In this document: in pieces, positions 1-50,861 of the stretch | Position numbering within the stretch: position 1 is the first letter of the stretch | Layout of the letters: each line of letters begins with the position of its first letter | Assembly: GCA_903873185.1 (NCBI GenBank) | Contig: CAIQNN010000052.1 | Coordinates: forward strand, 1-50,861 | Direction of reading: 5' to 3' | Source: an uncultured Actinomycetes bacterium | Lineage (GTDB): Bacteria > Actinomycetota > Actinomycetes > Nanopelagicales > Nanopelagicaceae | DNA: 50,861 nt | The notes under the pieces: generated by a model | What the model saw: only the letters and a program-made list of their open reading frames with translations | What the model was told of the DNA's origin: nothing | Database searches by the model: none | Made by a program: the position numbers and the translations under genes

Positions 1-78
1 AAATCGCAGTTCAAGCGAGTCCACGCCAACCGGCACCCGCACGGTGGAATTGAACAAGACGTGAGTAGATCTAAGTGA
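1..78 (+). other. left-edge sequence, possible 3' end of an unidentified gene
   Basis: Two plus-strand frames are open from the edge. One, starting at base 2, ends with a TGA at 62-64 and encodes a Ser/Thr-rich tail ending VELNKT. The other, starting at base 1, ends at 76-78 and encodes a His/Arg-rich tail. The first has the higher G+C at third positions, so it is the slightly better candidate for a real C-terminus. Too little is present to name a family, and no terminator is visible before the next gene. Confidence 0.3.
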
Positions 79-102
79 TTTTCTACTAAAGGGGTTTCAA
101 AA

Positions 103-273
103 ATGAATGAATCTGACTTGAAGCACGTCAATTTTGTGCTGCCTATCGCACCAGAGTCCTTCCAAGCGGTTTGCGGTTGCGGCTGGACTTCCACCATTAA
201 CTACTTTGAGCATGTAGACCTTCTGCGGGCCATGCACGCTCACGCCGTCGTGACTTTCCGTGCCTACGCCTAG
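103..273 (+). CDS. small Cys/His-rich protein, possible zinc-binding peptide (56 aa)
   Basis: An ATG frame of 56 codons is preceded by AAAGGGG about eight bases upstream, a usable ribosome site. The protein has a C-x-C-G-W motif at residues 24-28 and His residues at 37, 45 and 47, so one metal site of C-C-H-H type is conceivable. I do not recognise the family. It is the first of a series of very small plus-strand genes reaching 2255, several of which carry paired cysteines. The frame is short and could be chance, but the start signal and the ordered Cys/His spacing favour a real gene. Confidence 0.5.
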   Translation: MNESDLKHVNFVLPIAPESFQAVCGCGWTSTINYFEHVDLLRAMHAHAVVTFRAYA

Positions 274-372
274 GGCGTAACCAGGTCAAGAGGGGTCACT
301 ACGGCTCCCTTGCAAGGGAATTTAATGCGGCTTGCAATTGAATCTGCAACTGGGGCAAGAAAGGGGAAACAA

Positions 373-534
373 ATGGCTTTAAGCGAAAACGAAAGACGAT
401 CGTTCCTGGAACGGATGGGGGCCGTGACGGAGGCGCGGCTCGAGTCGGCAGGAATTCAAGAAATGGATGATTCGGAGCCGGAGAAAGTGTGGTCAGATGC
501 CGAAATCCAAATGGCTATCGAAATGGGCTTCTGA
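373..534 (+). CDS. small acidic hypothetical protein (53 aa)
   Basis: The ATG at 373 is chosen over an upstream in-frame TTG at 310 because AAGGGGAAAC sits just before it. The product is 53 residues, mostly helical in appearance, rich in Glu and Arg in the first half, and ends in WSDAEIQMAIEMGF. There are no cysteines, signal peptide or membrane segment. I do not recognise it. It lies 100 bases after the Cys/His-rich gene and about 70-100 bases before the TPR gene, so it may share a transcript with them. Confidence 0.5.
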   Translation: MALSENERRSFLERMGAVTEARLESAGIQEMDDSEPEKVWSDAEIQMAIEMGF

Positions 535-550
535 TCCCCCAGGGGCCGGA

Positions 551-604
551 ATGTCAGTGGCTAAATGTAGATTCGATTATGTAATCAGGAAGGGGAAGCG
601 ATAG
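551..604 (+). other. 17-codon reading frame ahead of the TPR gene
   Basis: An ATG at 551 follows AGGGGCCGGA and opens a 17-residue frame (basic C-terminus RKGKR) ending with TAG at 602-604. The stop overlaps the codon at 601 that a strong downstream Shine-Dalgarno points to as the TPR start. It may be a leader peptide coupled to the TPR gene, the displaced start of that gene after an indel, or chance. The function is unknown. Confidence 0.25.
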
Positions 605-630
605 ATAAAGAAGAAGACTCGATTGAGTCC

Positions 631-1503
631 TTGTGGGATCAACTTCCACAAACTGAAGGTGAAGAACGAGCACACGTTCTGTTGGAGCTTGCGCAAGATG
701 CAGTAAATCGAGATAACGGATCTCAAGCACTAGTTCTGGCCGAGGAAGCTCGCCGGATCTATCACCAAATGGGAGCACGGATACCCGGGGTCGAACACGC
801 CAGGGCCGTTTCGGGTATTGGAAATGCCCTCAATTGCCTCCATCGGTACATGGAAGCAGCTCAAGTGCTCGATGAAGCGATTTCCCTGCAAAATGAAAGT
901 AATTTTCAATACGTGTCCGACACACTTCGAGTCCAAGGCCATTGGTATTCGGAAGCTGGCAACTACGAGATGGCACTCGCCAGTTTCTTAGAAGCGGTTC
1001 GGATACTAGAGATAGATGGCAATGAGGAATTTCTTGCCATAGATCTCTACAACGCAGGAAGGTGCTACTTTCGCCTCAAGAAGTACGACCAGGCAATAAC
1101 AACTTTAAGCCAGGCTCGCGACATATTTCGAAGTCGCAGACAACTTTATGAAGCATCCTGGGTCTACCACCTCCTCGCAGAAACCTATATTGCAGGCGGA
1201 CAACCAGCAGCCGGTTTGGAAAATGCCGAAAGTTGTTACGCGATTGCTTCGATGAAGAAAGACAATCAGTACCTATGCAAGTCGGCATTGAGCAAGGCCA
1301 AGGCTCAGATGGCCCTGGGGAATTTTGACCAAGTAGGAGACGAGCTTTGCGAAGCTGACTACATCGCTTCCAGTTCAAATGACTGGGATCTGATGTTAGA
1401 TATTCAAAACGAATATCTCATGCTCTATCGAAACCTAAACCGATTCGAAGAAGCCAAGAAAGTCGAAGTTCAAATCGCAACTATCCGAGAAATTCTCGGA
1501 TAG
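631..1503 (+). CDS. TPR-repeat protein
   Basis: The protein is almost entirely tetratricopeptide-like helical hairpins: about seven repeats of 34-40 residues, with small residues (A, G) at the turn positions and aromatic pairs such as the Y-x-x-A-G-x-C-Y-F stretch near residue 145. TPR arrays bind partner proteins or peptides. No catalytic, DNA-binding or membrane domain is attached. The first standard start is TTG at 631, but the best ribosome site (AGGAAGGGG, 586-594) points to an ATA at 601, and residues encoded by 601-630 look like the beginning of the first helix. The true N-terminus may therefore be ten codons longer and use a rare start. Its neighbours are small zinc-ribbon proteins, possible partners by position only. 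Confidence 0.8.
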   Translation: MWDQLPQTEGEERAHVLLELAQDAVNRDNGSQALVLAEEARRIYHQMGARIPGVEHARAVSGIGNALNCLHRYMEAAQVLDEAISLQNESNFQYVSDTLRVQGHWYSEAGNYEMALASFLEAVRILEIDGNEEFLAIDLYNAGRCYFRLKKYDQAITTLSQARDIFRSRRQLYEASWVYHLLAETYIAGGQPAAGLENAESCYAIASMKKDNQYLCKSALSKAKAQMALGNFDQVGDELCEADYIASSSNDWDLMLDIQNEYLMLYRNLNRFEEAKKVEVQIATIREILG

Positions 1504-1540
1504 TTGGGCGAAACTCAAAATTATTCAACGAGGGAAAATC

Positions 1541-1657
1541 ATGGGAAATGTAGCCAACCATCAGTGCCCAATGTGTAGATCCATGGACATTGACCAGAAG
1601 TGGAATTTTGCAAATTGGTATTTCCAGTGCAACAAATGCGGCGAAAGGTGGAAATAA
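1541..1657 (+). CDS. 38-residue zinc-ribbon peptide
   Basis: A 38-codon ATG frame follows GAGGGAAAATC, a good ribosome site. It encodes a compact treble-clef/zinc-ribbon pattern: C-P-M-C at residues 9-12 and C-N-K-C at 30-33, separated by an aromatic-rich stretch and followed by G-E-R-W-K. The C-x2-C...C-x2-C-G layout is the classic four-cysteine zinc site, which makes chance unlikely despite the length. I do not know its role; such ribbons bind nucleic acid or protein. The next gene starts two bases after its stop, so the two are probably translationally coupled. Confidence 0.6.
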   Translation: MGNVANHQCPMCRSMDIDQKWNFANWYFQCNKCGERWK

Positions 1658-1658
1658 T

Positions 1659-1988
1659 TTGGCAGATATTGATGATGATCCCTCAAAAGAGATCATTCAC
1701 TTTCAGGATGGAAAGTTTGATAGTTACAAATTAACCTTTAGCGAATCGAGCATAGAACTTGAGTGCTACCTACTTGGCAGCCCCGCCGGTGGGCCAGGAA
1801 CCGAATGCACTCATTCCATAATTGGCTCAGTCTCGTCATTCTTGGCGATTGCGGGCTTCACTTCCATCGAAGATTTGGCCGCAACCGCGAAGCAGAGTCA
1901 AAGTGAGACTTGGTCGCGACTCCACACTTTGATTCAGCAAAACCAAACCGATGGGTGGATCTGGAATGAAACCAACTGGAATGAATAG
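1659..1988 (+). CDS. hypothetical protein (109 aa)
   Basis: The TTG at 1659 is taken as the start because AAAGGTGG lies seven bases before it and the preceding zinc-ribbon gene ends at 1657. The same frame stays open upstream but would overlap the zinc-ribbon gene. The product has an acidic N-terminus, a beta-rich middle (F-D-S-Y-K-L-T-F...) and a helical C-terminus ending with several Trp and Asn residues. Two cysteines are present but not in a ribbon pattern. I do not recognise the family. The stop is followed after nine bases by the next gene, indicating a shared transcript with both neighbours. Confidence 0.6.
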   Translation: MADIDDDPSKEIIHFQDGKFDSYKLTFSESSIELECYLLGSPAGGPGTECTHSIIGSVSSFLAIAGFTSIEDLAATAKQSQSETWSRLHTLIQQNQTDGWIWNETNWNE

Positions 1989-1997
1989 GGAGGCGTC

Positions 1998-2255
1998 ATG
2001 ATTCGACTAACTGAAAAGGCTATGAAAACTCGAAGGTGTCCCGGCTGTGGAGAGCGCGGGAAACTTCGTGACATCGTGTATGGCTTACCCGCGGGACCTC
2101 CCGACGAGGATGTCTACGTTTTAGGGGGTTGTGGCGTCTTGGGAAACGATCCCAACGTGCGATGTATTGCCTGTCGTTGGGAAGGGTGGAGGGAAAACTT
2201 TCCAAGTGTAAAAGAGGTCGCGGAAGGTATTTGGATTACTCCTATAATAAATTAG
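1998..2255 (+). CDS. zinc-ribbon protein (85 aa)
   Basis: The ATG at 1998 has an excellent ribosome site (AGGGAGG, spacing about five); an internal ATG at 2022 is less well placed. The protein has C14-x2-C17 and C56-x2-C59, a four-cysteine zinc ribbon, plus a lone C45. Between them lies I-V-Y-G-L-P and a G-G-C-x5-G-N-D-P stretch, a combination I recall from small uncharacterised actinobacterial proteins. No function is known to me. It ends the plus-strand series of small genes. Confidence 0.75.
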   Translation: MIRLTEKAMKTRRCPGCGERGKLRDIVYGLPAGPPDEDVYVLGGCGVLGNDPNVRCIACRWEGWRENFPSVKEVAEGIWITPIIN

Positions 2256-2346
2256 TTTTCAGATCCCGTACTTATCCTTCACCTTCTAAGCCATTTCTTC
2301 ATGGCCATAAACGGTGCGAAACGGGATCCAGTCTTCCGCTATGAAT

Positions 2347-2616
2347 TCACTCTTTTTCTTTAAGTTCTAGGGAAACACAAATCTCTACAAGACTCCTAAT
2401 GATTTGATGCGGGACGCCACCACCCATGTTCGTGCGTAAGGCGCAATCCAAATCTTCAGCGTTTTTGAATTCCGTACCCCAAATGAAAGAGATTCTTCCT
2501 TTTGGTCCATAGGCATCTTCTGGGGTGAGACGATTTGAAATTGCGTACGACCAGGATTTCCACGCATCACTTTCTTGGAGCAGAGAAAGAGCTTCATGCG
2601 TAACGTGAAGTGTCAT
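2347..2616 (-). CDS. hypothetical protein (89 aa)
   Basis: The ATG at 2616 is preferred because AAGGAAGG stands five to eight bases upstream; an upstream in-frame GTG at 2652 has no well-spaced ribosome site. The protein is soluble, with a helical N-terminus (residues 1-25), a Gly/Pro-containing centre and a charged Glu/Lys-rich end. There are no membrane segments and no recognisable motif. It faces the small-gene series convergently with about 90 bases between the ends, a stretch in which I see no clear terminator. Function unknown. Confidence 0.6.
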   Translation of the reverse strand: MTLHVTHEALSLLQESDAWKSWSYAISNRLTPEDAYGPKGRISFIWGTEFKNAEDLDCALRTNMGGGVPHQIIRSLVEICVSLELKEKE

Positions 2617-2676
2617 TGCGTGCCTTCCTTGGGCTTGGCCCAAATATTCCACTCCTACTAGCGAGTTACAAGATCC

Positions 2677-3099
2677 CTACTGCAATACCCACTTGTCCGA
2701 GTTCCTTTTTAATAGCGGCAGAAACTTGCCATTGCTGGTCGCAATGTTGAGCGCACTCATCACGTATTCACTCTTGATCGGTTTGGCTGCGCCTAACGTC
2801 AACTTCACGCTAACGGAAGCGACTTTGCCTGCAGCACAGTTTGGGGTGCAGTTATTGGCCGAATAAATGCCCGTTCCAATAGCGCCAGCCTTCGTCCATT
2901 TGCTCCACTTGATGTGGTTTACGTTGACTCCAAAGTCAGCGCAATAAATCGTCAGCGTGTCTGGTTTGACCGAATGAGTGCCGCAATCCAGAACTACGAC
3001 TTGAGCCGGAGCAGGATAACTAGTCGCAACCGCCGCTGTGGCTACCCCAATTGAAGAGATCACAATTGCGGCGAGGAGCGGTTTCTTGGGAAGCTTCAT
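2677..3099 (-). CDS. secreted four-cysteine protein (140 aa)
   Basis: Starting at the ATG at 3099, residues 1-28 form a signal peptide (KLPKK, a hydrophobic stretch, then an Ala-rich cleavage region). The mature part has four cysteines at about 39, 53, 84 and 88, probably two disulfides, and the pattern C-G...P-D-x-L...C-A-D...W-x-x-W...C-x-P-x-C-A-x-G. I recall this arrangement from uncharacterised secreted actinobacterial proteins. An upstream GTG at 3147 would put 16 residues before the signal and overlap the direct repeat, so it is not used. A possible -10 (TTATAC) lies about 14 bases before the ATG. The gene is divergent from the phosphoesterase-like gene. Role unknown. Confidence 0.75.
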   Translation of the reverse strand: MKLPKKPLLAAIVISSIGVATAAVATSYPAPAQVVVLDCGTHSVKPDTLTIYCADFGVNVNHIKWSKWTKAGAIGTGIYSANNCTPNCAAGKVASVSVKLTLGAAKPIKSEYVMSALNIATSNGKFLPLLKRNSDKWVLQ

Positions 3100-3120
3100 G
3101 GGCTCAGTCTGGCGTATAAG

Positions 3121-3151
3121 TTGTGACCCAGATTTCAGGGCAACCACTTAC
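3121..3151. repeat. 31-bp direct repeat, copy 1
   Basis: This segment recurs at 4452-4482 in the same orientation with 29 of 31 bases identical. The shared core includes CCAGATTTCAGGGCAACCAC. Copy 1 sits between the divergent starts of the secreted four-cysteine gene and the phosphoesterase-like gene. Confidence 0.85.
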
Positions 3152-4367
3152 TTTTGGGTGGGGCCGGAAGAATCGAAATTTCTCATCCCATTTGTACCTT
3201 TACTTTGTTCTCCGCCAGTTAACCCACAACCGACTCTCAGGTAACTCGGAATTCACTTTCTTTGATGACAATTCCACCATTACTAAATTCATCAGCAAGA
3301 AATCTATCTTTCGCACGCTATTGGTTGCGACCGTCCTTGTGGCTGTCGGAGCAATCGCTTCTGTAAATGCAGGAGCCGCGGGAAGCAACTTCCCAGTTAA
3401 GTTTTCGTTGGCTCTCATTGGCGATATGCCTTATGACGCCAAGGGCCAAGCACAGACCCCCGCAGTGATCGATGAGATCAACGCCTCGAAGGTTGCCTTC
3501 ACTCTGTTCTCCGGTGACACAATGTCTGGCAAGGGCGATAAGTGCGACGATGCTGCTTACAAGCGCATCAAGACCGATTTCTTTGACAAGTTTGCTAAGC
3601 CAATTGTTTACACCATCGGTGATAACGAGTGGACCGACTGCGACCGCGCAGTTAAGGGTGGTTATGACCCACTAGATCGCCTCTCTTTAGTTCGCAAGAC
3701 TTACTTCGGCGATGCCAAGACCGGTTACATCTCACTTGGACAAAGCACATTGCCAGTGACGATTCAACACGATCCGGTTTACCCAGAAATGCAGATGTTT
3801 GCTTGGAAGGGCATTACCTTCATCGTTCCGCATGTACCAGGTTCAGCAGATAACGCTGCGGTAGATGCCACCAAGTGGAAGACCTATAACGACAAGGCCA
3901 CCGATGGTGACAACACTGAGTACACCGCTCGCGATGCCGCAGACGTGGCATGGATTAACAAGGGCTTTGCTTTGGCAAAGACCAATGGTTCGGTTGGAGT
4001 AATCGTTTTGATCCAGGCCAATATGGACTGGGAAGGTTACCTCCGCGACCAAGCCGCACCTAACAACGAATTCACCGCGGCTTTTGCCAACGTCAAGCAA
4101 GCACTTTTGACCAACACCATTGCTTTCAAGAAGCCAGTGCTTCTTCAGAATGGTGATGAGCACTGGTACCAAGTCGATATGCCAATGAACGAAACAGCTG
4201 GCAAGTTGATTGAGAAGGACAAGGGCTCATTGGTGGAGAACTTCACTCGCGTCCAGACCTTCGGTTCCGGTTTCAATCACTGGGTGGAATTGAAGATCGA
4301 TCCACGCACTCCAGGGTTGTGGACCTTCGTTCCACACATTGTGGCTGCAAACGTTGCAGTTCACTAA
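3123..4367 (+). CDS. secreted metallophosphoesterase-like protein
   Basis: A signal peptide or signal anchor (hydrophobic stretch encoded near 3325-3375, followed by N-A-G-A-A) precedes a calcineurin-like phosphoesterase core. Visible motifs are L-I-G-D-M-P-Y near the start of the domain, F-S-G-D-T about 30 residues on, G-D-N-E-W-T-D-C after that, and a later G-D-E-H-W. These match the D, GD and GDN(E) metal-site motifs of the superfamily. The product is probably exported; the substrate is not predictable. The start is unresolved: the frame is open from a GTG at 3123 inside the direct repeat, but that adds about 60 residues before the signal. Better-placed candidates are non-standard (ATT at 3279) or lack a ribosome site (TTG at 3327). 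An ATG at 3265 is one base out of frame, so an indel is possible. A hairpin terminator follows. Confidence 0.75.
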   Translation: MTQISGQPLTFGWGRKNRNFSSHLYLYFVLRQLTHNRLSGNSEFTFFDDNSTITKFISKKSIFRTLLVATVLVAVGAIASVNAGAAGSNFPVKFSLALIGDMPYDAKGQAQTPAVIDEINASKVAFTLFSGDTMSGKGDKCDDAAYKRIKTDFFDKFAKPIVYTIGDNEWTDCDRAVKGGYDPLDRLSLVRKTYFGDAKTGYISLGQSTLPVTIQHDPVYPEMQMFAWKGITFIVPHVPGSADNAAVDATKWKTYNDKATDGDNTEYTARDAADVAWINKGFALAKTNGSVGVIVLIQANMDWEGYLRDQAAPNNEFTAAFANVKQALLTNTIAFKKPVLLQNGDEHWYQVDMPMNETAGKLIEKDKGSLVENFTRVQTFGSGFNHWVELKIDPRTPGLWTFVPHIVAANVAVH

Positions 4368-4404
4368 GTATTTCGTGGCCTAACCCGGACAGAGAAGCTA
4401 GAAG

Positions 4405-4438
4405 GAAAACCCTGCCATCGAGGGGTGGCGGGGTTTTC
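4405..4438 (+). terminator. intrinsic terminator of the phosphoesterase-like gene
   Basis: GAAAACCCTGCCA pairs with TGGCGGGGTTTTC across an eight-base loop, giving a 13-bp stem with one G-U pair. The right arm ends in a T run. It lies 38 bases after the stop of the phosphoesterase-like gene. Confidence 0.8.
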
Positions 4439-4451
4439 TGCTGCCTTGGTT

Positions 4452-4482
4452 TTGTGATCCAGATTTCAGGGCAACCACTCAC
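4452..4482. repeat. 31-bp direct repeat, copy 2
   Basis: This is the second copy of the segment at 3121-3151, with two mismatches, 1331 bp downstream in the same orientation. It lies just after the terminator and 82 bases before the CoA-transferase start, so the pair brackets the phosphoesterase-like gene and its terminator. Confidence 0.85.
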
Positions 4483-4552
4483 ATTGACTACGGCTGAGAA
4501 GAAATAATACCGATTTATCCTATTTTTCGATTAGAGCGTGCTTGTCCCACAC

Positions 4553-4564
4553 GATAATTAGCGC
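4553..4564 (+). promoter_or_regulatory. possible -10 element for a leaderless CoA-transferase mRNA
   Basis: GATAAT at 4553-4558 is six bases before the GTG start at 4565, and no Shine-Dalgarno is present. A -10 this close would start transcription at or beside the start codon, as in the leaderless mRNAs common in actinobacteria. No convincing -35 is seen. Confidence 0.35.
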
Positions 4565-5794
4565 GTGAAGATAATCGATATTGATCAGCTAAAGAAGGTC
4601 CTGCTGGCGCTGCCAGATAATCCCCGCATTGTGGTCTCGGGCAACTTCGCTCCCCCAATGACCTTGTTGGGTGTGCTGGATTCGGTGCTGCCGCAGTATC
4701 GGTTGCATATGTTGAATGCCCAGCCCGGGATACCAGATCGTGAGGGCGTGACCCATGAGACTGCTTTTGTGGGTGCGGGAATGCGAAAGTCCACGAGGTT
4801 GGATTATGTGCCATCAAGGTTGAGTTTGTTGCCGGTGTTGCTGCGCGATCATCTGCGCCCAGATTTAGTTTTGTTACATACCTCGACGCCGCGGTTTGAT
4901 ACCGTCTCGTTGGGTATTGAAGTCAATATTTTGCCGGCTGCGATTGAAGCGGTGCGGGCTTACGGTGGCGTGGTGATTGCGCAGGCGAATGCGCAGATGC
5001 CTTACACCTATGGGGATTCGCAGATTTATGAGAACGAGATCGACTATATGGTCGAGGTCGATGAGGAACTGAAGATTCATACGCCGGGTGAGTTGTCGGA
5101 TAATTCGCGGGCGATTGGGGAACGGATTGCAGCGTTGGTTTCGGATAACTCCACGTTGCAATTGGGAATTGGCGCGGTGCCGGATGCAGTATTGGAACTG
5201 ATGAAGCAACGAAAGGGTCTGCGGGTTTGGACCGAGATGTTTAGCGATGGCGTGTTGGAGTTAGAGCGGTTGGGTGCGTTGGATGGGGATGTGCCGATAA
5301 CGGCCTCGTTCATTTTTGGGACGCGCGAACTCTATGACTGGCTGCATTTAAACCGTCGGGTGCGAATGCTGCGGACCGAGAAGACCAATGATCCATCGCA
5401 GATTGCGCGCCAGGCGCGGATGACTTCGATCAATGCCTGTTTGCAGGTTGACTTGTTTGATCAGGCTAATGCTTCAAGAGTGCGGGGCAAGATTTACTCG
5501 GGCTTTGGTGGGTCTACTGACTTTATCGTGGGCGCGCTGCATAGCCGGGGCGGGCAATCCTTTATGGCGTTGCCGTCATGGCATGCGAAGACCAATACGT
5601 CAACGATCATTCCAAAGATCACCGAGGCTGTGACTTCGTTCCAGCATTCTTATGTGGTCACCGAGAATGGCGTGGCACCGTGCTTTGGGCGATCAGAGTT
5701 TGAGCAGGCGGCGAACTTGATTCAGAAGGCGGCGCATCCAGATGCGCGGGAAGAGCTTTGGGATGCAGCTTTTAAGATGGGGTTGGCACTTTAA
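4565..5794 (+). CDS. acetyl-CoA hydrolase/CoA-transferase family protein
   Basis: This 409-residue protein has the features of the acetyl-CoA hydrolase/4-hydroxybutyrate CoA-transferase family: G-I-G-A-V-P-D-A at 201-208, the T-E-M-F-S-D-G stretch at 223-229 that supplies the catalytic Glu (E224) forming the glutamyl-CoA thioester, and the C-terminal G-F-G-G-S-T-D-F block. Such enzymes move CoA between short-chain acids or hydrolyse acyl-CoA; the substrate cannot be read from sequence. It is soluble, near the family's usual length, and stands alone. The GTG start lacks a ribosome site and may be leaderless. The last four bases (TTAA) are shared with the stop of the convergent CsoR-like gene. 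Confidence 0.85.
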   Translation: MKIIDIDQLKKVLLALPDNPRIVVSGNFAPPMTLLGVLDSVLPQYRLHMLNAQPGIPDREGVTHETAFVGAGMRKSTRLDYVPSRLSLLPVLLRDHLRPDLVLLHTSTPRFDTVSLGIEVNILPAAIEAVRAYGGVVIAQANAQMPYTYGDSQIYENEIDYMVEVDEELKIHTPGELSDNSRAIGERIAALVSDNSTLQLGIGAVPDAVLELMKQRKGLRVWTEMFSDGVLELERLGALDGDVPITASFIFGTRELYDWLHLNRRVRMLRTEKTNDPSQIARQARMTSINACLQVDLFDQANASRVRGKIYSGFGGSTDFIVGALHSRGGQSFMALPSWHAKTNTSTIIPKITEAVTSFQHSYVVTENGVAPCFGRSEFEQAANLIQKAAHPDAREELWDAAFKMGLAL

Positions 5795-6096
5795 CCAACG
5801 CCGTGGAGTGAAGCAATGCATTCGGTCAGGTCGTCTTTGATCTCGCTGCTGAGCGGACAACTCTTGATTGGGCAATTGTTGGTCTTGGTTTGTACTAAGG
5901 AACTCACGGCAACATTGAAGGCCATAGTTGTGGATTGAAGTTGCGCCATTAAATCTTGGCAGCTCACGCCCTCTTCTAAGAGCGAGACAATCTCTTGTAA
6001 TTGCGCGATGGAACGTTGAAAACGAAGGACGACTAGATCTTTATCCTCGCCTAATGGAGCACCCATACTGAATGCTGGAGAGCACTTTTGTGCCAT
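5791..6096 (-). CDS. CsoR/RcnR-family metal- or sulfur-sensing repressor
   Basis: The three-helix DUF156/CsoR fold is recognisable: L-R-F-Q-R-S-I-A-Q-L-Q-E-I-V-S-L-L-E-E-G, then S-C46-Q-D-L-M-A-Q-L-Q, then a helix ending in C75. In copper sensors the ligands are C, then H and C spaced H-x3-C in the second helix. Here the His position is Lys71, so copper binding as in CsoR is unlikely; two conserved Cys without the His is closer to the persulfide sensor CstR. Extra cysteines occur at 5 and 80. The start has a good GGAGG site. No efflux pump or sulfur gene is adjacent, so the target is probably elsewhere. It ends on the shared TTAA with the CoA-transferase gene. Confidence 0.75.
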   Translation of the reverse strand: MAQKCSPAFSMGAPLGEDKDLVVLRFQRSIAQLQEIVSLLEEGVSCQDLMAQLQSTTMAFNVAVSSLVQTKTNNCPIKSCPLSSEIKDDLTECIASLHGVG

Positions 6097-6185
6097 GGGG
6101 CCTCCAACGGATAGGGGAATCGCTTAGTTGAATTTTAAAGCAACCTCGCATGAAAGTCGCCTCACAATCACGATTTCATCACGTT

Positions 6186-7661
6186 TTACTTGGGGCTACC
6201 GCTTAAACCTGCTAATTGCTTCGATAATGAGCCGTCGACCATGGCATGGATCGCGGTTCCTTCGGGCAGGTAGCTCTCGGAAAGAATCTCGCCGCGCTCG
6301 TGAATTGCCGAAACTAAGTCGCCGCGGTTAAAGGGAATAACCAGATTGATCTCGATGCGCGGTCTTGGGAGCGAACTTTCAATCGCTTTGATTAGGGTAT
6401 CAATGCCAAAGCCGGTGCGCGCCGAGAAGGCGAAGGCGTTGGATTCTTCCCGAAGCAATTGCATGATCATTTCGGGTGAAGCGATGTCGGCTTTGTTGAT
6501 GGCGATAATTTCTAGAATGTCGCCGCCGCCAACATCGTTGATGACTTCGCGGACGGAGCGAATTTGTTGATGTGGGTCGGGGTGGGAACCATCGACGACG
6601 TGGATGATTAAATCGGCTTCGGCAACTTCTTCGAGGGTGGATTTAAAAGCTTCAACTAATTGGTGGGGCAGGTGGCGAACAAAACCCACGGTGTCACTGA
6701 GGGTGTAGATCCGGCCATCTTCGGTGGTGGTTTGGCGAACGGTGGGATCCAGGGTTGCGAATAATGCGTTCTCGACCAGAACACCAGCATTGGTGAGTTT
6801 GTTCATGAGCGAAGATTTTCCGGCGTTGGTGTAACCGGCAATGACGACGGATGGAATATTGTGGCGATGGCGGTCTTGGCGTTTGGTATCGCGGGAAACT
6901 TTCATCTCTTTGATGTCTTTGCGAAGTTTGGCCATCTTGTCGTTGATGCGGCGACGGTCGGTTTCGATTTTGGTTTCACCGGGGCCACGGCCACCGATGC
7001 CACCGGCTTGGCGCGATAGTGAATCTCCCCAACCACGAAGACGTGGAAGAAGGTAGGTCATCTGGGCCAGTTCTACTTGGGCTTTACCTTCGCGGCTCTT
7101 GGCGTGCTGGGCGAAGATATCCAAAATCAAAGCGGTGCGATCGATAACTTTTACTTTTACTTTTTGTTCCAGCGTTCGAAGTTGCGCGGGTGAAAGTTCG
7201 CCATCGCAGACGACGGTATCGGCGCCAGTGGCAACAACGACTTGGCGAAGTTCAACAACTTTTCCCGAACCGATAAAGGTGGCAGGGTCGGCTTTATCGC
7301 GACGTTGGATCAGCGCTTCCATAACTTCCGAGCCAGCGGTTTCGGCGAGCGCAGCTAACTCCGACATGGAGTTCTCGGCATCTTGGGCGGTGCCTTCGGT
7401 CCATACGCCAACGAGAACAACTTTCTCCAAACGAAGTTGGCGGTATTCCGAATCCGAGACATCCTGCATTTCGGTGGATAGGCCGGCAACGCGGCGAAGC
7501 GCTTGGCGATCCTGGAGGTCTGGTTGGTTGGCTTCGTAATCGTGAACGCTATTTTCGGCGGCATCGTATTCAGCAGCGACGCGGGCGGATTCGTTGATCA
7601 GGGCATCGATCTCGGCATCGGATTGGTTGCTGTTGCTTGGCACTTTGGGGGTTTTACTCAT
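6186..7661 (-). CDS. hflX: ribosome-associated GTPase HflX
   Basis: HflX splits stalled or stress-damaged 70S ribosomes. The 491-residue protein shows the glycine-rich N-terminal domain, the G-G-I-G-G-R-G-P-G-E-T-K-I-E-T-D signature near 221-235, then a G domain: G-Y-T-N-A-G-K-S-S at 276-284 (P-loop), D-T-V-G-F at 323-327 and N-K-A-D further on. The first 60 residues are an acidic extension, common in actinobacterial HflX. The ATG overlaps the last base of the dapF stop (TAATG), so the two are translated in coupling, last in a miaB-miaA-dapF-hflX run. Confidence 0.95.
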   Translation of the reverse strand: MSKTPKVPSNSNQSDAEIDALINESARVAAEYDAAENSVHDYEANQPDLQDRQALRRVAGLSTEMQDVSDSEYRQLRLEKVVLVGVWTEGTAQDAENSMSELAALAETAGSEVMEALIQRRDKADPATFIGSGKVVELRQVVVATGADTVVCDGELSPAQLRTLEQKVKVKVIDRTALILDIFAQHAKSREGKAQVELAQMTYLLPRLRGWGDSLSRQAGGIGGRGPGETKIETDRRRINDKMAKLRKDIKEMKVSRDTKRQDRHRHNIPSVVIAGYTNAGKSSLMNKLTNAGVLVENALFATLDPTVRQTTTEDGRIYTLSDTVGFVRHLPHQLVEAFKSTLEEVAEADLIIHVVDGSHPDPHQQIRSVREVINDVGGGDILEIIAINKADIASPEMIMQLLREESNAFAFSARTGFGIDTLIKAIESSLPRPRIEINLVIPFNRGDLVSAIHERGEILSESYLPEGTAIHAMVDGSLSKQLAGLSGSPK

Positions 7662-8452
7662 TACAGGTATAGATCCAATTCATAATCTTTAATTAATACT
7701 GCGGGGCCGGTAAGAATGGCATTGCTGTGGGCGTCGATTTCAACTTTGAGTTGGCCGCCGGGTGGATTGATAATCCAGGTAGCGGGTAGTTGCTTCTTCA
7801 TTTTGAGGGTGGCTGCGAGCGCCACGGCGCAGGTGCCGGTACCGCAGGATCTGGTTTCACCGCTGCCGCGTTCATGGACGCGCATCTTGAGTTCGCCGTT
7901 TTCCAGGAATTGAACGAACTCGACATTTACGCCATCTGGATATTCATCAGCTGGTTCTACCTGAGGTGCGATAGTTAGATCGCCGGCATCTTGAACATCT
8001 TCAACGAAGACCACGGCATGCGGGTTACCGATCTCGATGTTGTAACCGGTCCAAGTGTGGCCGTTGGCGGTGGCGGTGACCTCGCCAAATACCTCTTGGA
8101 TCTGGCCCATGTTTACGGTGATCTCGCCCTCATCTGGAACTTGAAGAAACTTCATTCCGGCGCGAGTGTTGATGCGAAAGATCCCAACAGGCTGGTGGCC
8201 GTTAGCAACCAGGTAGCGCGCCATCACGCGAATGCCGTTGCCGCACATTTCGGCGACCGAACCATCGCTGTTGCGGTAATCCATAAACCACTGGTTATTT
8301 TCTTTGGTGATCCGGATGATGCCATCGGCCCCAATCCCAGTGGCGCGATTGCAGATTCGTTTGATCTGGTCGGCGGTGATGGTGATCTGATCCGTTGGAT
8401 CGTAAATCAGCACGAAGTCGTTCTCGGTGCCGTGGCCGTAGGTTCCAATCAT
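7661..8452 (-). CDS. dapF: diaminopimelate epimerase
   Basis: DapF converts LL- to meso-diaminopimelate for lysine and peptidoglycan. Starting at the ATG at 8452 the protein has 263 residues, normal for the family. It begins with G-H-G-T-E-N-D-F and carries both catalytic cysteine motifs: M-C70-G-N-G and S-C-G-T-G-T near residue 217. The frame is open upstream, but the chosen ATG overlaps the miaA stop as ATGA, a coupling arrangement, and fits the family start. The stop overlaps the hflX start. dapA and dapB lie elsewhere in the window. Confidence 0.95.
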   Translation of the reverse strand: MIGTYGHGTENDFVLIYDPTDQITITADQIKRICNRATGIGADGIIRITKENNQWFMDYRNSDGSVAEMCGNGIRVMARYLVANGHQPVGIFRINTRAGMKFLQVPDEGEITVNMGQIQEVFGEVTATANGHTWTGYNIEIGNPHAVVFVEDVQDAGDLTIAPQVEPADEYPDGVNVEFVQFLENGELKMRVHERGSGETRSCGTGTCAVALAATLKMKKQLPATWIINPPGGQLKVEIDAHSNAILTGPAVLIKDYELDLYL

Positions 8453-9360
8453 GCTTTGAGAATAGCCTGTAAGAGGCGGTCCAGGTGTTGCGAAGTGGTA
8501 CCCGGTGCGAACCATGTGATGCGATCGTCGCGGGAGAACCATGTCTCCTGGCGGCGGGCATATTGGCGGGTGGCGCGCTTGGTATCTTCTTTCGCTTCCG
8601 ATTCACTCATCAAGCCATGCTGCATGCGGATGATCTGGGCATAGCCCAGGGCGGCTTGAGCGGTCTTGCCTTCCAGCAATCCTTGGTTGATTAGAGCTTC
8701 AGTTTCCTCGACGATGCCGAGCTCCCACATGCGATCAACGCGCTGGTCGATTCGGGGGTCCAAGTTTTCGCGGTCAAGCGCCAAACCAAATTGCTGGGCT
8801 TGGGGGTACTTGGTGGAATCTACTCGGGGCAGATTGGCGGTGAATGGCTTGCCGGTAATTTCGATAACTTCCAGCGCGCGAACGACCCGGCGCACATTCT
8901 CTTTGGGAATGGCCAGCGCTGCGGCGGGATCGAATGTTGCCAGGCGTTGGTGCAAAGCGGCGGCGCCGATTTGTTCGGCTTCGGCGGTGAGGCGGTCACG
9001 GATAACGGGATCGGTGTCTGGGAAGTTGAGATCATCCAAAATTGCTTTGATGTAAAAACCGGTGCCACCAACAACAATGGTGTTGATATTTTGCTCGAGC
9101 AATTGATCAATAAAGTTGCGGGCATGCTCTTGGTACCAGGCCACAGTGACATCGGTTTTAACATCGACCATGTCGAGCATGTGGTGTGGAATTCCTTGGC
9201 GCTCTTCCAGTGAAAGTTTGGCGGTGCCAATATCCATACCTTTGTATAACTGCATCGAATCGGCGTTAATGATGTGAGCGTCTAGCTCTTTGGCCAGGGC
9301 AACGGCCAGGTCGCTCTTGCCGGTGGCGGTCGCTCCCCCAATAACTATTAGCTGTGCCAA
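8449..9360 (-). CDS. miaA: tRNA dimethylallyltransferase
   Basis: MiaA adds the dimethylallyl group to A37 of tRNAs reading UNN codons. The P-loop G-A-T-A-T-G-K-S is at residues 9-16, followed by N-A-D-S-M-Q-L-Y and, later, the V-G-G-T-G-F-Y block, all characteristic. Length is 303 residues, typical. The start is a TTG directly after the miaB stop (TAA, one base, TTG), so MiaA and MiaB, which act consecutively on the same nucleotide, are coupled. The stop overlaps the dapF start as ATGA. Confidence 0.95.
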   Translation of the reverse strand: MAQLIVIGGATATGKSDLAVALAKELDAHIINADSMQLYKGMDIGTAKLSLEERQGIPHHMLDMVDVKTDVTVAWYQEHARNFIDQLLEQNINTIVVGGTGFYIKAILDDLNFPDTDPVIRDRLTAEAEQIGAAALHQRLATFDPAAALAIPKENVRRVVRALEVIEITGKPFTANLPRVDSTKYPQAQQFGLALDRENLDPRIDQRVDRMWELGIVEETEALINQGLLEGKTAQAALGYAQIIRMQHGLMSESEAKEDTKRATRQYARRQETWFSRDDRITWFAPGTTSQHLDRLLQAILKA

Positions 9361-9361
9361 A

Positions 9362-10825
9362 TTACTTAGCCATATTTTCTTTTAGCTTTTGTAGCGTTGG
9401 CATACCGACCATGATCGGTTGCGGCCCGGCCTCTTTGGTCCGCGCTTCTTGGGCGTTGCCGCCGGCGGTCTGGCGAATTGAGATTGGAAGCTCTTCGGCT
9501 AAAACAAAGTTGGGTGATGCGGCAGTGACTTTAGAAATTACGGCATCGCCAGGGCGGGGGGCGTTGTTGGGATCGATGGCAAAGTGAATTAGGCGGAAGT
9601 CTTTGGTCCGGCCAGACATTCGAGCGCGCTCGGAATCATGGCGGCCTTCGTGGTCAACGACCAGGATCTCTTGTTGGGTGCCAATGACTTGTTGATTAAC
9701 TTCGTGCGACATCTTCTGTTGCAAGATATGCAGTGCGTCATAGCGCGCCTTCATAACATCATCGGGAATCTGATCCGGCATGGTGGCGGCAGGAGTTCCG
9801 GGGCGGCGCGAATATTGGAAGGTGTAGGCGGCCAAGAACTTGGCTTCGGTTACCACATCCATGGTTTCTTGGAAATCTTTATCAGTTTCACCGGGAAAGC
9901 CAACGATGATGTCGGTGGTGATAGTGGAATCTGGCATTGCGGCGCGGACCTTTTCGATGATGCCCATATAGCGATCACGGCGATAAGACCGGCGCATTGC
10001 TTGCAATACAGTGTCCGAACCGGATTGCAACGGCATGTGAAGGTGTGGCATTACATTTTCGGTTTCGGCCATGGCAGCGATTACATCGTCAGTGAAATCG
10101 CGAGGGTGTGGTGACATGAAGCGGACGCGTTCCAAACCAGCAACTTTGCCGCATTCGCGCAAGAGTTTGGCGAAGGCTTGGCGATCGCCGAAATCCACGC
10201 CGTAGGCATTTACATTTTGACCAAGCAAAGTAATTTCAACAACGCCCTGATCAACCAGCGTTTTAACTTCAGTCATGATGTCGGCAGCGGGGCGATCTTT
10301 TTCAATGCCCCGAAGCGCGGGCACAATGCAGAAGGTGCAGGTGTTGTTGCAACCAACTGAGACTGAAACCCAAGCGCTGAAAGCGGAATGGCGGCGGGCG
10401 GGCAAAGTGGAAGGGAAATGTTCGAGCGTCTCTTTGATTTCAACTTGGGAGGCTTCCTCGATCCGGGCTCGTTCTAGCAGCGCCGGTAAGGAACCAATGT
10501 TGTGGGTACCAAAGACGACATCAACATAAGGGGCGCGCTTAACGATGGAATCTTGATCCTTTTGCGCCATGCAGCCACCAACGGCGATTTGAAAGTTAGG
10601 GTCGGCCTTTTTGCGGGGGGCTAAAAATGAGAGATTGCCGTACAACTTGTTATCGGCATTTTCGCGAACGGCACAGGTATTAAAGACCACCAGGTCGGGG
10701 TCGCTGCCTTCGAGCGCTGCTTCATAGCCGGCGGCCAAAAGGAGTCCGGCAATGCGCTCGGTGTCATGGACATTCATCTGACAGCCGTAAGTCTCGACGA
10801 CAAAGGTTCTGGGAGATTGCGGCAC
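9362..10825 (-). CDS. miaB: tRNA-2-methylthio-N6-dimethylallyladenosine synthase
   Basis: MiaB is the radical-SAM methylthiotransferase acting after MiaA on tRNA A37. The three cluster cysteines of the N-terminal MTTase domain are C15, C51 and C85. The radical-SAM C-x3-C-x2-C is C159, C163 and C166. A C-terminal TRAM-like domain follows, then a tail of about 35 polar residues. Length is 487. The start is GTG with no Shine-Dalgarno. It is 38 bases after recX and first of the miaB-miaA-dapF-hflX run. Confidence 0.95.
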
Positions 10826-10863
10826 GGGCTTAATGGTAGTGGTGAGCCTTAAACCCTGCTAAA

Positions 10864-11364
10864 TCAAGGTAATAGTTCGCGCAGAATCCGATTGGTGAGG
10901 CTGTGATCAAAGCCCTTGCGGGCTAAAACAGAGTGAACGCGGCGATAGATAACTTCAGAATCTAGGTGCGAGCAGGAGCGATACTTTCGCTGCGCCAAAT
11001 CAAAGGCCATCTGATATTCCACATCAAGATCGATCTCGGAGATCACATCTTCGATGATGTCAGCAGCCACACCCTTGGTGCGAAGTTCTTGGGCGATGGT
11101 TCGCTTGGATAATTTCTTCTGGCGTTGACGGGATTCACTCCAGGCCCGGGCAAATTCTAAATCGTTTAATAACCCTTGTAGTTCAAGGTTATCAAGCACG
11201 GCAGCAGAGGTTGCTTCATCAAAGCCGCGCTTTATTAAATGGTCATGGAGCTCAGACCGACTACGAGCGCGCGGAGCAAGTGCGTTTAAAGCAATGCTCT
11301 GCGCGTCCGCGTAGGAGTTGGGCTCTTGTTCTACCTTAGAAATCAACTTCGGCAGTTGCTTCAT
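10864..11364 (-). CDS. recX: RecX regulatory protein
   Basis: RecX binds and limits RecA filaments. The 166-residue product shows the repeated three-helix pattern: [15 protein letters not shown] near 25-40, [12 protein letters not shown] near 70 and [15 protein letters not shown] after it. The ATG at 11364 starts a family-length protein and overlaps the end of recA by 29 bases; the frame runs further upstream inside recA but that part is out-of-frame RecA sequence. No strong ribosome site is seen, so translation probably depends on recA read-through. Confidence 0.9.
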
Positions 11365-12406
11365 CGACAGCAGCAGCAAGTGCTGGATCAATAGTGGTTG
11401 GAACATAGAAGGCGCGAATCTTGGCTTCGATATCGTTAGCAAGATCAGGGTTATCAAGCAAGAAGGCGCGAGCATTCTCTTTACCTTGACCAAGTTGATC
11501 GGCCTCGTAGGTGTACCAAGCACCAGACTTTTTTACGACGCCAACTTCAACGCCCAGGTCAATTAGGGAACCTTCGCGTGAAATTCCAACGCCGTAGATG
11601 ATGTCGAATTCAGCTTGCTTGAATGGTGGCGCCATCTTGTTCTTGACGACCTTTACGCGGGTACGGTTACCAACGGCTTCAGTGCCATCCTTGAGGGTCT
11701 CAATGCGGCGAACATCAAGTCGGATAGAGGCGTAGAACTTCAGCGCCTTACCGCCAGTGGTGGTCTCGGGAGTACCGAAGAAGACACCGATCTTGTCGCG
11801 CAGCTGATTGATAAAGATTGCAGTGGTATTGGATGAGTGCAGCGCTCCGGTGATCTTTCGTAGTGCTTGAGACATCAGACGGGCTTGTAGACCCATATGC
11901 GAGTCACCCATTTCGCCTTCGATTTCAGCGCGAGGTACAAGCGCTGCGACGGAGTCGACGACGACGATATCTAAAGCGCCGGAGCGAATCAACATATCCA
12001 TAATTTCAAGTGCTTGTTCACCAGTATCAGGTTGGGAGACAAGGAGAGCATCAATATCTACGCCAAGTTTGCGGGCATACTCTGGATCCAGTGCATGCTC
12101 AGCATCGATGAAGGCGGCGATGCCACCGTTCTTCTGCGCGTTAGCAATTGCATGAAGTGCAACGGTTGTCTTACCCGAAGACTCTGGACCATAAATTTCA
12201 ACGATGCGACCTCGTGGCAAGCCGCCGATACCGAGGGCAATATCAAGTGCGATGGAACCGGTTGGAATAACTTCTACAACCTGTGGGCCACGGTCACCCA
12301 TCTTCATAACCGAACCTTTACCGAACTGACGCTCGATCTGGGCAAGGGCGGTATCTAGGGCTTTGGTGCGATCTGCTGTTTTTCGATCTTCTTTATCGAT
12401 AGCCAT
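11336..12406 (-). CDS. recA: recombinase RecA
   Basis: RecA drives strand exchange and LexA self-cleavage. The Walker A motif G-P-E-S-S-G-K-T-T is at 73-81, with the family blocks [10 protein letters not shown] and [12 protein letters not shown]. Length is 356 and no intein is present. The ATG has AGAAAGG upstream. A LexA-type box lies about 150 bases upstream. recX overlaps the 3' end. Confidence 0.98.
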
Positions 12407-12552
12407 GAGAACCTTTCTAAGTTCTTACCTCGCTGCTTGGGTTACCAAGCTCGAGTCGTTGTCGGTCCAGAAGGTACGGAAGGCCACTGACGGCACGATG
12501 CGTTCTCGTGCGGAGATGTGGAACCGCTCTGGTTGGGTATGAGAAGAGTATC

Positions 12553-12566
12553 CGAACACCTGTTCG
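12553..12566. promoter_or_regulatory. LexA (SOS) box upstream of recA
   Basis: CGAACACCTGTTCG contains GAAC-N4-GTTC, the gram-positive/actinobacterial LexA operator. It stands 147 bases before the recA start and 75 bases before glpX on the other strand, so it most likely controls recA from an upstream promoter. A GATACT just downstream on the minus strand could serve as a -10. Confidence 0.8.
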
Positions 12567-12640
12567 AAAGCACCTTTTAACCGATTCCGACACGCTCAAT
12601 CTCCCCGCCTGCCCCTTGGCTGGGTGGGTAAGTTGGCTCC

Positions 12641-13594
12641 ATGACAAAGCCGTCACGAAATCTTGCCCTTGAACTAGTTCGAGTCACCGAGACCGCTGCA
12701 ATCGCCGCCGCCAGATGGACTGGGCGCGGGGATAAAGAGGGAGCCGATCAGGCCGCGGTCGATGCCATGCGGACCATGATTGGCACCGTCTCAATGGCTG
12801 GTGTCGTAGTTATCGGCGAAGGCGAAAAAGATAACGCCCCCATGCTCTACAACGGCGAAGCGGTGGGCGATGGCAGCTCCCCCGCCTGCGATGTGGCGGT
12901 CGATCCAATTGATGGCACCACGTTGGCTGCCAAAGGAATGAATAACGCCATCAGCGTAATTGCGCTGGCAGCGCGCGGGGCAATGTTCGATCCATCGGCC
13001 TTGTTTTACATGGAGAAATTAGTGGTCGGACCCGAAGCTGCACACGTGGTTGATATCGAAGCGCCGGTGCGCGATAACTTACAGAAAATTGCAAAAGCAA
13101 AACATATGGATATCTCCGAGCTAACGGTGGTGGTCTTAGATCGGCCGCGCCATGAAAAGTTGATTCGCGAAATCCGCGAAGCCGGATCGCGCATCAAATT
13201 TATTTCCGATGGTGATGTAGCTGGTGCCGTTGCGGCAGCTCGCCCAGATACCGGGGTGGATGTGCTGATGGGAATTGGCGGCACGCCAGAAGGAATTATT
13301 GCCGCGTGCGCCATGAAATGTTTGGGCGGGATGATTCAGGGGCGGTTATATCCGCGCGATGAAGCCGAGAGGATTCGGGCAATTGAATCGGGCTTGGATT
13401 TGAGCCAAGTGTTAACTACTAATGATCTTGTATCGGGCGAGGACGTTTTCTTTGCCGCCACGGGAATTACCGATGGCGAACTCTTGCGGGGCGTGCGGTT
13501 TCACGAAAATATTATTCAGTCCCACTCTATTGTCATGCGGGCCAGATCTAAGACAATAAGACTTATAGAGACGGAGCATCCCGTAGAAAGATAG
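12641..13594 (+). CDS. glpX: class II fructose-1,6-bisphosphatase
   Basis: GlpX hydrolyses fructose-1,6-bisphosphate in gluconeogenesis and needs divalent metal. The family motifs G-E-G-E-K-D (59-64) and D-P-I-D-G-T-T (88-94) carry the metal ligands, and G-I-G-G-T-P-E-G appears near 220. Length is 317, as expected. It is divergent from recA with 234 bases between the starts. No Shine-Dalgarno precedes the ATG, and TAAGTT about eight bases upstream could be a -10, so the mRNA may be leaderless. The next gene follows after three bases. Confidence 0.95.
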
Positions 13595-13597
13595 TGA

Positions 13598-14857
13598 TTG
13601 GAGGCACCAATCTCCCAGCAAGGCATAGCGTCGCAGGTTGCAACTCTCTTCTCTGAAGATTTACCAATTCAGATCACGGCATATGATGGCAGCACTTCTG
13701 GAAATTCAAGTGCGCAAGATAAGTTAGAGATCCGAACGCCGCGGGCGCTAAATTATTTATTAACAAAGCCGGGCGATTTGGGTTTGGCGCGTGCCTATAT
13801 CACCAGCAACTTAGAGATCGAGGGCGACTTCTATCGAACGCTAATGCATATGCGCGAACATATTAAGCGCCCATTTCAACTGCAGAGTTTGGCTCGCATT
13901 GCCTTAGCCGCGGGTTCGACAGCCTTTATTAGGCCGACTATTCCAGTTGAAGAGGCACCACCCAGATGGCGACGAGGTGTGCGCCATTCCTTGATGCGCG
14001 ATCGTTCGGCAATTCATCATCACTACGATGTATCCAATAAGTTTTATGAAGCGATATTGGGACCGACGATGGTTTATTCGTGTGCGCTCTTTAATGAGCC
14101 CAGTGGCTCGTTGGATGCAGCTCAAATCGCAAAGGTAGATTTGATCGCTCGCAAGTTAGATTTACAACCCGGGATGAAATTATTAGATATCGGTTGTGGT
14201 TGGGGAACGCTGCTAATACATGCCGCAAAGGAGTATGGCGTGCAGGCGGTGGGCGTGACCTTAAGTACCGAGCAACAGCGCTTGGCGCTGGAGCGCGTAG
14301 CTGCCGCCGGGTTATCGGGGAAAGTAGAAGTTCGGCTCCAGGATTACCGCGAAGTAAGTGGCGAAACTTTCGATGCCATCTCATCGGTTGGCATGAGCGA
14401 GCATGTTGGCGATAAGCAGCTGCCTGGATATTTCGAGCACTTATACGGCTTACTAAATGACAATGGCCGCCTGTTGAATCATTGCATCACCAGACCAAAG
14501 GGCGGGCTACAACCAAAGACTGGCGCCTTCATCGATCGCTATATCTTCCCTGATGGTGAGCTGTCTGGGCCGGATCGAGTTGTGGAAGCCATGACTGGCG
14601 CAGGCTTTGAACTGCGACATAGTGAAAATCTGCGCGAGCATTACGCGCTGACGCTAACCAAGTGGTGTGAAAACTTAACTTCTAATTGGGATGAGGCGGT
14701 TAGCGAAGTGGGGCTGACACGAGCTCGGCTGTGGAATTTGTACATGACCATGAGTCGAATTGGTTTTGAAAGCAACGATATTCAGATCCATCAGTTCTTG
14801 GGCGATCCAACTTCAAAGAATGGGATTTCGGAATTTCCACTGCGACCGAACTGGTAA
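13598..14857 (+). CDS. cfa: cyclopropane-fatty-acyl-phospholipid synthase family methyltransferase
   Basis: The C-terminal two thirds is the SAM methyltransferase domain: H-Y-D-V-S-N-K-F-Y near 145, the SAM loop L-D-I-G-C-G-W-G near 200 and the V-G-M-S-E-H-V-G block near 270. The N-terminal third resembles the lipid-binding part of CFA synthases. It would add a methylene or methyl group to unsaturated acyl chains of phospholipids. The TTG at 13598 directly follows glpX. A GGAGG at 13600-13604 points instead to an in-frame ATC at 13610, so the exact start is unsure. The pairing with glpX, between recA and the DUF3046/clgR block, is unusual. Confidence 0.9.
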   Translation: MEAPISQQGIASQVATLFSEDLPIQITAYDGSTSGNSSAQDKLEIRTPRALNYLLTKPGDLGLARAYITSNLEIEGDFYRTLMHMREHIKRPFQLQSLARIALAAGSTAFIRPTIPVEEAPPRWRRGVRHSLMRDRSAIHHHYDVSNKFYEAILGPTMVYSCALFNEPSGSLDAAQIAKVDLIARKLDLQPGMKLLDIGCGWGTLLIHAAKEYGVQAVGVTLSTEQQRLALERVAAAGLSGKVEVRLQDYREVSGETFDAISSVGMSEHVGDKQLPGYFEHLYGLLNDNGRLLNHCITRPKGGLQPKTGAFIDRYIFPDGELSGPDRVVEAMTGAGFELRHSENLREHYALTLTKWCENLTSNWDEAVSEVGLTRARLWNLYMTMSRIGFESNDIQIHQFLGDPTSKNGISEFPLRPNW

Positions 14858-14860
14858 GGC

Positions 14861-15052
14861 TTAGCGAAACTTCAGCGGCATCTCTGGGTTATGACGAATA
14901 ACGGCTTTCCAAATATCACCGGGTTCTTCACCAGCAGCTAGCGCTTCGTTAACAGTTCGGCCACCAAGTTCAGAATGCACCATGTCGCGGCTGTAGGTAT
15001 CGGGGTCAGCGAAATAGTCGCTGATGCGCGTGCGCAGGTCGGTAATCCGCAT
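14861..15052 (-). CDS. DUF3046 protein
   Basis: This 63-residue protein matches the actinobacterial DUF3046 pattern: R-I-T-D-L-R-T-R-I near the start, V-H-S-E-L-G-G-R-T-V-N-E-A-L in the middle, then A-G-E-E-P-G-D-I-W-K-A-V. The function is unknown. In many actinobacteria it lies beside recA/recX; here it is separated from recA by the divergent glpX-cfa pair. It ends three bases from the convergent cfa stop and is preceded by the TetR gene. Confidence 0.9.
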   Translation of the reverse strand: MRITDLRTRISDYFADPDTYSRDMVHSELGGRTVNEALAAGEEPGDIWKAVIRHNPEMPLKFR

Positions 15053-15055
15053 TCG

Positions 15056-15550
15056 TTAGTGCGAAATCGCCACGGCTAGTTGATTTGCCTGATGACGAGA
15101 GTCAACCTCTGAAAGTGGCGCCGCAATCTGACTGATCAACCAGTGCAAAATCAAACCAGAGTTACCGTCACCAAATAGCTTGCCTAATGAGTGGCGAATT
15201 TGATTCCAGATTTTGTGGTCGGTGACAGTTACCAATTTTGCAATATCGGTTGGGTCGGTCTGCGCCATTCGAGCCAGCGCTGAATCGGTAGAGATTTCAC
15301 GGGACATTACATACAAGGCATCGCCGGGGGTAGCAGCCTTTGCAGCCAGCGCGGCCAGACGTTCAACTTCAGATTCCACCAAGGTTAGAAACATCTCGTC
15401 TTTATCGCTGAAGTGGTTATAAACCGTGGCCCGAGAAACTTGAGCATGTTCGGCAATCTCTAACATATTTGATTCATAGCTTCCGACTTTGGCAATTACC
15501 TCTTTTGCGCCAGCCAGAATCGCGATTCGGGAGCGTTGATGAGTTGCCAT
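15056..15550 (-). CDS. TetR-family transcriptional regulator
   Basis: The N-terminal helix-turn-helix is clear: I-A-E-H-A-Q-V-S-R-A-T-V-Y-N-H-F-S-D-K-D-E-M around residues 30-55. A helical ligand/dimer domain follows. The ligand and target are unknown. The ATG at 15550 gives the usual short lead-in before the first helix and has TATACG 8-13 bases upstream. A GTG at 15583, two bases after the clgR stop, would add 11 residues and cannot be excluded. It sits between clgR and the DUF3046 gene on the same strand. Confidence 0.85.
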   Translation of the reverse strand: MATHQRSRIAILAGAKEVIAKVGSYESNMLEIAEHAQVSRATVYNHFSDKDEMFLTLVESEVERLAALAAKAATPGDALYVMSREISTDSALARMAQTDPTDIAKLVTVTDHKIWNQIRHSLGKLFGDGNSGLILHWLISQIAAPLSEVDSRHQANQLAVAISH

Positions 15551-15584
15551 TTGGCGAGCGTATATCGGAACTGGTGACGACACG

Positions 15585-15854
15585 TTATGCCGCGTCGTCC
15601 ACCACTGTCAGGACTGGGGTTTCTTGGCTCTTCACTTGAAGAAGGACATCAGAAAGGACCATTGAGAGTGATAAGTCCAAGGCGTTGCAGATTGAATTTA
15701 AAAGTTCAGAGGAGGCCTCTTTTTGGCCGCGTTCTACTTCAGAGAGATAACCCAATGAGACGCGAGCAGATTTTGCGACATCGCGCAGGGTCCGTCCTTG
15801 ATTCATGCGGGCAGTACGAAGCGTGCTGCCAAGATGAGAGCGGAGAAGAGTCAC
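15585..15854 (-). CDS. clgR: ClgR-type XRE-family regulator
   Basis: The 89-residue helix-turn-helix protein ([14 protein letters not shown] near 14-27, then [12 protein letters not shown]) closely resembles ClgR, the actinobacterial activator of clp protease and stress genes. The context cinA/pgsA/ftsK is also that of clgR. The protein ends in D-D-A-A; known ClgR proteins are Clp substrates through C-terminal alanines, so self-limiting turnover is plausible. The GTG start overlaps the cinA stop as GTGA, and a TATTCT six bases before it could allow a leaderless transcript. Confidence 0.85.
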
Positions 15855-16339
15855 GAGAGAAGAATACGCGCAAATGTGGCTAGCGCGCTCTCTACAGTGG
15901 CGTGGCGAATTGCTGCCCGATCGCCGGAAAGCGCCAATTGCACCGAAAAAGTCGATTTTTTACTGGCGATCGCGAGCCAGACCGTGCCAGCTTTTTGATC
16001 GTAAGCCTTCCCCGGACCAGCTACGCCCGTGGTGGCAATTGCAAAGTCGCTGCCGAATTGGGCGCGAACCGATTGCGCCATGGCGATCGCAACCGTTTCG
16101 GAAACCGCGGTGTGTTTCGTGAGGATTCGTTTTGGGATGGCTAAAAATTTAGTTTTGGCAGTGTCGGAGTAACTGATGATGCCACCTAAGAAAACTAGCG
16201 ATGAGCCAGGAACGTCGGTGATTGCGGCGGCTAGCGCTCCCCCGGTTATAGATTCGGCAACGGCCAGGGTCAACTTCTTAGCTTTTAATTTTTTAACAAT
16301 CTCTTTGGCCAGCGGATGTGGCAGAACGGCGGCGCTCAT
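15851..16339 (-). CDS. pncC: CinA C-terminal domain protein (nicotinamide-nucleotide amidase)
   Basis: The 162 residues match the CinA C-terminal (PncC) domain alone: [11 protein letters not shown] near 25-35 with the catalytic Ser region, G-G-I-I-S-Y-S near 53 and A-T-T-G-V-A-G-P-G near 105. PncC deamidates nicotinamide mononucleotide for NAD recycling. The N-terminal molybdopterin-like domain of full CinA is absent, which is common. Starts and stops overlap both neighbours (pgsA upstream, clgR downstream) by four bases. Confidence 0.9.
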
Positions 16340-16872
16340 TTCTTTTTCAAGACCTTTGAAAAGTAATCAAAGCCGGTGGTGATCGTAAGGATCACGGCGG
16401 CGGCCATAAATAGATCGCGTGGGATAAAGAGCCAATGTGGCAACGGCAAGATAAAGAAACCAACGCCAAATCCTTGGAGCATGGTCTTTAGCTTTCCGCC
16501 TTTGCTTGCAGGAATCACGCCATCTTTGAGAACTGCAAAGCGCAAAACGGTGACGCCGATTTCGCGAACCAAGATCACGGCGGTGACCCACCACGGCATC
16601 CGATGCAACATCGAAAGCCCGATCAGGGCTGTACCAATAGCGGCTTTATCTGCGATGGGGTCAAGCAAGGTTCCTAAACTGGTTACTTGATGGCGCGATC
16701 TGGCCAGGCGGCCATCGAAGAAATCAGTAAGCCCAACTAGGAAGAAACCTACCCATGCCAAGATCCGCCACGAAGTTTGATCGCCGCCATTTTTAAAGAG
16801 CGCATAGGCGCAAAATGGGAGCGCCAAAAAGCGCAAGATGGTTAGAAAGTTAGGCAGGTTAATTACGGTCAT
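16336..16872 (-). CDS. pgsA: CDP-diacylglycerol-glycerol-3-phosphate 3-phosphatidyltransferase family protein
   Basis: The CDP-alcohol phosphotransferase signature D-G-x2-A-R-x8-G-x3-D-x3-D is present near residues 53-76 in a protein of 178 residues with about four to five hydrophobic segments. It makes phosphatidylglycerol phosphate at the membrane. The start overlaps the rimO stop and the end overlaps cinA, so rimO-pgsA-cinA-clgR form one coupled run. Confidence 0.9.
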
Positions 16873-18308
16873 AGGGGCTGGGCTACCAAATCTGCGCCGG
16901 CCACGTCAGAGACAATGGCATCGACATATTCGCCGACGCGATACTTAGTACGCGATTGAATAAAAGTAGAACCATCAACCTCTGGCCCTTGGTGCTCGGC
17001 GCGACCTTCTTGGAGCTCTTCATCTTCGATAAGAACGCGAACTTGTTGGCCGATTCGTTCTTCGGCACGCTGGAATAACAATTCATCGACCAGAGTCGAA
17101 AGTTCTTCAACGCGGGCGCGAATAACTTCTTCGGGAACCTTATTTTCCAAGGTGAGCGCTTCGGTCTTATCTTCATCCGAGTAACCAAATACCCCAACGG
17201 CGTCGAGATTGGCAGCGGAGATGAAATCAACGAGCTCTTGGTATTCGGCAGCGGTCTCGCCAGGGAAACCGACGATCACGTTGGAACGGATTCCGGCCTC
17301 GGGCGAGAGCGCGCGAATCTGATCGATCAAGTGTAAAAACTTCTCGCCATCGCCAAAGCGACGCATCCGGCGAAGGACCGTTCCGCTGGCATGTTGGAAC
17401 GATAGGTCAAAGTAAGGAACGACCTTTGGTGTGGAAACCATGGCTTGCAAGAGCGATGGTCGAATCTCGGCTGGTTGCAAATAGGAAAGTCGAATTCGTT
17501 CGACGCCTTCGATCGCAGCCAGATCGGGAAGCATGCGCTCCAAGACCTTCAAATCGCCAAAATCTTTACCGTAAGAGGTGGTGTTTTCGCTGACCAAGAA
17601 GATTTCAGAGACGCCTTGTTCGGCTAACCACTGGGCTTCAGCCAGGATTTCGGTGGGGCGACGAGAGACAAAAGAGCCACGAAACATCGGGATCGCGCAG
17701 AAGGAGCAGCGACGATCGCAGCCGGAGGCGATCTTGAGCGGTGCAACTGGTGAAGATTCCAGGCGCTTTCGCAAGATGCGGACGCCTTGGCCCATAGGGG
17801 CGGCAACATCGGCAGCAATTTCAGCACGCGCGGCTTGACGCTCAGCCGGTGAAATCGGAAGCAGTACGCGTCGATCTTGTGGGGCATGAGCAGCAACCGA
17901 GCCGCCGCTAATGATGGTATTCAATCGAGCGGAAATATCTACGTAGTCATCAAAGCCCAAGATCGCATCAGCCTCGGGTAGGGCATCAGCTAACTCTTTG
18001 CCATAACGCTCCGCCATGCAACCAACGGCGACGACGGCTTGCGTAATTCCATTTCCTTTTAAGGAGTGTGCTTCAAGCAACGCATCAACAGAATCTTTTT
18101 TTGCACTTTCAATAAAACCGCAGGTATTAATAACCGCAACTTCGGCTAGCGCTGGATCGGAAACCAAAATCCAACCATCGGCCGCTAAACGACCGGCAAG
18201 TTCTTCGGAGTCGACCTCATTGCGGGCGCATCCCAATGTTACGAGGGCAACAGTGCGAGCTTTGCCGTCCACGGGTGTTTCGATCGCGGCAGTATTTTGT
18301 GTGCTCAT
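16869..18308 (-). CDS. rimO: ribosomal protein S12 methylthiotransferase RimO
   Basis: RimO methylthiolates Asp of ribosomal protein S12. From the ATG at 18308 the MTTase-domain cysteines are C27, C63 and C97, and the radical-SAM C-x3-C-x2-C is in the stretch [10 protein letters not shown]. The V-T-L-G-C-A-R-N start is RimO-like and differs from MiaB. A TRAM domain ends the protein. An in-frame ATG at 18326 lies only one to two bases after an AAGGAG, too close for that site; from 18308 the same site is too far. Either start is possible. Confidence 0.93.
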
Positions 18309-18324
18309 TGACCAAATCTTACTC

Positions 18325-18342
18325 ATTCTCCTTAGGGAGAAT
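18325..18342. repeat. 18-bp inverted repeat at the rimO start
   Basis: ATTCTCCTTAGGGAGAAT has perfect seven-base arms around four bases. On the minus strand it covers the only AAGGAG before rimO, nine bases after the stop of the RodZ-like gene. A hairpin would hide that ribosome site. No T run follows, so it is not a normal terminator. Confidence 0.5.
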
Positions 18343-18351
18343 CGGCTGAAG

Positions 18352-19110
18352 TCAGCCTTGGGAAGAAGATCCTGGACCGAATTGGAGGTGAACGACCTCG
18401 CCAACAGCGCCTGGCGCACCTAAATGTTGACCATTTACCGTTAAATCAACGGCGCCAGCATTTCCGATTACAAAATAAAGAAGTTGATTGTCTGCAAAAG
18501 TTTGGGTCTGACCAATGCTCAATTTTCCGCTGAATACTTGGGCGCCAGAACTATCGGTAATTCCTAGCCAAGTTGAGCCGGTAGCGGCAGTTACAACAAC
18601 ATTTACATCTGAACTCTTGGTGGCAACAACTGCAGTAACTGAGGAATCAGAAGGTAGCGGTGCCGGAGTTGCAACCGGCGAAGAATCGGCGGGAGCTTTC
18701 AAGGCGCTGGCAGATGGCGTTGAAGATTTTGTAAATGAAGAAATCGCTGGCGTTAAAATGAGCGCGCCTAAAACAACGGCTGCGGCGATCGACATGGACT
18801 TGTATGAAATCTTTGGACGTTCCCCAGAAGTGTTAGTGGCAAAATTTTCAGTTAGGAGATCGATCATCGGGCGATCAAGTTCGCCAGTGGTCTCTTCTAG
18901 TTCACGAATCAACGCATCGCCATCGGCGCCAACTAATTTTGCGATGGTGCGAATATGTCCGCGCGCATAAGCCAAGCCACCACAAGAATCAAAGGAATCA
19001 TTTTCTAAATCTTTAATTACTGCGGTACGAATTCGAGTCGCTTCAGAAACGGCGGGTACCGAATATTTAGCCGCAATGCGAGCGGCGCGTAGGGAAGTGC
19101 CAAGAGTCAC
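18352..19110 (-). CDS. RodZ-like helix-turn-helix membrane protein
   Basis: An N-terminal HTH_25 domain (residues 1-75; G-T-S-L-R-A-A-R near the start and [11 protein letters not shown] near 47-57) is joined to one membrane segment at about 106-125, a Ser/Pro/Ala-rich linker and a C-terminal beta domain of DUF4115 type with W-L-G-I-T-D. This is the layout of RodZ cell-shape proteins. It lies between ftsK and rimO, as in other actinobacteria. The GTG start has GAGG about nine bases upstream. Confidence 0.85.
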
Positions 19111-19245
19111 GAGATTGAACCTCTTCAGAGTTGCTCATTGGGGATAATTAGGGTCAAAGGTTACGGCCTGACTGCGGCTCTAATCAAGCCACGCGAGTGA
19201 ACTTCTGCTGAACCTACGGTTTACCGAGGGGTAGCCCACGCCTAA

Positions 19246-21588
19246 TTACAAGTTTCCTTGCAATTGCTCCAAAACATCGGGCATCTGCTCGGCACCTACC
19301 AAGACAATGCGAGCCTTTGAGCCTTCGGAGGGTCCAACAATCCCCCGACTCTCCATGAGGTCCATCAAACGACCAGCCTTCGCAAAACCGACGCGAAGCT
19401 TGCGTTGCAACATTGAAGTGGAACCAAATTGTGTAGAGACGACGAGTTGCACTGCTTGCAAAAGTAAATCCATGTCATCGCCAATGTCATCTTCAATCAC
19501 ATGGGCTTTCGCGGGAACGGTCAAATCAATTCGATAAACCGGTTGCATCTGCGCCTTGACGTGATTAACAACAGCTTCGGTTTCGCGCTCTGATACATAT
19601 GCGCCTTGAATTCGAACCGCTTTACTGGCGCCCATTGGTAAGAACAAGCCATCACCTTGGCCAACAAGTTTTTCCGCTCCTGGTCCATCCAAGATCACGC
19701 GCGAATCGGTGAGGCTGGATGTTGCAAAGGAAAGCCGGGATGGCACGTTTGCTTTGATCAGGCCAGTAACAATGTCAACGCTAGGGCGTTGCGTTGCAAT
19801 CACTAAGTGTATGCCGGCGGCACGTGCCAGCTGAGTGATTCGAACGATCGACTCTTCAACTTCCTTGGCGGCAACCATCATTAGGTCCGCGAGCTCATCA
19901 ATAATAATTAATAAGTATGGATACGGTTCTAACACCCGTTCGCTACCAGCTGGCAAGGTAACTTTGCCGGCTTTCACTGCACGATTAAAATCATCTATGT
20001 GGCGGAAACCGAAAGTTGAAAGATCGTCATAGCGCATATCCATCTCGCGAACGACCCAAGCCAATACATCGGCGGCTTTCTTTGGGTTGGTAATGATCGG
20101 CGCCATCAAGTGCGGGATACCTTCATAGCTGGTGAGTTCAACGCGCTTTGGGTCGATCATCACCAAGCGAACTTCATCTGGAGTTGCCCGCATCAGAACT
20201 GAGACTATTAACGAGTTAATCATGGAAGATTTACCAGCACCAGTTGCACCAGCCACCAATAAGTGTGGCATCTTTGCTAAGTTGGCACAGATAAAGGAAC
20301 CTTCAACATCTTTACCGAGCGCCACCACCATTGGGTGTGGATCGTTACCCGAAACCGGGGAGCGCAGAACATCGCCAAGGGCAACGATCTCGCGATCGGC
20401 ATTTGGAATTTCAATACCTACTGCAGACTTTCCTGGAATCGGGGAAAGAATTCGGACATCGCCGCTGGCAACCGCATAAGAAATATTCTTTGCCAGCGCA
20501 GTGATTGCTTCAACCTTTACGCCACCTGCAAGTTCAACTTCGTATCGAGTAACGGTGGGGCCGCGCATAAAACCGCTGACCCGAGCATCGACACCGAATT
20601 CTTCGAAGACCAAAGTGAGCGCTGCAACTACGGTTTCATTAGCCTTTGACTTTGATTTAGCTGGCGGACCGGCCCGAAGTAAATCCATCGAAGGCAGCAC
20701 ATAAGGCTTCTCGCTATTTAGAATCAACTGATGCGCTGGGTGCTCCATGGCAGATTTGTTTGCAACGGTGGTTGCCTGCGGCTTCGGGGCCGAAACTGGA
20801 AGTTCAATACTAAATTCTTCATCAAAGGACTCTTCATCCAGCTCTTCTTCTGGTTCAAAGCTGCGAACCAAAGGAGTTTCAAAAGGCGGGGTATCAGAGA
20901 TTTCGAAGTCGTCATCGATGCGGGCTTCGCGAGCATCAGCAACTTTGCCCCGGCCCCAAGAGAAGAGTTTGGCGATCTTTGAGCCGACTGCCGAAACTGG
21001 AGTTGCGGTAACCACCAAAATTCCAAAGAAGAACAAGATTAAAAGAATTGGCGTTGCCAGAACGCTGGTTACCAATTTAACGAGCGGGGTCGAAACCGCC
21101 CATCCCAACCAACCGCCGCCGTGTTGTAATGCCTGGGCATCGGTACCGCTGGAGCCATTAAAGAGGTGAAGCAAACCTGTGGTTGTTAGCAATAAGACCA
21201 AGGTGCCAATAATTATGCGCCCCGTTGCCCGGCCCTCTTCTGGCGTGCGAAACAAGCGGAAGGAGAAATAGACCAGCACAACCGGCATAAAGAAACCGAG
21301 ACGACCAAAACCATCGTAAAGACCGGTGTGAATTCCCCGGCCCACAACATTGTTCAAGTGAAACCAGACCCCACCAGATGAGATTAAAGCCAGGATAAAA
21401 ATTAAGAAGGCATAACCATCGCGTTGATGAGCTGGATCCAAATCCTTTGCGCCACGGAAGATAAACCGAATCGCGCCACCAATCGCCTTTGCGATAAAAC
21501 GCCAGATAGCGCCTAAGCCACCTCCGACCTTTGCGGCGGGTGAGCTACTTTTCTTTCGCGCTGGTGCACGTGTTTTTCTTTTGGCCAT
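19246..21588 (-). CDS. ftsK: DNA translocase FtsK
   Basis: The 780-residue protein has a basic N-terminus, four to five membrane segments within about residues 45-200, an acidic linker (about 210-265), the translocase core with G-A-T-G-A-G-K-S-S and L-L-I-I-I-D-E-L-A-D-L, and a C-terminal winged-helix gamma domain that reads KOPS-type sites. It pumps chromosomal DNA at the septum for dimer resolution. The start lacks an obvious ribosome site. 135 bases separate it from the RodZ-like gene; I see no clear terminator there. Confidence 0.96.
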   Translation of the reverse strand: MAKRKTRAPARKKSSSPAAKVGGGLGAIWRFIAKAIGGAIRFIFRGAKDLDPAHQRDGYAFLIFILALISSGGVWFHLNNVVGRGIHTGLYDGFGRLGFFMPVVLVYFSFRLFRTPEEGRATGRIIIGTLVLLLTTTGLLHLFNGSSGTDAQALQHGGGWLGWAVSTPLVKLVTSVLATPILLILFFFGILVVTATPVSAVGSKIAKLFSWGRGKVADAREARIDDDFEISDTPPFETPLVRSFEPEEELDEESFDEEFSIELPVSAPKPQATTVANKSAMEHPAHQLILNSEKPYVLPSMDLLRAGPPAKSKSKANETVVAALTLVFEEFGVDARVSGFMRGPTVTRYEVELAGGVKVEAITALAKNISYAVASGDVRILSPIPGKSAVGIEIPNADREIVALGDVLRSPVSGNDPHPMVVALGKDVEGSFICANLAKMPHLLVAGATGAGKSSMINSLIVSVLMRATPDEVRLVMIDPKRVELTSYEGIPHLMAPIITNPKKAADVLAWVVREMDMRYDDLSTFGFRHIDDFNRAVKAGKVTLPAGSERVLEPYPYLLIIIDELADLMMVAAKEVEESIVRITQLARAAGIHLVIATQRPSVDIVTGLIKANVPSRLSFATSSLTDSRVILDGPGAEKLVGQGDGLFLPMGASKAVRIQGAYVSERETEAVVNHVKAQMQPVYRIDLTVPAKAHVIEDDIGDDMDLLLQAVQLVVSTQFGSTSMLQRKLRVGFAKAGRLMDLMESRGIVGPSEGSKARIVLVGAEQMPDVLEQLQGNL

Positions 21589-21638
21589 GGTTATCCAAGC
21601 CTAAAGAAGAGTTCACTAATCACTCGGTTGCCTCGCCG

Positions 21639-21711
21639 TTAAACCTCAATCACAATCTCTTCGGTGATCAGACCTCTATCACATTCCCTTCGGTGATCAG
21701 ACTTCGATCAC
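21639..21711. repeat. 29-bp tandem repeat at the 3' end of the RNase J gene
   Basis: Read on the minus strand, units begin at 21711, 21682 and 21653 (the last one only 15 bases long). The two full units differ at a few positions. Each begins GTGAT and encodes V-I-E-V followed by a stop (TGA, TGA, TAA), so the C-terminus of the RNase J gene is present three times in tandem. Only the first stop, at 21697, is used. Confidence 0.85.
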
Positions 21712-23379
21712 AACTGGAACGATCATCGGCTTTCTCCGATGCTCCTCCCCTACCCAACTTCCCACAGTTCGACGCACCACCTGAGTTAACTGATGTGTGC
21801 CATTAATGCCATTACCCACCGCGGTAGCCAGCGCCTTTTCGATCATGAGCTTTACCTCATCAAAGAGGCCATGATCTTCAGTAAAGCCGCGGGCATGGAT
21901 ATCAGGTCCGGCAACGATCTTTCCGCTTTGCGAATCGATAACGACGACAACGGAGATGAATCCTTCTTCACCCAAAATTCGACGATCCTTCAAAGAACTT
22001 TCGGTAATTTCACCGATGCTCTGACCATCAACATAAACGAAACCAACTGGAACGGCGCCAGCAACATCGGCGTAGCCATCGGCCATATCGACGACGATTC
22101 CATTTTCAACCACCAAAGTGTTAGTACGTGGCACACCAGTCTTAATTGCAAGTTCGGCGTTAGCTCGAAGATGTCGCCATTCACCGTGAATTGGCATGAC
22201 ATTCTTTGGCTTAACAATGTTGTAGCAATAAAGGAGTTCACCAGCAGCGGCGTGACCCGATACGTGGACCATGGCATTGCCTTTGTGAACGACATTGGCA
22301 CCAAAGCGCGTGAGCTCATTGATAATTCGAAATACGGGATTTTCATTTCCTGGGATCAAGGATGAGGCAAGAATGACGGTGTCACCTTTGCCGACGCGGA
22401 TCTGGTGTTCACCATTGGCCATGCGAGAAAGTGCAGCCAGTGGTTCTCCTTGGGAACCAGTACAAATCAAAACAATCTTGTCGCCAAAGTCATCGATGTT
22501 TTTGGCATCAACGATCAAGCCTTCGGGAACATTTAGGTAACCCAAATCTTGCGCTAACTTCATATTGCGAACCATGCTGCGGCCAACGAAGGCAACTTTG
22601 CGACCATGGTTTTCGGCAACATCAATAATCTGTTGGATCCGATGAACGTGCGATGCAAAGGAGGCAACGATTACGCGGCGATCAGTGCCGCGAATTACGC
22701 GATCTAGTACTGGTGAAATATCGCGCTCGCCCGTGGTGAAACCTGGGACGTCGGCGTTGGTGGAGTCCACCATAAAGAGATCAACGCCTTCGGCACCTAA
22801 CCGGGCAAAGGTAGCTAAATCTGTGATGCGACCATCCAGTGGCAGCTGATCCATCTTGAAATCGCCAGTAGCCAGAACAACGCCGGCTGGGGTTTTGATT
22901 GCAACTGCGAGCGCATCAGGAATCGAGTGGTTAACTGCAACGTATTCCAATTCAAAGGGGCCGAAGTTAGAGATCATTCCGGCTTTGACTTCGATTTTCG
23001 GTGCGGTAATGCGTCGTTCCTTTAATTTTGCTTCAGTAAATGCCAAAGTTAATTTGGAACCGACGATTGGAATATCGGAGCGTTCACGCAATAAATAAGG
23101 CACGGCGCCAATGTGATCTTCGTGGCCGTGCGTCAAAATAATTGCAACGACATCATTTAGCCGTTCGCGGATATAAGAGAAGTCCGGCAAAATTAAATCA
23201 ATACCTGGCTGGCTCTCTTCGGGGAAGAGAACGCCGCAATCCACAATTAGAAGTTTGCCTTCGTATTCGAAGACCGTCATATTTCTACCGATCTCGCCTA
23301 AGCCACCGAGCGCCACGATTCGTAGCGTCTTTGGAGCGAGTTTTGCCGGATAGGGTAAATCTGGGTGGGGATGATTCAT
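21697..23379 (-). CDS. rnj: ribonuclease J
   Basis: RNase J is a 5'-3' exonuclease and endonuclease of mRNA and rRNA. The metallo-beta-lactamase signature H-G-H-E-D-H is at residues 84-89, with G-G-L-G-E-I-G-R-N near 25-33 and the beta-CASP region with S-G-H-A-A-A-G-E further on. Length is 560, typical. The ATG overlaps the dapA stop (TAATG). The 3' end lies in a tandem duplication that repeats its last four codons and stop. Confidence 0.95.
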   Translation of the reverse strand: MNHPHPDLPYPAKLAPKTLRIVALGGLGEIGRNMTVFEYEGKLLIVDCGVLFPEESQPGIDLILPDFSYIRERLNDVVAIILTHGHEDHIGAVPYLLRERSDIPIVGSKLTLAFTEAKLKERRITAPKIEVKAGMISNFGPFELEYVAVNHSIPDALAVAIKTPAGVVLATGDFKMDQLPLDGRITDLATFARLGAEGVDLFMVDSTNADVPGFTTGERDISPVLDRVIRGTDRRVIVASFASHVHRIQQIIDVAENHGRKVAFVGRSMVRNMKLAQDLGYLNVPEGLIVDAKNIDDFGDKIVLICTGSQGEPLAALSRMANGEHQIRVGKGDTVILASSLIPGNENPVFRIINELTRFGANVVHKGNAMVHVSGHAAAGELLYCYNIVKPKNVMPIHGEWRHLRANAELAIKTGVPRTNTLVVENGIVVDMADGYADVAGAVPVGFVYVDGQSIGEITESSLKDRRILGEEGFISVVVVIDSQSGKIVAGPDIHARGFTEDHGLFDEVKLMIEKALATAVGNGINGTHQLTQVVRRTVGSWVGEEHRRKPMIVPVVIEV

Positions 23380-24269
23380 TAGTTAAGTTTGACTCCGCCT
23401 TGTTGTAGGTCCTCCCGCAATTGCGCTATCTGCGCTTCGGTGGCATCGACAAGTGGCAATCTAGTGGTTCCGCCAGGTAGGCCCATGAGCGTCATGGCAG
23501 CCTTAGTCAATATCGCACCTTGGGTGCGGAAGGTTCCGGTGAATACCGGCAATAGTTGTTGGTGAATCTCCAGGGCACGTCCCGCGTCGCCACTGAACCA
23601 GGCATCGAGCATGGCCCTTAGTTGGGCGCCTACGGTGTGACCACAGACTGAAACGAAACCAACTGCGCCGACTGAAAGTAGTGGCAAGTTGAGAATGTCA
23701 TCGCCAGAGTAAACCGGGATGCCAGTTCGCTTGATAACCCAAGAGGTAGAAGCCGGATTTCCTTTGGCATCTTTGAGTGCAACGATCGTTGGCACTTCTG
23801 CCAAGCGGCAGATCGTGTCTTGTTCAATCTCAACCCCGGTTCGGCCAGGGATGTCGTACATCATGATCGGTAGGTCGGTAGCTGCGGCAACGGCGCGAAA
23901 GTGCGCTTCGATCCCGGCTTGTGGTGGCTTGTTGTAATAAGGGGTAACGATCAATAAACCATCGGCACCTGCCGCTTGCGAGCGCTTTGCTTGCTCGACG
24001 GTGTATGAAGTCTCGTTATCGCCAGCGCCAGTTAGAACCTTGATGTGCGCTGGAACGGCCTCTTTTACAACACGAATGATCTCTAATTTTTCGGAAGATT
24101 TTGTGGTTGGAGCTTCACCGGTAGTTCCATTGACGGCGATCGCATCGTGGCCGGTAGCAACTAAATGCTGTGCCAATTTTGCAACGCCATCCCAGTCGAT
24201 AGCCCCATCCTTGTCGAACGGCGTCACCATTGCGGTGATTAGGCGTCCGAAGGGCGGCTGAATATGCAT
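23379..24269 (-). CDS. dapA: 4-hydroxy-tetrahydrodipicolinate synthase
   Basis: DapA condenses pyruvate and aspartate semialdehyde, the first step of the diaminopimelate pathway. Motifs: V-N-G-T-T-G-E near 45-51, V-T-P-Y-Y-N-K-P near 130, and the Schiff-base lysine in V-A-L-K-D-A-K-G-N near 165. Length is 296. It lies between thyX and rnj as in other actinobacteria. dapB is about 6 kb away and dapF 15 kb away, so the pathway is split. Confidence 0.95.
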   Translation of the reverse strand: MHIQPPFGRLITAMVTPFDKDGAIDWDGVAKLAQHLVATGHDAIAVNGTTGEAPTTKSSEKLEIIRVVKEAVPAHIKVLTGAGDNETSYTVEQAKRSQAAGADGLLIVTPYYNKPPQAGIEAHFRAVAAATDLPIMMYDIPGRTGVEIEQDTICRLAEVPTIVALKDAKGNPASTSWVIKRTGIPVYSGDDILNLPLLSVGAVGFVSVCGHTVGAQLRAMLDAWFSGDAGRALEIHQQLLPVFTGTFRTQGAILTKAAMTLMGLPGGTTRLPLVDATEAQIAQLREDLQQGGVKLN

Positions 24270-24338
24270 GATGTAACTCTACCGTGAGCCTTGGGGGTGG
24301 CACCTAACTATTGGGACTATTGGGCCAAAGTTAAGCGA

Positions 24339-25070
24339 TTAAGGTGCGATTCGGCCCGACTTTTGAAAGGCGCCATAGGTAATCGGCATTAATTCGGCGA
24401 AAACCGCTTCCATTTTCTCGGCGACCATCTCAATTTCCCGTTGTGGATAGCTTGGGAAATGCGAGCCTTCGCGGGAAGTTCGAAGCGAAAGGAAGTTCAT
24501 TAAGGCGCGAGCATTCATAGTTACATACATCGAGGAATAGAGCGTCACTGGTAAAACGGCGCGGGCAACTTCGCGGGCGACGCCGGCGGCCAACATCTCT
24601 TGGTAATTCTTGTATGCCAGAGTGCAGCTCTCCTTAATGAGGCGAACTGTTAATTCATATTGCTCATCGGTGCCATCCACAAAGGAATAAGATCCAGCTT
24701 TGCCAATTTGAATTAGCTTTCGATCTTTGCTCGGCACATAAAAAACTGGACTGAGTTCGCGGTAACGTCCGCTCTCCTCGTTATAAGAGGCGATTCGATG
24801 GCGCATAAATTCCCGAAAGACGAAGATTGGCGCAGAGACGAAAAAAGTCATAGAGGTATGTTCAAAGGGACTGCCATGTCGCTCGCGGGCTAAGTAATTA
24901 ATCAACCCCTCAGATCTACTGGCATCAGATCCCACTGCCTCCAGGGAGTTCTCCCCTGCGGTCGATACTCGCGCTGCCCAAATAACATCGGAATCGCTCG
25001 CGCTGGATTTCACCAATTCGACGGTGACATCATCTTTAAAGAGGATCTTCTGCTCGCTACCTTCGCTCAT
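24339..25070 (-). CDS. thyX: flavin-dependent thymidylate synthase ThyX
   Basis: ThyX methylates dUMP using FAD and methylene-THF. The diagnostic R-H-R-x3-S-x4-S-x-R-type motif appears as RHRIASYNEESGR at about residues 90-102. Length from the ATG at 25070 is 243. An upstream in-frame ATG at 25097 would add nine residues; neither start has a clear ribosome site. It is divergent from azlC, with a short inverted repeat CCCTAGATAGGG between the two possible starts. Confidence 0.94.
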   Translation of the reverse strand: MSEGSEQKILFKDDVTVELVKSSASDSDVIWAARVSTAGENSLEAVGSDASRSEGLINYLARERHGSPFEHTSMTFFVSAPIFVFREFMRHRIASYNEESGRYRELSPVFYVPSKDRKLIQIGKAGSYSFVDGTDEQYELTVRLIKESCTLAYKNYQEMLAAGVAREVARAVLPVTLYSSMYVTMNARALMNFLSLRTSREGSHFPSYPQREIEMVAEKMEAVFAELMPITYGAFQKSGRIAP

Positions 25071-25127
25071 ACGGGCGACCCTATCTAGGGTGCCCATAAA
25101 GGCTGGGGATTAGGGCAGAATGTCGGC

Positions 25128-25769
25128 GTGTCAGTTAAGAGCGATTCCCTCAGCGTCGGAATTACCGTTGGGGCCTTCGGGAGCGCCTTTGGCGCGGCGG
25201 CGATCGCCTCGCATTACACGGTGGCCCAGGCCTGCGCTTTGTCGCTTCTGACCTTTTCGGGGGCCTCGCAGTTCGCAGTAGTTGGGGTCTTGGGCGCTGG
25301 CGGTTCAGCCTTTAGCGCCATCAGCACCGCCTCATTGCTAGGAATTCGAAATGGCCTATACGGCGTTCGAATGGCACAGATTTTGCAGATCAATGGAATC
25401 AAGCGCATCTTTGGGGCTCAGCTAACAATTGATGAATCCACTGGCGTCGCGCTTTCGCAAGATAACGAAGCCGATATGAAGACTGGCTTTTGGTACACCG
25501 GCCTGGGTGTTTTTATCTTTTGGAATCTATTTACCTTGTTAGGCGCACTTGGTGCCAATGCCTTGGGTAACCCAGCCGACTGGGGGCTTGATACCGCAAT
25601 CCCCGCAATTTTCTTAGGGCTAGTTTGGAATCGACTCAAAGATAAGAAGAGCTGGGCGATTGCAATATCCGCTCTAGCCATGGCGCTCGCGCTAACACCA
25701 TTTGCACCAGCAGGAGTTCCGATAATGGCCACCGTAATTTTGGCAGTAATTTTGGGATGGCGCGAATGA
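25128..25769 (+). CDS. azlC: AzlC-family branched-chain amino acid exporter subunit
   Basis: The 213-residue membrane protein has about six hydrophobic segments and the AzlC pattern: F-G-A-A-A-I-A near 22, then L-S-L-L-T-F-S-G-A-S-Q-F near 38-49 and G-I-R-N-G-L-Y-G-V near 70-78. With AzlD it forms a two-part exporter of branched-chain or related amino acids. The GTG start has no Shine-Dalgarno and lies 30-57 bases from the divergent thyX start. azlD overlaps its stop. Confidence 0.9.
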   Translation: MSVKSDSLSVGITVGAFGSAFGAAAIASHYTVAQACALSLLTFSGASQFAVVGVLGAGGSAFSAISTASLLGIRNGLYGVRMAQILQINGIKRIFGAQLTIDESTGVALSQDNEADMKTGFWYTGLGVFIFWNLFTLLGALGANALGNPADWGLDTAIPAIFLGLVWNRLKDKKSWAIAISALAMALALTPFAPAGVPIMATVILAVILGWRE

Positions 25770-26074
25770 GTTCGCAGTGGATTTCAGTAATCGGAACTTC
25801 CTTCTTTTGTTACGCCTTTAAGTTTTTGGGGCATTCGCTTCCGGCCAGCTGGTTCAATCATCCGCGGGCACAACGGATCAATACCTATATTCCAATCGTC
25901 TTGTTGATGGGCTTAGTAACGGTGCAATCATTTACCGAAAAAACTAAATTAGTAATTGATCATCGCGCCGCCGGAATTGCGGTTGCCTTTGCCGCCTTGC
26001 TTGCTAAAGCGCCCTTTCCAGTAGTCATCATTCTGGCTGGAGTTAGTTCGGCTTTGGTATATCGATTCGGTTAA
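25766..26074 (+). CDS. azlD: AzlD-family transporter subunit
   Basis: A small protein of 102 residues with three to four hydrophobic segments, starting at an ATG that overlaps the azlC stop as ATGA. An ATG at 25757 in the same frame is also possible. The R-x-Q-R-I-N-T-Y-I-P-I-V-L-L region and the adjacency to azlC support AzlD. The stop shares TTAA with the convergent potC stop. Confidence 0.88.
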   Translation: MSSQWISVIGTSFFCYAFKFLGHSLPASWFNHPRAQRINTYIPIVLLMGLVTVQSFTEKTKLVIDHRAAGIAVAFAALLAKAPFPVVIILAGVSSALVYRFG

Positions 26075-26886
26075 AGCCGGGAACTTGCCGCGGATCCACC
26101 TGAAAGCCGCTGCGATAACCAGACTGGCAACATAAAGGCGACTAACAATATGGTCGCAACCACATTAACGATCGGTGCTTGATTTGGTCGGAACAGATTA
26201 TTAAAAATCCACTGTGGCAAAGTCTGGACGCTAGCGCCTGAAGTAAAAGTGGTAACAACAATCTCATCGAACGAGAGTGCGAAAGCCAACAAGCCACCGG
26301 CAACTAGCGCAGAGCGGATCATCGGGAAGGTGACATAAGCAAAGGTTTGAAAAGTGCTGGCGCCTAAATCACTCGATGCTTCCTCTAGCGTTCCGCCGAT
26401 TCGGCGCAGGCGAGCTAATAGATTGTTGTAAACAATCACAATACAAAAAGTTGCGTGGCCAATGATGACCGTTGCCAGGCCAAGACCAATTCCCAGTGGC
26501 TGCAACAAGGTATTAAATGCCGAGTTCAAGGCAATACCGGTAACAATTCCGGGCAGGGCAATTGGAAGAACTACAAGTAACGAAATTGTGTTCTTGGCAA
26601 AGAACTTGTACCGGGCCACAGCAAAGGCAATACAACTGCCCAGAACTACAGAGATTACGGTTGCGCCTAACCCAGCTTTCAAGCTGGTAAAGAGCGAACT
26701 GGTGACATCGGGATTGGCAAAGACTTTGCTCCACCAGACCGTTGAAAGTGAAGTGGGCGGCCAAGAGAAAGTGCGTGACGGGTTAAAGGAGTTGATGACG
26801 ACAACTGCTAGTGGGATATATATGAAGCCAAGGACCAAGAAGGTTAATCCCCCAAGAATCCATTTTGCTCGGCGCGAGATCTTCAC
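26071..26886 (-). CDS. potC: spermidine/putrescine ABC transporter permease PotC
   Basis: This 271-residue protein with six membrane segments carries the EAA loop contacting the ATPase (E-E-A-S-S-D-L-G-A-S, near 165-175). As the last gene of potA-potD-potB-potC and the more PotC-like of the two permeases (it starts near R-A-K-W-I-L-G and has N-S-F-N-P-S-R) it is assigned PotC. The GTG start overlaps the potB stop by one base (TAGTG). Confidence 0.9.
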   Translation of the reverse strand: MKISRRAKWILGGLTFLVLGFIYIPLAVVVINSFNPSRTFSWPPTSLSTVWWSKVFANPDVTSSLFTSLKAGLGATVISVVLGSCIAFAVARYKFFAKNTISLLVVLPIALPGIVTGIALNSAFNTLLQPLGIGLGLATVIIGHATFCIVIVYNNLLARLRRIGGTLEEASSDLGASTFQTFAYVTFPMIRSALVAGGLLAFALSFDEIVVTTFTSGASVQTLPQWIFNNLFRPNQAPIVNVVATILLVAFMLPVWLSQRLSGGSAASSRL

Positions 26887-27752
26887 TAAAAGTTCTCCAA
26901 TGCGCCGGATCTACGAACGAAGGTTAAATATCCCAGAATCACAATTATCGGAAAGAGTGCTGCCGCAGCCGCGAACGGTAGGTTTCCGGCAGTGCCGACA
27001 TTGTCATAAACCACATTGGCCATCAGCTGCGATTTTCCGCCAACGATCTTCACCACGATGTAATCGCCAAGGGTGAGTGAAAAAGTAAAGAGTGAACCAG
27101 CAATTATCGATGGGTAGATCATTGGAATGATTACGCGACGAAAGGTCTTTCCAGCACTGGCTCCCAGGTCGCTGGAGGCCTCCAGCAACGAATCTGGCAA
27201 CCGCTCCAGCCCCGCATAGATTGGCAAGATCATATAAGGCAACCACAAATAGCAGAGGGTGATGGCGGTAGCAAATAAACCATAGCCAGGTGTTGCAATA
27301 TGAAATGGTTTAAAGAACCAAGCTAATACTCCGCTATCGGAAAACATGGTGCGCCAAGCGTAAGCCTTAACTAAGTAGCTGGCCCAAAGCGGCAAAATAA
27401 TAATTACAACGGCAAAATTTCGAAGTTTTGGCGAGAGTACTTTCGCCATAAAGAAGGCGATTGGAATTGCAATCAGCGCATCGACAATGGTTACGAAGAG
27501 CGCGATTCCAAGGGATCGAACTGCAATCACGCCATAGACCGACTGCGAGAAGAGAATTCTAAAATTTGTAAGAGTTAGCTGATGAACGATATTTCCAGTA
27601 AATGAGTCGACCGACCAAAAAGCCGAGAAAATCATGGTTGCCAAGGAACCTAAGTACGCCACTGCGAGCCAAGTCAGCGGTGCGCTGAGCAGCATCGCTA
27701 AGCGCGATTTAGGGTGGCGATAGAGCCAGGTCGATACTCGGTTTTCGCGCAT
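26886..27752 (-). CDS. potB: spermidine/putrescine ABC transporter permease PotB
   Basis: This 288-residue protein with six membrane segments has an EAA loop E-A-S-S-D-L-G-A-S-A-G-K-T-F near 190. It pairs with PotC to form the channel of the polyamine importer. The ATG lacks a Shine-Dalgarno, and a strong GC hairpin lies 20 bases upstream in the 54-base gap from potD, so less PotB/PotC than PotD is expected. Confidence 0.9.
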   Translation of the reverse strand: MRENRVSTWLYRHPKSRLAMLLSAPLTWLAVAYLGSLATMIFSAFWSVDSFTGNIVHQLTLTNFRILFSQSVYGVIAVRSLGIALFVTIVDALIAIPIAFFMAKVLSPKLRNFAVVIIILPLWASYLVKAYAWRTMFSDSGVLAWFFKPFHIATPGYGLFATAITLCYLWLPYMILPIYAGLERLPDSLLEASSDLGASAGKTFRRVIIPMIYPSIIAGSLFTFSLTLGDYIVVKIVGGKSQLMANVVYDNVGTAGNLPFAAAAALFPIIVILGYLTFVRRSGALENF

Positions 27753-27771
27753 TGTGTCTAGAAGTTAGTAA

Positions 27772-27795
27772 TAGGGGCGGGCGAACCCGCCCCTA
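27772..27795 (-). promoter_or_regulatory. GC-rich hairpin between potD and potB
   Basis: In the mRNA, UAGGGGCGGG pairs perfectly with CCCGCCCCUA around a UUCG loop. No U run follows, so it is not a complete terminator. By analogy with hairpins after binding-protein genes in ABC operons, it may protect potD mRNA from 3' decay or give partial termination. Confidence 0.7.
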
Positions 27796-27806
27796 CATTT
27801 AACTAG

Positions 27807-29000
27807 TTATCCCTTGATCGCAGTCCAGGCTTGAGTCCACGCGGCATAGTCTTTACATGCAACAGTGCGACCGTCCAAGCAGGTAGCGGTTGGAGTCGTC
27901 CAGTAGTAGATGTTCTTCGCATAGGTGGCATCAGTTGCATGGAAGGTAGCGCAGAAAGTTTTATCTGCGGTGAAGTTACATGCCTTTGCATTTGATGGTG
28001 ATTCGCCAAACCATTCAGCAACTTGTGAGTTGACCTTAGGCGAGGCAATCCACTCCATCCACTTGTACATGCAATTTGGGTGAGCAGCCTTTGCTGCGAT
28101 CATCCAGGTGTCAGACCAGCCCGTTGATCCTTCTTTTGGAAGTACTGAGCCAACAGTGATCTTCTTATCACCAGTCAATACATTGACGTTGTACTGCCAA
28201 GCAGTTCCGAGCAAGGTATTTCCGGATTCGAAAGATTGAATCGACTTTGAGGCATCTGACCAATATTCGCCAACTAGCTTCTTCTGGCCCTTTAGCAGTG
28301 CAACCGCAGCATTGAACTGTGTGGCATCAAGAGCGTATGGATTCTTGATACCAAGCTTTGGTTGCGACTTCATCAAGTAGAGAGCGGCATCGGCAATATA
28401 AATTGGCGAATCGTAAGCGGTGATCTTGCCAGCATAAGGAGACTTTGGATCAAAGACCGAACCCCATGAAGTTGGAGCTGGCTTTACTTTTGCTGAGTTG
28501 TAGGCCAAAACATTGGCGCCCCAACCGTGAGGGATTCCGTACATTTGCCCGCCAGCGGAGTTCCAGCTCTTGTTCTTTAAGAATGGTGAAATATCGGCAT
28601 AGCTTGGAACCAGTGCGGTATTTACTGGTGCGACCACGCCGCCGTAGATCAAACGGTTAGTAGCATCGCCCGAAGCCGAAACTCCGTCATATCCACCAGA
28701 CTTCATCAAGGTGACCATTTCATCAGAGGTATTTCCGACCTTGGCATTTACTTTGCAACCTGTGGCTTTGGTGAATGGGGTAACCCAGTCAACTTTCTTA
28801 TCGCTGGAACCGTTCTCGGCATAACCGGCCCAAATAATAATGTTTAGTGCGCCCTCACCTTTACCAACGGACTTTGCCATTGGAACTTTTGGTAGCGAAG
28901 CGGCAGAAGCTGATGACGTAGCAACGATGCTGCCACCGATAACCAATAGCGCTGTTGAGATGGCGCCTGCAATTGCCATAACTTTCTTGGAACGCAACAT
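27807..29000 (-). CDS. potD: polyamine ABC transporter substrate-binding protein PotD
   Basis: Residues 1-34 form an export signal (basic start, hydrophobic stretch, A-S-A-A-S). The mature part is a periplasmic-binding-protein type 2 fold of the PotD/PotF group: N-I-I-I-W-A-G-Y-A near 53, Y-D-G-V-S-A-S-G-D, Y-G-I-P-H-G-W-G-A-N and W-S-D-T-W near 300. No lipobox cysteine is seen at the cleavage point. Several paired Cys near the C-terminus may form disulfides. The ATG has AGAAAGG upstream. It follows potA by 32 bases. Confidence 0.9.
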   Translation of the reverse strand: MLRSKKVMAIAGAISTALLVIGGSIVATSSASAASLPKVPMAKSVGKGEGALNIIIWAGYAENGSSDKKVDWVTPFTKATGCKVNAKVGNTSDEMVTLMKSGGYDGVSASGDATNRLIYGGVVAPVNTALVPSYADISPFLKNKSWNSAGGQMYGIPHGWGANVLAYNSAKVKPAPTSWGSVFDPKSPYAGKITAYDSPIYIADAALYLMKSQPKLGIKNPYALDATQFNAAVALLKGQKKLVGEYWSDASKSIQSFESGNTLLGTAWQYNVNVLTGDKKITVGSVLPKEGSTGWSDTWMIAAKAAHPNCMYKWMEWIASPKVNSQVAEWFGESPSNAKACNFTADKTFCATFHATDATYAKNIYYWTTPTATCLDGRTVACKDYAAWTQAWTAIKG

Positions 29001-29032
29001 GTGTACCTTTCTTATTTCAAACAGTTCGGCGA

Positions 29033-30031
29033 TTAACCGACGAGGAACTCGTATTTCGAGTCCCAGGAAATATTTAGCGTTGACCCCAAGACTGGATTGC
29101 TCTCACTGGTGCCATCGTTTTCTTTAAGCAAAGTTAATCTGTCCCCCTGCGATAGTTCAATATCTACTCGCGTAAAAGAGCCGATAAATTGAACTTGGGT
29201 GACGATTCCTGACGCTTTACGATCAAATGCTGAGCCAATCTTGATCTTTTCCGGTCTGATGCTAAAAGTTCCAGTTTTGCCCAAGATCGCTTTGCTGGCA
29301 GCTTCATGAAGCAAATTAGAAATTCCAACAAAGCCCGCAACAAACTCATTGGCTGGTTTTTCGTAAATCTCAATGGGGGTACCAATCTGAATGATCTGAC
29401 CATCGTTGAATACGGCGATGCGATCGGCCATTGTTAGCGCTTCTTCTTGATCGTGAGTAACAAAGATGAAGGTAATACCCAGCGCGCCTTGAAGTTCCTT
29501 CAACTCTTTCTGCATCTCGTGACGTAGTTTCAGATCCAGGGCGCCTAGCGGTTCATCCAATAACAAAACTTTTGGCTCGTTAACGATCGCACGGGCCAAG
29601 GCAACTCGTTGCCGTTGCCCGCCGGAAAGTTGCGATGGTTTGCGATTCTCGTAACCAATTAACTTCACGCGCTCTAGCGCTTTTAGCGCACGAGCTTCAC
29701 GTTCGGCTTTTGCAACACCTTTAACGCGAAGTCCATATTCGACATTCTTCTGCACGGTCATATGTGGGAAGAGGGCATAATCTTGAAAGACGGTATTTAC
29801 ATCGCGATTAAATGGCGGGGTATCGCTAACGTCTACTCCCGCGATTTCAATCTTGCCAGAGTCTGGAATTTCAAAGCCGGCGATCAGACGCAGAACTGTG
29901 GTCTTACCCGAACCGCTGGGTCCGAGCATTGCAAAAAATTCGCCATCGGCAATCTCAAGATTGACGCCTGCCACCGCTTGAACTTCCCCGAAATTCTTTC
30001 GAAGGTCAGTTAGGACAATGGCGTTTCTCAC
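29033..30031 (-). CDS. potA: polyamine ABC transporter ATP-binding protein PotA
   Basis: The 332-residue ATPase has Walker [10 protein letters not shown] at 37-45, the signature L-S-G-G-Q-R-Q-R, Walker B L-L-L-D-E-P and a C-terminal TOBE domain (I-R-P-E-K-I-K-I). It powers the PotB/PotC channel. The GTG starts two bases after the stop of the glutaredoxin-like gene and has no Shine-Dalgarno, so coupling or a leaderless start is possible. Gene order is A-D-B-C. Confidence 0.92.
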
Positions 30032-30033
30032 AA

Positions 30034-30291
30034 CTAGAGGATAGCCAAAGTTTCCAGTTTTGCCTTCAAATCTTGATCAGTTGGTTCACTCAGATGCGTA
30101 CCGTCCGGGAAAATAATTAACGGGATCGTCTGCTTGCCGCTGATTTCAACAATCTTGTCGGCGGCGGTTAGGTCTTGCTCGCTATCAATATAGGTATAGG
30201 AAACCTGATTGGCATCAAAGAATTTCTTTGAACGACGGCAGTCACTGCACCAGGCAGCGCCGTACATCGTGATTCCAGAAGTGGTTTCCAT
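30034..30291 (-). CDS. glutaredoxin/mycoredoxin-like protein
   Basis: An 85-residue thioredoxin-fold protein with the redox motif W-C15-S-D-C18 and the cis-Pro element Q-T-I-P-L-I-I-F near 55. Actinobacteria use such proteins with mycothiol (mycoredoxins) or as NrdH; the S-D pair between the cysteines differs from both common types, so its reductant is uncertain. AGGAG is eight bases before the ATG. It sits between dapB and potA. Confidence 0.85.
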
Positions 30292-30314
30292 TTAAGTGCT
30301 CCTATTTCAAGTGG

Positions 30315-32332
<2,018 letters not shown>

Positions 32333-34543
32333 TTATTCGGCTGATTCATTTCCCGGAGTTGTTCCGTCAGCTAAGACTGGAACCAAAGAGAACTTGCCCT
32401 TTGGATCAATCTCGCCAATTTCAACTTCGAGCTTATCGCCAACCTTCATTACCTCTTCGAGGTTCTCAATGCGCTTTCCACCATGCATCTTGCGAATCTG
32501 CGAGATGTGGAGCAAGCCATCTTTACCAGGAACGAGAGAGATGAAAGCACCGAAGGTTGCAAGCTTTACGACGGTACCGTTGAAGCGCTCGCCCACTGTT
32601 GGAATGTGTGGATTCGCGATGGCATCGATCATGGCCTTAGCAGCCTCAGCTTGTGATCCCTCAAGAGCACCAATGTAGATAGTTCCATCATCTTCGATGG
32701 TGATATCTGCGCCGGTCTCATCTTGAATCTGGTTGATCATCTTTCCCTTAGGTCCGATGATGGCACCGATCAAATCAACTGGAACCTTGATGCTGATAAT
32801 GCGAGGAGCCAAGAGGCTCATCTCATCTGGGGCATCGATGGCTTGGTTCATTACATCGAGGATGTGAAGACGAGCTTCCTTTGCCTGATGTAGTGCGCCA
32901 CCAAGAACCGAGGCAGGAATGCCATCGAGCTTGGTATCTAGTTGAAGTGCGGTAACGAAATCTTTGGTACCGGCAACTTTGAAGTCCATATCGCCGAAAG
33001 CATCTTCTGCTCCGAGAATGTCGGTAAGGGCAACGTATTCAACCTTGCCATCAACATCATCAGAGATCAGACCCATTGCAATACCAGCTACAGCTGCCTT
33101 CAGTGGAACACCAGCGTTGAGCAGCGACATGGTCGATGCACAAACTGAACCCATTGAAGTAGAACCGTTAGAACCGAGAGCCTCGGAAACCTGACGGATG
33201 GCGTATGGGAATTCTTCGCGGGTTGGCAGAACTGGTAGCAAAGCACGCTCTGCGAGCGCACCGTGACCAATTTCGCGGCGCTTAGGTGATCCAACACGGC
33301 CGGTCTCACCAACAGAATATGGTGGGAAGTTGTAGTTGTGCATGTAACGCTTGTGATGCTCAGGGCTCAAGGTATCTAGTTGTTGTTCCATCTTGAGCAT
33401 GTTCAAGGTTGTAACACCAAGAATCTGAGTCTCGCCGCGCTCGAAGATCGCCGAACCGTGAACTCGAGGCATAACCTCAACCTCAGCAGTCAACGGACGA
33501 ATATCGCGAAGGCCACGACCATCAATACGAATCTTGTCGCGCAAGACGCGTTGACGAACAACCTTCTTAGTTACGGAACGAACTGCTGCGGAAATTTCTT
33601 TCTCGCGGCCTTCGAAAGATTCAGCAAGCTCTGCCTTAACAGAAGCACTGATTGCATCGAGAGCAGTTTCGCGCTCGGCTTTTGCAAGAATGGTCATTGC
33701 TTTAGCAATGTCAGCATTGGCAATCGCATCGACGGCATCAAATGCATCGTCTTGATAATCCAAGAAGACTGGGAATTCGCCGGTTGGCTTTGCAGCTACC
33801 TTTGCAAGCTCCATCTGTGCTTCGCAGAGAATGCGGATGAATGGCTTTGCAGCATCAAGTCCTTGAGCAACGATCTCTTCGGTAGGAGCTTGCGCGCCAG
33901 CCTTGATGAGATCAATTGTCTTTACAGTGGCTTCAGCCTCAACCATCATGATGGCAACATCGTCGCCAGCAATTCGACCAGCAACAACCATGTCGAACAC
34001 GGCGTTATCTAGATCAGAGTGATTAGGGAAGGCAACCCATTGGCCTTCGATCAAAGCAACGCGAACGCCGCCGATCGGACCCGAGAATGGCAAGCCAGCA
34101 AGTTGAGTAGACATGGACGCGGCATTGATAGCAATGACGTCGTACATGTGATCAGGATGTAGCGCCATAACGGTCACAACAATCTGAATCTCATTACGCA
34201 ATCCCTTAATAAAGGTTGGACGCAATGGTCGGTCGATTAGGCGACAGGTAAGAATTGCTTCCTCTGATGGACGTCCTTCGCGACGGAAGAATGAACCAGG
34301 AATCTTTCCTGCGGCATACATACGCTCTTCAACATCCACAGTAAGTGGGAAGAAGTCGAAATGCTCCTTTGGCGCCTTTGAGGCTGTGGTTGCTGAAAGC
34401 AACATGGATTCTTCATCCAAATAAACTACGGTTGAACCCGCAGCTTGACGTGCTAGGCGGCCAGTTTCAAACCGGATCTCGCGCTTTCCAAACTTGCCGT
34501 TATCAATTTTTGCAACGGCGAACTTCACATCTTGACCCTCCAT
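32333..34543 (-). CDS. pnp: polyribonucleotide nucleotidyltransferase
   Basis: PNPase degrades RNA 3'-5' by phosphorolysis and can make tails. The 736-residue protein has two RNase PH domains ([10 protein letters not shown] near 85; the catalytic half with [10 protein letters not shown] near 455), a KH domain with I-G-P-K-G-K-M-I-N near 625 and a C-terminal S1 domain. GGAGATGACCC precedes the ATG. It follows rpsO by 120 bases. Confidence 0.97.
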
Positions 34544-34586
34544 GGGTCATCTCCATTTCTCAAACCTTTTGCATCAGAAAATGGAT

Positions 34587-34598
34587 CTTCGATCGAAG
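34587..34598. repeat. 12-bp palindrome between rpsO and pnp
   Basis: CTTCGATCGAAG is a perfect palindrome in the 120-base gap. In other bacteria this gap holds a terminator or an RNase III processing hairpin regulating pnp. No full terminator is seen here, so any role is an inference. Confidence 0.3.
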
Positions 34599-34663
34599 TT
34601 CACGGGCAGCGGGCCCGGAAACCACTACCGAGGACCGATTAACTGATGAAAGGAAGTACTTAT

Positions 34664-34933
34664 TTAGCGGCGAATACCGAGCTTTTCGATAATCGCACGG
34701 TAACGGGTGATATCCGTCTTTGCGAGGTATTGCAAAATACGACGACGCTTACCAACGAGCAACAAGAGGCCACGACGGTTGTGGTGGTCGTTCTTGTTTG
34801 TCTTGAGGTGCTCGGTGATCTGCTCAATACGACGAGATAGCAAGGCGACCTGAGCTTCAGGGCTTCCTGTGTCAGTGGCAGAGGCGCCGTACTTTGTGAT
34901 GATTTCTAACTTTTCTGCAGGCTGTAATGCCAT
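34664..34933 (-). CDS. rpsO: 30S ribosomal protein S15
   Basis: S15 binds the central domain of 16S rRNA. From the ATG at 34933 the protein has the standard 89 residues, with [11 protein letters not shown] near 20-30 and D-H-H-N-R-R-G-L-L near 48-56. AAGGAG lies six to seven bases before the start; the upstream extension of the frame is not used. pnp follows on the same strand. Confidence 0.97.
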
Positions 34934-35056
34934 TGGGCGTCTCCTTGGACTGATCACGAGGGCCTCGGTGTAATTCACGAAGGCACGCTTACTCGCTTTG
35001 CGGTCAAAGGGTACCAGCGGGGCCTACTCAGACCGAAATCGAGGTAGTTACTGGAT

Positions 35057-35734
35057 TTAACGGTTTAAGCCACGCTCAGCTTCGCGGACTGCGACCCGAT
35101 TTAGGCTCGGATGATCAGCCAGAAATGCCCGAACCGCCGGCTTATCAAAGGCGGCGATATCGCGCAGCGCCCAACCGATCGCCTTTGCGATAAAGAATTC
35201 GGACTCCCCTGCCTTCTGATGGCAGAGCCAGAGAACGAAATCGACCTCGGTCTCGGTGCGCCGGCCACGTTGGTGCCCGATCGCCGCCCGATTAATCCAG
35301 ATGCTTGGATCTTTGATCCAGGTGCGCATCAGCGTTCGCGAGGGGTATTTCCAGGCCAACGGAGTAACTGCCGCGCCCAGCCCATCAACTGTGTCCCACC
35401 AAGGATTGGTGCGGATGAGGTCGGCAACGGTGGTGGCCAAGAAATTCCTATCGGCCAGGTCGATGTATTGGGCTAATAAGTCGTTGGCGGCAAAGGCATA
35501 TTCGCGAAACTCTTGGGCATATAGAAGTTTGGCGGCTTTAGCGAGTTCAGTGGAATTGGCAGGTGGGTGCGCCTTCAATACCGGCTTGGTGGCGGCGCGA
35601 CGATCGGGCGCCGAAATTCCCAAGAAGGGGGCAATATCTTTCATATAAGCCTGCTGGTCTAAGGCGCGCTTGTGATCGGCTAGCGGAAGAAGGGCCGCTT
35701 TAACTTCTTTCAGAAGTTTGCTCTCGTAGGACAT
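35057..35734 (-). CDS. AlkD-type DNA alkylation repair protein
   Basis: A HEAT-like-repeat DNA glycosylase of 225 residues. The motif N-P-W-W-D-T-V-D near 112 supplies the Trp and Asp known from AlkD, and G-W-A-L-R-D-I near 187 has the third aromatic residue. Y-M-K...F-L-G-I near 30-40 is also typical. It removes N3/N7-alkylated purines. It starts 14 bases after the glutamine-synthetase-like gene and may be co-transcribed with it, though its job seems unrelated. Confidence 0.9.
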   Translation of the reverse strand: MSYESKLLKEVKAALLPLADHKRALDQQAYMKDIAPFLGISAPDRRAATKPVLKAHPPANSTELAKAAKLLYAQEFREYAFAANDLLAQYIDLADRNFLATTVADLIRTNPWWDTVDGLGAAVTPLAWKYPSRTLMRTWIKDPSIWINRAAIGHQRGRRTETEVDFVLWLCHQKAGESEFFIAKAIGWALRDIAAFDKPAVRAFLADHPSLNRVAVREAERGLNR

Positions 35735-35748
35735 TCCAGATCAGCTTT

Positions 35749-37101
35749 CTAGAAGGTAGAGAAAGTTTCTAATCGCGCCCACTCATCGCCATTGGCCGTC
35801 GCTTTGGCATTTTCGGCGCGACGAGTCGCAAGGTAGGCCCGCGTCATTAGCTCGCCTAAGCCAGCGGTGAGGACCGCGTCATTTTCTAGCGCAGTTAAAG
35901 CGGCTAATTGGGAATTAGGGAAAGGTCTAATTCCACATGCTTCTTGCTCTTCTTGTGACAACAGCACTGGATCCCGATGAGCCGGCTTTGGCGGTTTTAG
36001 TCCGCGTTTAACGCCATCCATGCCAGCAAGGATTACACCGGCTAACGCAAGATAGGGATTAGCTGAACCATCGCATGCTTTGAGTTCCAGATTAATCGAT
36101 TGCATTTCTCGGCCCTTGAATGGACTGGCAACTCGTACTGCACATTCACGATTGTCATAACCCCAAGAGATGGTGTTTCCGGCCCACGCGTGTGGCTGCA
36201 ATCGAAGATGTGAAACAAAAGATGGGCAAGTCAGCGCAAGTAAGCCGGGTAAATGTTCTAGTACGCCAGCGACGAATGATTCGCCAAACTCGGAAATCTT
36301 GGTTGGCTCATCTTCATTGAAAAGTAAATTGAGTTTCTTCTCTTTGTCCCACAACGAGAAATGTAGATGAGCACCGGAACCAATGCCATCTTTGAACGGC
36401 TTTGGTGCCAACGATGCAAGCAAACCAAATTGCACTTCAGCAGTGCCACGAATCGTGTCGCGAAATTGCAGATGCTGATCGGCTGATTCCAGGGCGGGGC
36501 CGTACTTAATTGCAATCTCTAGCTGACCAGGGCCGTATTCGTTAATCGCCTGTTCAACAATAATCCCCTGAGCGGTGAGGTTATCGACCATTAGATCAGT
36601 TACCTCGCTAGCGCGATCCATGCCAGAGCTGGAGTAGCAAGGGCCATTGCGCCATGGAACTGGGCCATCAGGTGATTCTTCGGCCAAGTAAAACTCGGAT
36701 TCAAAGGCCGACATCATTTCAATTCCTTGCGCTTCAAGAGTTGCCAATGCCCGCTTTAGGACGGAACGAGTACATCCATCCCAGTTGGTGCCATCTTGAT
36801 TAAGCAGATCGCTGTGCATCGCTGCGGTGCGATCCAACCAGGGAAGTACTTTGAAAGTGTTCAGATCTGGAACGATTCGAACTTCGCCCACCGGCTCCAT
36901 GCCATCAACATAAACTAGCTCTTCAAAGAGGTTGACCGCGTTCTGCGCTCGCGTGAGTCCAACGCCTTCATTCAATTTGGATTCAAGTTGCGATGCATGA
37001 ACGGTCTTGCCTCGGATCACACCAGCAAGGTCACAATAAAGAAAGCGGATCAATCGAAGGTTCTGCTCTTGCGAGATACTTAAGAGTTCTTTCTTTTTCA
37101 T
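35749..37101 (-). CDS. glutamine-synthetase-like ligase (gamma-glutamyl-amine synthetase type)
   Basis: The 450-residue protein keeps the GS metal and substrate residues: E134 and E136 in F-E-S-E-F, E188 and E195 in E-Y-G-P-G-Q-L-E, and the G-S-G-A-H-L-H motif at 241-247. The C-terminal block reads L-E-L-K-A-C-D-G-S-A-N-P-Y, close to FluG and PuuA-like proteins rather than to the nitrogen-assimilating GlnA. Such enzymes attach glutamate to amines or related substrates using ATP. It is last of the permease-cyclase-ligase-amidohydrolase set, with GGGGGAG before its ATG. The substrate is unknown. Confidence 0.85.
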   Translation of the reverse strand: MKKKELLSISQEQNLRLIRFLYCDLAGVIRGKTVHASQLESKLNEGVGLTRAQNAVNLFEELVYVDGMEPVGEVRIVPDLNTFKVLPWLDRTAAMHSDLLNQDGTNWDGCTRSVLKRALATLEAQGIEMMSAFESEFYLAEESPDGPVPWRNGPCYSSSGMDRASEVTDLMVDNLTAQGIIVEQAINEYGPGQLEIAIKYGPALESADQHLQFRDTIRGTAEVQFGLLASLAPKPFKDGIGSGAHLHFSLWDKEKKLNLLFNEDEPTKISEFGESFVAGVLEHLPGLLALTCPSFVSHLRLQPHAWAGNTISWGYDNRECAVRVASPFKGREMQSINLELKACDGSANPYLALAGVILAGMDGVKRGLKPPKPAHRDPVLLSQEEQEACGIRPFPNSQLAALTALENDAVLTAGLGELMTRAYLATRRAENAKATANGDEWARLETFSTF

Positions 37102-37115
37102 GGCACTCCCCCGTA

Positions 37116-38285
37116 TTACTTAGTTAACCCATAAGCGGCCAGCGCATTGTCGCGCCCGATCGCTGTTACGACTTTAACCGCATCTGCTGTTGACCAATCC
37201 CCGCGAGCGATAAAGGAGTCCACAATCTCGCCAAGTCCGCGGCGAAAGAGCAACGCGCCTAAGTAAGTCAGTTCTGGCAAGCCCCAAGCATCGGAAGAGA
37301 AAAGAATCTTGTGAAATGGCGCAAGCTCTAGCGATTCCGCGATGATGGCGTTAGAACGAGCACCGGAATAATTGATCGCTAAGCCAACATCCAAATAAAC
37401 GTTGCGGAACATCTGTGCCAAATAACCGGCATTGCGTTGATATGGATAGGTGTGAAGCAACAAAATTGGAATCTCTTTGGCTTCGAACTGGCGGATCAGA
37501 TCGGTCAATAGTAGCGGATCACAACGATGAAGATTGAGATCTGGATCGCCAAAACCAATATGGAATTGAAATGGCTTCTTCAATTCGGCCGCGCTGTAAA
37601 TCAAATGTCTAAGCAGGATTGGATCGGCAACTCGAGACTTCCCGGTTTGTTCAACCTCTTTCAACCACGTGCCAGCGGCAACTTCTACTTCAGATTTTGA
37701 TGGCGCTTGAAAATCAAAATCCAAGCCGATCCGATAAGCCACGACCGACTTAACCCCAACTGCATTCTTGGCAGACTTGGCTAACTCTTCGTTAAAAGCA
37801 GATGCGAAGTTGGCGGCGCTCACGCCAGAGGTTGCAACTTTTTCGGCAATGGTTTCGATGCGAATTACTTCGGAAACTTTAGCACCCGTGACTTTTGCCA
37901 TTCCTTCGGGGCCATAGATTTCATCGCCACGGAAGCCGGTTTCAATAAAGTAGTGATCGATTCCGGTTGCGCCGAGCAGCCGCTTATTCACTTCATCTGC
38001 GCCCAGTTCAATTCGACGAGCAAAGTAATCGCTGGAGCTGGCAAATGGTTCGAGGTCCAATAGCGGGGCGACCCAACGGCGGGTAGCAAAGCCAACCTGG
38101 GTATTCATCGCTTCATCGAGCGAGCGGGGCGTGCGGTCTGATTCGGTAATCATGTTGGTGAAAGATTCGAGCGATGGGTTCTCGCGAACTACGCCATGAA
38201 CATGGTGGTCAACTAGCCCCAGTTCCGCTAAAGCTTGGCTGGCTGCTCCGGCGGGTGAAACTGCCCAACTTGGTTCAATAGACAC
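37116..38285 (-). CDS. amidohydrolase of the FluG N-terminal type
   Basis: An amidohydrolase_2-type metal-dependent TIM barrel: D-H-H-V-H-G near the N-terminus, F-H-I-G-F-G-D in the middle, L-L-H-T-Y-P-Y later and S-S-D-A-W-G near the end, which are the expected metal and catalytic positions. In fungal FluG this domain is fused to a GS-like domain; here the two are adjacent separate genes. The GTG at 38285 is chosen because GAAAGG precedes it at good spacing; a start at 38312 would lie deeper in the neighbouring gene. It overlaps the upstream ligase gene by 11 bases. Confidence 0.8.
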   Translation of the reverse strand: MSIEPSWAVSPAGAASQALAELGLVDHHVHGVVRENPSLESFTNMITESDRTPRSLDEAMNTQVGFATRRWVAPLLDLEPFASSSDYFARRIELGADEVNKRLLGATGIDHYFIETGFRGDEIYGPEGMAKVTGAKVSEVIRIETIAEKVATSGVSAANFASAFNEELAKSAKNAVGVKSVVAYRIGLDFDFQAPSKSEVEVAAGTWLKEVEQTGKSRVADPILLRHLIYSAAELKKPFQFHIGFGDPDLNLHRCDPLLLTDLIRQFEAKEIPILLLHTYPYQRNAGYLAQMFRNVYLDVGLAINYSGARSNAIIAESLELAPFHKILFSSDAWGLPELTYLGALLFRRGLGEIVDSFIARGDWSTADAVKVVTAIGRDNALAAYGLTK

Positions 38286-39567
38286 GGGAATACCTTTCGC
38301 ATTTTTCTTCATCGGTTAAACCGGACAGTTCAATTTCTTCGCTCGTTCTAATTCCCAGGTGAGCCGCAAGCAGCTCTTCTGAGAACCAAGATAGTACTTC
38401 TGGATCTGACTTCAAACTTTCGATCGCCTTAGTTATCGATTCAGGTAAGCGTTTAATCGATGGATCTTCGTAAGAGATTGGTTCGGTGTGAATTGGATCG
38501 ACTCGCTTGCCGGCCGTTATTCCTGCCGTGATGGCCCGTGCCAAAACGGAGATTACTAACCAAGGATTTGAGGTGGCATCGGCAGCTCGATATTCCAGAT
38601 TGAAGGAGGCTGCTGGGTCAGCGCCATTTAATGTGGTTAATGGGCAGATGCGAAGCAGCGCTTCCCGATCTTGCACGGCAGCAAAAATTCCGGCCGAGCT
38701 CCATCGATGTGGTTGCAAGCGAAGCGCCGAGATCTGACTGGAGGCGGTCCAGGCTTGCAAAGCGCCGGCATGCGCCAAAATCCCCGCCGCGGCGAAGGAG
38801 GCAAGCTCTGACAAATTACCAGGTTGGGTTGGATCAAAAGTTATTGGAAGACCGTTCTTCGAAAGCGAGAGATGAACGTGCACCCCATTTCCAACGGCAG
38901 TCGGTGATACCAACGGAACAAAGCTAGCGCGCAGGCCATGGCGCCTGGCGGTATCTCTGACAATCTCGCGAAGTAATACCGCACGATCAGCCGCGATCAT
39001 GGCTGGCGAAGGCTTAACGGTAATTTCAAATTGGTTTGCGCCATATTCGGCCAACCAATTTTCTGGCTCTAGGCCGTTGGATTCAAGCAGTGATACGAGT
39101 TCGCTCCCAAATGGTTCTGCAATTCGAAAACTATCTAAACCAAATGCTGAACCTTCCGGAATCGGCGTTAGCGAAATCAAGGCAAATTCATGTTCAAATG
39201 AGGCCACCAAGTCAATGCCGTGCACCGCCTTAAGCTGCGCAATACTTTCCTGCGCATGAGTGCGCGGGCAGGAACTCCAAGGTGAACCATCAGGAAGAAC
39301 TTGATTAGCCAAGAAAATCGAAAGCGGAGCTGCTGCGCCAATGCTTGGCAAGGTAATTTCGGTGCTTAAATCGGGGAGCAATCTGAGATCGCCGACAGAA
39401 CCAAATGGATTATCGTCATCAATACCACCAAATGCATTTAAGGATAGATCTGCTGGAACCCAACCAACGCTCTTGCCATGATTTACAACCGCATCACGAC
39501 TTAAAGAGCGACCACGGACCAACCCCACCAAATCACAAGTAGCTATAAAAGCTAGTGGAGTACTCAC
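38275..39567 (-). CDS. second glutamine-synthetase-like ligase, divergent
   Basis: A 430-residue relative of the GS family: E125 and E127 in F-E-H-E-F, E174 and E181 in E-Y-G-A-N-Q-F-E, and G-N-G-V-H-V-H at 226-232, so the metal site looks intact. The C-terminal block is E-Y-R-A-A-D-A-T-S-N-P-W. The protein is quite different from the ligase at 35749-37101, suggesting another substrate or a partner subunit. The GTG starts ten bases after the cyclase stop; AGGAA lies very close to it. Confidence 0.8.
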   Translation of the reverse strand: MSTPLAFIATCDLVGLVRGRSLSRDAVVNHGKSVGWVPADLSLNAFGGIDDDNPFGSVGDLRLLPDLSTEITLPSIGAAAPLSIFLANQVLPDGSPWSSCPRTHAQESIAQLKAVHGIDLVASFEHEFALISLTPIPEGSAFGLDSFRIAEPFGSELVSLLESNGLEPENWLAEYGANQFEITVKPSPAMIAADRAVLLREIVRDTARRHGLRASFVPLVSPTAVGNGVHVHLSLSKNGLPITFDPTQPGNLSELASFAAAGILAHAGALQAWTASSQISALRLQPHRWSSAGIFAAVQDREALLRICPLTTLNGADPAASFNLEYRAADATSNPWLVISVLARAITAGITAGKRVDPIHTEPISYEDPSIKRLPESITKAIESLKSDPEVLSWFSEELLAAHLGIRTSEEIELSGLTDEEKCERYSRVY

Positions 39568-39577
39568 TTCCTAATTA

Positions 39578-40273
39578 TTACGGAAGTAAGGCGAGAACGC
39601 GTGCTGGACTTCCAGAACCACCAACGAGCGGAAGAACACCAACAACTATCCAGGCACCAAGTGGTGGCAGTTGCTTTAGATTCTGTAAATTCTCTAGATG
39701 CCACAAGCCTGCCGGGTGGGAAACTTGGGAATGGACTGGAAAATCGCTGGCACAACCGGGATCAATTCCCAAGGTATCGGTACCCAATCCTGCGGCAGCA
39801 CGTTCTTCAACTAAGAACTTTGCCGCTTCAACGCCAAAGCCGGGAAAATGTAAATCGCCGGGAGCGCCGGCATAACGAAGTTCATCGGTATTGAAATCTT
39901 CCCAACCGGTACGCAGCAAAATAGCGGCACCAGCAGGGATCTGGCCATTGGCCGCTTCGAAGGCTTGGACTTCTGCCAATGTCAGCACGGCGTCGGCATC
40001 GCTGCCGACGCGCGCTGAGATATCGATTACAACTGCTGGGCGAACCAATGACTTAGCAGGAATTTGATCAACGGTGGCTTTGCCTTCAATGAAGTGACAG
40101 GGCGCATCAAAGTGCGTTCCGGTGTGTTCAAAGAAGGAGACGCGGCGAGCAAAGTACCCGTCGTGCTTGATCGTAACTAGCGTCTCCGCTTCAGGAGCTG
40201 GAGCCCCTGGCCACATAATGATTCCAGCACCTAGTGGAATTGTTAGATCAATTACCGTTGCATTGCCAAGCAT
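39578..40273 (-). CDS. cyclase-family metal hydrolase (kynurenine formamidase-like)
   Basis: The PF04199 signature H-T-G-T-H-F-D-A-P-C-H-F near residues 50-61 gives the metal-binding His and Asp set of kynurenine formamidase and isatin hydrolase. The rest, including L-R-T-G-W near 120 and a late H near 185, also fits. Length is 231. It would open an amide or ring. AGGAG precedes the ATG. It lies between the permease and the ligases, suggesting action on an imported compound. Confidence 0.82.
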   Translation of the reverse strand: MLGNATVIDLTIPLGAGIIMWPGAPAPEAETLVTIKHDGYFARRVSFFEHTGTHFDAPCHFIEGKATVDQIPAKSLVRPAVVIDISARVGSDADAVLTLAEVQAFEAANGQIPAGAAILLRTGWEDFNTDELRYAGAPGDLHFPGFGVEAAKFLVEERAAAGLGTDTLGIDPGCASDFPVHSQVSHPAGLWHLENLQNLKQLPPLGAWIVVGVLPLVGGSGSPARVLALLP

Positions 40274-40302
40274 GGTTCTCCTGAATTGTTAGTTGTTATT
40301 AA

Positions 40303-41748
40303 TTAGGAACGAGCTTCTGAGAGTTTCTCATCGGCAGTTAATTTTGCGCCAATTTTCGCAGCCAGTGCTGGCCGAGAAACGATGGCAACAATTCCAATTA
40401 GCAACCAGATAGCGCCAACGATCGGATATGCCCGACCAGCACCACTTGTTGGGAACGGAATCACATTCTTGTAAAGGGTGTAAAGGAGCAGAGCGATACC
40501 GGCGATAGGAATGATGATCTCCCATTGCTTCGTGCGCTTCTTGCCTGAGAAGAACAAGAATTTGATAGCGCCAACTGTTGCCAGTAAGTACGCCACCAAG
40601 ATGATTAGAGTTCCAATAACACCACTGCCAAGGAAGATATCGAATGGCTTAACGTGCCAGACCAACTTCCAGACGATCATGATGATTGCAGCTGCGCCAA
40701 CAATGACTCTGGTGGCATTTACTGGAACACCATTCTTCTCTGATAGCTGCGACAGGCTGGAATTGCCACCATCGCGAGCTAACGAGAATGAAAGGCGGGC
40801 GCCACCAACCACGCAAGCCAAGCAGCAGCCAAAAGCGCTGATAGCGGCTCCCAAGGTGATGATCGTTCCCATCCATGAGCCAACATATTTGGTGCCAAGG
40901 TCGCCAAGCAATGAACCGGAGCTGACATAAGCCTTAACTCCAGCTGCATCGGTTCCAAAGCCCATAACTTCGACAGCAGTAACGATTACAAAGTAAACGC
41001 CGCCAAAGATCGCAGTTCCAAGCATGGCCCGTGGGATATCTTTTCTTGGATTCGTTGTCTCTTCACCCAAGGTTGCTGCTGCTTCGAAGCCAGCAAACGA
41101 GAGGAAGCCAAAGACCACACCAAGGAAGACACCGCTTGTACCAACGCCCTTAGGAATTGAGAAGACCGACCAATCAAGATGGTGATTTTCTGGGGCATGG
41201 CCGCCAGCGAGCTTCGCAAAGATGATGACGGTGGTGATAAGAATAAGAAGAACAGTTACGCCTTCAACGCTTAGAAGAACGCGAGTTCCGTTACGAGCCG
41301 GGGCAATAGCTACAAAATAAGCCAATACCAGTGCAATCGCACCAATTAGGAATCCAGACCAGGCTGGCTGGTGATGCCAAACGCCAAGTTCATCCAAGAA
41401 GGTGGAGCCGAAGATGCCAGCGGCCATCGAAGTTACGCAACCATAAAAAATGTAAGTGCCGAGCAAACCCCAACCTGCTACAACGCCTGAGCGTGGGCCC
41501 ATTGTTGCGCCGACGAAGCCATAAACGCTTCCAGCGTGGTTAAAGTTTTGAGTCAATCGGACGAAGCCATAGGCGACGAGGAGGACGCCAATTGTCGCGA
41601 GTGCGAATGCAACAGGAACGGCGCGGCCAACCACGCCAGCGGTTCCCTGTGGATTTATGTTGGCGGCCATCGAAGGTGCCATCAGCGCAACTGAGATACC
41701 AATTGCTTCCCACACGTTGAGATTCTTAACTAGATTTTTACCTGACAT
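40303..41748 (-). CDS. APC-superfamily amino acid/amine permease
   Basis: A 481-residue membrane protein with about 12 segments. The first membrane helix has the APC pattern (G-I-S-V-A-L-M-A-P-S-M-A), and F-A-G-F-E-A-A-A-T-L-G-E-E near 220 is the conserved segment with the substrate-site Glu. It probably imports an amino acid, amine or related compound by proton symport. It is first of a minus-strand run with gaps of 30 bases or less through the second ligase and AlkD. GGAGG precedes the ATG. Confidence 0.88.
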   Translation of the reverse strand: MSGKNLVKNLNVWEAIGISVALMAPSMAANINPQGTAGVVGRAVPVAFALATIGVLLVAYGFVRLTQNFNHAGSVYGFVGATMGPRSGVVAGWGLLGTYIFYGCVTSMAAGIFGSTFLDELGVWHHQPAWSGFLIGAIALVLAYFVAIAPARNGTRVLLSVEGVTVLLILITTVIIFAKLAGGHAPENHHLDWSVFSIPKGVGTSGVFLGVVFGFLSFAGFEAAATLGEETTNPRKDIPRAMLGTAIFGGVYFVIVTAVEVMGFGTDAAGVKAYVSSGSLLGDLGTKYVGSWMGTIITLGAAISAFGCCLACVVGGARLSFSLARDGGNSSLSQLSEKNGVPVNATRVIVGAAAIIMIVWKLVWHVKPFDIFLGSGVIGTLIILVAYLLATVGAIKFLFFSGKKRTKQWEIIIPIAGIALLLYTLYKNVIPFPTSGAGRAYPIVGAIWLLIGIVAIVSRPALAAKIGAKLTADEKLSEARS

Positions 41749-41814
41749 TTAGCCTCCAGAGTTTGAGATTCAAAATCAACTACTGGCGCAATTGTGCGGG
41801 TAATACCGCGATAA

Positions 41815-41829
41815 GGGAAGCATATTCCC
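41815..41829. promoter_or_regulatory. small inverted repeat upstream of the permease operon
   Basis: GGGAAGCATATTCCC has five-base arms and lies 67 bases before the permease ATG and ten bases after the ribF stop. It could be an operator for the operon or the remains of a terminator; no T run is visible. Confidence 0.3.
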
Positions 41830-41838
41830 CTCGTTAAA

Positions 41839-42708
41839 TCAGGATTTAAGCAGTACTCGAGTCTGCATGCAGTCACTTGCCATTTGTACCAAGAGTTCAT
41901 CGAGACTTTCGAACTTCAGGGTGTCGCGCAGGCGATAGAGGATTTCCAGTTTGGCTTCTTGATCATAAAGATCAAGATCGGTCTCATCTAGAGCATACGC
42001 CTCGACCTGGCGACCTCGAATTCCAGGAAAAGTCGGGTTGGTGCCGATTGAAATTGCAGCTGGCCAACGAATGCCGCCCACGGTTAACCAACCGGCGTAA
42101 ACCCCATCTGCCGGAATCGTGGCATAAGAAGCAAGTCCGATATTGGCTGTGGGATAGCCAATTTCACGGCCACGTTTTTCGCCATGCACTACTGGACCAG
42201 AAACATAATGCGGCCGGGTCAACAAATCCGCCGCTCGTTCTACATCGCCATCCATAATTAGGTTGCGAATTCGGGTCGAAGAAACCGGAACGCCGCGATT
42301 CTCTTCCAATTTTATTGCAGTCACATCGAAGCCGCGCTTATGGTTTCGCAAATACTCAACGTTGCCAGCCGCCTTGTGGCCAAAAGTGAAATTCTCGCCA
42401 ACGACAATGTGTGTTGCTTGCAATTTTTTTACCAAAATATCTTCAATGAATTGGTCTGGTGATAAAGCGGAAAACTCTTTGGTGAATTCAATTACGACGA
42501 CTTCATCAGCGCCGTGATGCTTTAGCAACGCGATTCGGTCATCCAAAGAGACCAATTGTGATGGTGTGCGTTCTGGGGCGAAAACCGAAGTTGGGTGTGG
42601 GTAGAAAGTTAAGGCGATAACTTTTCCATATAACTTTGCCAACTTAAGTAGCTCTTGATGGCCAGCATGAACGCCATCAAAGATACCAATCGCTACCGCT
42701 CGGTTCAT
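41839..42708 (-). CDS. ribF: bifunctional riboflavin kinase/FAD synthetase
   Basis: RibF makes FMN and then FAD. The nucleotidyltransferase start G-I-F-D-G-V-H-A-G-H is at residues 8-17. The kinase domain has G-R-E-I-G-Y-P-T-A-N near 180. Length is 289, slightly short but complete. It follows truB by seven bases, the standard order. Confidence 0.95.
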   Translation of the reverse strand: MNRAVAIGIFDGVHAGHQELLKLAKLYGKVIALTFYPHPTSVFAPERTPSQLVSLDDRIALLKHHGADEVVVIEFTKEFSALSPDQFIEDILVKKLQATHIVVGENFTFGHKAAGNVEYLRNHKRGFDVTAIKLEENRGVPVSSTRIRNLIMDGDVERAADLLTRPHYVSGPVVHGEKRGREIGYPTANIGLASYATIPADGVYAGWLTVGGIRWPAAISIGTNPTFPGIRGRQVEAYALDETDLDLYDQEAKLEILYRLRDTLKFESLDELLVQMASDCMQTRVLLKS

Positions 42709-42715
42709 CGGGTTA

Positions 42716-43588
42716 TCATTTCACAGCTACCAGGATCGGCGCAGCCAAACTTTGGTCGGCGATAATTTTGTTTTCTAGTAAGGCAACAAATTCGCCATCA
42801 GGTCCCAGCGCCGCCACGATTCCTGCGACCTGACTTGGGGACAGATAACGACCAAATGAGATTTCTGAGAGTTCTTCAAAATCCACCGAACGAGTAGGCA
42901 GGATCCGTGAAATCCCAACTGCCACTGGAAATAGTTCTGCCTCCGCCATGGGGGCGCATTCGCTCAGGGAAAATGGCGAAACCAAGTTTCGGCGCAACTT
43001 CGTCAAATGTCCGCCAACACCAAGACGCTCCCCCAAGTCTCGAGCGATCGCTCGGATATAGGTTCCAGCTGAACAAGTAACTGAAATATCGATCTCGATT
43101 GAATCCGATCTCCGTCTAATTTCATGGATCTCGATCGCCGAAATGGTGACTTCGCGCTCGGGTAGATCTACTACTTCGCCCTCGCGAACTCTTTGATGGG
43201 CGCTCTTGCCATCGATCTTTATCGCAGAGACCGAACTAGGGCGCTGAAAGATCGTGCCAACAAAGGAATTGAGGAGCTGTGCTATTTGCTCATCAGTTAT
43301 TTTTTGAATTTCAGCCGGCGTTGATTGCGAAGTTATCTCGCCCTCTTTGTCATCAGTATGAGTGCTGCGACCCAATTCAATTGTTGCCTCATAGCCCTTC
43401 AGGCCATCGGTTACGTATTGGAGCAGCCGAGTTGCGCTGCCAACGCCGAGGACCAATACCCCAGTCGCCATCGGATCCAAAGTTCCGGCATGGCCAACTC
43501 TTTTGGTGCCGAAGCGCTTTCGCATTTTGGCCACAACATCATGGCTGGTCATTCCACTGGCTTTATCAATCAGCAGAAAACCATTCAT
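42716..43588 (-). CDS. truB: tRNA pseudouridine(55) synthase
   Basis: TruB makes the T-loop pseudouridine. Catalytic D38 is in G-T-L-D-P-M-A-T-G, with V-G-H-A just before it. The ATG at 43588 gives the usual start N-G-F-L-L-I-D-K; the frame is open further upstream but that part is not TruB-like. No Shine-Dalgarno precedes it; instead there is an AT-rich TATTTAATTTTT, so initiation may be leaderless or weak. Length is 290. Confidence 0.95.
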   Translation of the reverse strand: MNGFLLIDKASGMTSHDVVAKMRKRFGTKRVGHAGTLDPMATGVLVLGVGSATRLLQYVTDGLKGYEATIELGRSTHTDDKEGEITSQSTPAEIQKITDEQIAQLLNSFVGTIFQRPSSVSAIKIDGKSAHQRVREGEVVDLPEREVTISAIEIHEIRRRSDSIEIDISVTCSAGTYIRAIARDLGERLGVGGHLTKLRRNLVSPFSLSECAPMAEAELFPVAVGISRILPTRSVDFEELSEISFGRYLSPSQVAGIVAALGPDGEFVALLENKIIADQSLAAPILVAVK

Positions 43589-43601
43589 AAAAATTAAATA
43601 T

Positions 43602-44018
43602 CTACTCTTGCGTCTTGTAAGGATCGGCCTCGCCGGAGGGTTTGGCGTGCTCGCGCAACTTTGCCAACTCTTCATCAGCTTTTCGAACCGCAGCCATCAG
43701 TTCGTTCATCGCACTGGCGGATTCTTGCAAGCCGTCAGCAAAAAATTCTAAGGTTGGTGTTATTCGAAGGCCCAAGGCTTTACCAACTTCGGAACGAAGC
43801 ATTCCTTTGGCGGAGTTAAGTGCGATGCCGGTGCCGGTGTGAGCGGCTTCATCGCCTAGGACGGTGTAGAAGATTGAGGCTTGTTGCAAATCACCGGTGA
43901 TGCGCACATCGGTAATGGTGACAAACCCTAGGCGCGGATCTTTAACCCGCGACTCTAGAGTCTGTGCGACCACTTCTTTAATGCGATCGGCAACTTTGAG
44001 TGCTCGATTTGAGGCCAT
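43602..44018 (-). CDS. rbfA: ribosome-binding factor A
   Basis: RbfA assists 30S maturation. The 138-residue protein has the family start R[11 protein letters not shown] and the [15 protein letters not shown] block near 24-38; the C-terminal 30 residues are charged. It starts three bases after infB and precedes truB. Confidence 0.95.
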
Positions 44019-44021
44019 GGT

Positions 44022-46745
44022 CTATGCGCGCTTCTTTTCGCGGATCTCGAAGGTTTGGATGGTATCCCCAACCTGAAGTTCCTTGTAAGAACCAAGTCCG
44101 ATACCACACTCGTAACCATCACGAACTTCGGTGGCATCATCCTTGAATCGACGAAGTGATTCGATTGAGAGATTTTCCGCAACTACAACGCCATTTCGCA
44201 AAGTGCGAGCCTTGGCATTTCGTCGAATAAATCCATCTTGAACCAAACAACCAGCGATATTTCCGAACTTGCTGGAGCGGAAGATGTCGCGTACTTCGGC
44301 GCTGCCAAGTACAACTTCTTCGTACTCTGGCTTGAGCAAGCCCTTGAGTGAAGCTTCGATCTCTTCGATCGCTTGATAGATGACGGTGTAGAAACGAATT
44401 TCCACGCCTTCGACATCAGCAAAGATCGCAGTCTGTGGCTCTGGCTTAACGTTGTAACCAATAATTACCGCAGTGGAAGCCGAGGCAAGGGTTACATCGT
44501 TCTTAGTGATCGCGCCAACACCACGGTGGATAACGCGAAGATCAACTTCGTCACCGACATCGAGAAGCAATAAGGCATCTTCGAGCGCTTCGACCGAACC
44601 GGAAACGTCACCTTTGAGGATGAGGTTAAGGGTGCTGATCTTGGATTGCTCCATGAAGTCTTCAAGGGAGACCTTCTTGCGAGTCTTGGCAAGCATCGCA
44701 TTTCGCATGGCAAGCTGACGCTTTTCTGCGATCTGACGGGCAGTTCGATCATCTTCAGCAACGATGAAGGTATCGCCAGCGCCTGGTACCGAAGTAAATC
44801 CGAGAACCTGGACTGGACGTGAAGGACCAGCTTCAAGAACAGCATCGCCATTCTCATCCAACATCGCACGCACGCGGCCATAAGCTCCGCCGGCAACGAT
44901 GGCATCTCCGACCTTCAAAGTTCCGCGTTGAACCAAGACGGTGGCAACTGGGCCACGTCCCTTATCCAAGTTGGCTTCGATAGCAACACCGCGAGCGGCA
45001 TCATCAGCAACAGCACGAAGATCAAGAGCAGCATCAGCAGTTAGCAAAATGCTGTCGATGAGGGCATCAATGCCTTCACCTGATTTAGCAGAGACGTTAA
45101 TGAACATCGTGGTTCCGCCGTACTCCTCGGCAACCAAGTTGTATTCAGTAAGTTGTTGGCGAACCTTGTCTGGATTGGCGCCTTCTTTATCAACCTTGTT
45201 AACAGCAACAACAATTGGAACGTCGGCTGCTTGCGCATGGTTGAGAGCTTCAATGGTCTGAGGCATCACACCATCATCAGCGGCAACAACTAGGACGGCA
45301 ATATCTGTCACCTTGGCACCACGAGCACGCATAGCGGTGAACGCTTCGTGACCAGGTGTATCGATAAAGGTAATTGCGCGTGAAAGACCATCATGCATGT
45401 GGTGAATTTGGTAAGCACCAATGTGCTGAGTAATTCCACCAGCTTCGGACTTTACGACCTCGGTTGAGCGAATTGCATCCAACAAGCGAGTCTTACCGTG
45501 ATCGACGTGACCCATGACCGTAACGATTGGCGAGCGCACGACGAGATCTTCTTCGTCGATATCTTCTAGCTCTTGCTCCAAGTTAATGTCGAACTCTTCA
45601 AGGAGTTCGCGGTCTTCATCTTCTGGGCTAACAACTTGAATTACATATCCAAGTTCAGAGCCAAGGAGCATGAAAGTATCTTCATCAACTGATTGCGTTG
45701 CGGTAACCATTTCACCCAAGTGAAATAGCGCTGAAACTAATGCGGCTGGATCGCCATTGATCTTCTCGGCGAAATCCATAAGTGAGGATCCACGTCGCAA
45801 GCGAATCGCGGTCTTGCCATCACCATGAGGAATAACCGCGCCACCCAAAGATGGCGCTGCCATATTGTCGAACTCTTCGCGCAACGCTTTCTTACTCTTG
45901 TGCGCTTTGCGATTCTTACCGCCGGACTTTCCAAATGCGCCAGCAGTTCCGCCACGTTGATGACGACCGCCGCCCTTATTTGGACCGCCGAAACTTGGTT
46001 GTGCCGGTGTTGCTGATGGTGTGCGATACGGCGAACCAGCGCCTGGACCGCCAGGACGAGCACCTGGTGCTCCAGTACCGGCACCTGGTGGCCGAGAACC
46101 TGGAGGTCTTGCAGCAAAGCCGGGACGAACTGCGCCAGGACGCGCACCTGACATTGGTGGCCGAGCACCGCCCGGACCTGCGGGACGTTCACCTGGTCGA
46201 ATCGGACGTGCAGGTGGCCGAGGAATTGCACCCGCCCCGGTGTTGAATGGATTGTTGCCGGCGCGCGGTGGCCGTGGCATCGGAACGTTGCCTGGCGTTG
46301 CATTGCCAGAGAAGGCGTTGTTACCAGCTCGCGGCGCATGAGGTGCAGCTGGCGTTGCTGCTGCAGGTGCAGCTGGCGCTTGTGGCGCAGCAGGAGGAAA
46401 TGGAACAGATGCAGCTGGCGCAACCGGAAGAACCGGAGCGGAAGGCATGGCAGATTGTGGAATCGTGCCCGGCGCTAATTGTGCCAAGGCAGCTTGAATC
46501 TCATCAGCGGTTGGGGCGATCGGTTTTGCTGCAACCTTCTTTGCCGCCGCCTTCTTAACGGGCTTAGGGGCATCGTCGGCCGGCTTAATATCCGGAAACT
46601 TCTCCATCAACTTGCGCACAACAGGTGCTTCAACAGTTGAAGAGGCTGATTTTACAAACTCGCCGACTTCTTGGAGTTTGGCGAGGAGATCCTTACTAGG
46701 GATTCCTAATTCTTTTGCTAATTCGTGAACGCGGACCTTTGCCAC
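44022..46745 (-). CDS. infB: translation initiation factor IF-2
   Basis: IF-2 places initiator tRNA on the ribosome. The 907-residue protein has an N-terminal IF2N helix domain (1-50), a long low-complexity Ala/Pro/Gly/Arg-rich stretch (about 65-275, typical of actinobacteria), and a G domain with G-H-V-D-H-G-K-T near 410, D-T-P-G-H and N-K-V-D, followed by domains II-IV. The GTG has AGGAAGG upstream. The 141-base leader before it contains hairpins and a short reading frame (see separate entries). Confidence 0.97.
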
Positions 46746-46800
46746 AGTTACCTTCCTGTCATGGCCCCACGTTTTATTGGAGCCTAAATGTCATGCCTTC

Positions 46801-46823
46801 TCATGAGCGCTGAGTGCTCATGA
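46801..46823 (-). promoter_or_regulatory. hairpin in the infB leader
   Basis: TCATGAGC and GCTCATGA form a perfect eight-base stem with a seven-base loop. It contains the stop codon of the nine-residue reading frame at 46818-46847 and lies 56 bases before the infB start. Confidence 0.6.
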
Positions 46824-46847
46824 TTGTGAGATTGCCTTAAGGGACAT
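46818..46847 (-). other. nine-residue leader reading frame before infB
   Basis: AAAGGAG stands five bases before an ATG that opens M-S-L-K-A-I-S-Q-S and ends with TGA. The ribosome site is one of the best in the window. The peptide shows no amino-acid run. The stop is inside the stem of the following hairpin, so ribosomes finishing here would melt it. Confidence 0.4.
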
Positions 46848-46864
46848 TGCTACTCCTTTGAGAA

Positions 46865-46882
46865 ATCAGACGGGCGTCTGAT
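46865..46882 (-). terminator. possible weak terminator after ylxR
   Basis: ATCAGACGGGCGTCTGAT is an inverted repeat with eight-base arms just after the ylxR stop; in the minus-strand RNA it is followed by UUCU only. Partial termination or an mRNA-processing hairpin is possible. Confidence 0.45.
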
Positions 46883-46886
46883 CTTG

Positions 46887-47132
46887 TTACTGCTGTTCTA
46901 AAAAATCCTCGAGCGCCTCAGTAGAGAGTGGTTCAGTAGATCGAAGTGCTCGACCAAAAGAGCCACGTTCCTTGGCGGCATCGAAACATTTCCGATGTAA
47001 CCAAGCACCTCTGCCAGGTTGCAGATTAAGCGGATCGGGTATCACCCGATCGCCATCTTTAACCACTCGAAGTAATTCCGTCCAGTTTTCGCGTTTGCGA
47101 CAAAGTATGCAGCTTCGAATCGGAGTTGCCAT
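46887..47132 (-). CDS. ylxR: YlxR-family RNA-binding protein
   Basis: An 81-residue DUF448/YlxR protein: R-S-C8-I-L-C11-R near the start and G-R-G-A-W-L-H-R-K-C near 40-50. YlxR proteins bind RNA (reported with RNase P in some species). It is in its standard place between nusA and infB, 60 bases after nusA. Confidence 0.92.
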   Translation of the reverse strand: MATPIRSCILCRKRENWTELLRVVKDGDRVIPDPLNLQPGRGAWLHRKCFDAAKERGSFGRALRSTEPLSTEALEDFLEQQ

Positions 47133-47192
47133 CTTTGCCCTCGCCTCAAACTTAACTCCCCTACCTTACCTTCTCGGCGGTGGGAAGCGTAA

Positions 47193-48239
47193 TTAGGCGA
47201 TCTCGATGGGATCGGTCTCAGCCTCATCTAGCTCAGAAACTGGCAAAACTGGCTTGGGTTTTTCGATCCGCTCGACTGGATTATCGGGATGGATATCAAT
47301 CCGAGCGCCAGTTAACCGAGCGGCCAAGCGGGCATTTTGACCATCTTTGCCGATTGCCAAGGAGAGTTGATAGTCCGGGACCACAACCTTGATCGACCTG
47401 GTTTCCGCGTCCACGACTTCGGCCGAAGTGACCTTTGCTGGGGCAAGAGCGTTGGCAACATAGGTGGCGATATCGTCGGAGTAATCGACAATATCGATCT
47501 TCTCGCCATTTAGTTCATCCATTACGGCTCGAGCTCTGGCACCCATTGGTCCAATCAAGGCGCCCTTTGGGCTGACACCAGCTCGGTGAGTGCGAACTGA
47601 AATCTTGCTGCGATGACCAGCTTCGCGGGCGATTCCTACGATTTCAACGATTCGCTCTTTAACTTCTGGAACTTCTAACGCAAAGAGCGTTTTAACTAAG
47701 GCTGGGTGAGTTCTGGAGAGCGTAACTTCTGGACCCTTGAGCCCTTGCTTCACTTCAACTACAAAACACTTTATTCGTTGGCCGTGAACATAAGTTTCAG
47801 TTGGGACTTGTTCATTTGGCGGGATCTTTCCTTCGACCCGACCAAGGTGAACATAAACAATCTTTGGATCTCGGCCTTGTTGGATTACACCGGAAATAAC
47901 ATCACCAACGGAGGCAGTGAATTCCCCAACGATGTCGGCATCCTTAGCTTCGCGCATCTTCTCTTTAATAACTTTGCGAGCGGTAGATGTAGCGATTCGA
48001 CTAAAACCTTCGGGGCTATCAATCGCAGTATCAATTCGATCCCCATCGGGACCTAGAACGGGATAATAAATAAAAATCTCACCAGTTTGTCGGTTCAAGA
48101 CCGCACGCCCACCAGGATGAGCCTCTGGAAGTTCGGCATAAGCCGCGGCAACGCCATTCTCGATGGCATTGATTAATTTCTCGAGCGGCATTTCTCGTTC
48201 AACAGTAAGCGCGATCAGCGCTTTGATATCGACATTCAT
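47193..48239 (-). CDS. nusA: transcription termination/antitermination factor NusA
   Basis: The 348-residue protein has the RNAP-binding N-terminal domain, an S1 domain (V-G-D-V-I-S-G-V-I near 112) and two KH domains (G-P-M-G-A-R near 230; I-G-K-D-G-Q-N-A-R-L-A near 300). The C-terminal acidic repeats of gamma-proteobacteria are absent, as usual in this phylum. The ATG overlaps the rimP stop (ATGA). Confidence 0.96.
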   Translation of the reverse strand: MNVDIKALIALTVEREMPLEKLINAIENGVAAAYAELPEAHPGGRAVLNRQTGEIFIYYPVLGPDGDRIDTAIDSPEGFSRIATSTARKVIKEKMREAKDADIVGEFTASVGDVISGVIQQGRDPKIVYVHLGRVEGKIPPNEQVPTETYVHGQRIKCFVVEVKQGLKGPEVTLSRTHPALVKTLFALEVPEVKERIVEIVGIAREAGHRSKISVRTHRAGVSPKGALIGPMGARARAVMDELNGEKIDIVDYSDDIATYVANALAPAKVTSAEVVDAETRSIKVVVPDYQLSLAIGKDGQNARLAARLTGARIDIHPDNPVERIEKPKPVLPVSELDEAETDPIEIA

Positions 48240-48739
48240 TCGTCGTCGCCTTCGGCTGAAGCGCCAGCAGTAAGTGATTTAAATTCAACTTCGATTGTGG
48301 CTCGTTTCACCTGAGCCAATTCAACACCTTTTCCATCAATCAAGACTGAACTTTCAGTGCTCTCGCCGATTCGCCCTTTTACGGTCGAGCCATCGGTCAA
48401 AACTATGTTGATCAAACGACCCTTATTTTTACGCCAATGGCGTGGTTGGGTCAGCGGTCGATCCACGCCAGGAGAGGTAACTTCTAAGGTAAATGGATGA
48501 TCGCCAAGTGCGGGCAGCGCCTCAACAACTTCGGAGACGGCGCGAGAAACCACTGTTACTTGGTCTAAATTCAAATGGGAGTCACTGTCCACAATCACAG
48601 TGAGGATCCGGCTTTTACCAGCCGGGGTAATGGTTACTTCTTCGAGATAACAATCGGCAGCGGTTATTGCTGGCGTAATTGCGGCTGAAATTTCAGCTAT
48701 TAATTCTTGGTTATTTAGTTTTGCAGAATCAGTTGCCAT
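48236..48739 (-). CDS. rimP: ribosome maturation factor RimP
   Basis: The 167-residue protein has the RimP pattern: Y-L-E-E-V near 32, D-L-D-Q-V type stretch L-N-L-D-Q-V-T-V-V-S-R-A near 57 and E-V-T-S-P-G-V-D-R-P-L near 87-97. It aids 30S assembly. It is the first gene of the rimP-nusA-ylxR-infB-rbfA-truB-ribF run, 20 bases after the TauE-like gene. Confidence 0.94.
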   Translation of the reverse strand: MATDSAKLNNQELIAEISAAITPAITAADCYLEEVTITPAGKSRILTVIVDSDSHLNLDQVTVVSRAVSEVVEALPALGDHPFTLEVTSPGVDRPLTQPRHWRKNKGRLINIVLTDGSTVKGRIGESTESSVLIDGKGVELAQVKRATIEVEFKSLTAGASAEGDDE

Positions 48740-48759
48740 GCGTTCTTTACTCTCTTTCG

Positions 48760-49530
48760 CTATTTAGTTGTGAGCCAATCATAACCCACTTTTGCGATGA
48801 GCAAAGTTGTGACCACGAGGAAGACTTTTCGGACCAACGGGGATCCACCACGGATAGCAAGTCTGGATCCAATCAGTGCGCCGCTTACGTTAGCGATCGC
48901 GAGAAGGAGTCCCAACCGCCACCAAATATGGCCCGTGAATTGAAAGGAGAGAATCGCACCAAAGTTGGTGGCGATATTTACCAATTTAGCGGTGGCGGAT
49001 GCCTTTAAAAAGGCGTAACCAATCACGCCAACCAAAAGAAAGACCAGGAAGGTGCCAGTCCCAGGACCAAAGATGCCATCGTAAAAACCAATGCATAGCC
49101 CGAATATCGAGACCAATATGAGTCGTTGGCGCTTGGTGAACTTCAGCGCTTCGTCCATTCCTAAATCCGGTTTCCTCCAGGTGTAAAAAGCAACCGCGAT
49201 CAAAAGGAAAACAATTATCGGGCGAAAGAACTCTTTCGGAAAACTGGCTGCAAGCCGGGCGCCAGTGACCGAGCCAATAAAAGCTGGAATCGCCATTGAT
49301 GCCGTTAAATGTAAATCTGGTCGCACGCGCCGGAAATAGGCAATGGCCGATGAGCTAGTACCAAAGATCGCCGGAACTTTATTGGTGCCCAAAATCATTG
49401 GGATCGGTTTATCTGAAATTCCAATCAGCAAAGCTGGCAATTGAATTAAGCCACCACCGCCAACCATGGCGTCGACAAAGCCGGCAAATCCCGCCGCAAG
49501 TGCCAGGAAGATCGCGGTTGAGAGCGACAT
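48760..49530 (-). CDS. TSUP (TauE/SafE) family membrane transporter
   Basis: A 256-residue protein with seven to eight hydrophobic segments. It has the TSUP repeats: G-F-A-G-F-V-D-A-M-V-G-G-G-G near 15-28 and the related G-F-Y-D-G-I-F-G-P-G-T-G-T near 148-160. These transporters move sulfite, sulfonates or organic acids; the substrate is unknown. The ATG overlaps the proS stop (TAATG). Its place between proS and rimP is an insert relative to the usual order. Confidence 0.88.
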   Translation of the reverse strand: MSLSTAIFLALAAGFAGFVDAMVGGGGLIQLPALLIGISDKPIPMILGTNKVPAIFGTSSSAIAYFRRVRPDLHLTASMAIPAFIGSVTGARLAASFPKEFFRPIIVFLLIAVAFYTWRKPDLGMDEALKFTKRQRLILVSIFGLCIGFYDGIFGPGTGTFLVFLLVGVIGYAFLKASATAKLVNIATNFGAILSFQFTGHIWWRLGLLLAIANVSGALIGSRLAIRGGSPLVRKVFLVVTTLLIAKVGYDWLTTK

Positions 49531-50861
49531 TAAGCGGCGGTAACGACCGCAATAATTTGTGAGAGGGCTTCAGTTAGAAGAACTTCACTCTTTTCACCGG
49601 TGCGACGATTGCGAAGTTCAACTTTGCCTTCGGCCAGCGCTTTTCCAACGATGATAATGAATGGAATTCCGATTAATTCGGCATCCTTGAATTTCACACC
49701 GGGGCTGGCATCGCGACGATCATCGAGCATGACTCGCATGCCCTGCGCTTCCAACTCAGACGCCAATTTTTCGGCGGTATCAAATGGGAGATCATCTTTA
49801 CCAGTGGCAACGATGTGCAGATCCGCTGGCGCAACTTCACGTGGCCAACAAAGTCCAAGCTCATCGTGAGTTTGTTCAGCAATCGCGGCTACTGCGCGCG
49901 AGACGCCAATGCCATAGGAGCCCATGGTGACAACTTGGGACTTGCCATCTTTGTCGAGCACCGTTAGATCTAACGCTTGCGCGTATTTGCGGCCAAGTTG
50001 AAAGATGTGGCCGATCTCGATGGCACGATCGATGATTACTGGAGTCGAACAGTTAGGACAGATATCACCGGCTCGAACTTCGGCAGCTTCAACAAACTTT
50101 TCAATTTTGAAATCGCGACCATGGGTGACAAAACGAACGTGCTTATCTTTTTCATTCGCGCCAGTAACCCAATGTGATCCAATAACAATTCTTGGATCAG
50201 CGAAAACTCTGATACCTAGTCTTTCGGCATCTTGAGGTCCGACATAACCCTTTACCAATCCTGGGTGCTTGGCGAAGTCGGCATCTTCGAAGAGGCGTAA
50301 ATCTTGAACACCAGGCAAGTTAGCTTGCAAACGTTTTAGATCAACTTCGCGATCGCCTGGTACCAGGATGGAAATCGCTTCACCATCGGCGACTAAGAGT
50401 ACATTCTTCAAAGTATCGCCCGCAGCAAAGTTGCCTTCAAATTTGCCATTGAGCAAATCAACTAAGGAATCGATAGTTGGCGTATTAGGCGAATCAAAAA
50501 CTTCCATTGCTGGCGGCGTCGAACCACTGTATGCGGCAACTTTGGTAACCATAGCTTCCACATTTGCCGCGTAACCACATTTTTCGCAGAGAACATAAGT
50601 ATCTTCACCGGTAGGACAAGGAGCGAGGAACTCTTCCGACTTTGAGCCACCCATGGCTCCAGCCATGGCAGCAACGATGTTGTACTTCATGTGAAGGCGA
50701 TCAAAGGTTTTTACATAGGCGCTGCGGTGCTTCTGGTAAGAAACTTCAAGACCCGCATCATCTAAATCAAAAGAGTATGAATCCTTCATCACGAATTCGC
50801 GGCCGCGAATAATTCCGCTACGTGGCCTGGTCTCATCGCGAAACTTAGTTTGGATCTGGTA
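49530..50861 (-). CDS. proS: prolyl-tRNA synthetase (5' end beyond the window)
   Basis: The frame is open to the right edge, so the N-terminus is missing; 443 residues are visible. The edge encodes class II motif 2 (F-R-D-E-T-R-P-R-S-G, then G-R-E-F-V-M-K-D), followed by the YbaK-like editing insertion (around V-L-L-V-A-D-G-E-A-I), motif 3 G-S-Y-G-I-G-V-S-R and the C-terminal anticodon-binding domain. This is the long bacterial ProRS type. Confidence 0.96.
   Translation of the reverse strand, partial: YQIQTKFRDETRPRSGIIRGREFVMKDSYSFDLDDAGLEVSYQKHRSAYVKTFDRLHMKYNIVAAMAGAMGGSKSEEFLAPCPTGEDTYVLCEKCGYAANVEAMVTKVAAYSGSTPPAMEVFDSPNTPTIDSLVDLLNGKFEGNFAAGDTLKNVLLVADGEAISILVPGDREVDLKRLQANLPGVQDLRLFEDADFAKHPGLVKGYVGPQDAERLGIRVFADPRIVIGSHWVTGANEKDKHVRFVTHGRDFKIEKFVEAAEVRAGDICPNCSTPVIIDRAIEIGHIFQLGRKYAQALDLTVLDKDGKSQVVTMGSYGIGVSRAVAAIAEQTHDELGLCWPREVAPADLHIVATGKDDLPFDTAEKLASELEAQGMRVMLDDRRDASPGVKFKDAELIGIPFIIIVGKALAEGKVELRNRRTGEKSEVLLTEALSQIIAVVTAA

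Follow-up and report, generated by a model that had tools for sequence, protein, structure and literature searches.

A conserved operon combining two glutamine synthetase-like ligases with a FluG-type amidohydrolase in a small-genome actinobacterium: a candidate system for use of a nitrogen compound by gamma-glutamylation

Analysis of a 50,861-nucleotide stretch of DNA (the window) from an actinobacterium with a small genome revealed five adjacent genes, encoding an APC permease, a cyclase-type hydrolase, a FluG-type amidohydrolase and two different glutamine synthetase (GS)-like ligases, that form a real, conserved unit. Judged from the protein sequences, gamma-glutamylation appears to be the best reading of its chemistry, as the original prediction held, and we see about an even chance that the operon serves the use of a bulky or cyclic nitrogen compound by this route. 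Each part belongs to a known kind, yet we found no characterised counterpart in the literature for their combination with two different ligases; literature searches for an isatin hydrolase with a GS, and for a GS with an amidohydrolase and a cyclase, returned nothing relevant.

Organization of the locus

The five genes lie on the minus strand (41748-35749), in the order APC permease, PF04199 cyclase-type hydrolase (CYC), first ligase (GS1), amidohydrolase (AMH) and second ligase (GS2). The features of the locus are:

41839..42708, minus strand: ribF, left border of the insertion (NF004160, 332 bits; cut-off 295)
40303..41748, minus strand: APC-superfamily permease (AA_permease_2), 481 aa (PF13520, 103 bits)
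39578..40273, minus strand: CYC, PF04199 cyclase-family metal hydrolase of the isatin-hydrolase type, 231 aa (PF04199, 147 bits)
38275..39567, minus strand: GS1, GS-like ligase of the PA5508 clade, 430 aa (4hpp, 299 bits)
37116..38312, minus strand: AMH, PF04909 amidohydrolase (FluG-N/2QPX type), at most 398 aa (2qpx, E 5e-42)
35749..37101, minus strand: GS2, second GS-like ligase, from a separate clade, 450 aa (NF045547, 420 bits)
35057..35734, minus strand: DNA alkylation repair-like protein (PF08713, 155 bits)
34664..34978, minus strand: rpsO, right border of the insertion, beyond which come the Actino-pnp RNA and pnp
34581-34639: Actino-pnp RNA (Rfam, RF01688)

The predicted arrangement of same-strand genes of these families, with gaps of at most 30 bases, was confirmed: the gaps are 29 (APC-CYC), 10 (CYC-GS1) and 14 bases (AMH-GS2), and GS1 and AMH overlap. 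This overlap is 38 bases when counted from the first ATG of AMH, and about 11 bases if translation begins at the GTG at 38285, which may be the true start. The permease gene, 90 bases from ribF, is preceded by a ribosome-binding-like GGAGG. The proposed insertion of the set between rpsO and ribF is also borne out by the gene order of relatives, since in 7 of the 12 examined ribF, rpsO and pnp are contiguous, with ribF and rpsO as direct neighbours and no insertion at this place.

A sixth gene on the same strand, located 14 bases after GS2, encodes the DNA alkylation repair-like protein. Its GC3 is 0.62, versus 0.43-0.50 for the operon genes, and no such gene was seen at that place in operon-bearing relatives whose contigs reach rpsO; the protein is probably not part of the system. 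Riboswitch control of the operon was rejected, as the only Rfam match was the Actino-pnp RNA, at pnp. A consensus promoter scan yielded fewer sites than were found in shuffled sequence and was uninformative. A defence system was likewise rejected, PADLOC having produced only a weak transporter match.

The two ligases

Both ligases contain the PF00120 and PF16952 (N-terminal GS) domains, with scores above the cut-offs. They are dissimilar proteins with intact metal sites, as originally noted: all six metal-site residues (E129, E131, E212, E220, H269 and E357 in the frame of E. coli GlnA) are kept in both. The ammonium site is altered in each, with the changes D50V/Y179A/E327W in GS1 and D50T/Y179C/E327W in GS2, and the Trp at 327 is common to GS1, GS2 and PA5508 of Pseudomonas aeruginosa. 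The two other GlnA-type proteins of the same genome (C57 and C32) keep D50, Y179 and E327.

In a GS tree of 93 rows (obtained by a quick search, with SH-aLRT as the only support measure), GS1 and GS2 were placed in a group of 59 rows apart from GlnA, so the possibility that both ligases branch within ordinary GlnA did not come true. GS1 lies within the PA5508 clade (SH-aLRT 100), and its nearest relatives are all actinobacterial and all linked to AMH; among PDB entries it matches the PA5508 structure 4hpp with 299 bits, the next best score being 99. GS2 belongs to a separate clade of 16 rows (SH-aLRT 98). Both lie outside PuuA and outside an AMH-linked, GlnA3-like (Streptomyces-like) clade, in a tree that contains no named GlnA3 sequence. 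The scores against TIGR00653 (GlnA) were 135 and 229 bits (cut-off 429). Identity of GS1 and GS2 as type I glutamine synthetases was rejected on the basis of the three replaced ammonium-site residues, these sub-threshold scores and the tree position. By their domains, residues and tree position, the two proteins would fit the gamma-glutamyl organic-amine ligases (GoaS/PauA group).

The hydrolases and the permease

CYC matches PF04199 with 147 bits (cut-off 23), and its HxGTHxDxPxH motif is intact and conserved in 21 of 21 aligned sequences. The best PDB match is 8f9x (153 bits). The kynurenine-formamidase part of the original description was not supported, and identity with KynB was rejected: TIGR03035 gave 41.5 bits against a cut-off of 223, and the score against kynurenine formamidase was 35 bits, compared with 131-134 bits against isatin hydrolases. 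Among named enzymes, the isatin hydrolases, which open a lactam to yield an aromatic amine, are the closest to CYC.

The assignment of AMH to the FluG type was upheld. The protein has the full set of seven catalytic residues described for FluG/2QPX, i.e. the complete two-metal site and the Tyr (H37, H39, K188, Y193, H251, H287 and D341), which vary little or not at all across 18 sequences. The top Foldseek match of its predicted model (pLDDT 88.9) is 2qpx (TM 0.80-0.84), with uronate isomerases as the second fold neighbours. AMH and GS are separate genes here, and not fused as in FluG proper.

All NCBIfam matches of the APC permease were far below the cut-offs, and its similarity to PDB entries, those of CAT4 and ApcT-type transporters, was weak. 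Prediction of its substrate from these homologues was rejected, as they are too distant.

Conservation and modular history of the gene set

Across 296 genomes of the family, the set is almost all-or-none, with most exceptions explained by contig ends; in every AMH-containing genome lacking CYC or GS2, AMH is located near a contig end. The set occurs in two gene orders and in more than one genomic location. Fisher tests in the 296 genomes, without correction for shared ancestry, gave p values of 2e-21 (AMH-CYC), 2e-18 (AMH-GS2) and 5e-24 (CYC-GS2). Because the same gene order recurs in many genomes and the genes co-occur, their linkage exceeds chance; the suspicion that the families might be found together in no other genome is thereby removed.

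Related loci, of which those with high GC were mapped using tblastn, contain further genes. An EgtC-like class II glutamine amidotransferase (GATase II) gene is adjacent to the cyclase, APC or AMH gene in six loci (L102, L108, L183, L184, L186 and L192) and to GS1-AMH in two others (L023 and L025). M20D hydrolase, class III aminotransferase, RpiR regulator and importer genes are also present in related clusters, and these additional genes suggest a catabolic context. Compared in this way, the operon looks like a merger of two modules, GS1-AMH and GS2-(EgtC-like hydrolase)-APC-cyclase.

GS1 has been lost or broken about three times among related lineages, which indicates that GS2-AMH-APC-cyclase is the core of the system and, as several lineages manage without GS1, that having two ligases is not a requirement. 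Why there are two, at first unexplained, is now explained in part: they come from different source modules and GS1 is dispensable.

Proposed pathway and alternative explanations

The pathway given even chances above, whose direction, order of steps and bulky or cyclic substrate we infer, would begin with import of the compound by the APC permease. CYC would then open a cyclic amide (or strip an N-acyl group), exposing an amine, which GS2, plus GS1 in many lineages, would couple to the gamma-carboxyl of glutamate with ATP. Immediately before or after this ligation, AMH would hydrolyse one more amide or ring bond, and glutamate would be recovered by an EgtC-like class II GATase-type hydrolase or by AMH itself. 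AMH had been predicted to be the cleaving enzyme; this may still hold, but it is just one option, since related clusters carry the dedicated EgtC-like enzyme. Three observations speak against the pathway: the operon contains no enzyme oxidising or deaminating the carbon skeleton; GS1 has been lost in several lineages; and the EgtC-like gene, which adjoins the cyclase in relatives, lies elsewhere in this genome, where a search with chosen queries revealed no close partner, the nearest being a relative with 37% identity that belongs to a different cluster. Counted in its favour were the lost ammonium-site residues of both ligases, the closeness of CYC to isatin hydrolases, the complete catalytic set of AMH, the EgtC-like neighbours and catabolic context of related clusters, and the nearly all-or-none occurrence of the set. 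The placement of GS1 in the PA5508 clade was also counted in favour of a bulky amine, since PA5508 reportedly works better with bulky amines (catecholamines) than with polyamines and was not polyamine-induced (PMC6478659).

Polyamine utilisation of the GlnA3 type, with GS2 and GS1 glutamylating putrescine, spermidine or spermine and AMH acting as the hydrolase, as proposed for SCO6961-SCO6962, seems unlikely. Gamma-glutamylputrescine synthetase is the top NCBIfam match of both ligases, but with 420 (GS2, NF045547) and 204 bits it is far under the cut-off of 650, and both clades are apart from PuuA and the AMH-linked GlnA3-like clade. SCO6962 (GlnA3) functions as a gamma-glutamylpolyamine synthetase; the downstream SCO6961, of the amidohydrolase 2 family, is polyamine-induced (PMC5403932); PA5508, the nearest to GS1, favours bulky amines instead. 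No PuuB-like oxidase, PuuC-like dehydrogenase or PuuD-like hydrolase is encoded within the operon. As the set lacks an amine oxidase and an alcohol or aldehyde dehydrogenase, and a separate APC-GS-ALDH-GATase cluster exists on contig C41 of the same genome, the polyamines and ethanolamine originally listed as candidate substrates are improbable, and such a pathway was rejected as the main role.

In eukaryotes the fused counterpart, FluG, regulates development by an unknown chemistry; a biosynthetic or signalling role is therefore conceivable, in which ligase and hydrolase together produce a gamma-glutamyl metabolite, as thought for fungal FluG. AMH and GS represent the FluG domain pair, and the bacterial 2QPX (LSEI_0440) and PA5508 can replace the FluG halves (PMC6478659). 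The inclusion of an importer in the conserved set, the importers, aminotransferase, deacylase and RpiR regulators of related clusters, and the patchy occurrence in small genomes, which better fits optional nutrient use, nevertheless make this role distinctly improbable. Detoxification or regulated buffering has a similarly small chance. Here a ligase would mask a toxic aromatic amine as a gamma-glutamylamide and a hydrolase would reverse this (cf. AtdA1/AtdA2 for aniline). For gamma-glutamylanilide such reversal, carried out by a GAT-like hydrolase, is established (PMC11335346), and hydrolases outnumber other enzyme types here. The dioxygenase needed by aniline systems is absent, however, and 8wwu, in our reading the NpaA1 structure from the PMC11335346 study, matches weakly (58 bits for GS1, 129 bits for GS2). 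Ordinary spare glutamine synthetases beside unrelated hydrolases, a reading favoured by PF00120 membership, are hardly credible in view of the ammonium-site residues lost in both proteins, their tree position and the conserved linkage.

A narrower form of the gamma-glutamylation pathway, which we put forward tentatively and consider doubtful, is that a cyclic or aromatic nitrogen compound from lake water is ring-opened by the isatin-hydrolase-type enzyme and captured by the two gamma-glutamyl ligases coupled to the FluG-type amidohydrolase, an undescribed catabolic route. If true, it would provide the first natural substrate and reaction for the FluG amidohydrolase family, whose reaction is stated to be unknown (PMC6478659) and whose members, in fungi, plants and bacteria, are fused to GS-like ligases or encoded beside them. 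The pathway would also add one more nitrogen source for aquatic actinobacteria with small genomes. The compact operon (importer, hydrolases, two ligases), with parts gained and lost among close relatives, makes the substrate question testable, and reachable with four small soluble enzymes and one permease.

Comparison with known systems

The GS-amidohydrolase pairing itself is already known, from FluG and SCO6961-SCO6962. FluG and NodGS (an amidohydrolase-GS fusion) have this domain pair in common with the operon, and AMH keeps the seven residues listed for 2QPX/FluG; here, in contrast, the genes are separate, in an operon with a permease, a cyclase and two ligases. The Streptomyces coelicolor glnA3 (SCO6962)-SCO6961-SCO6960 polyamine cluster is likewise actinobacterial, with a GS-like gamma-glutamyl ligase adjoining an amidohydrolase-2-family protein, but this small operon has one ligase, by inference of a different clade, and neither a cyclase nor an APC permease is reported in it. 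E. coli puuPADRCBE was also compared; equivalents of PuuB, PuuC and PuuD are absent from the operon. The GlnA4 ethanolamine cluster (SCO1610-1615) shares the ligase-plus-hydrolase logic; it contains alcohol and aldehyde dehydrogenases, and its look-alike in this genome is the C41 cluster, not the operon. With the isatin hydrolase/PF04199 family, CYC shares the HxGTHxDxPxH motif and a similarity of about 130 bits to the solved isatin hydrolases, whereas its neighbourhood has no isatin or indole pathway genes. P. aeruginosa PA5508 (PauA7, 4HPP) resembles GS1, which lies in its well-supported clade and shares both E327W and R355N.

Organization and insertion site of the operon

The operon is composed of five long open reading frames on the minus strand, which encode a permease, two putative hydrolases and two dissimilar glutamine-synthetase-like ligases (GS1 and GS2).

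Predicted features of the operon and its surroundings
41748-40303, minus strand: APC permease (APC), first of five long frames
40273-39578, minus strand: PF04199 cyclase (CYC), second frame
39567-38275, minus strand: ligase GS1, third frame
38312-37116, minus strand: PF04909 amidohydrolase (AMH), fourth frame; start uncertain
37101-35749, minus strand: ligase GS2, fifth frame
35057-35734: DNA-alkylation-repair-like gene, 14 bases after GS2, between the operon and rpsO
34581-34639: Actino-pnp RNA (RF01688), upstream of pnp, where expected

The spacing is 29 bases for APC-CYC, 10 for CYC-GS1 and 14 for AMH-GS2; GS1 and AMH overlap, by 38 bases if AMH starts at its first ATG. Residues 1-20 of that longer product are of low confidence in the structure model; an alternative GTG start at 38285, preceded by GAAAGG, reduces the overlap to approximately 11 bases. 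The DNA-alkylation-repair gene was left out of the system because of its deviant third-position GC (0.62 versus 0.43-0.50 for the operon genes) and its absence from the corresponding site in relatives. At two other loci (L022 and L085), an additional uncharacterised gene (approximately 202 aa) is located between ribF and APC, upstream of the permease.

The host genome is actinobacterial (1.63 Mb, 65 contigs, completeness 97.7%), and the nearest genomes (MAGs) appear, from their isolate names, to originate from lakes. Insertion of the operon between ribF and rpsO, as proposed in the original prediction, was confirmed: of 12 relatives examined, seven have no operon at that site and carry ribF, rpsO and pnp directly, or almost directly, next to one another (in the other five, ribF lies outside the 1.5 kb examined).

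Conservation of the gene set

Of the 296 family genomes searched, 19 have AMH (at least 60% identity), 22 have CYC (at least 58%) and 19 have GS2 (at least 69%). They co-occur as AMH and CYC in 17 genomes, AMH and GS2 in 15, and CYC and GS2 in 18 (Fisher p values, uncorrected for ancestry, of 2e-21, 2e-18 and 5e-24, respectively); where AMH was found without CYC or GS2, it lies near a contig end. Two gene orders were distinguished: (i) ribF-APC-CYC-GS1-AMH-GS2-rpsO, in the window genus and a second genus, and (ii) GS2-APC-CYC-GS1-AMH, at other locations. The distribution is patchy, including, for example, a minority of the largest genus.

Predicted activities of the ligases and hydrolases

In a 93-row ligase tree (IQ-TREE quick search, SH-aLRT support only), both ligases were placed outside GlnA. 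GS1 falls within the clade of PA5508, a GS-like ligase of Pseudomonas aeruginosa (29 rows, SH-aLRT 100), and GS2 forms part of a separate clade (16 rows, SH-aLRT 98). PA5508 is also the best match among solved structures for GS1 (299 bits; runner-up 99) and for GS2 (206 bits, with an archaeal GS close behind). Both ligases keep the metal residues E129, E131, E212, E220, H269 and E357 (E. coli GlnA numbering). Since D50, Y179 and E327 are lost in both (each has Trp at 327, as in PA5508), neither should form glutamine from ammonia; the GlnA-type proteins of the same genome (contigs C57 and C32) retain the ammonium site. The amine preference of the window ligases may be inferred from relatives such as PA5508, for which bulky amines were reported to be preferred over polyamines (PMC6478659).

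AMH matches the bacterial amidohydrolase 2QPX (E 5e-42), the structure on which the N-terminal half of FluG was modelled; it retains each of the seven residues that are listed for 2QPX and FluG (PMC6478659). A structure search with its AlphaFold model (pLDDT 88.9) ranked 2QPX first (TM 0.80-0.84), followed by a Planctomyces amidohydrolase and then uronate isomerases. CYC, with an intact HxGTHxDxPxH motif, scores 153 bits against 8F9X and 131-134 bits against isatin hydrolases, versus 35 bits against kynurenine formamidase.

Origin of the two-ligase arrangement

In the AMH tree, the window protein belongs to a 19-row clade (support 100/100); among its members are MAG loci that do not come from the family's own rows and that carry only GS1. 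The neighbour of AMH in other actinobacteria is either a ligase of the PA5508 type or another GS-like ligase; in the former case, APC, an RpiR regulator, an M20D hydrolase and a class III aminotransferase are often present as well. In L102 and L186, GS2 occurs together with APC, CYC and an EgtC-like class II glutamine amidotransferase; L103 and L104 contain a relative of GS2 alongside short-chain dehydrogenases and an isochorismatase. In our reading, two modules have merged in the operon, one of GS1-AMH and one of GS2-(EgtC-like)-APC-CYC.

Two ligases are not a fixed requirement, because GS1 was subsequently lost or broken at some loci while APC, CYC, AMH and GS2 remain. It is missing where GS2 follows AMH (L020/L021 and L089); in L091 (6371-7040) a large internal deletion has left only its N- and C-terminal ends readable, in different frames, between intact neighbours. 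GS1 is also the fastest-changing component, with 50-60% identity between genera versus 69-83% for CYC and GS2.

Several further arrangements were observed. MAG contigs L023 and L025 (253-9457) carry, in a single gene run, a branched-chain-type ABC importer, an EgtC-like amidotransferase, GS1, AMH and a class III aminotransferase. On two Deinococcota plasmids (L130, 3122-6891; L131, 3740-6900), an Lrp regulator, a GS-like ligase forming a branch of its own and AMH stand in a row, with an additional N-formylglutamate-amidohydrolase-family protein in L130. An annotated CDS of a Terrarubrum plasmid (L128, 5044-7305), with matches to an RpiR-type regulator as well as to a PA5508-type ligase, appears to be a regulator-ligase fusion. 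Two loci of the same family (genus g6; L183, 7309-8784; L184, 2084-3544) contain a two-gene unit in which the cyclase is paired with an EgtC-like class II glutamine amidotransferase; ligases, AMH and permease are all missing from it.

Proposed pathway and comparison with known systems

The original prediction envisaged that an imported nitrogen compound is glutamylated, cleaved and recycled. Involvement of gamma-glutamylation of an organic amine is highly probable. In the scheme that we consider most likely, (i) the substrate would be imported, (ii) CYC would open a ring or deacylate, (iii) GS2 and/or GS1 would glutamylate the product, (iv) AMH would carry out a hydrolysis and (v) glutamate would be released in trans. 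The chances of this scheme as a whole are about even, and the order of its steps is more tentative still.

In ergothioneine synthesis, a gamma-glutamyl group is cleaved off by EgtC, and the linked EgtC-like (PF13230) proteins are therefore good candidates for the release of glutamate. They directly adjoin CYC (L183, L184), lie between GS2 and APC (L102, L186) or between AMH and APC (L108, L192), or precede GS1 (L023, L025). The sole relative in the window genome (37% identical) is encoded within a cluster on contig C41 (locus L182, 1088-9758), together with a FAD-dependent oxidoreductase/GCV_T protein, a class I amidotransferase, an APC permease, a GS-like ligase and an aldehyde dehydrogenase. 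This ligase, the third of the organic-amine type in the genome, has C/D/F at the ammonium site, and the cluster probably constitutes a second amine-glutamylation pathway. A permease, an organic-amine ligase, an aldehyde dehydrogenase and an EgtC-like protein are the usual gene set for the use of gamma-glutamylated polyamines or ethanolamine; their presence on C41 lowers the chance that these are substrates of the window operon.

We found no account of this five-gene set, with its cyclase and two ligases, in the open-access literature, which does not in itself prove absence. The pairing of a GS with an amidohydrolase, as in the window operon, is already known from the FluG/NodGS fusions (PMC6478659) and from SCO6961-SCO6962 (PMC5403932), and we class the five-gene combination as a variation on this theme.
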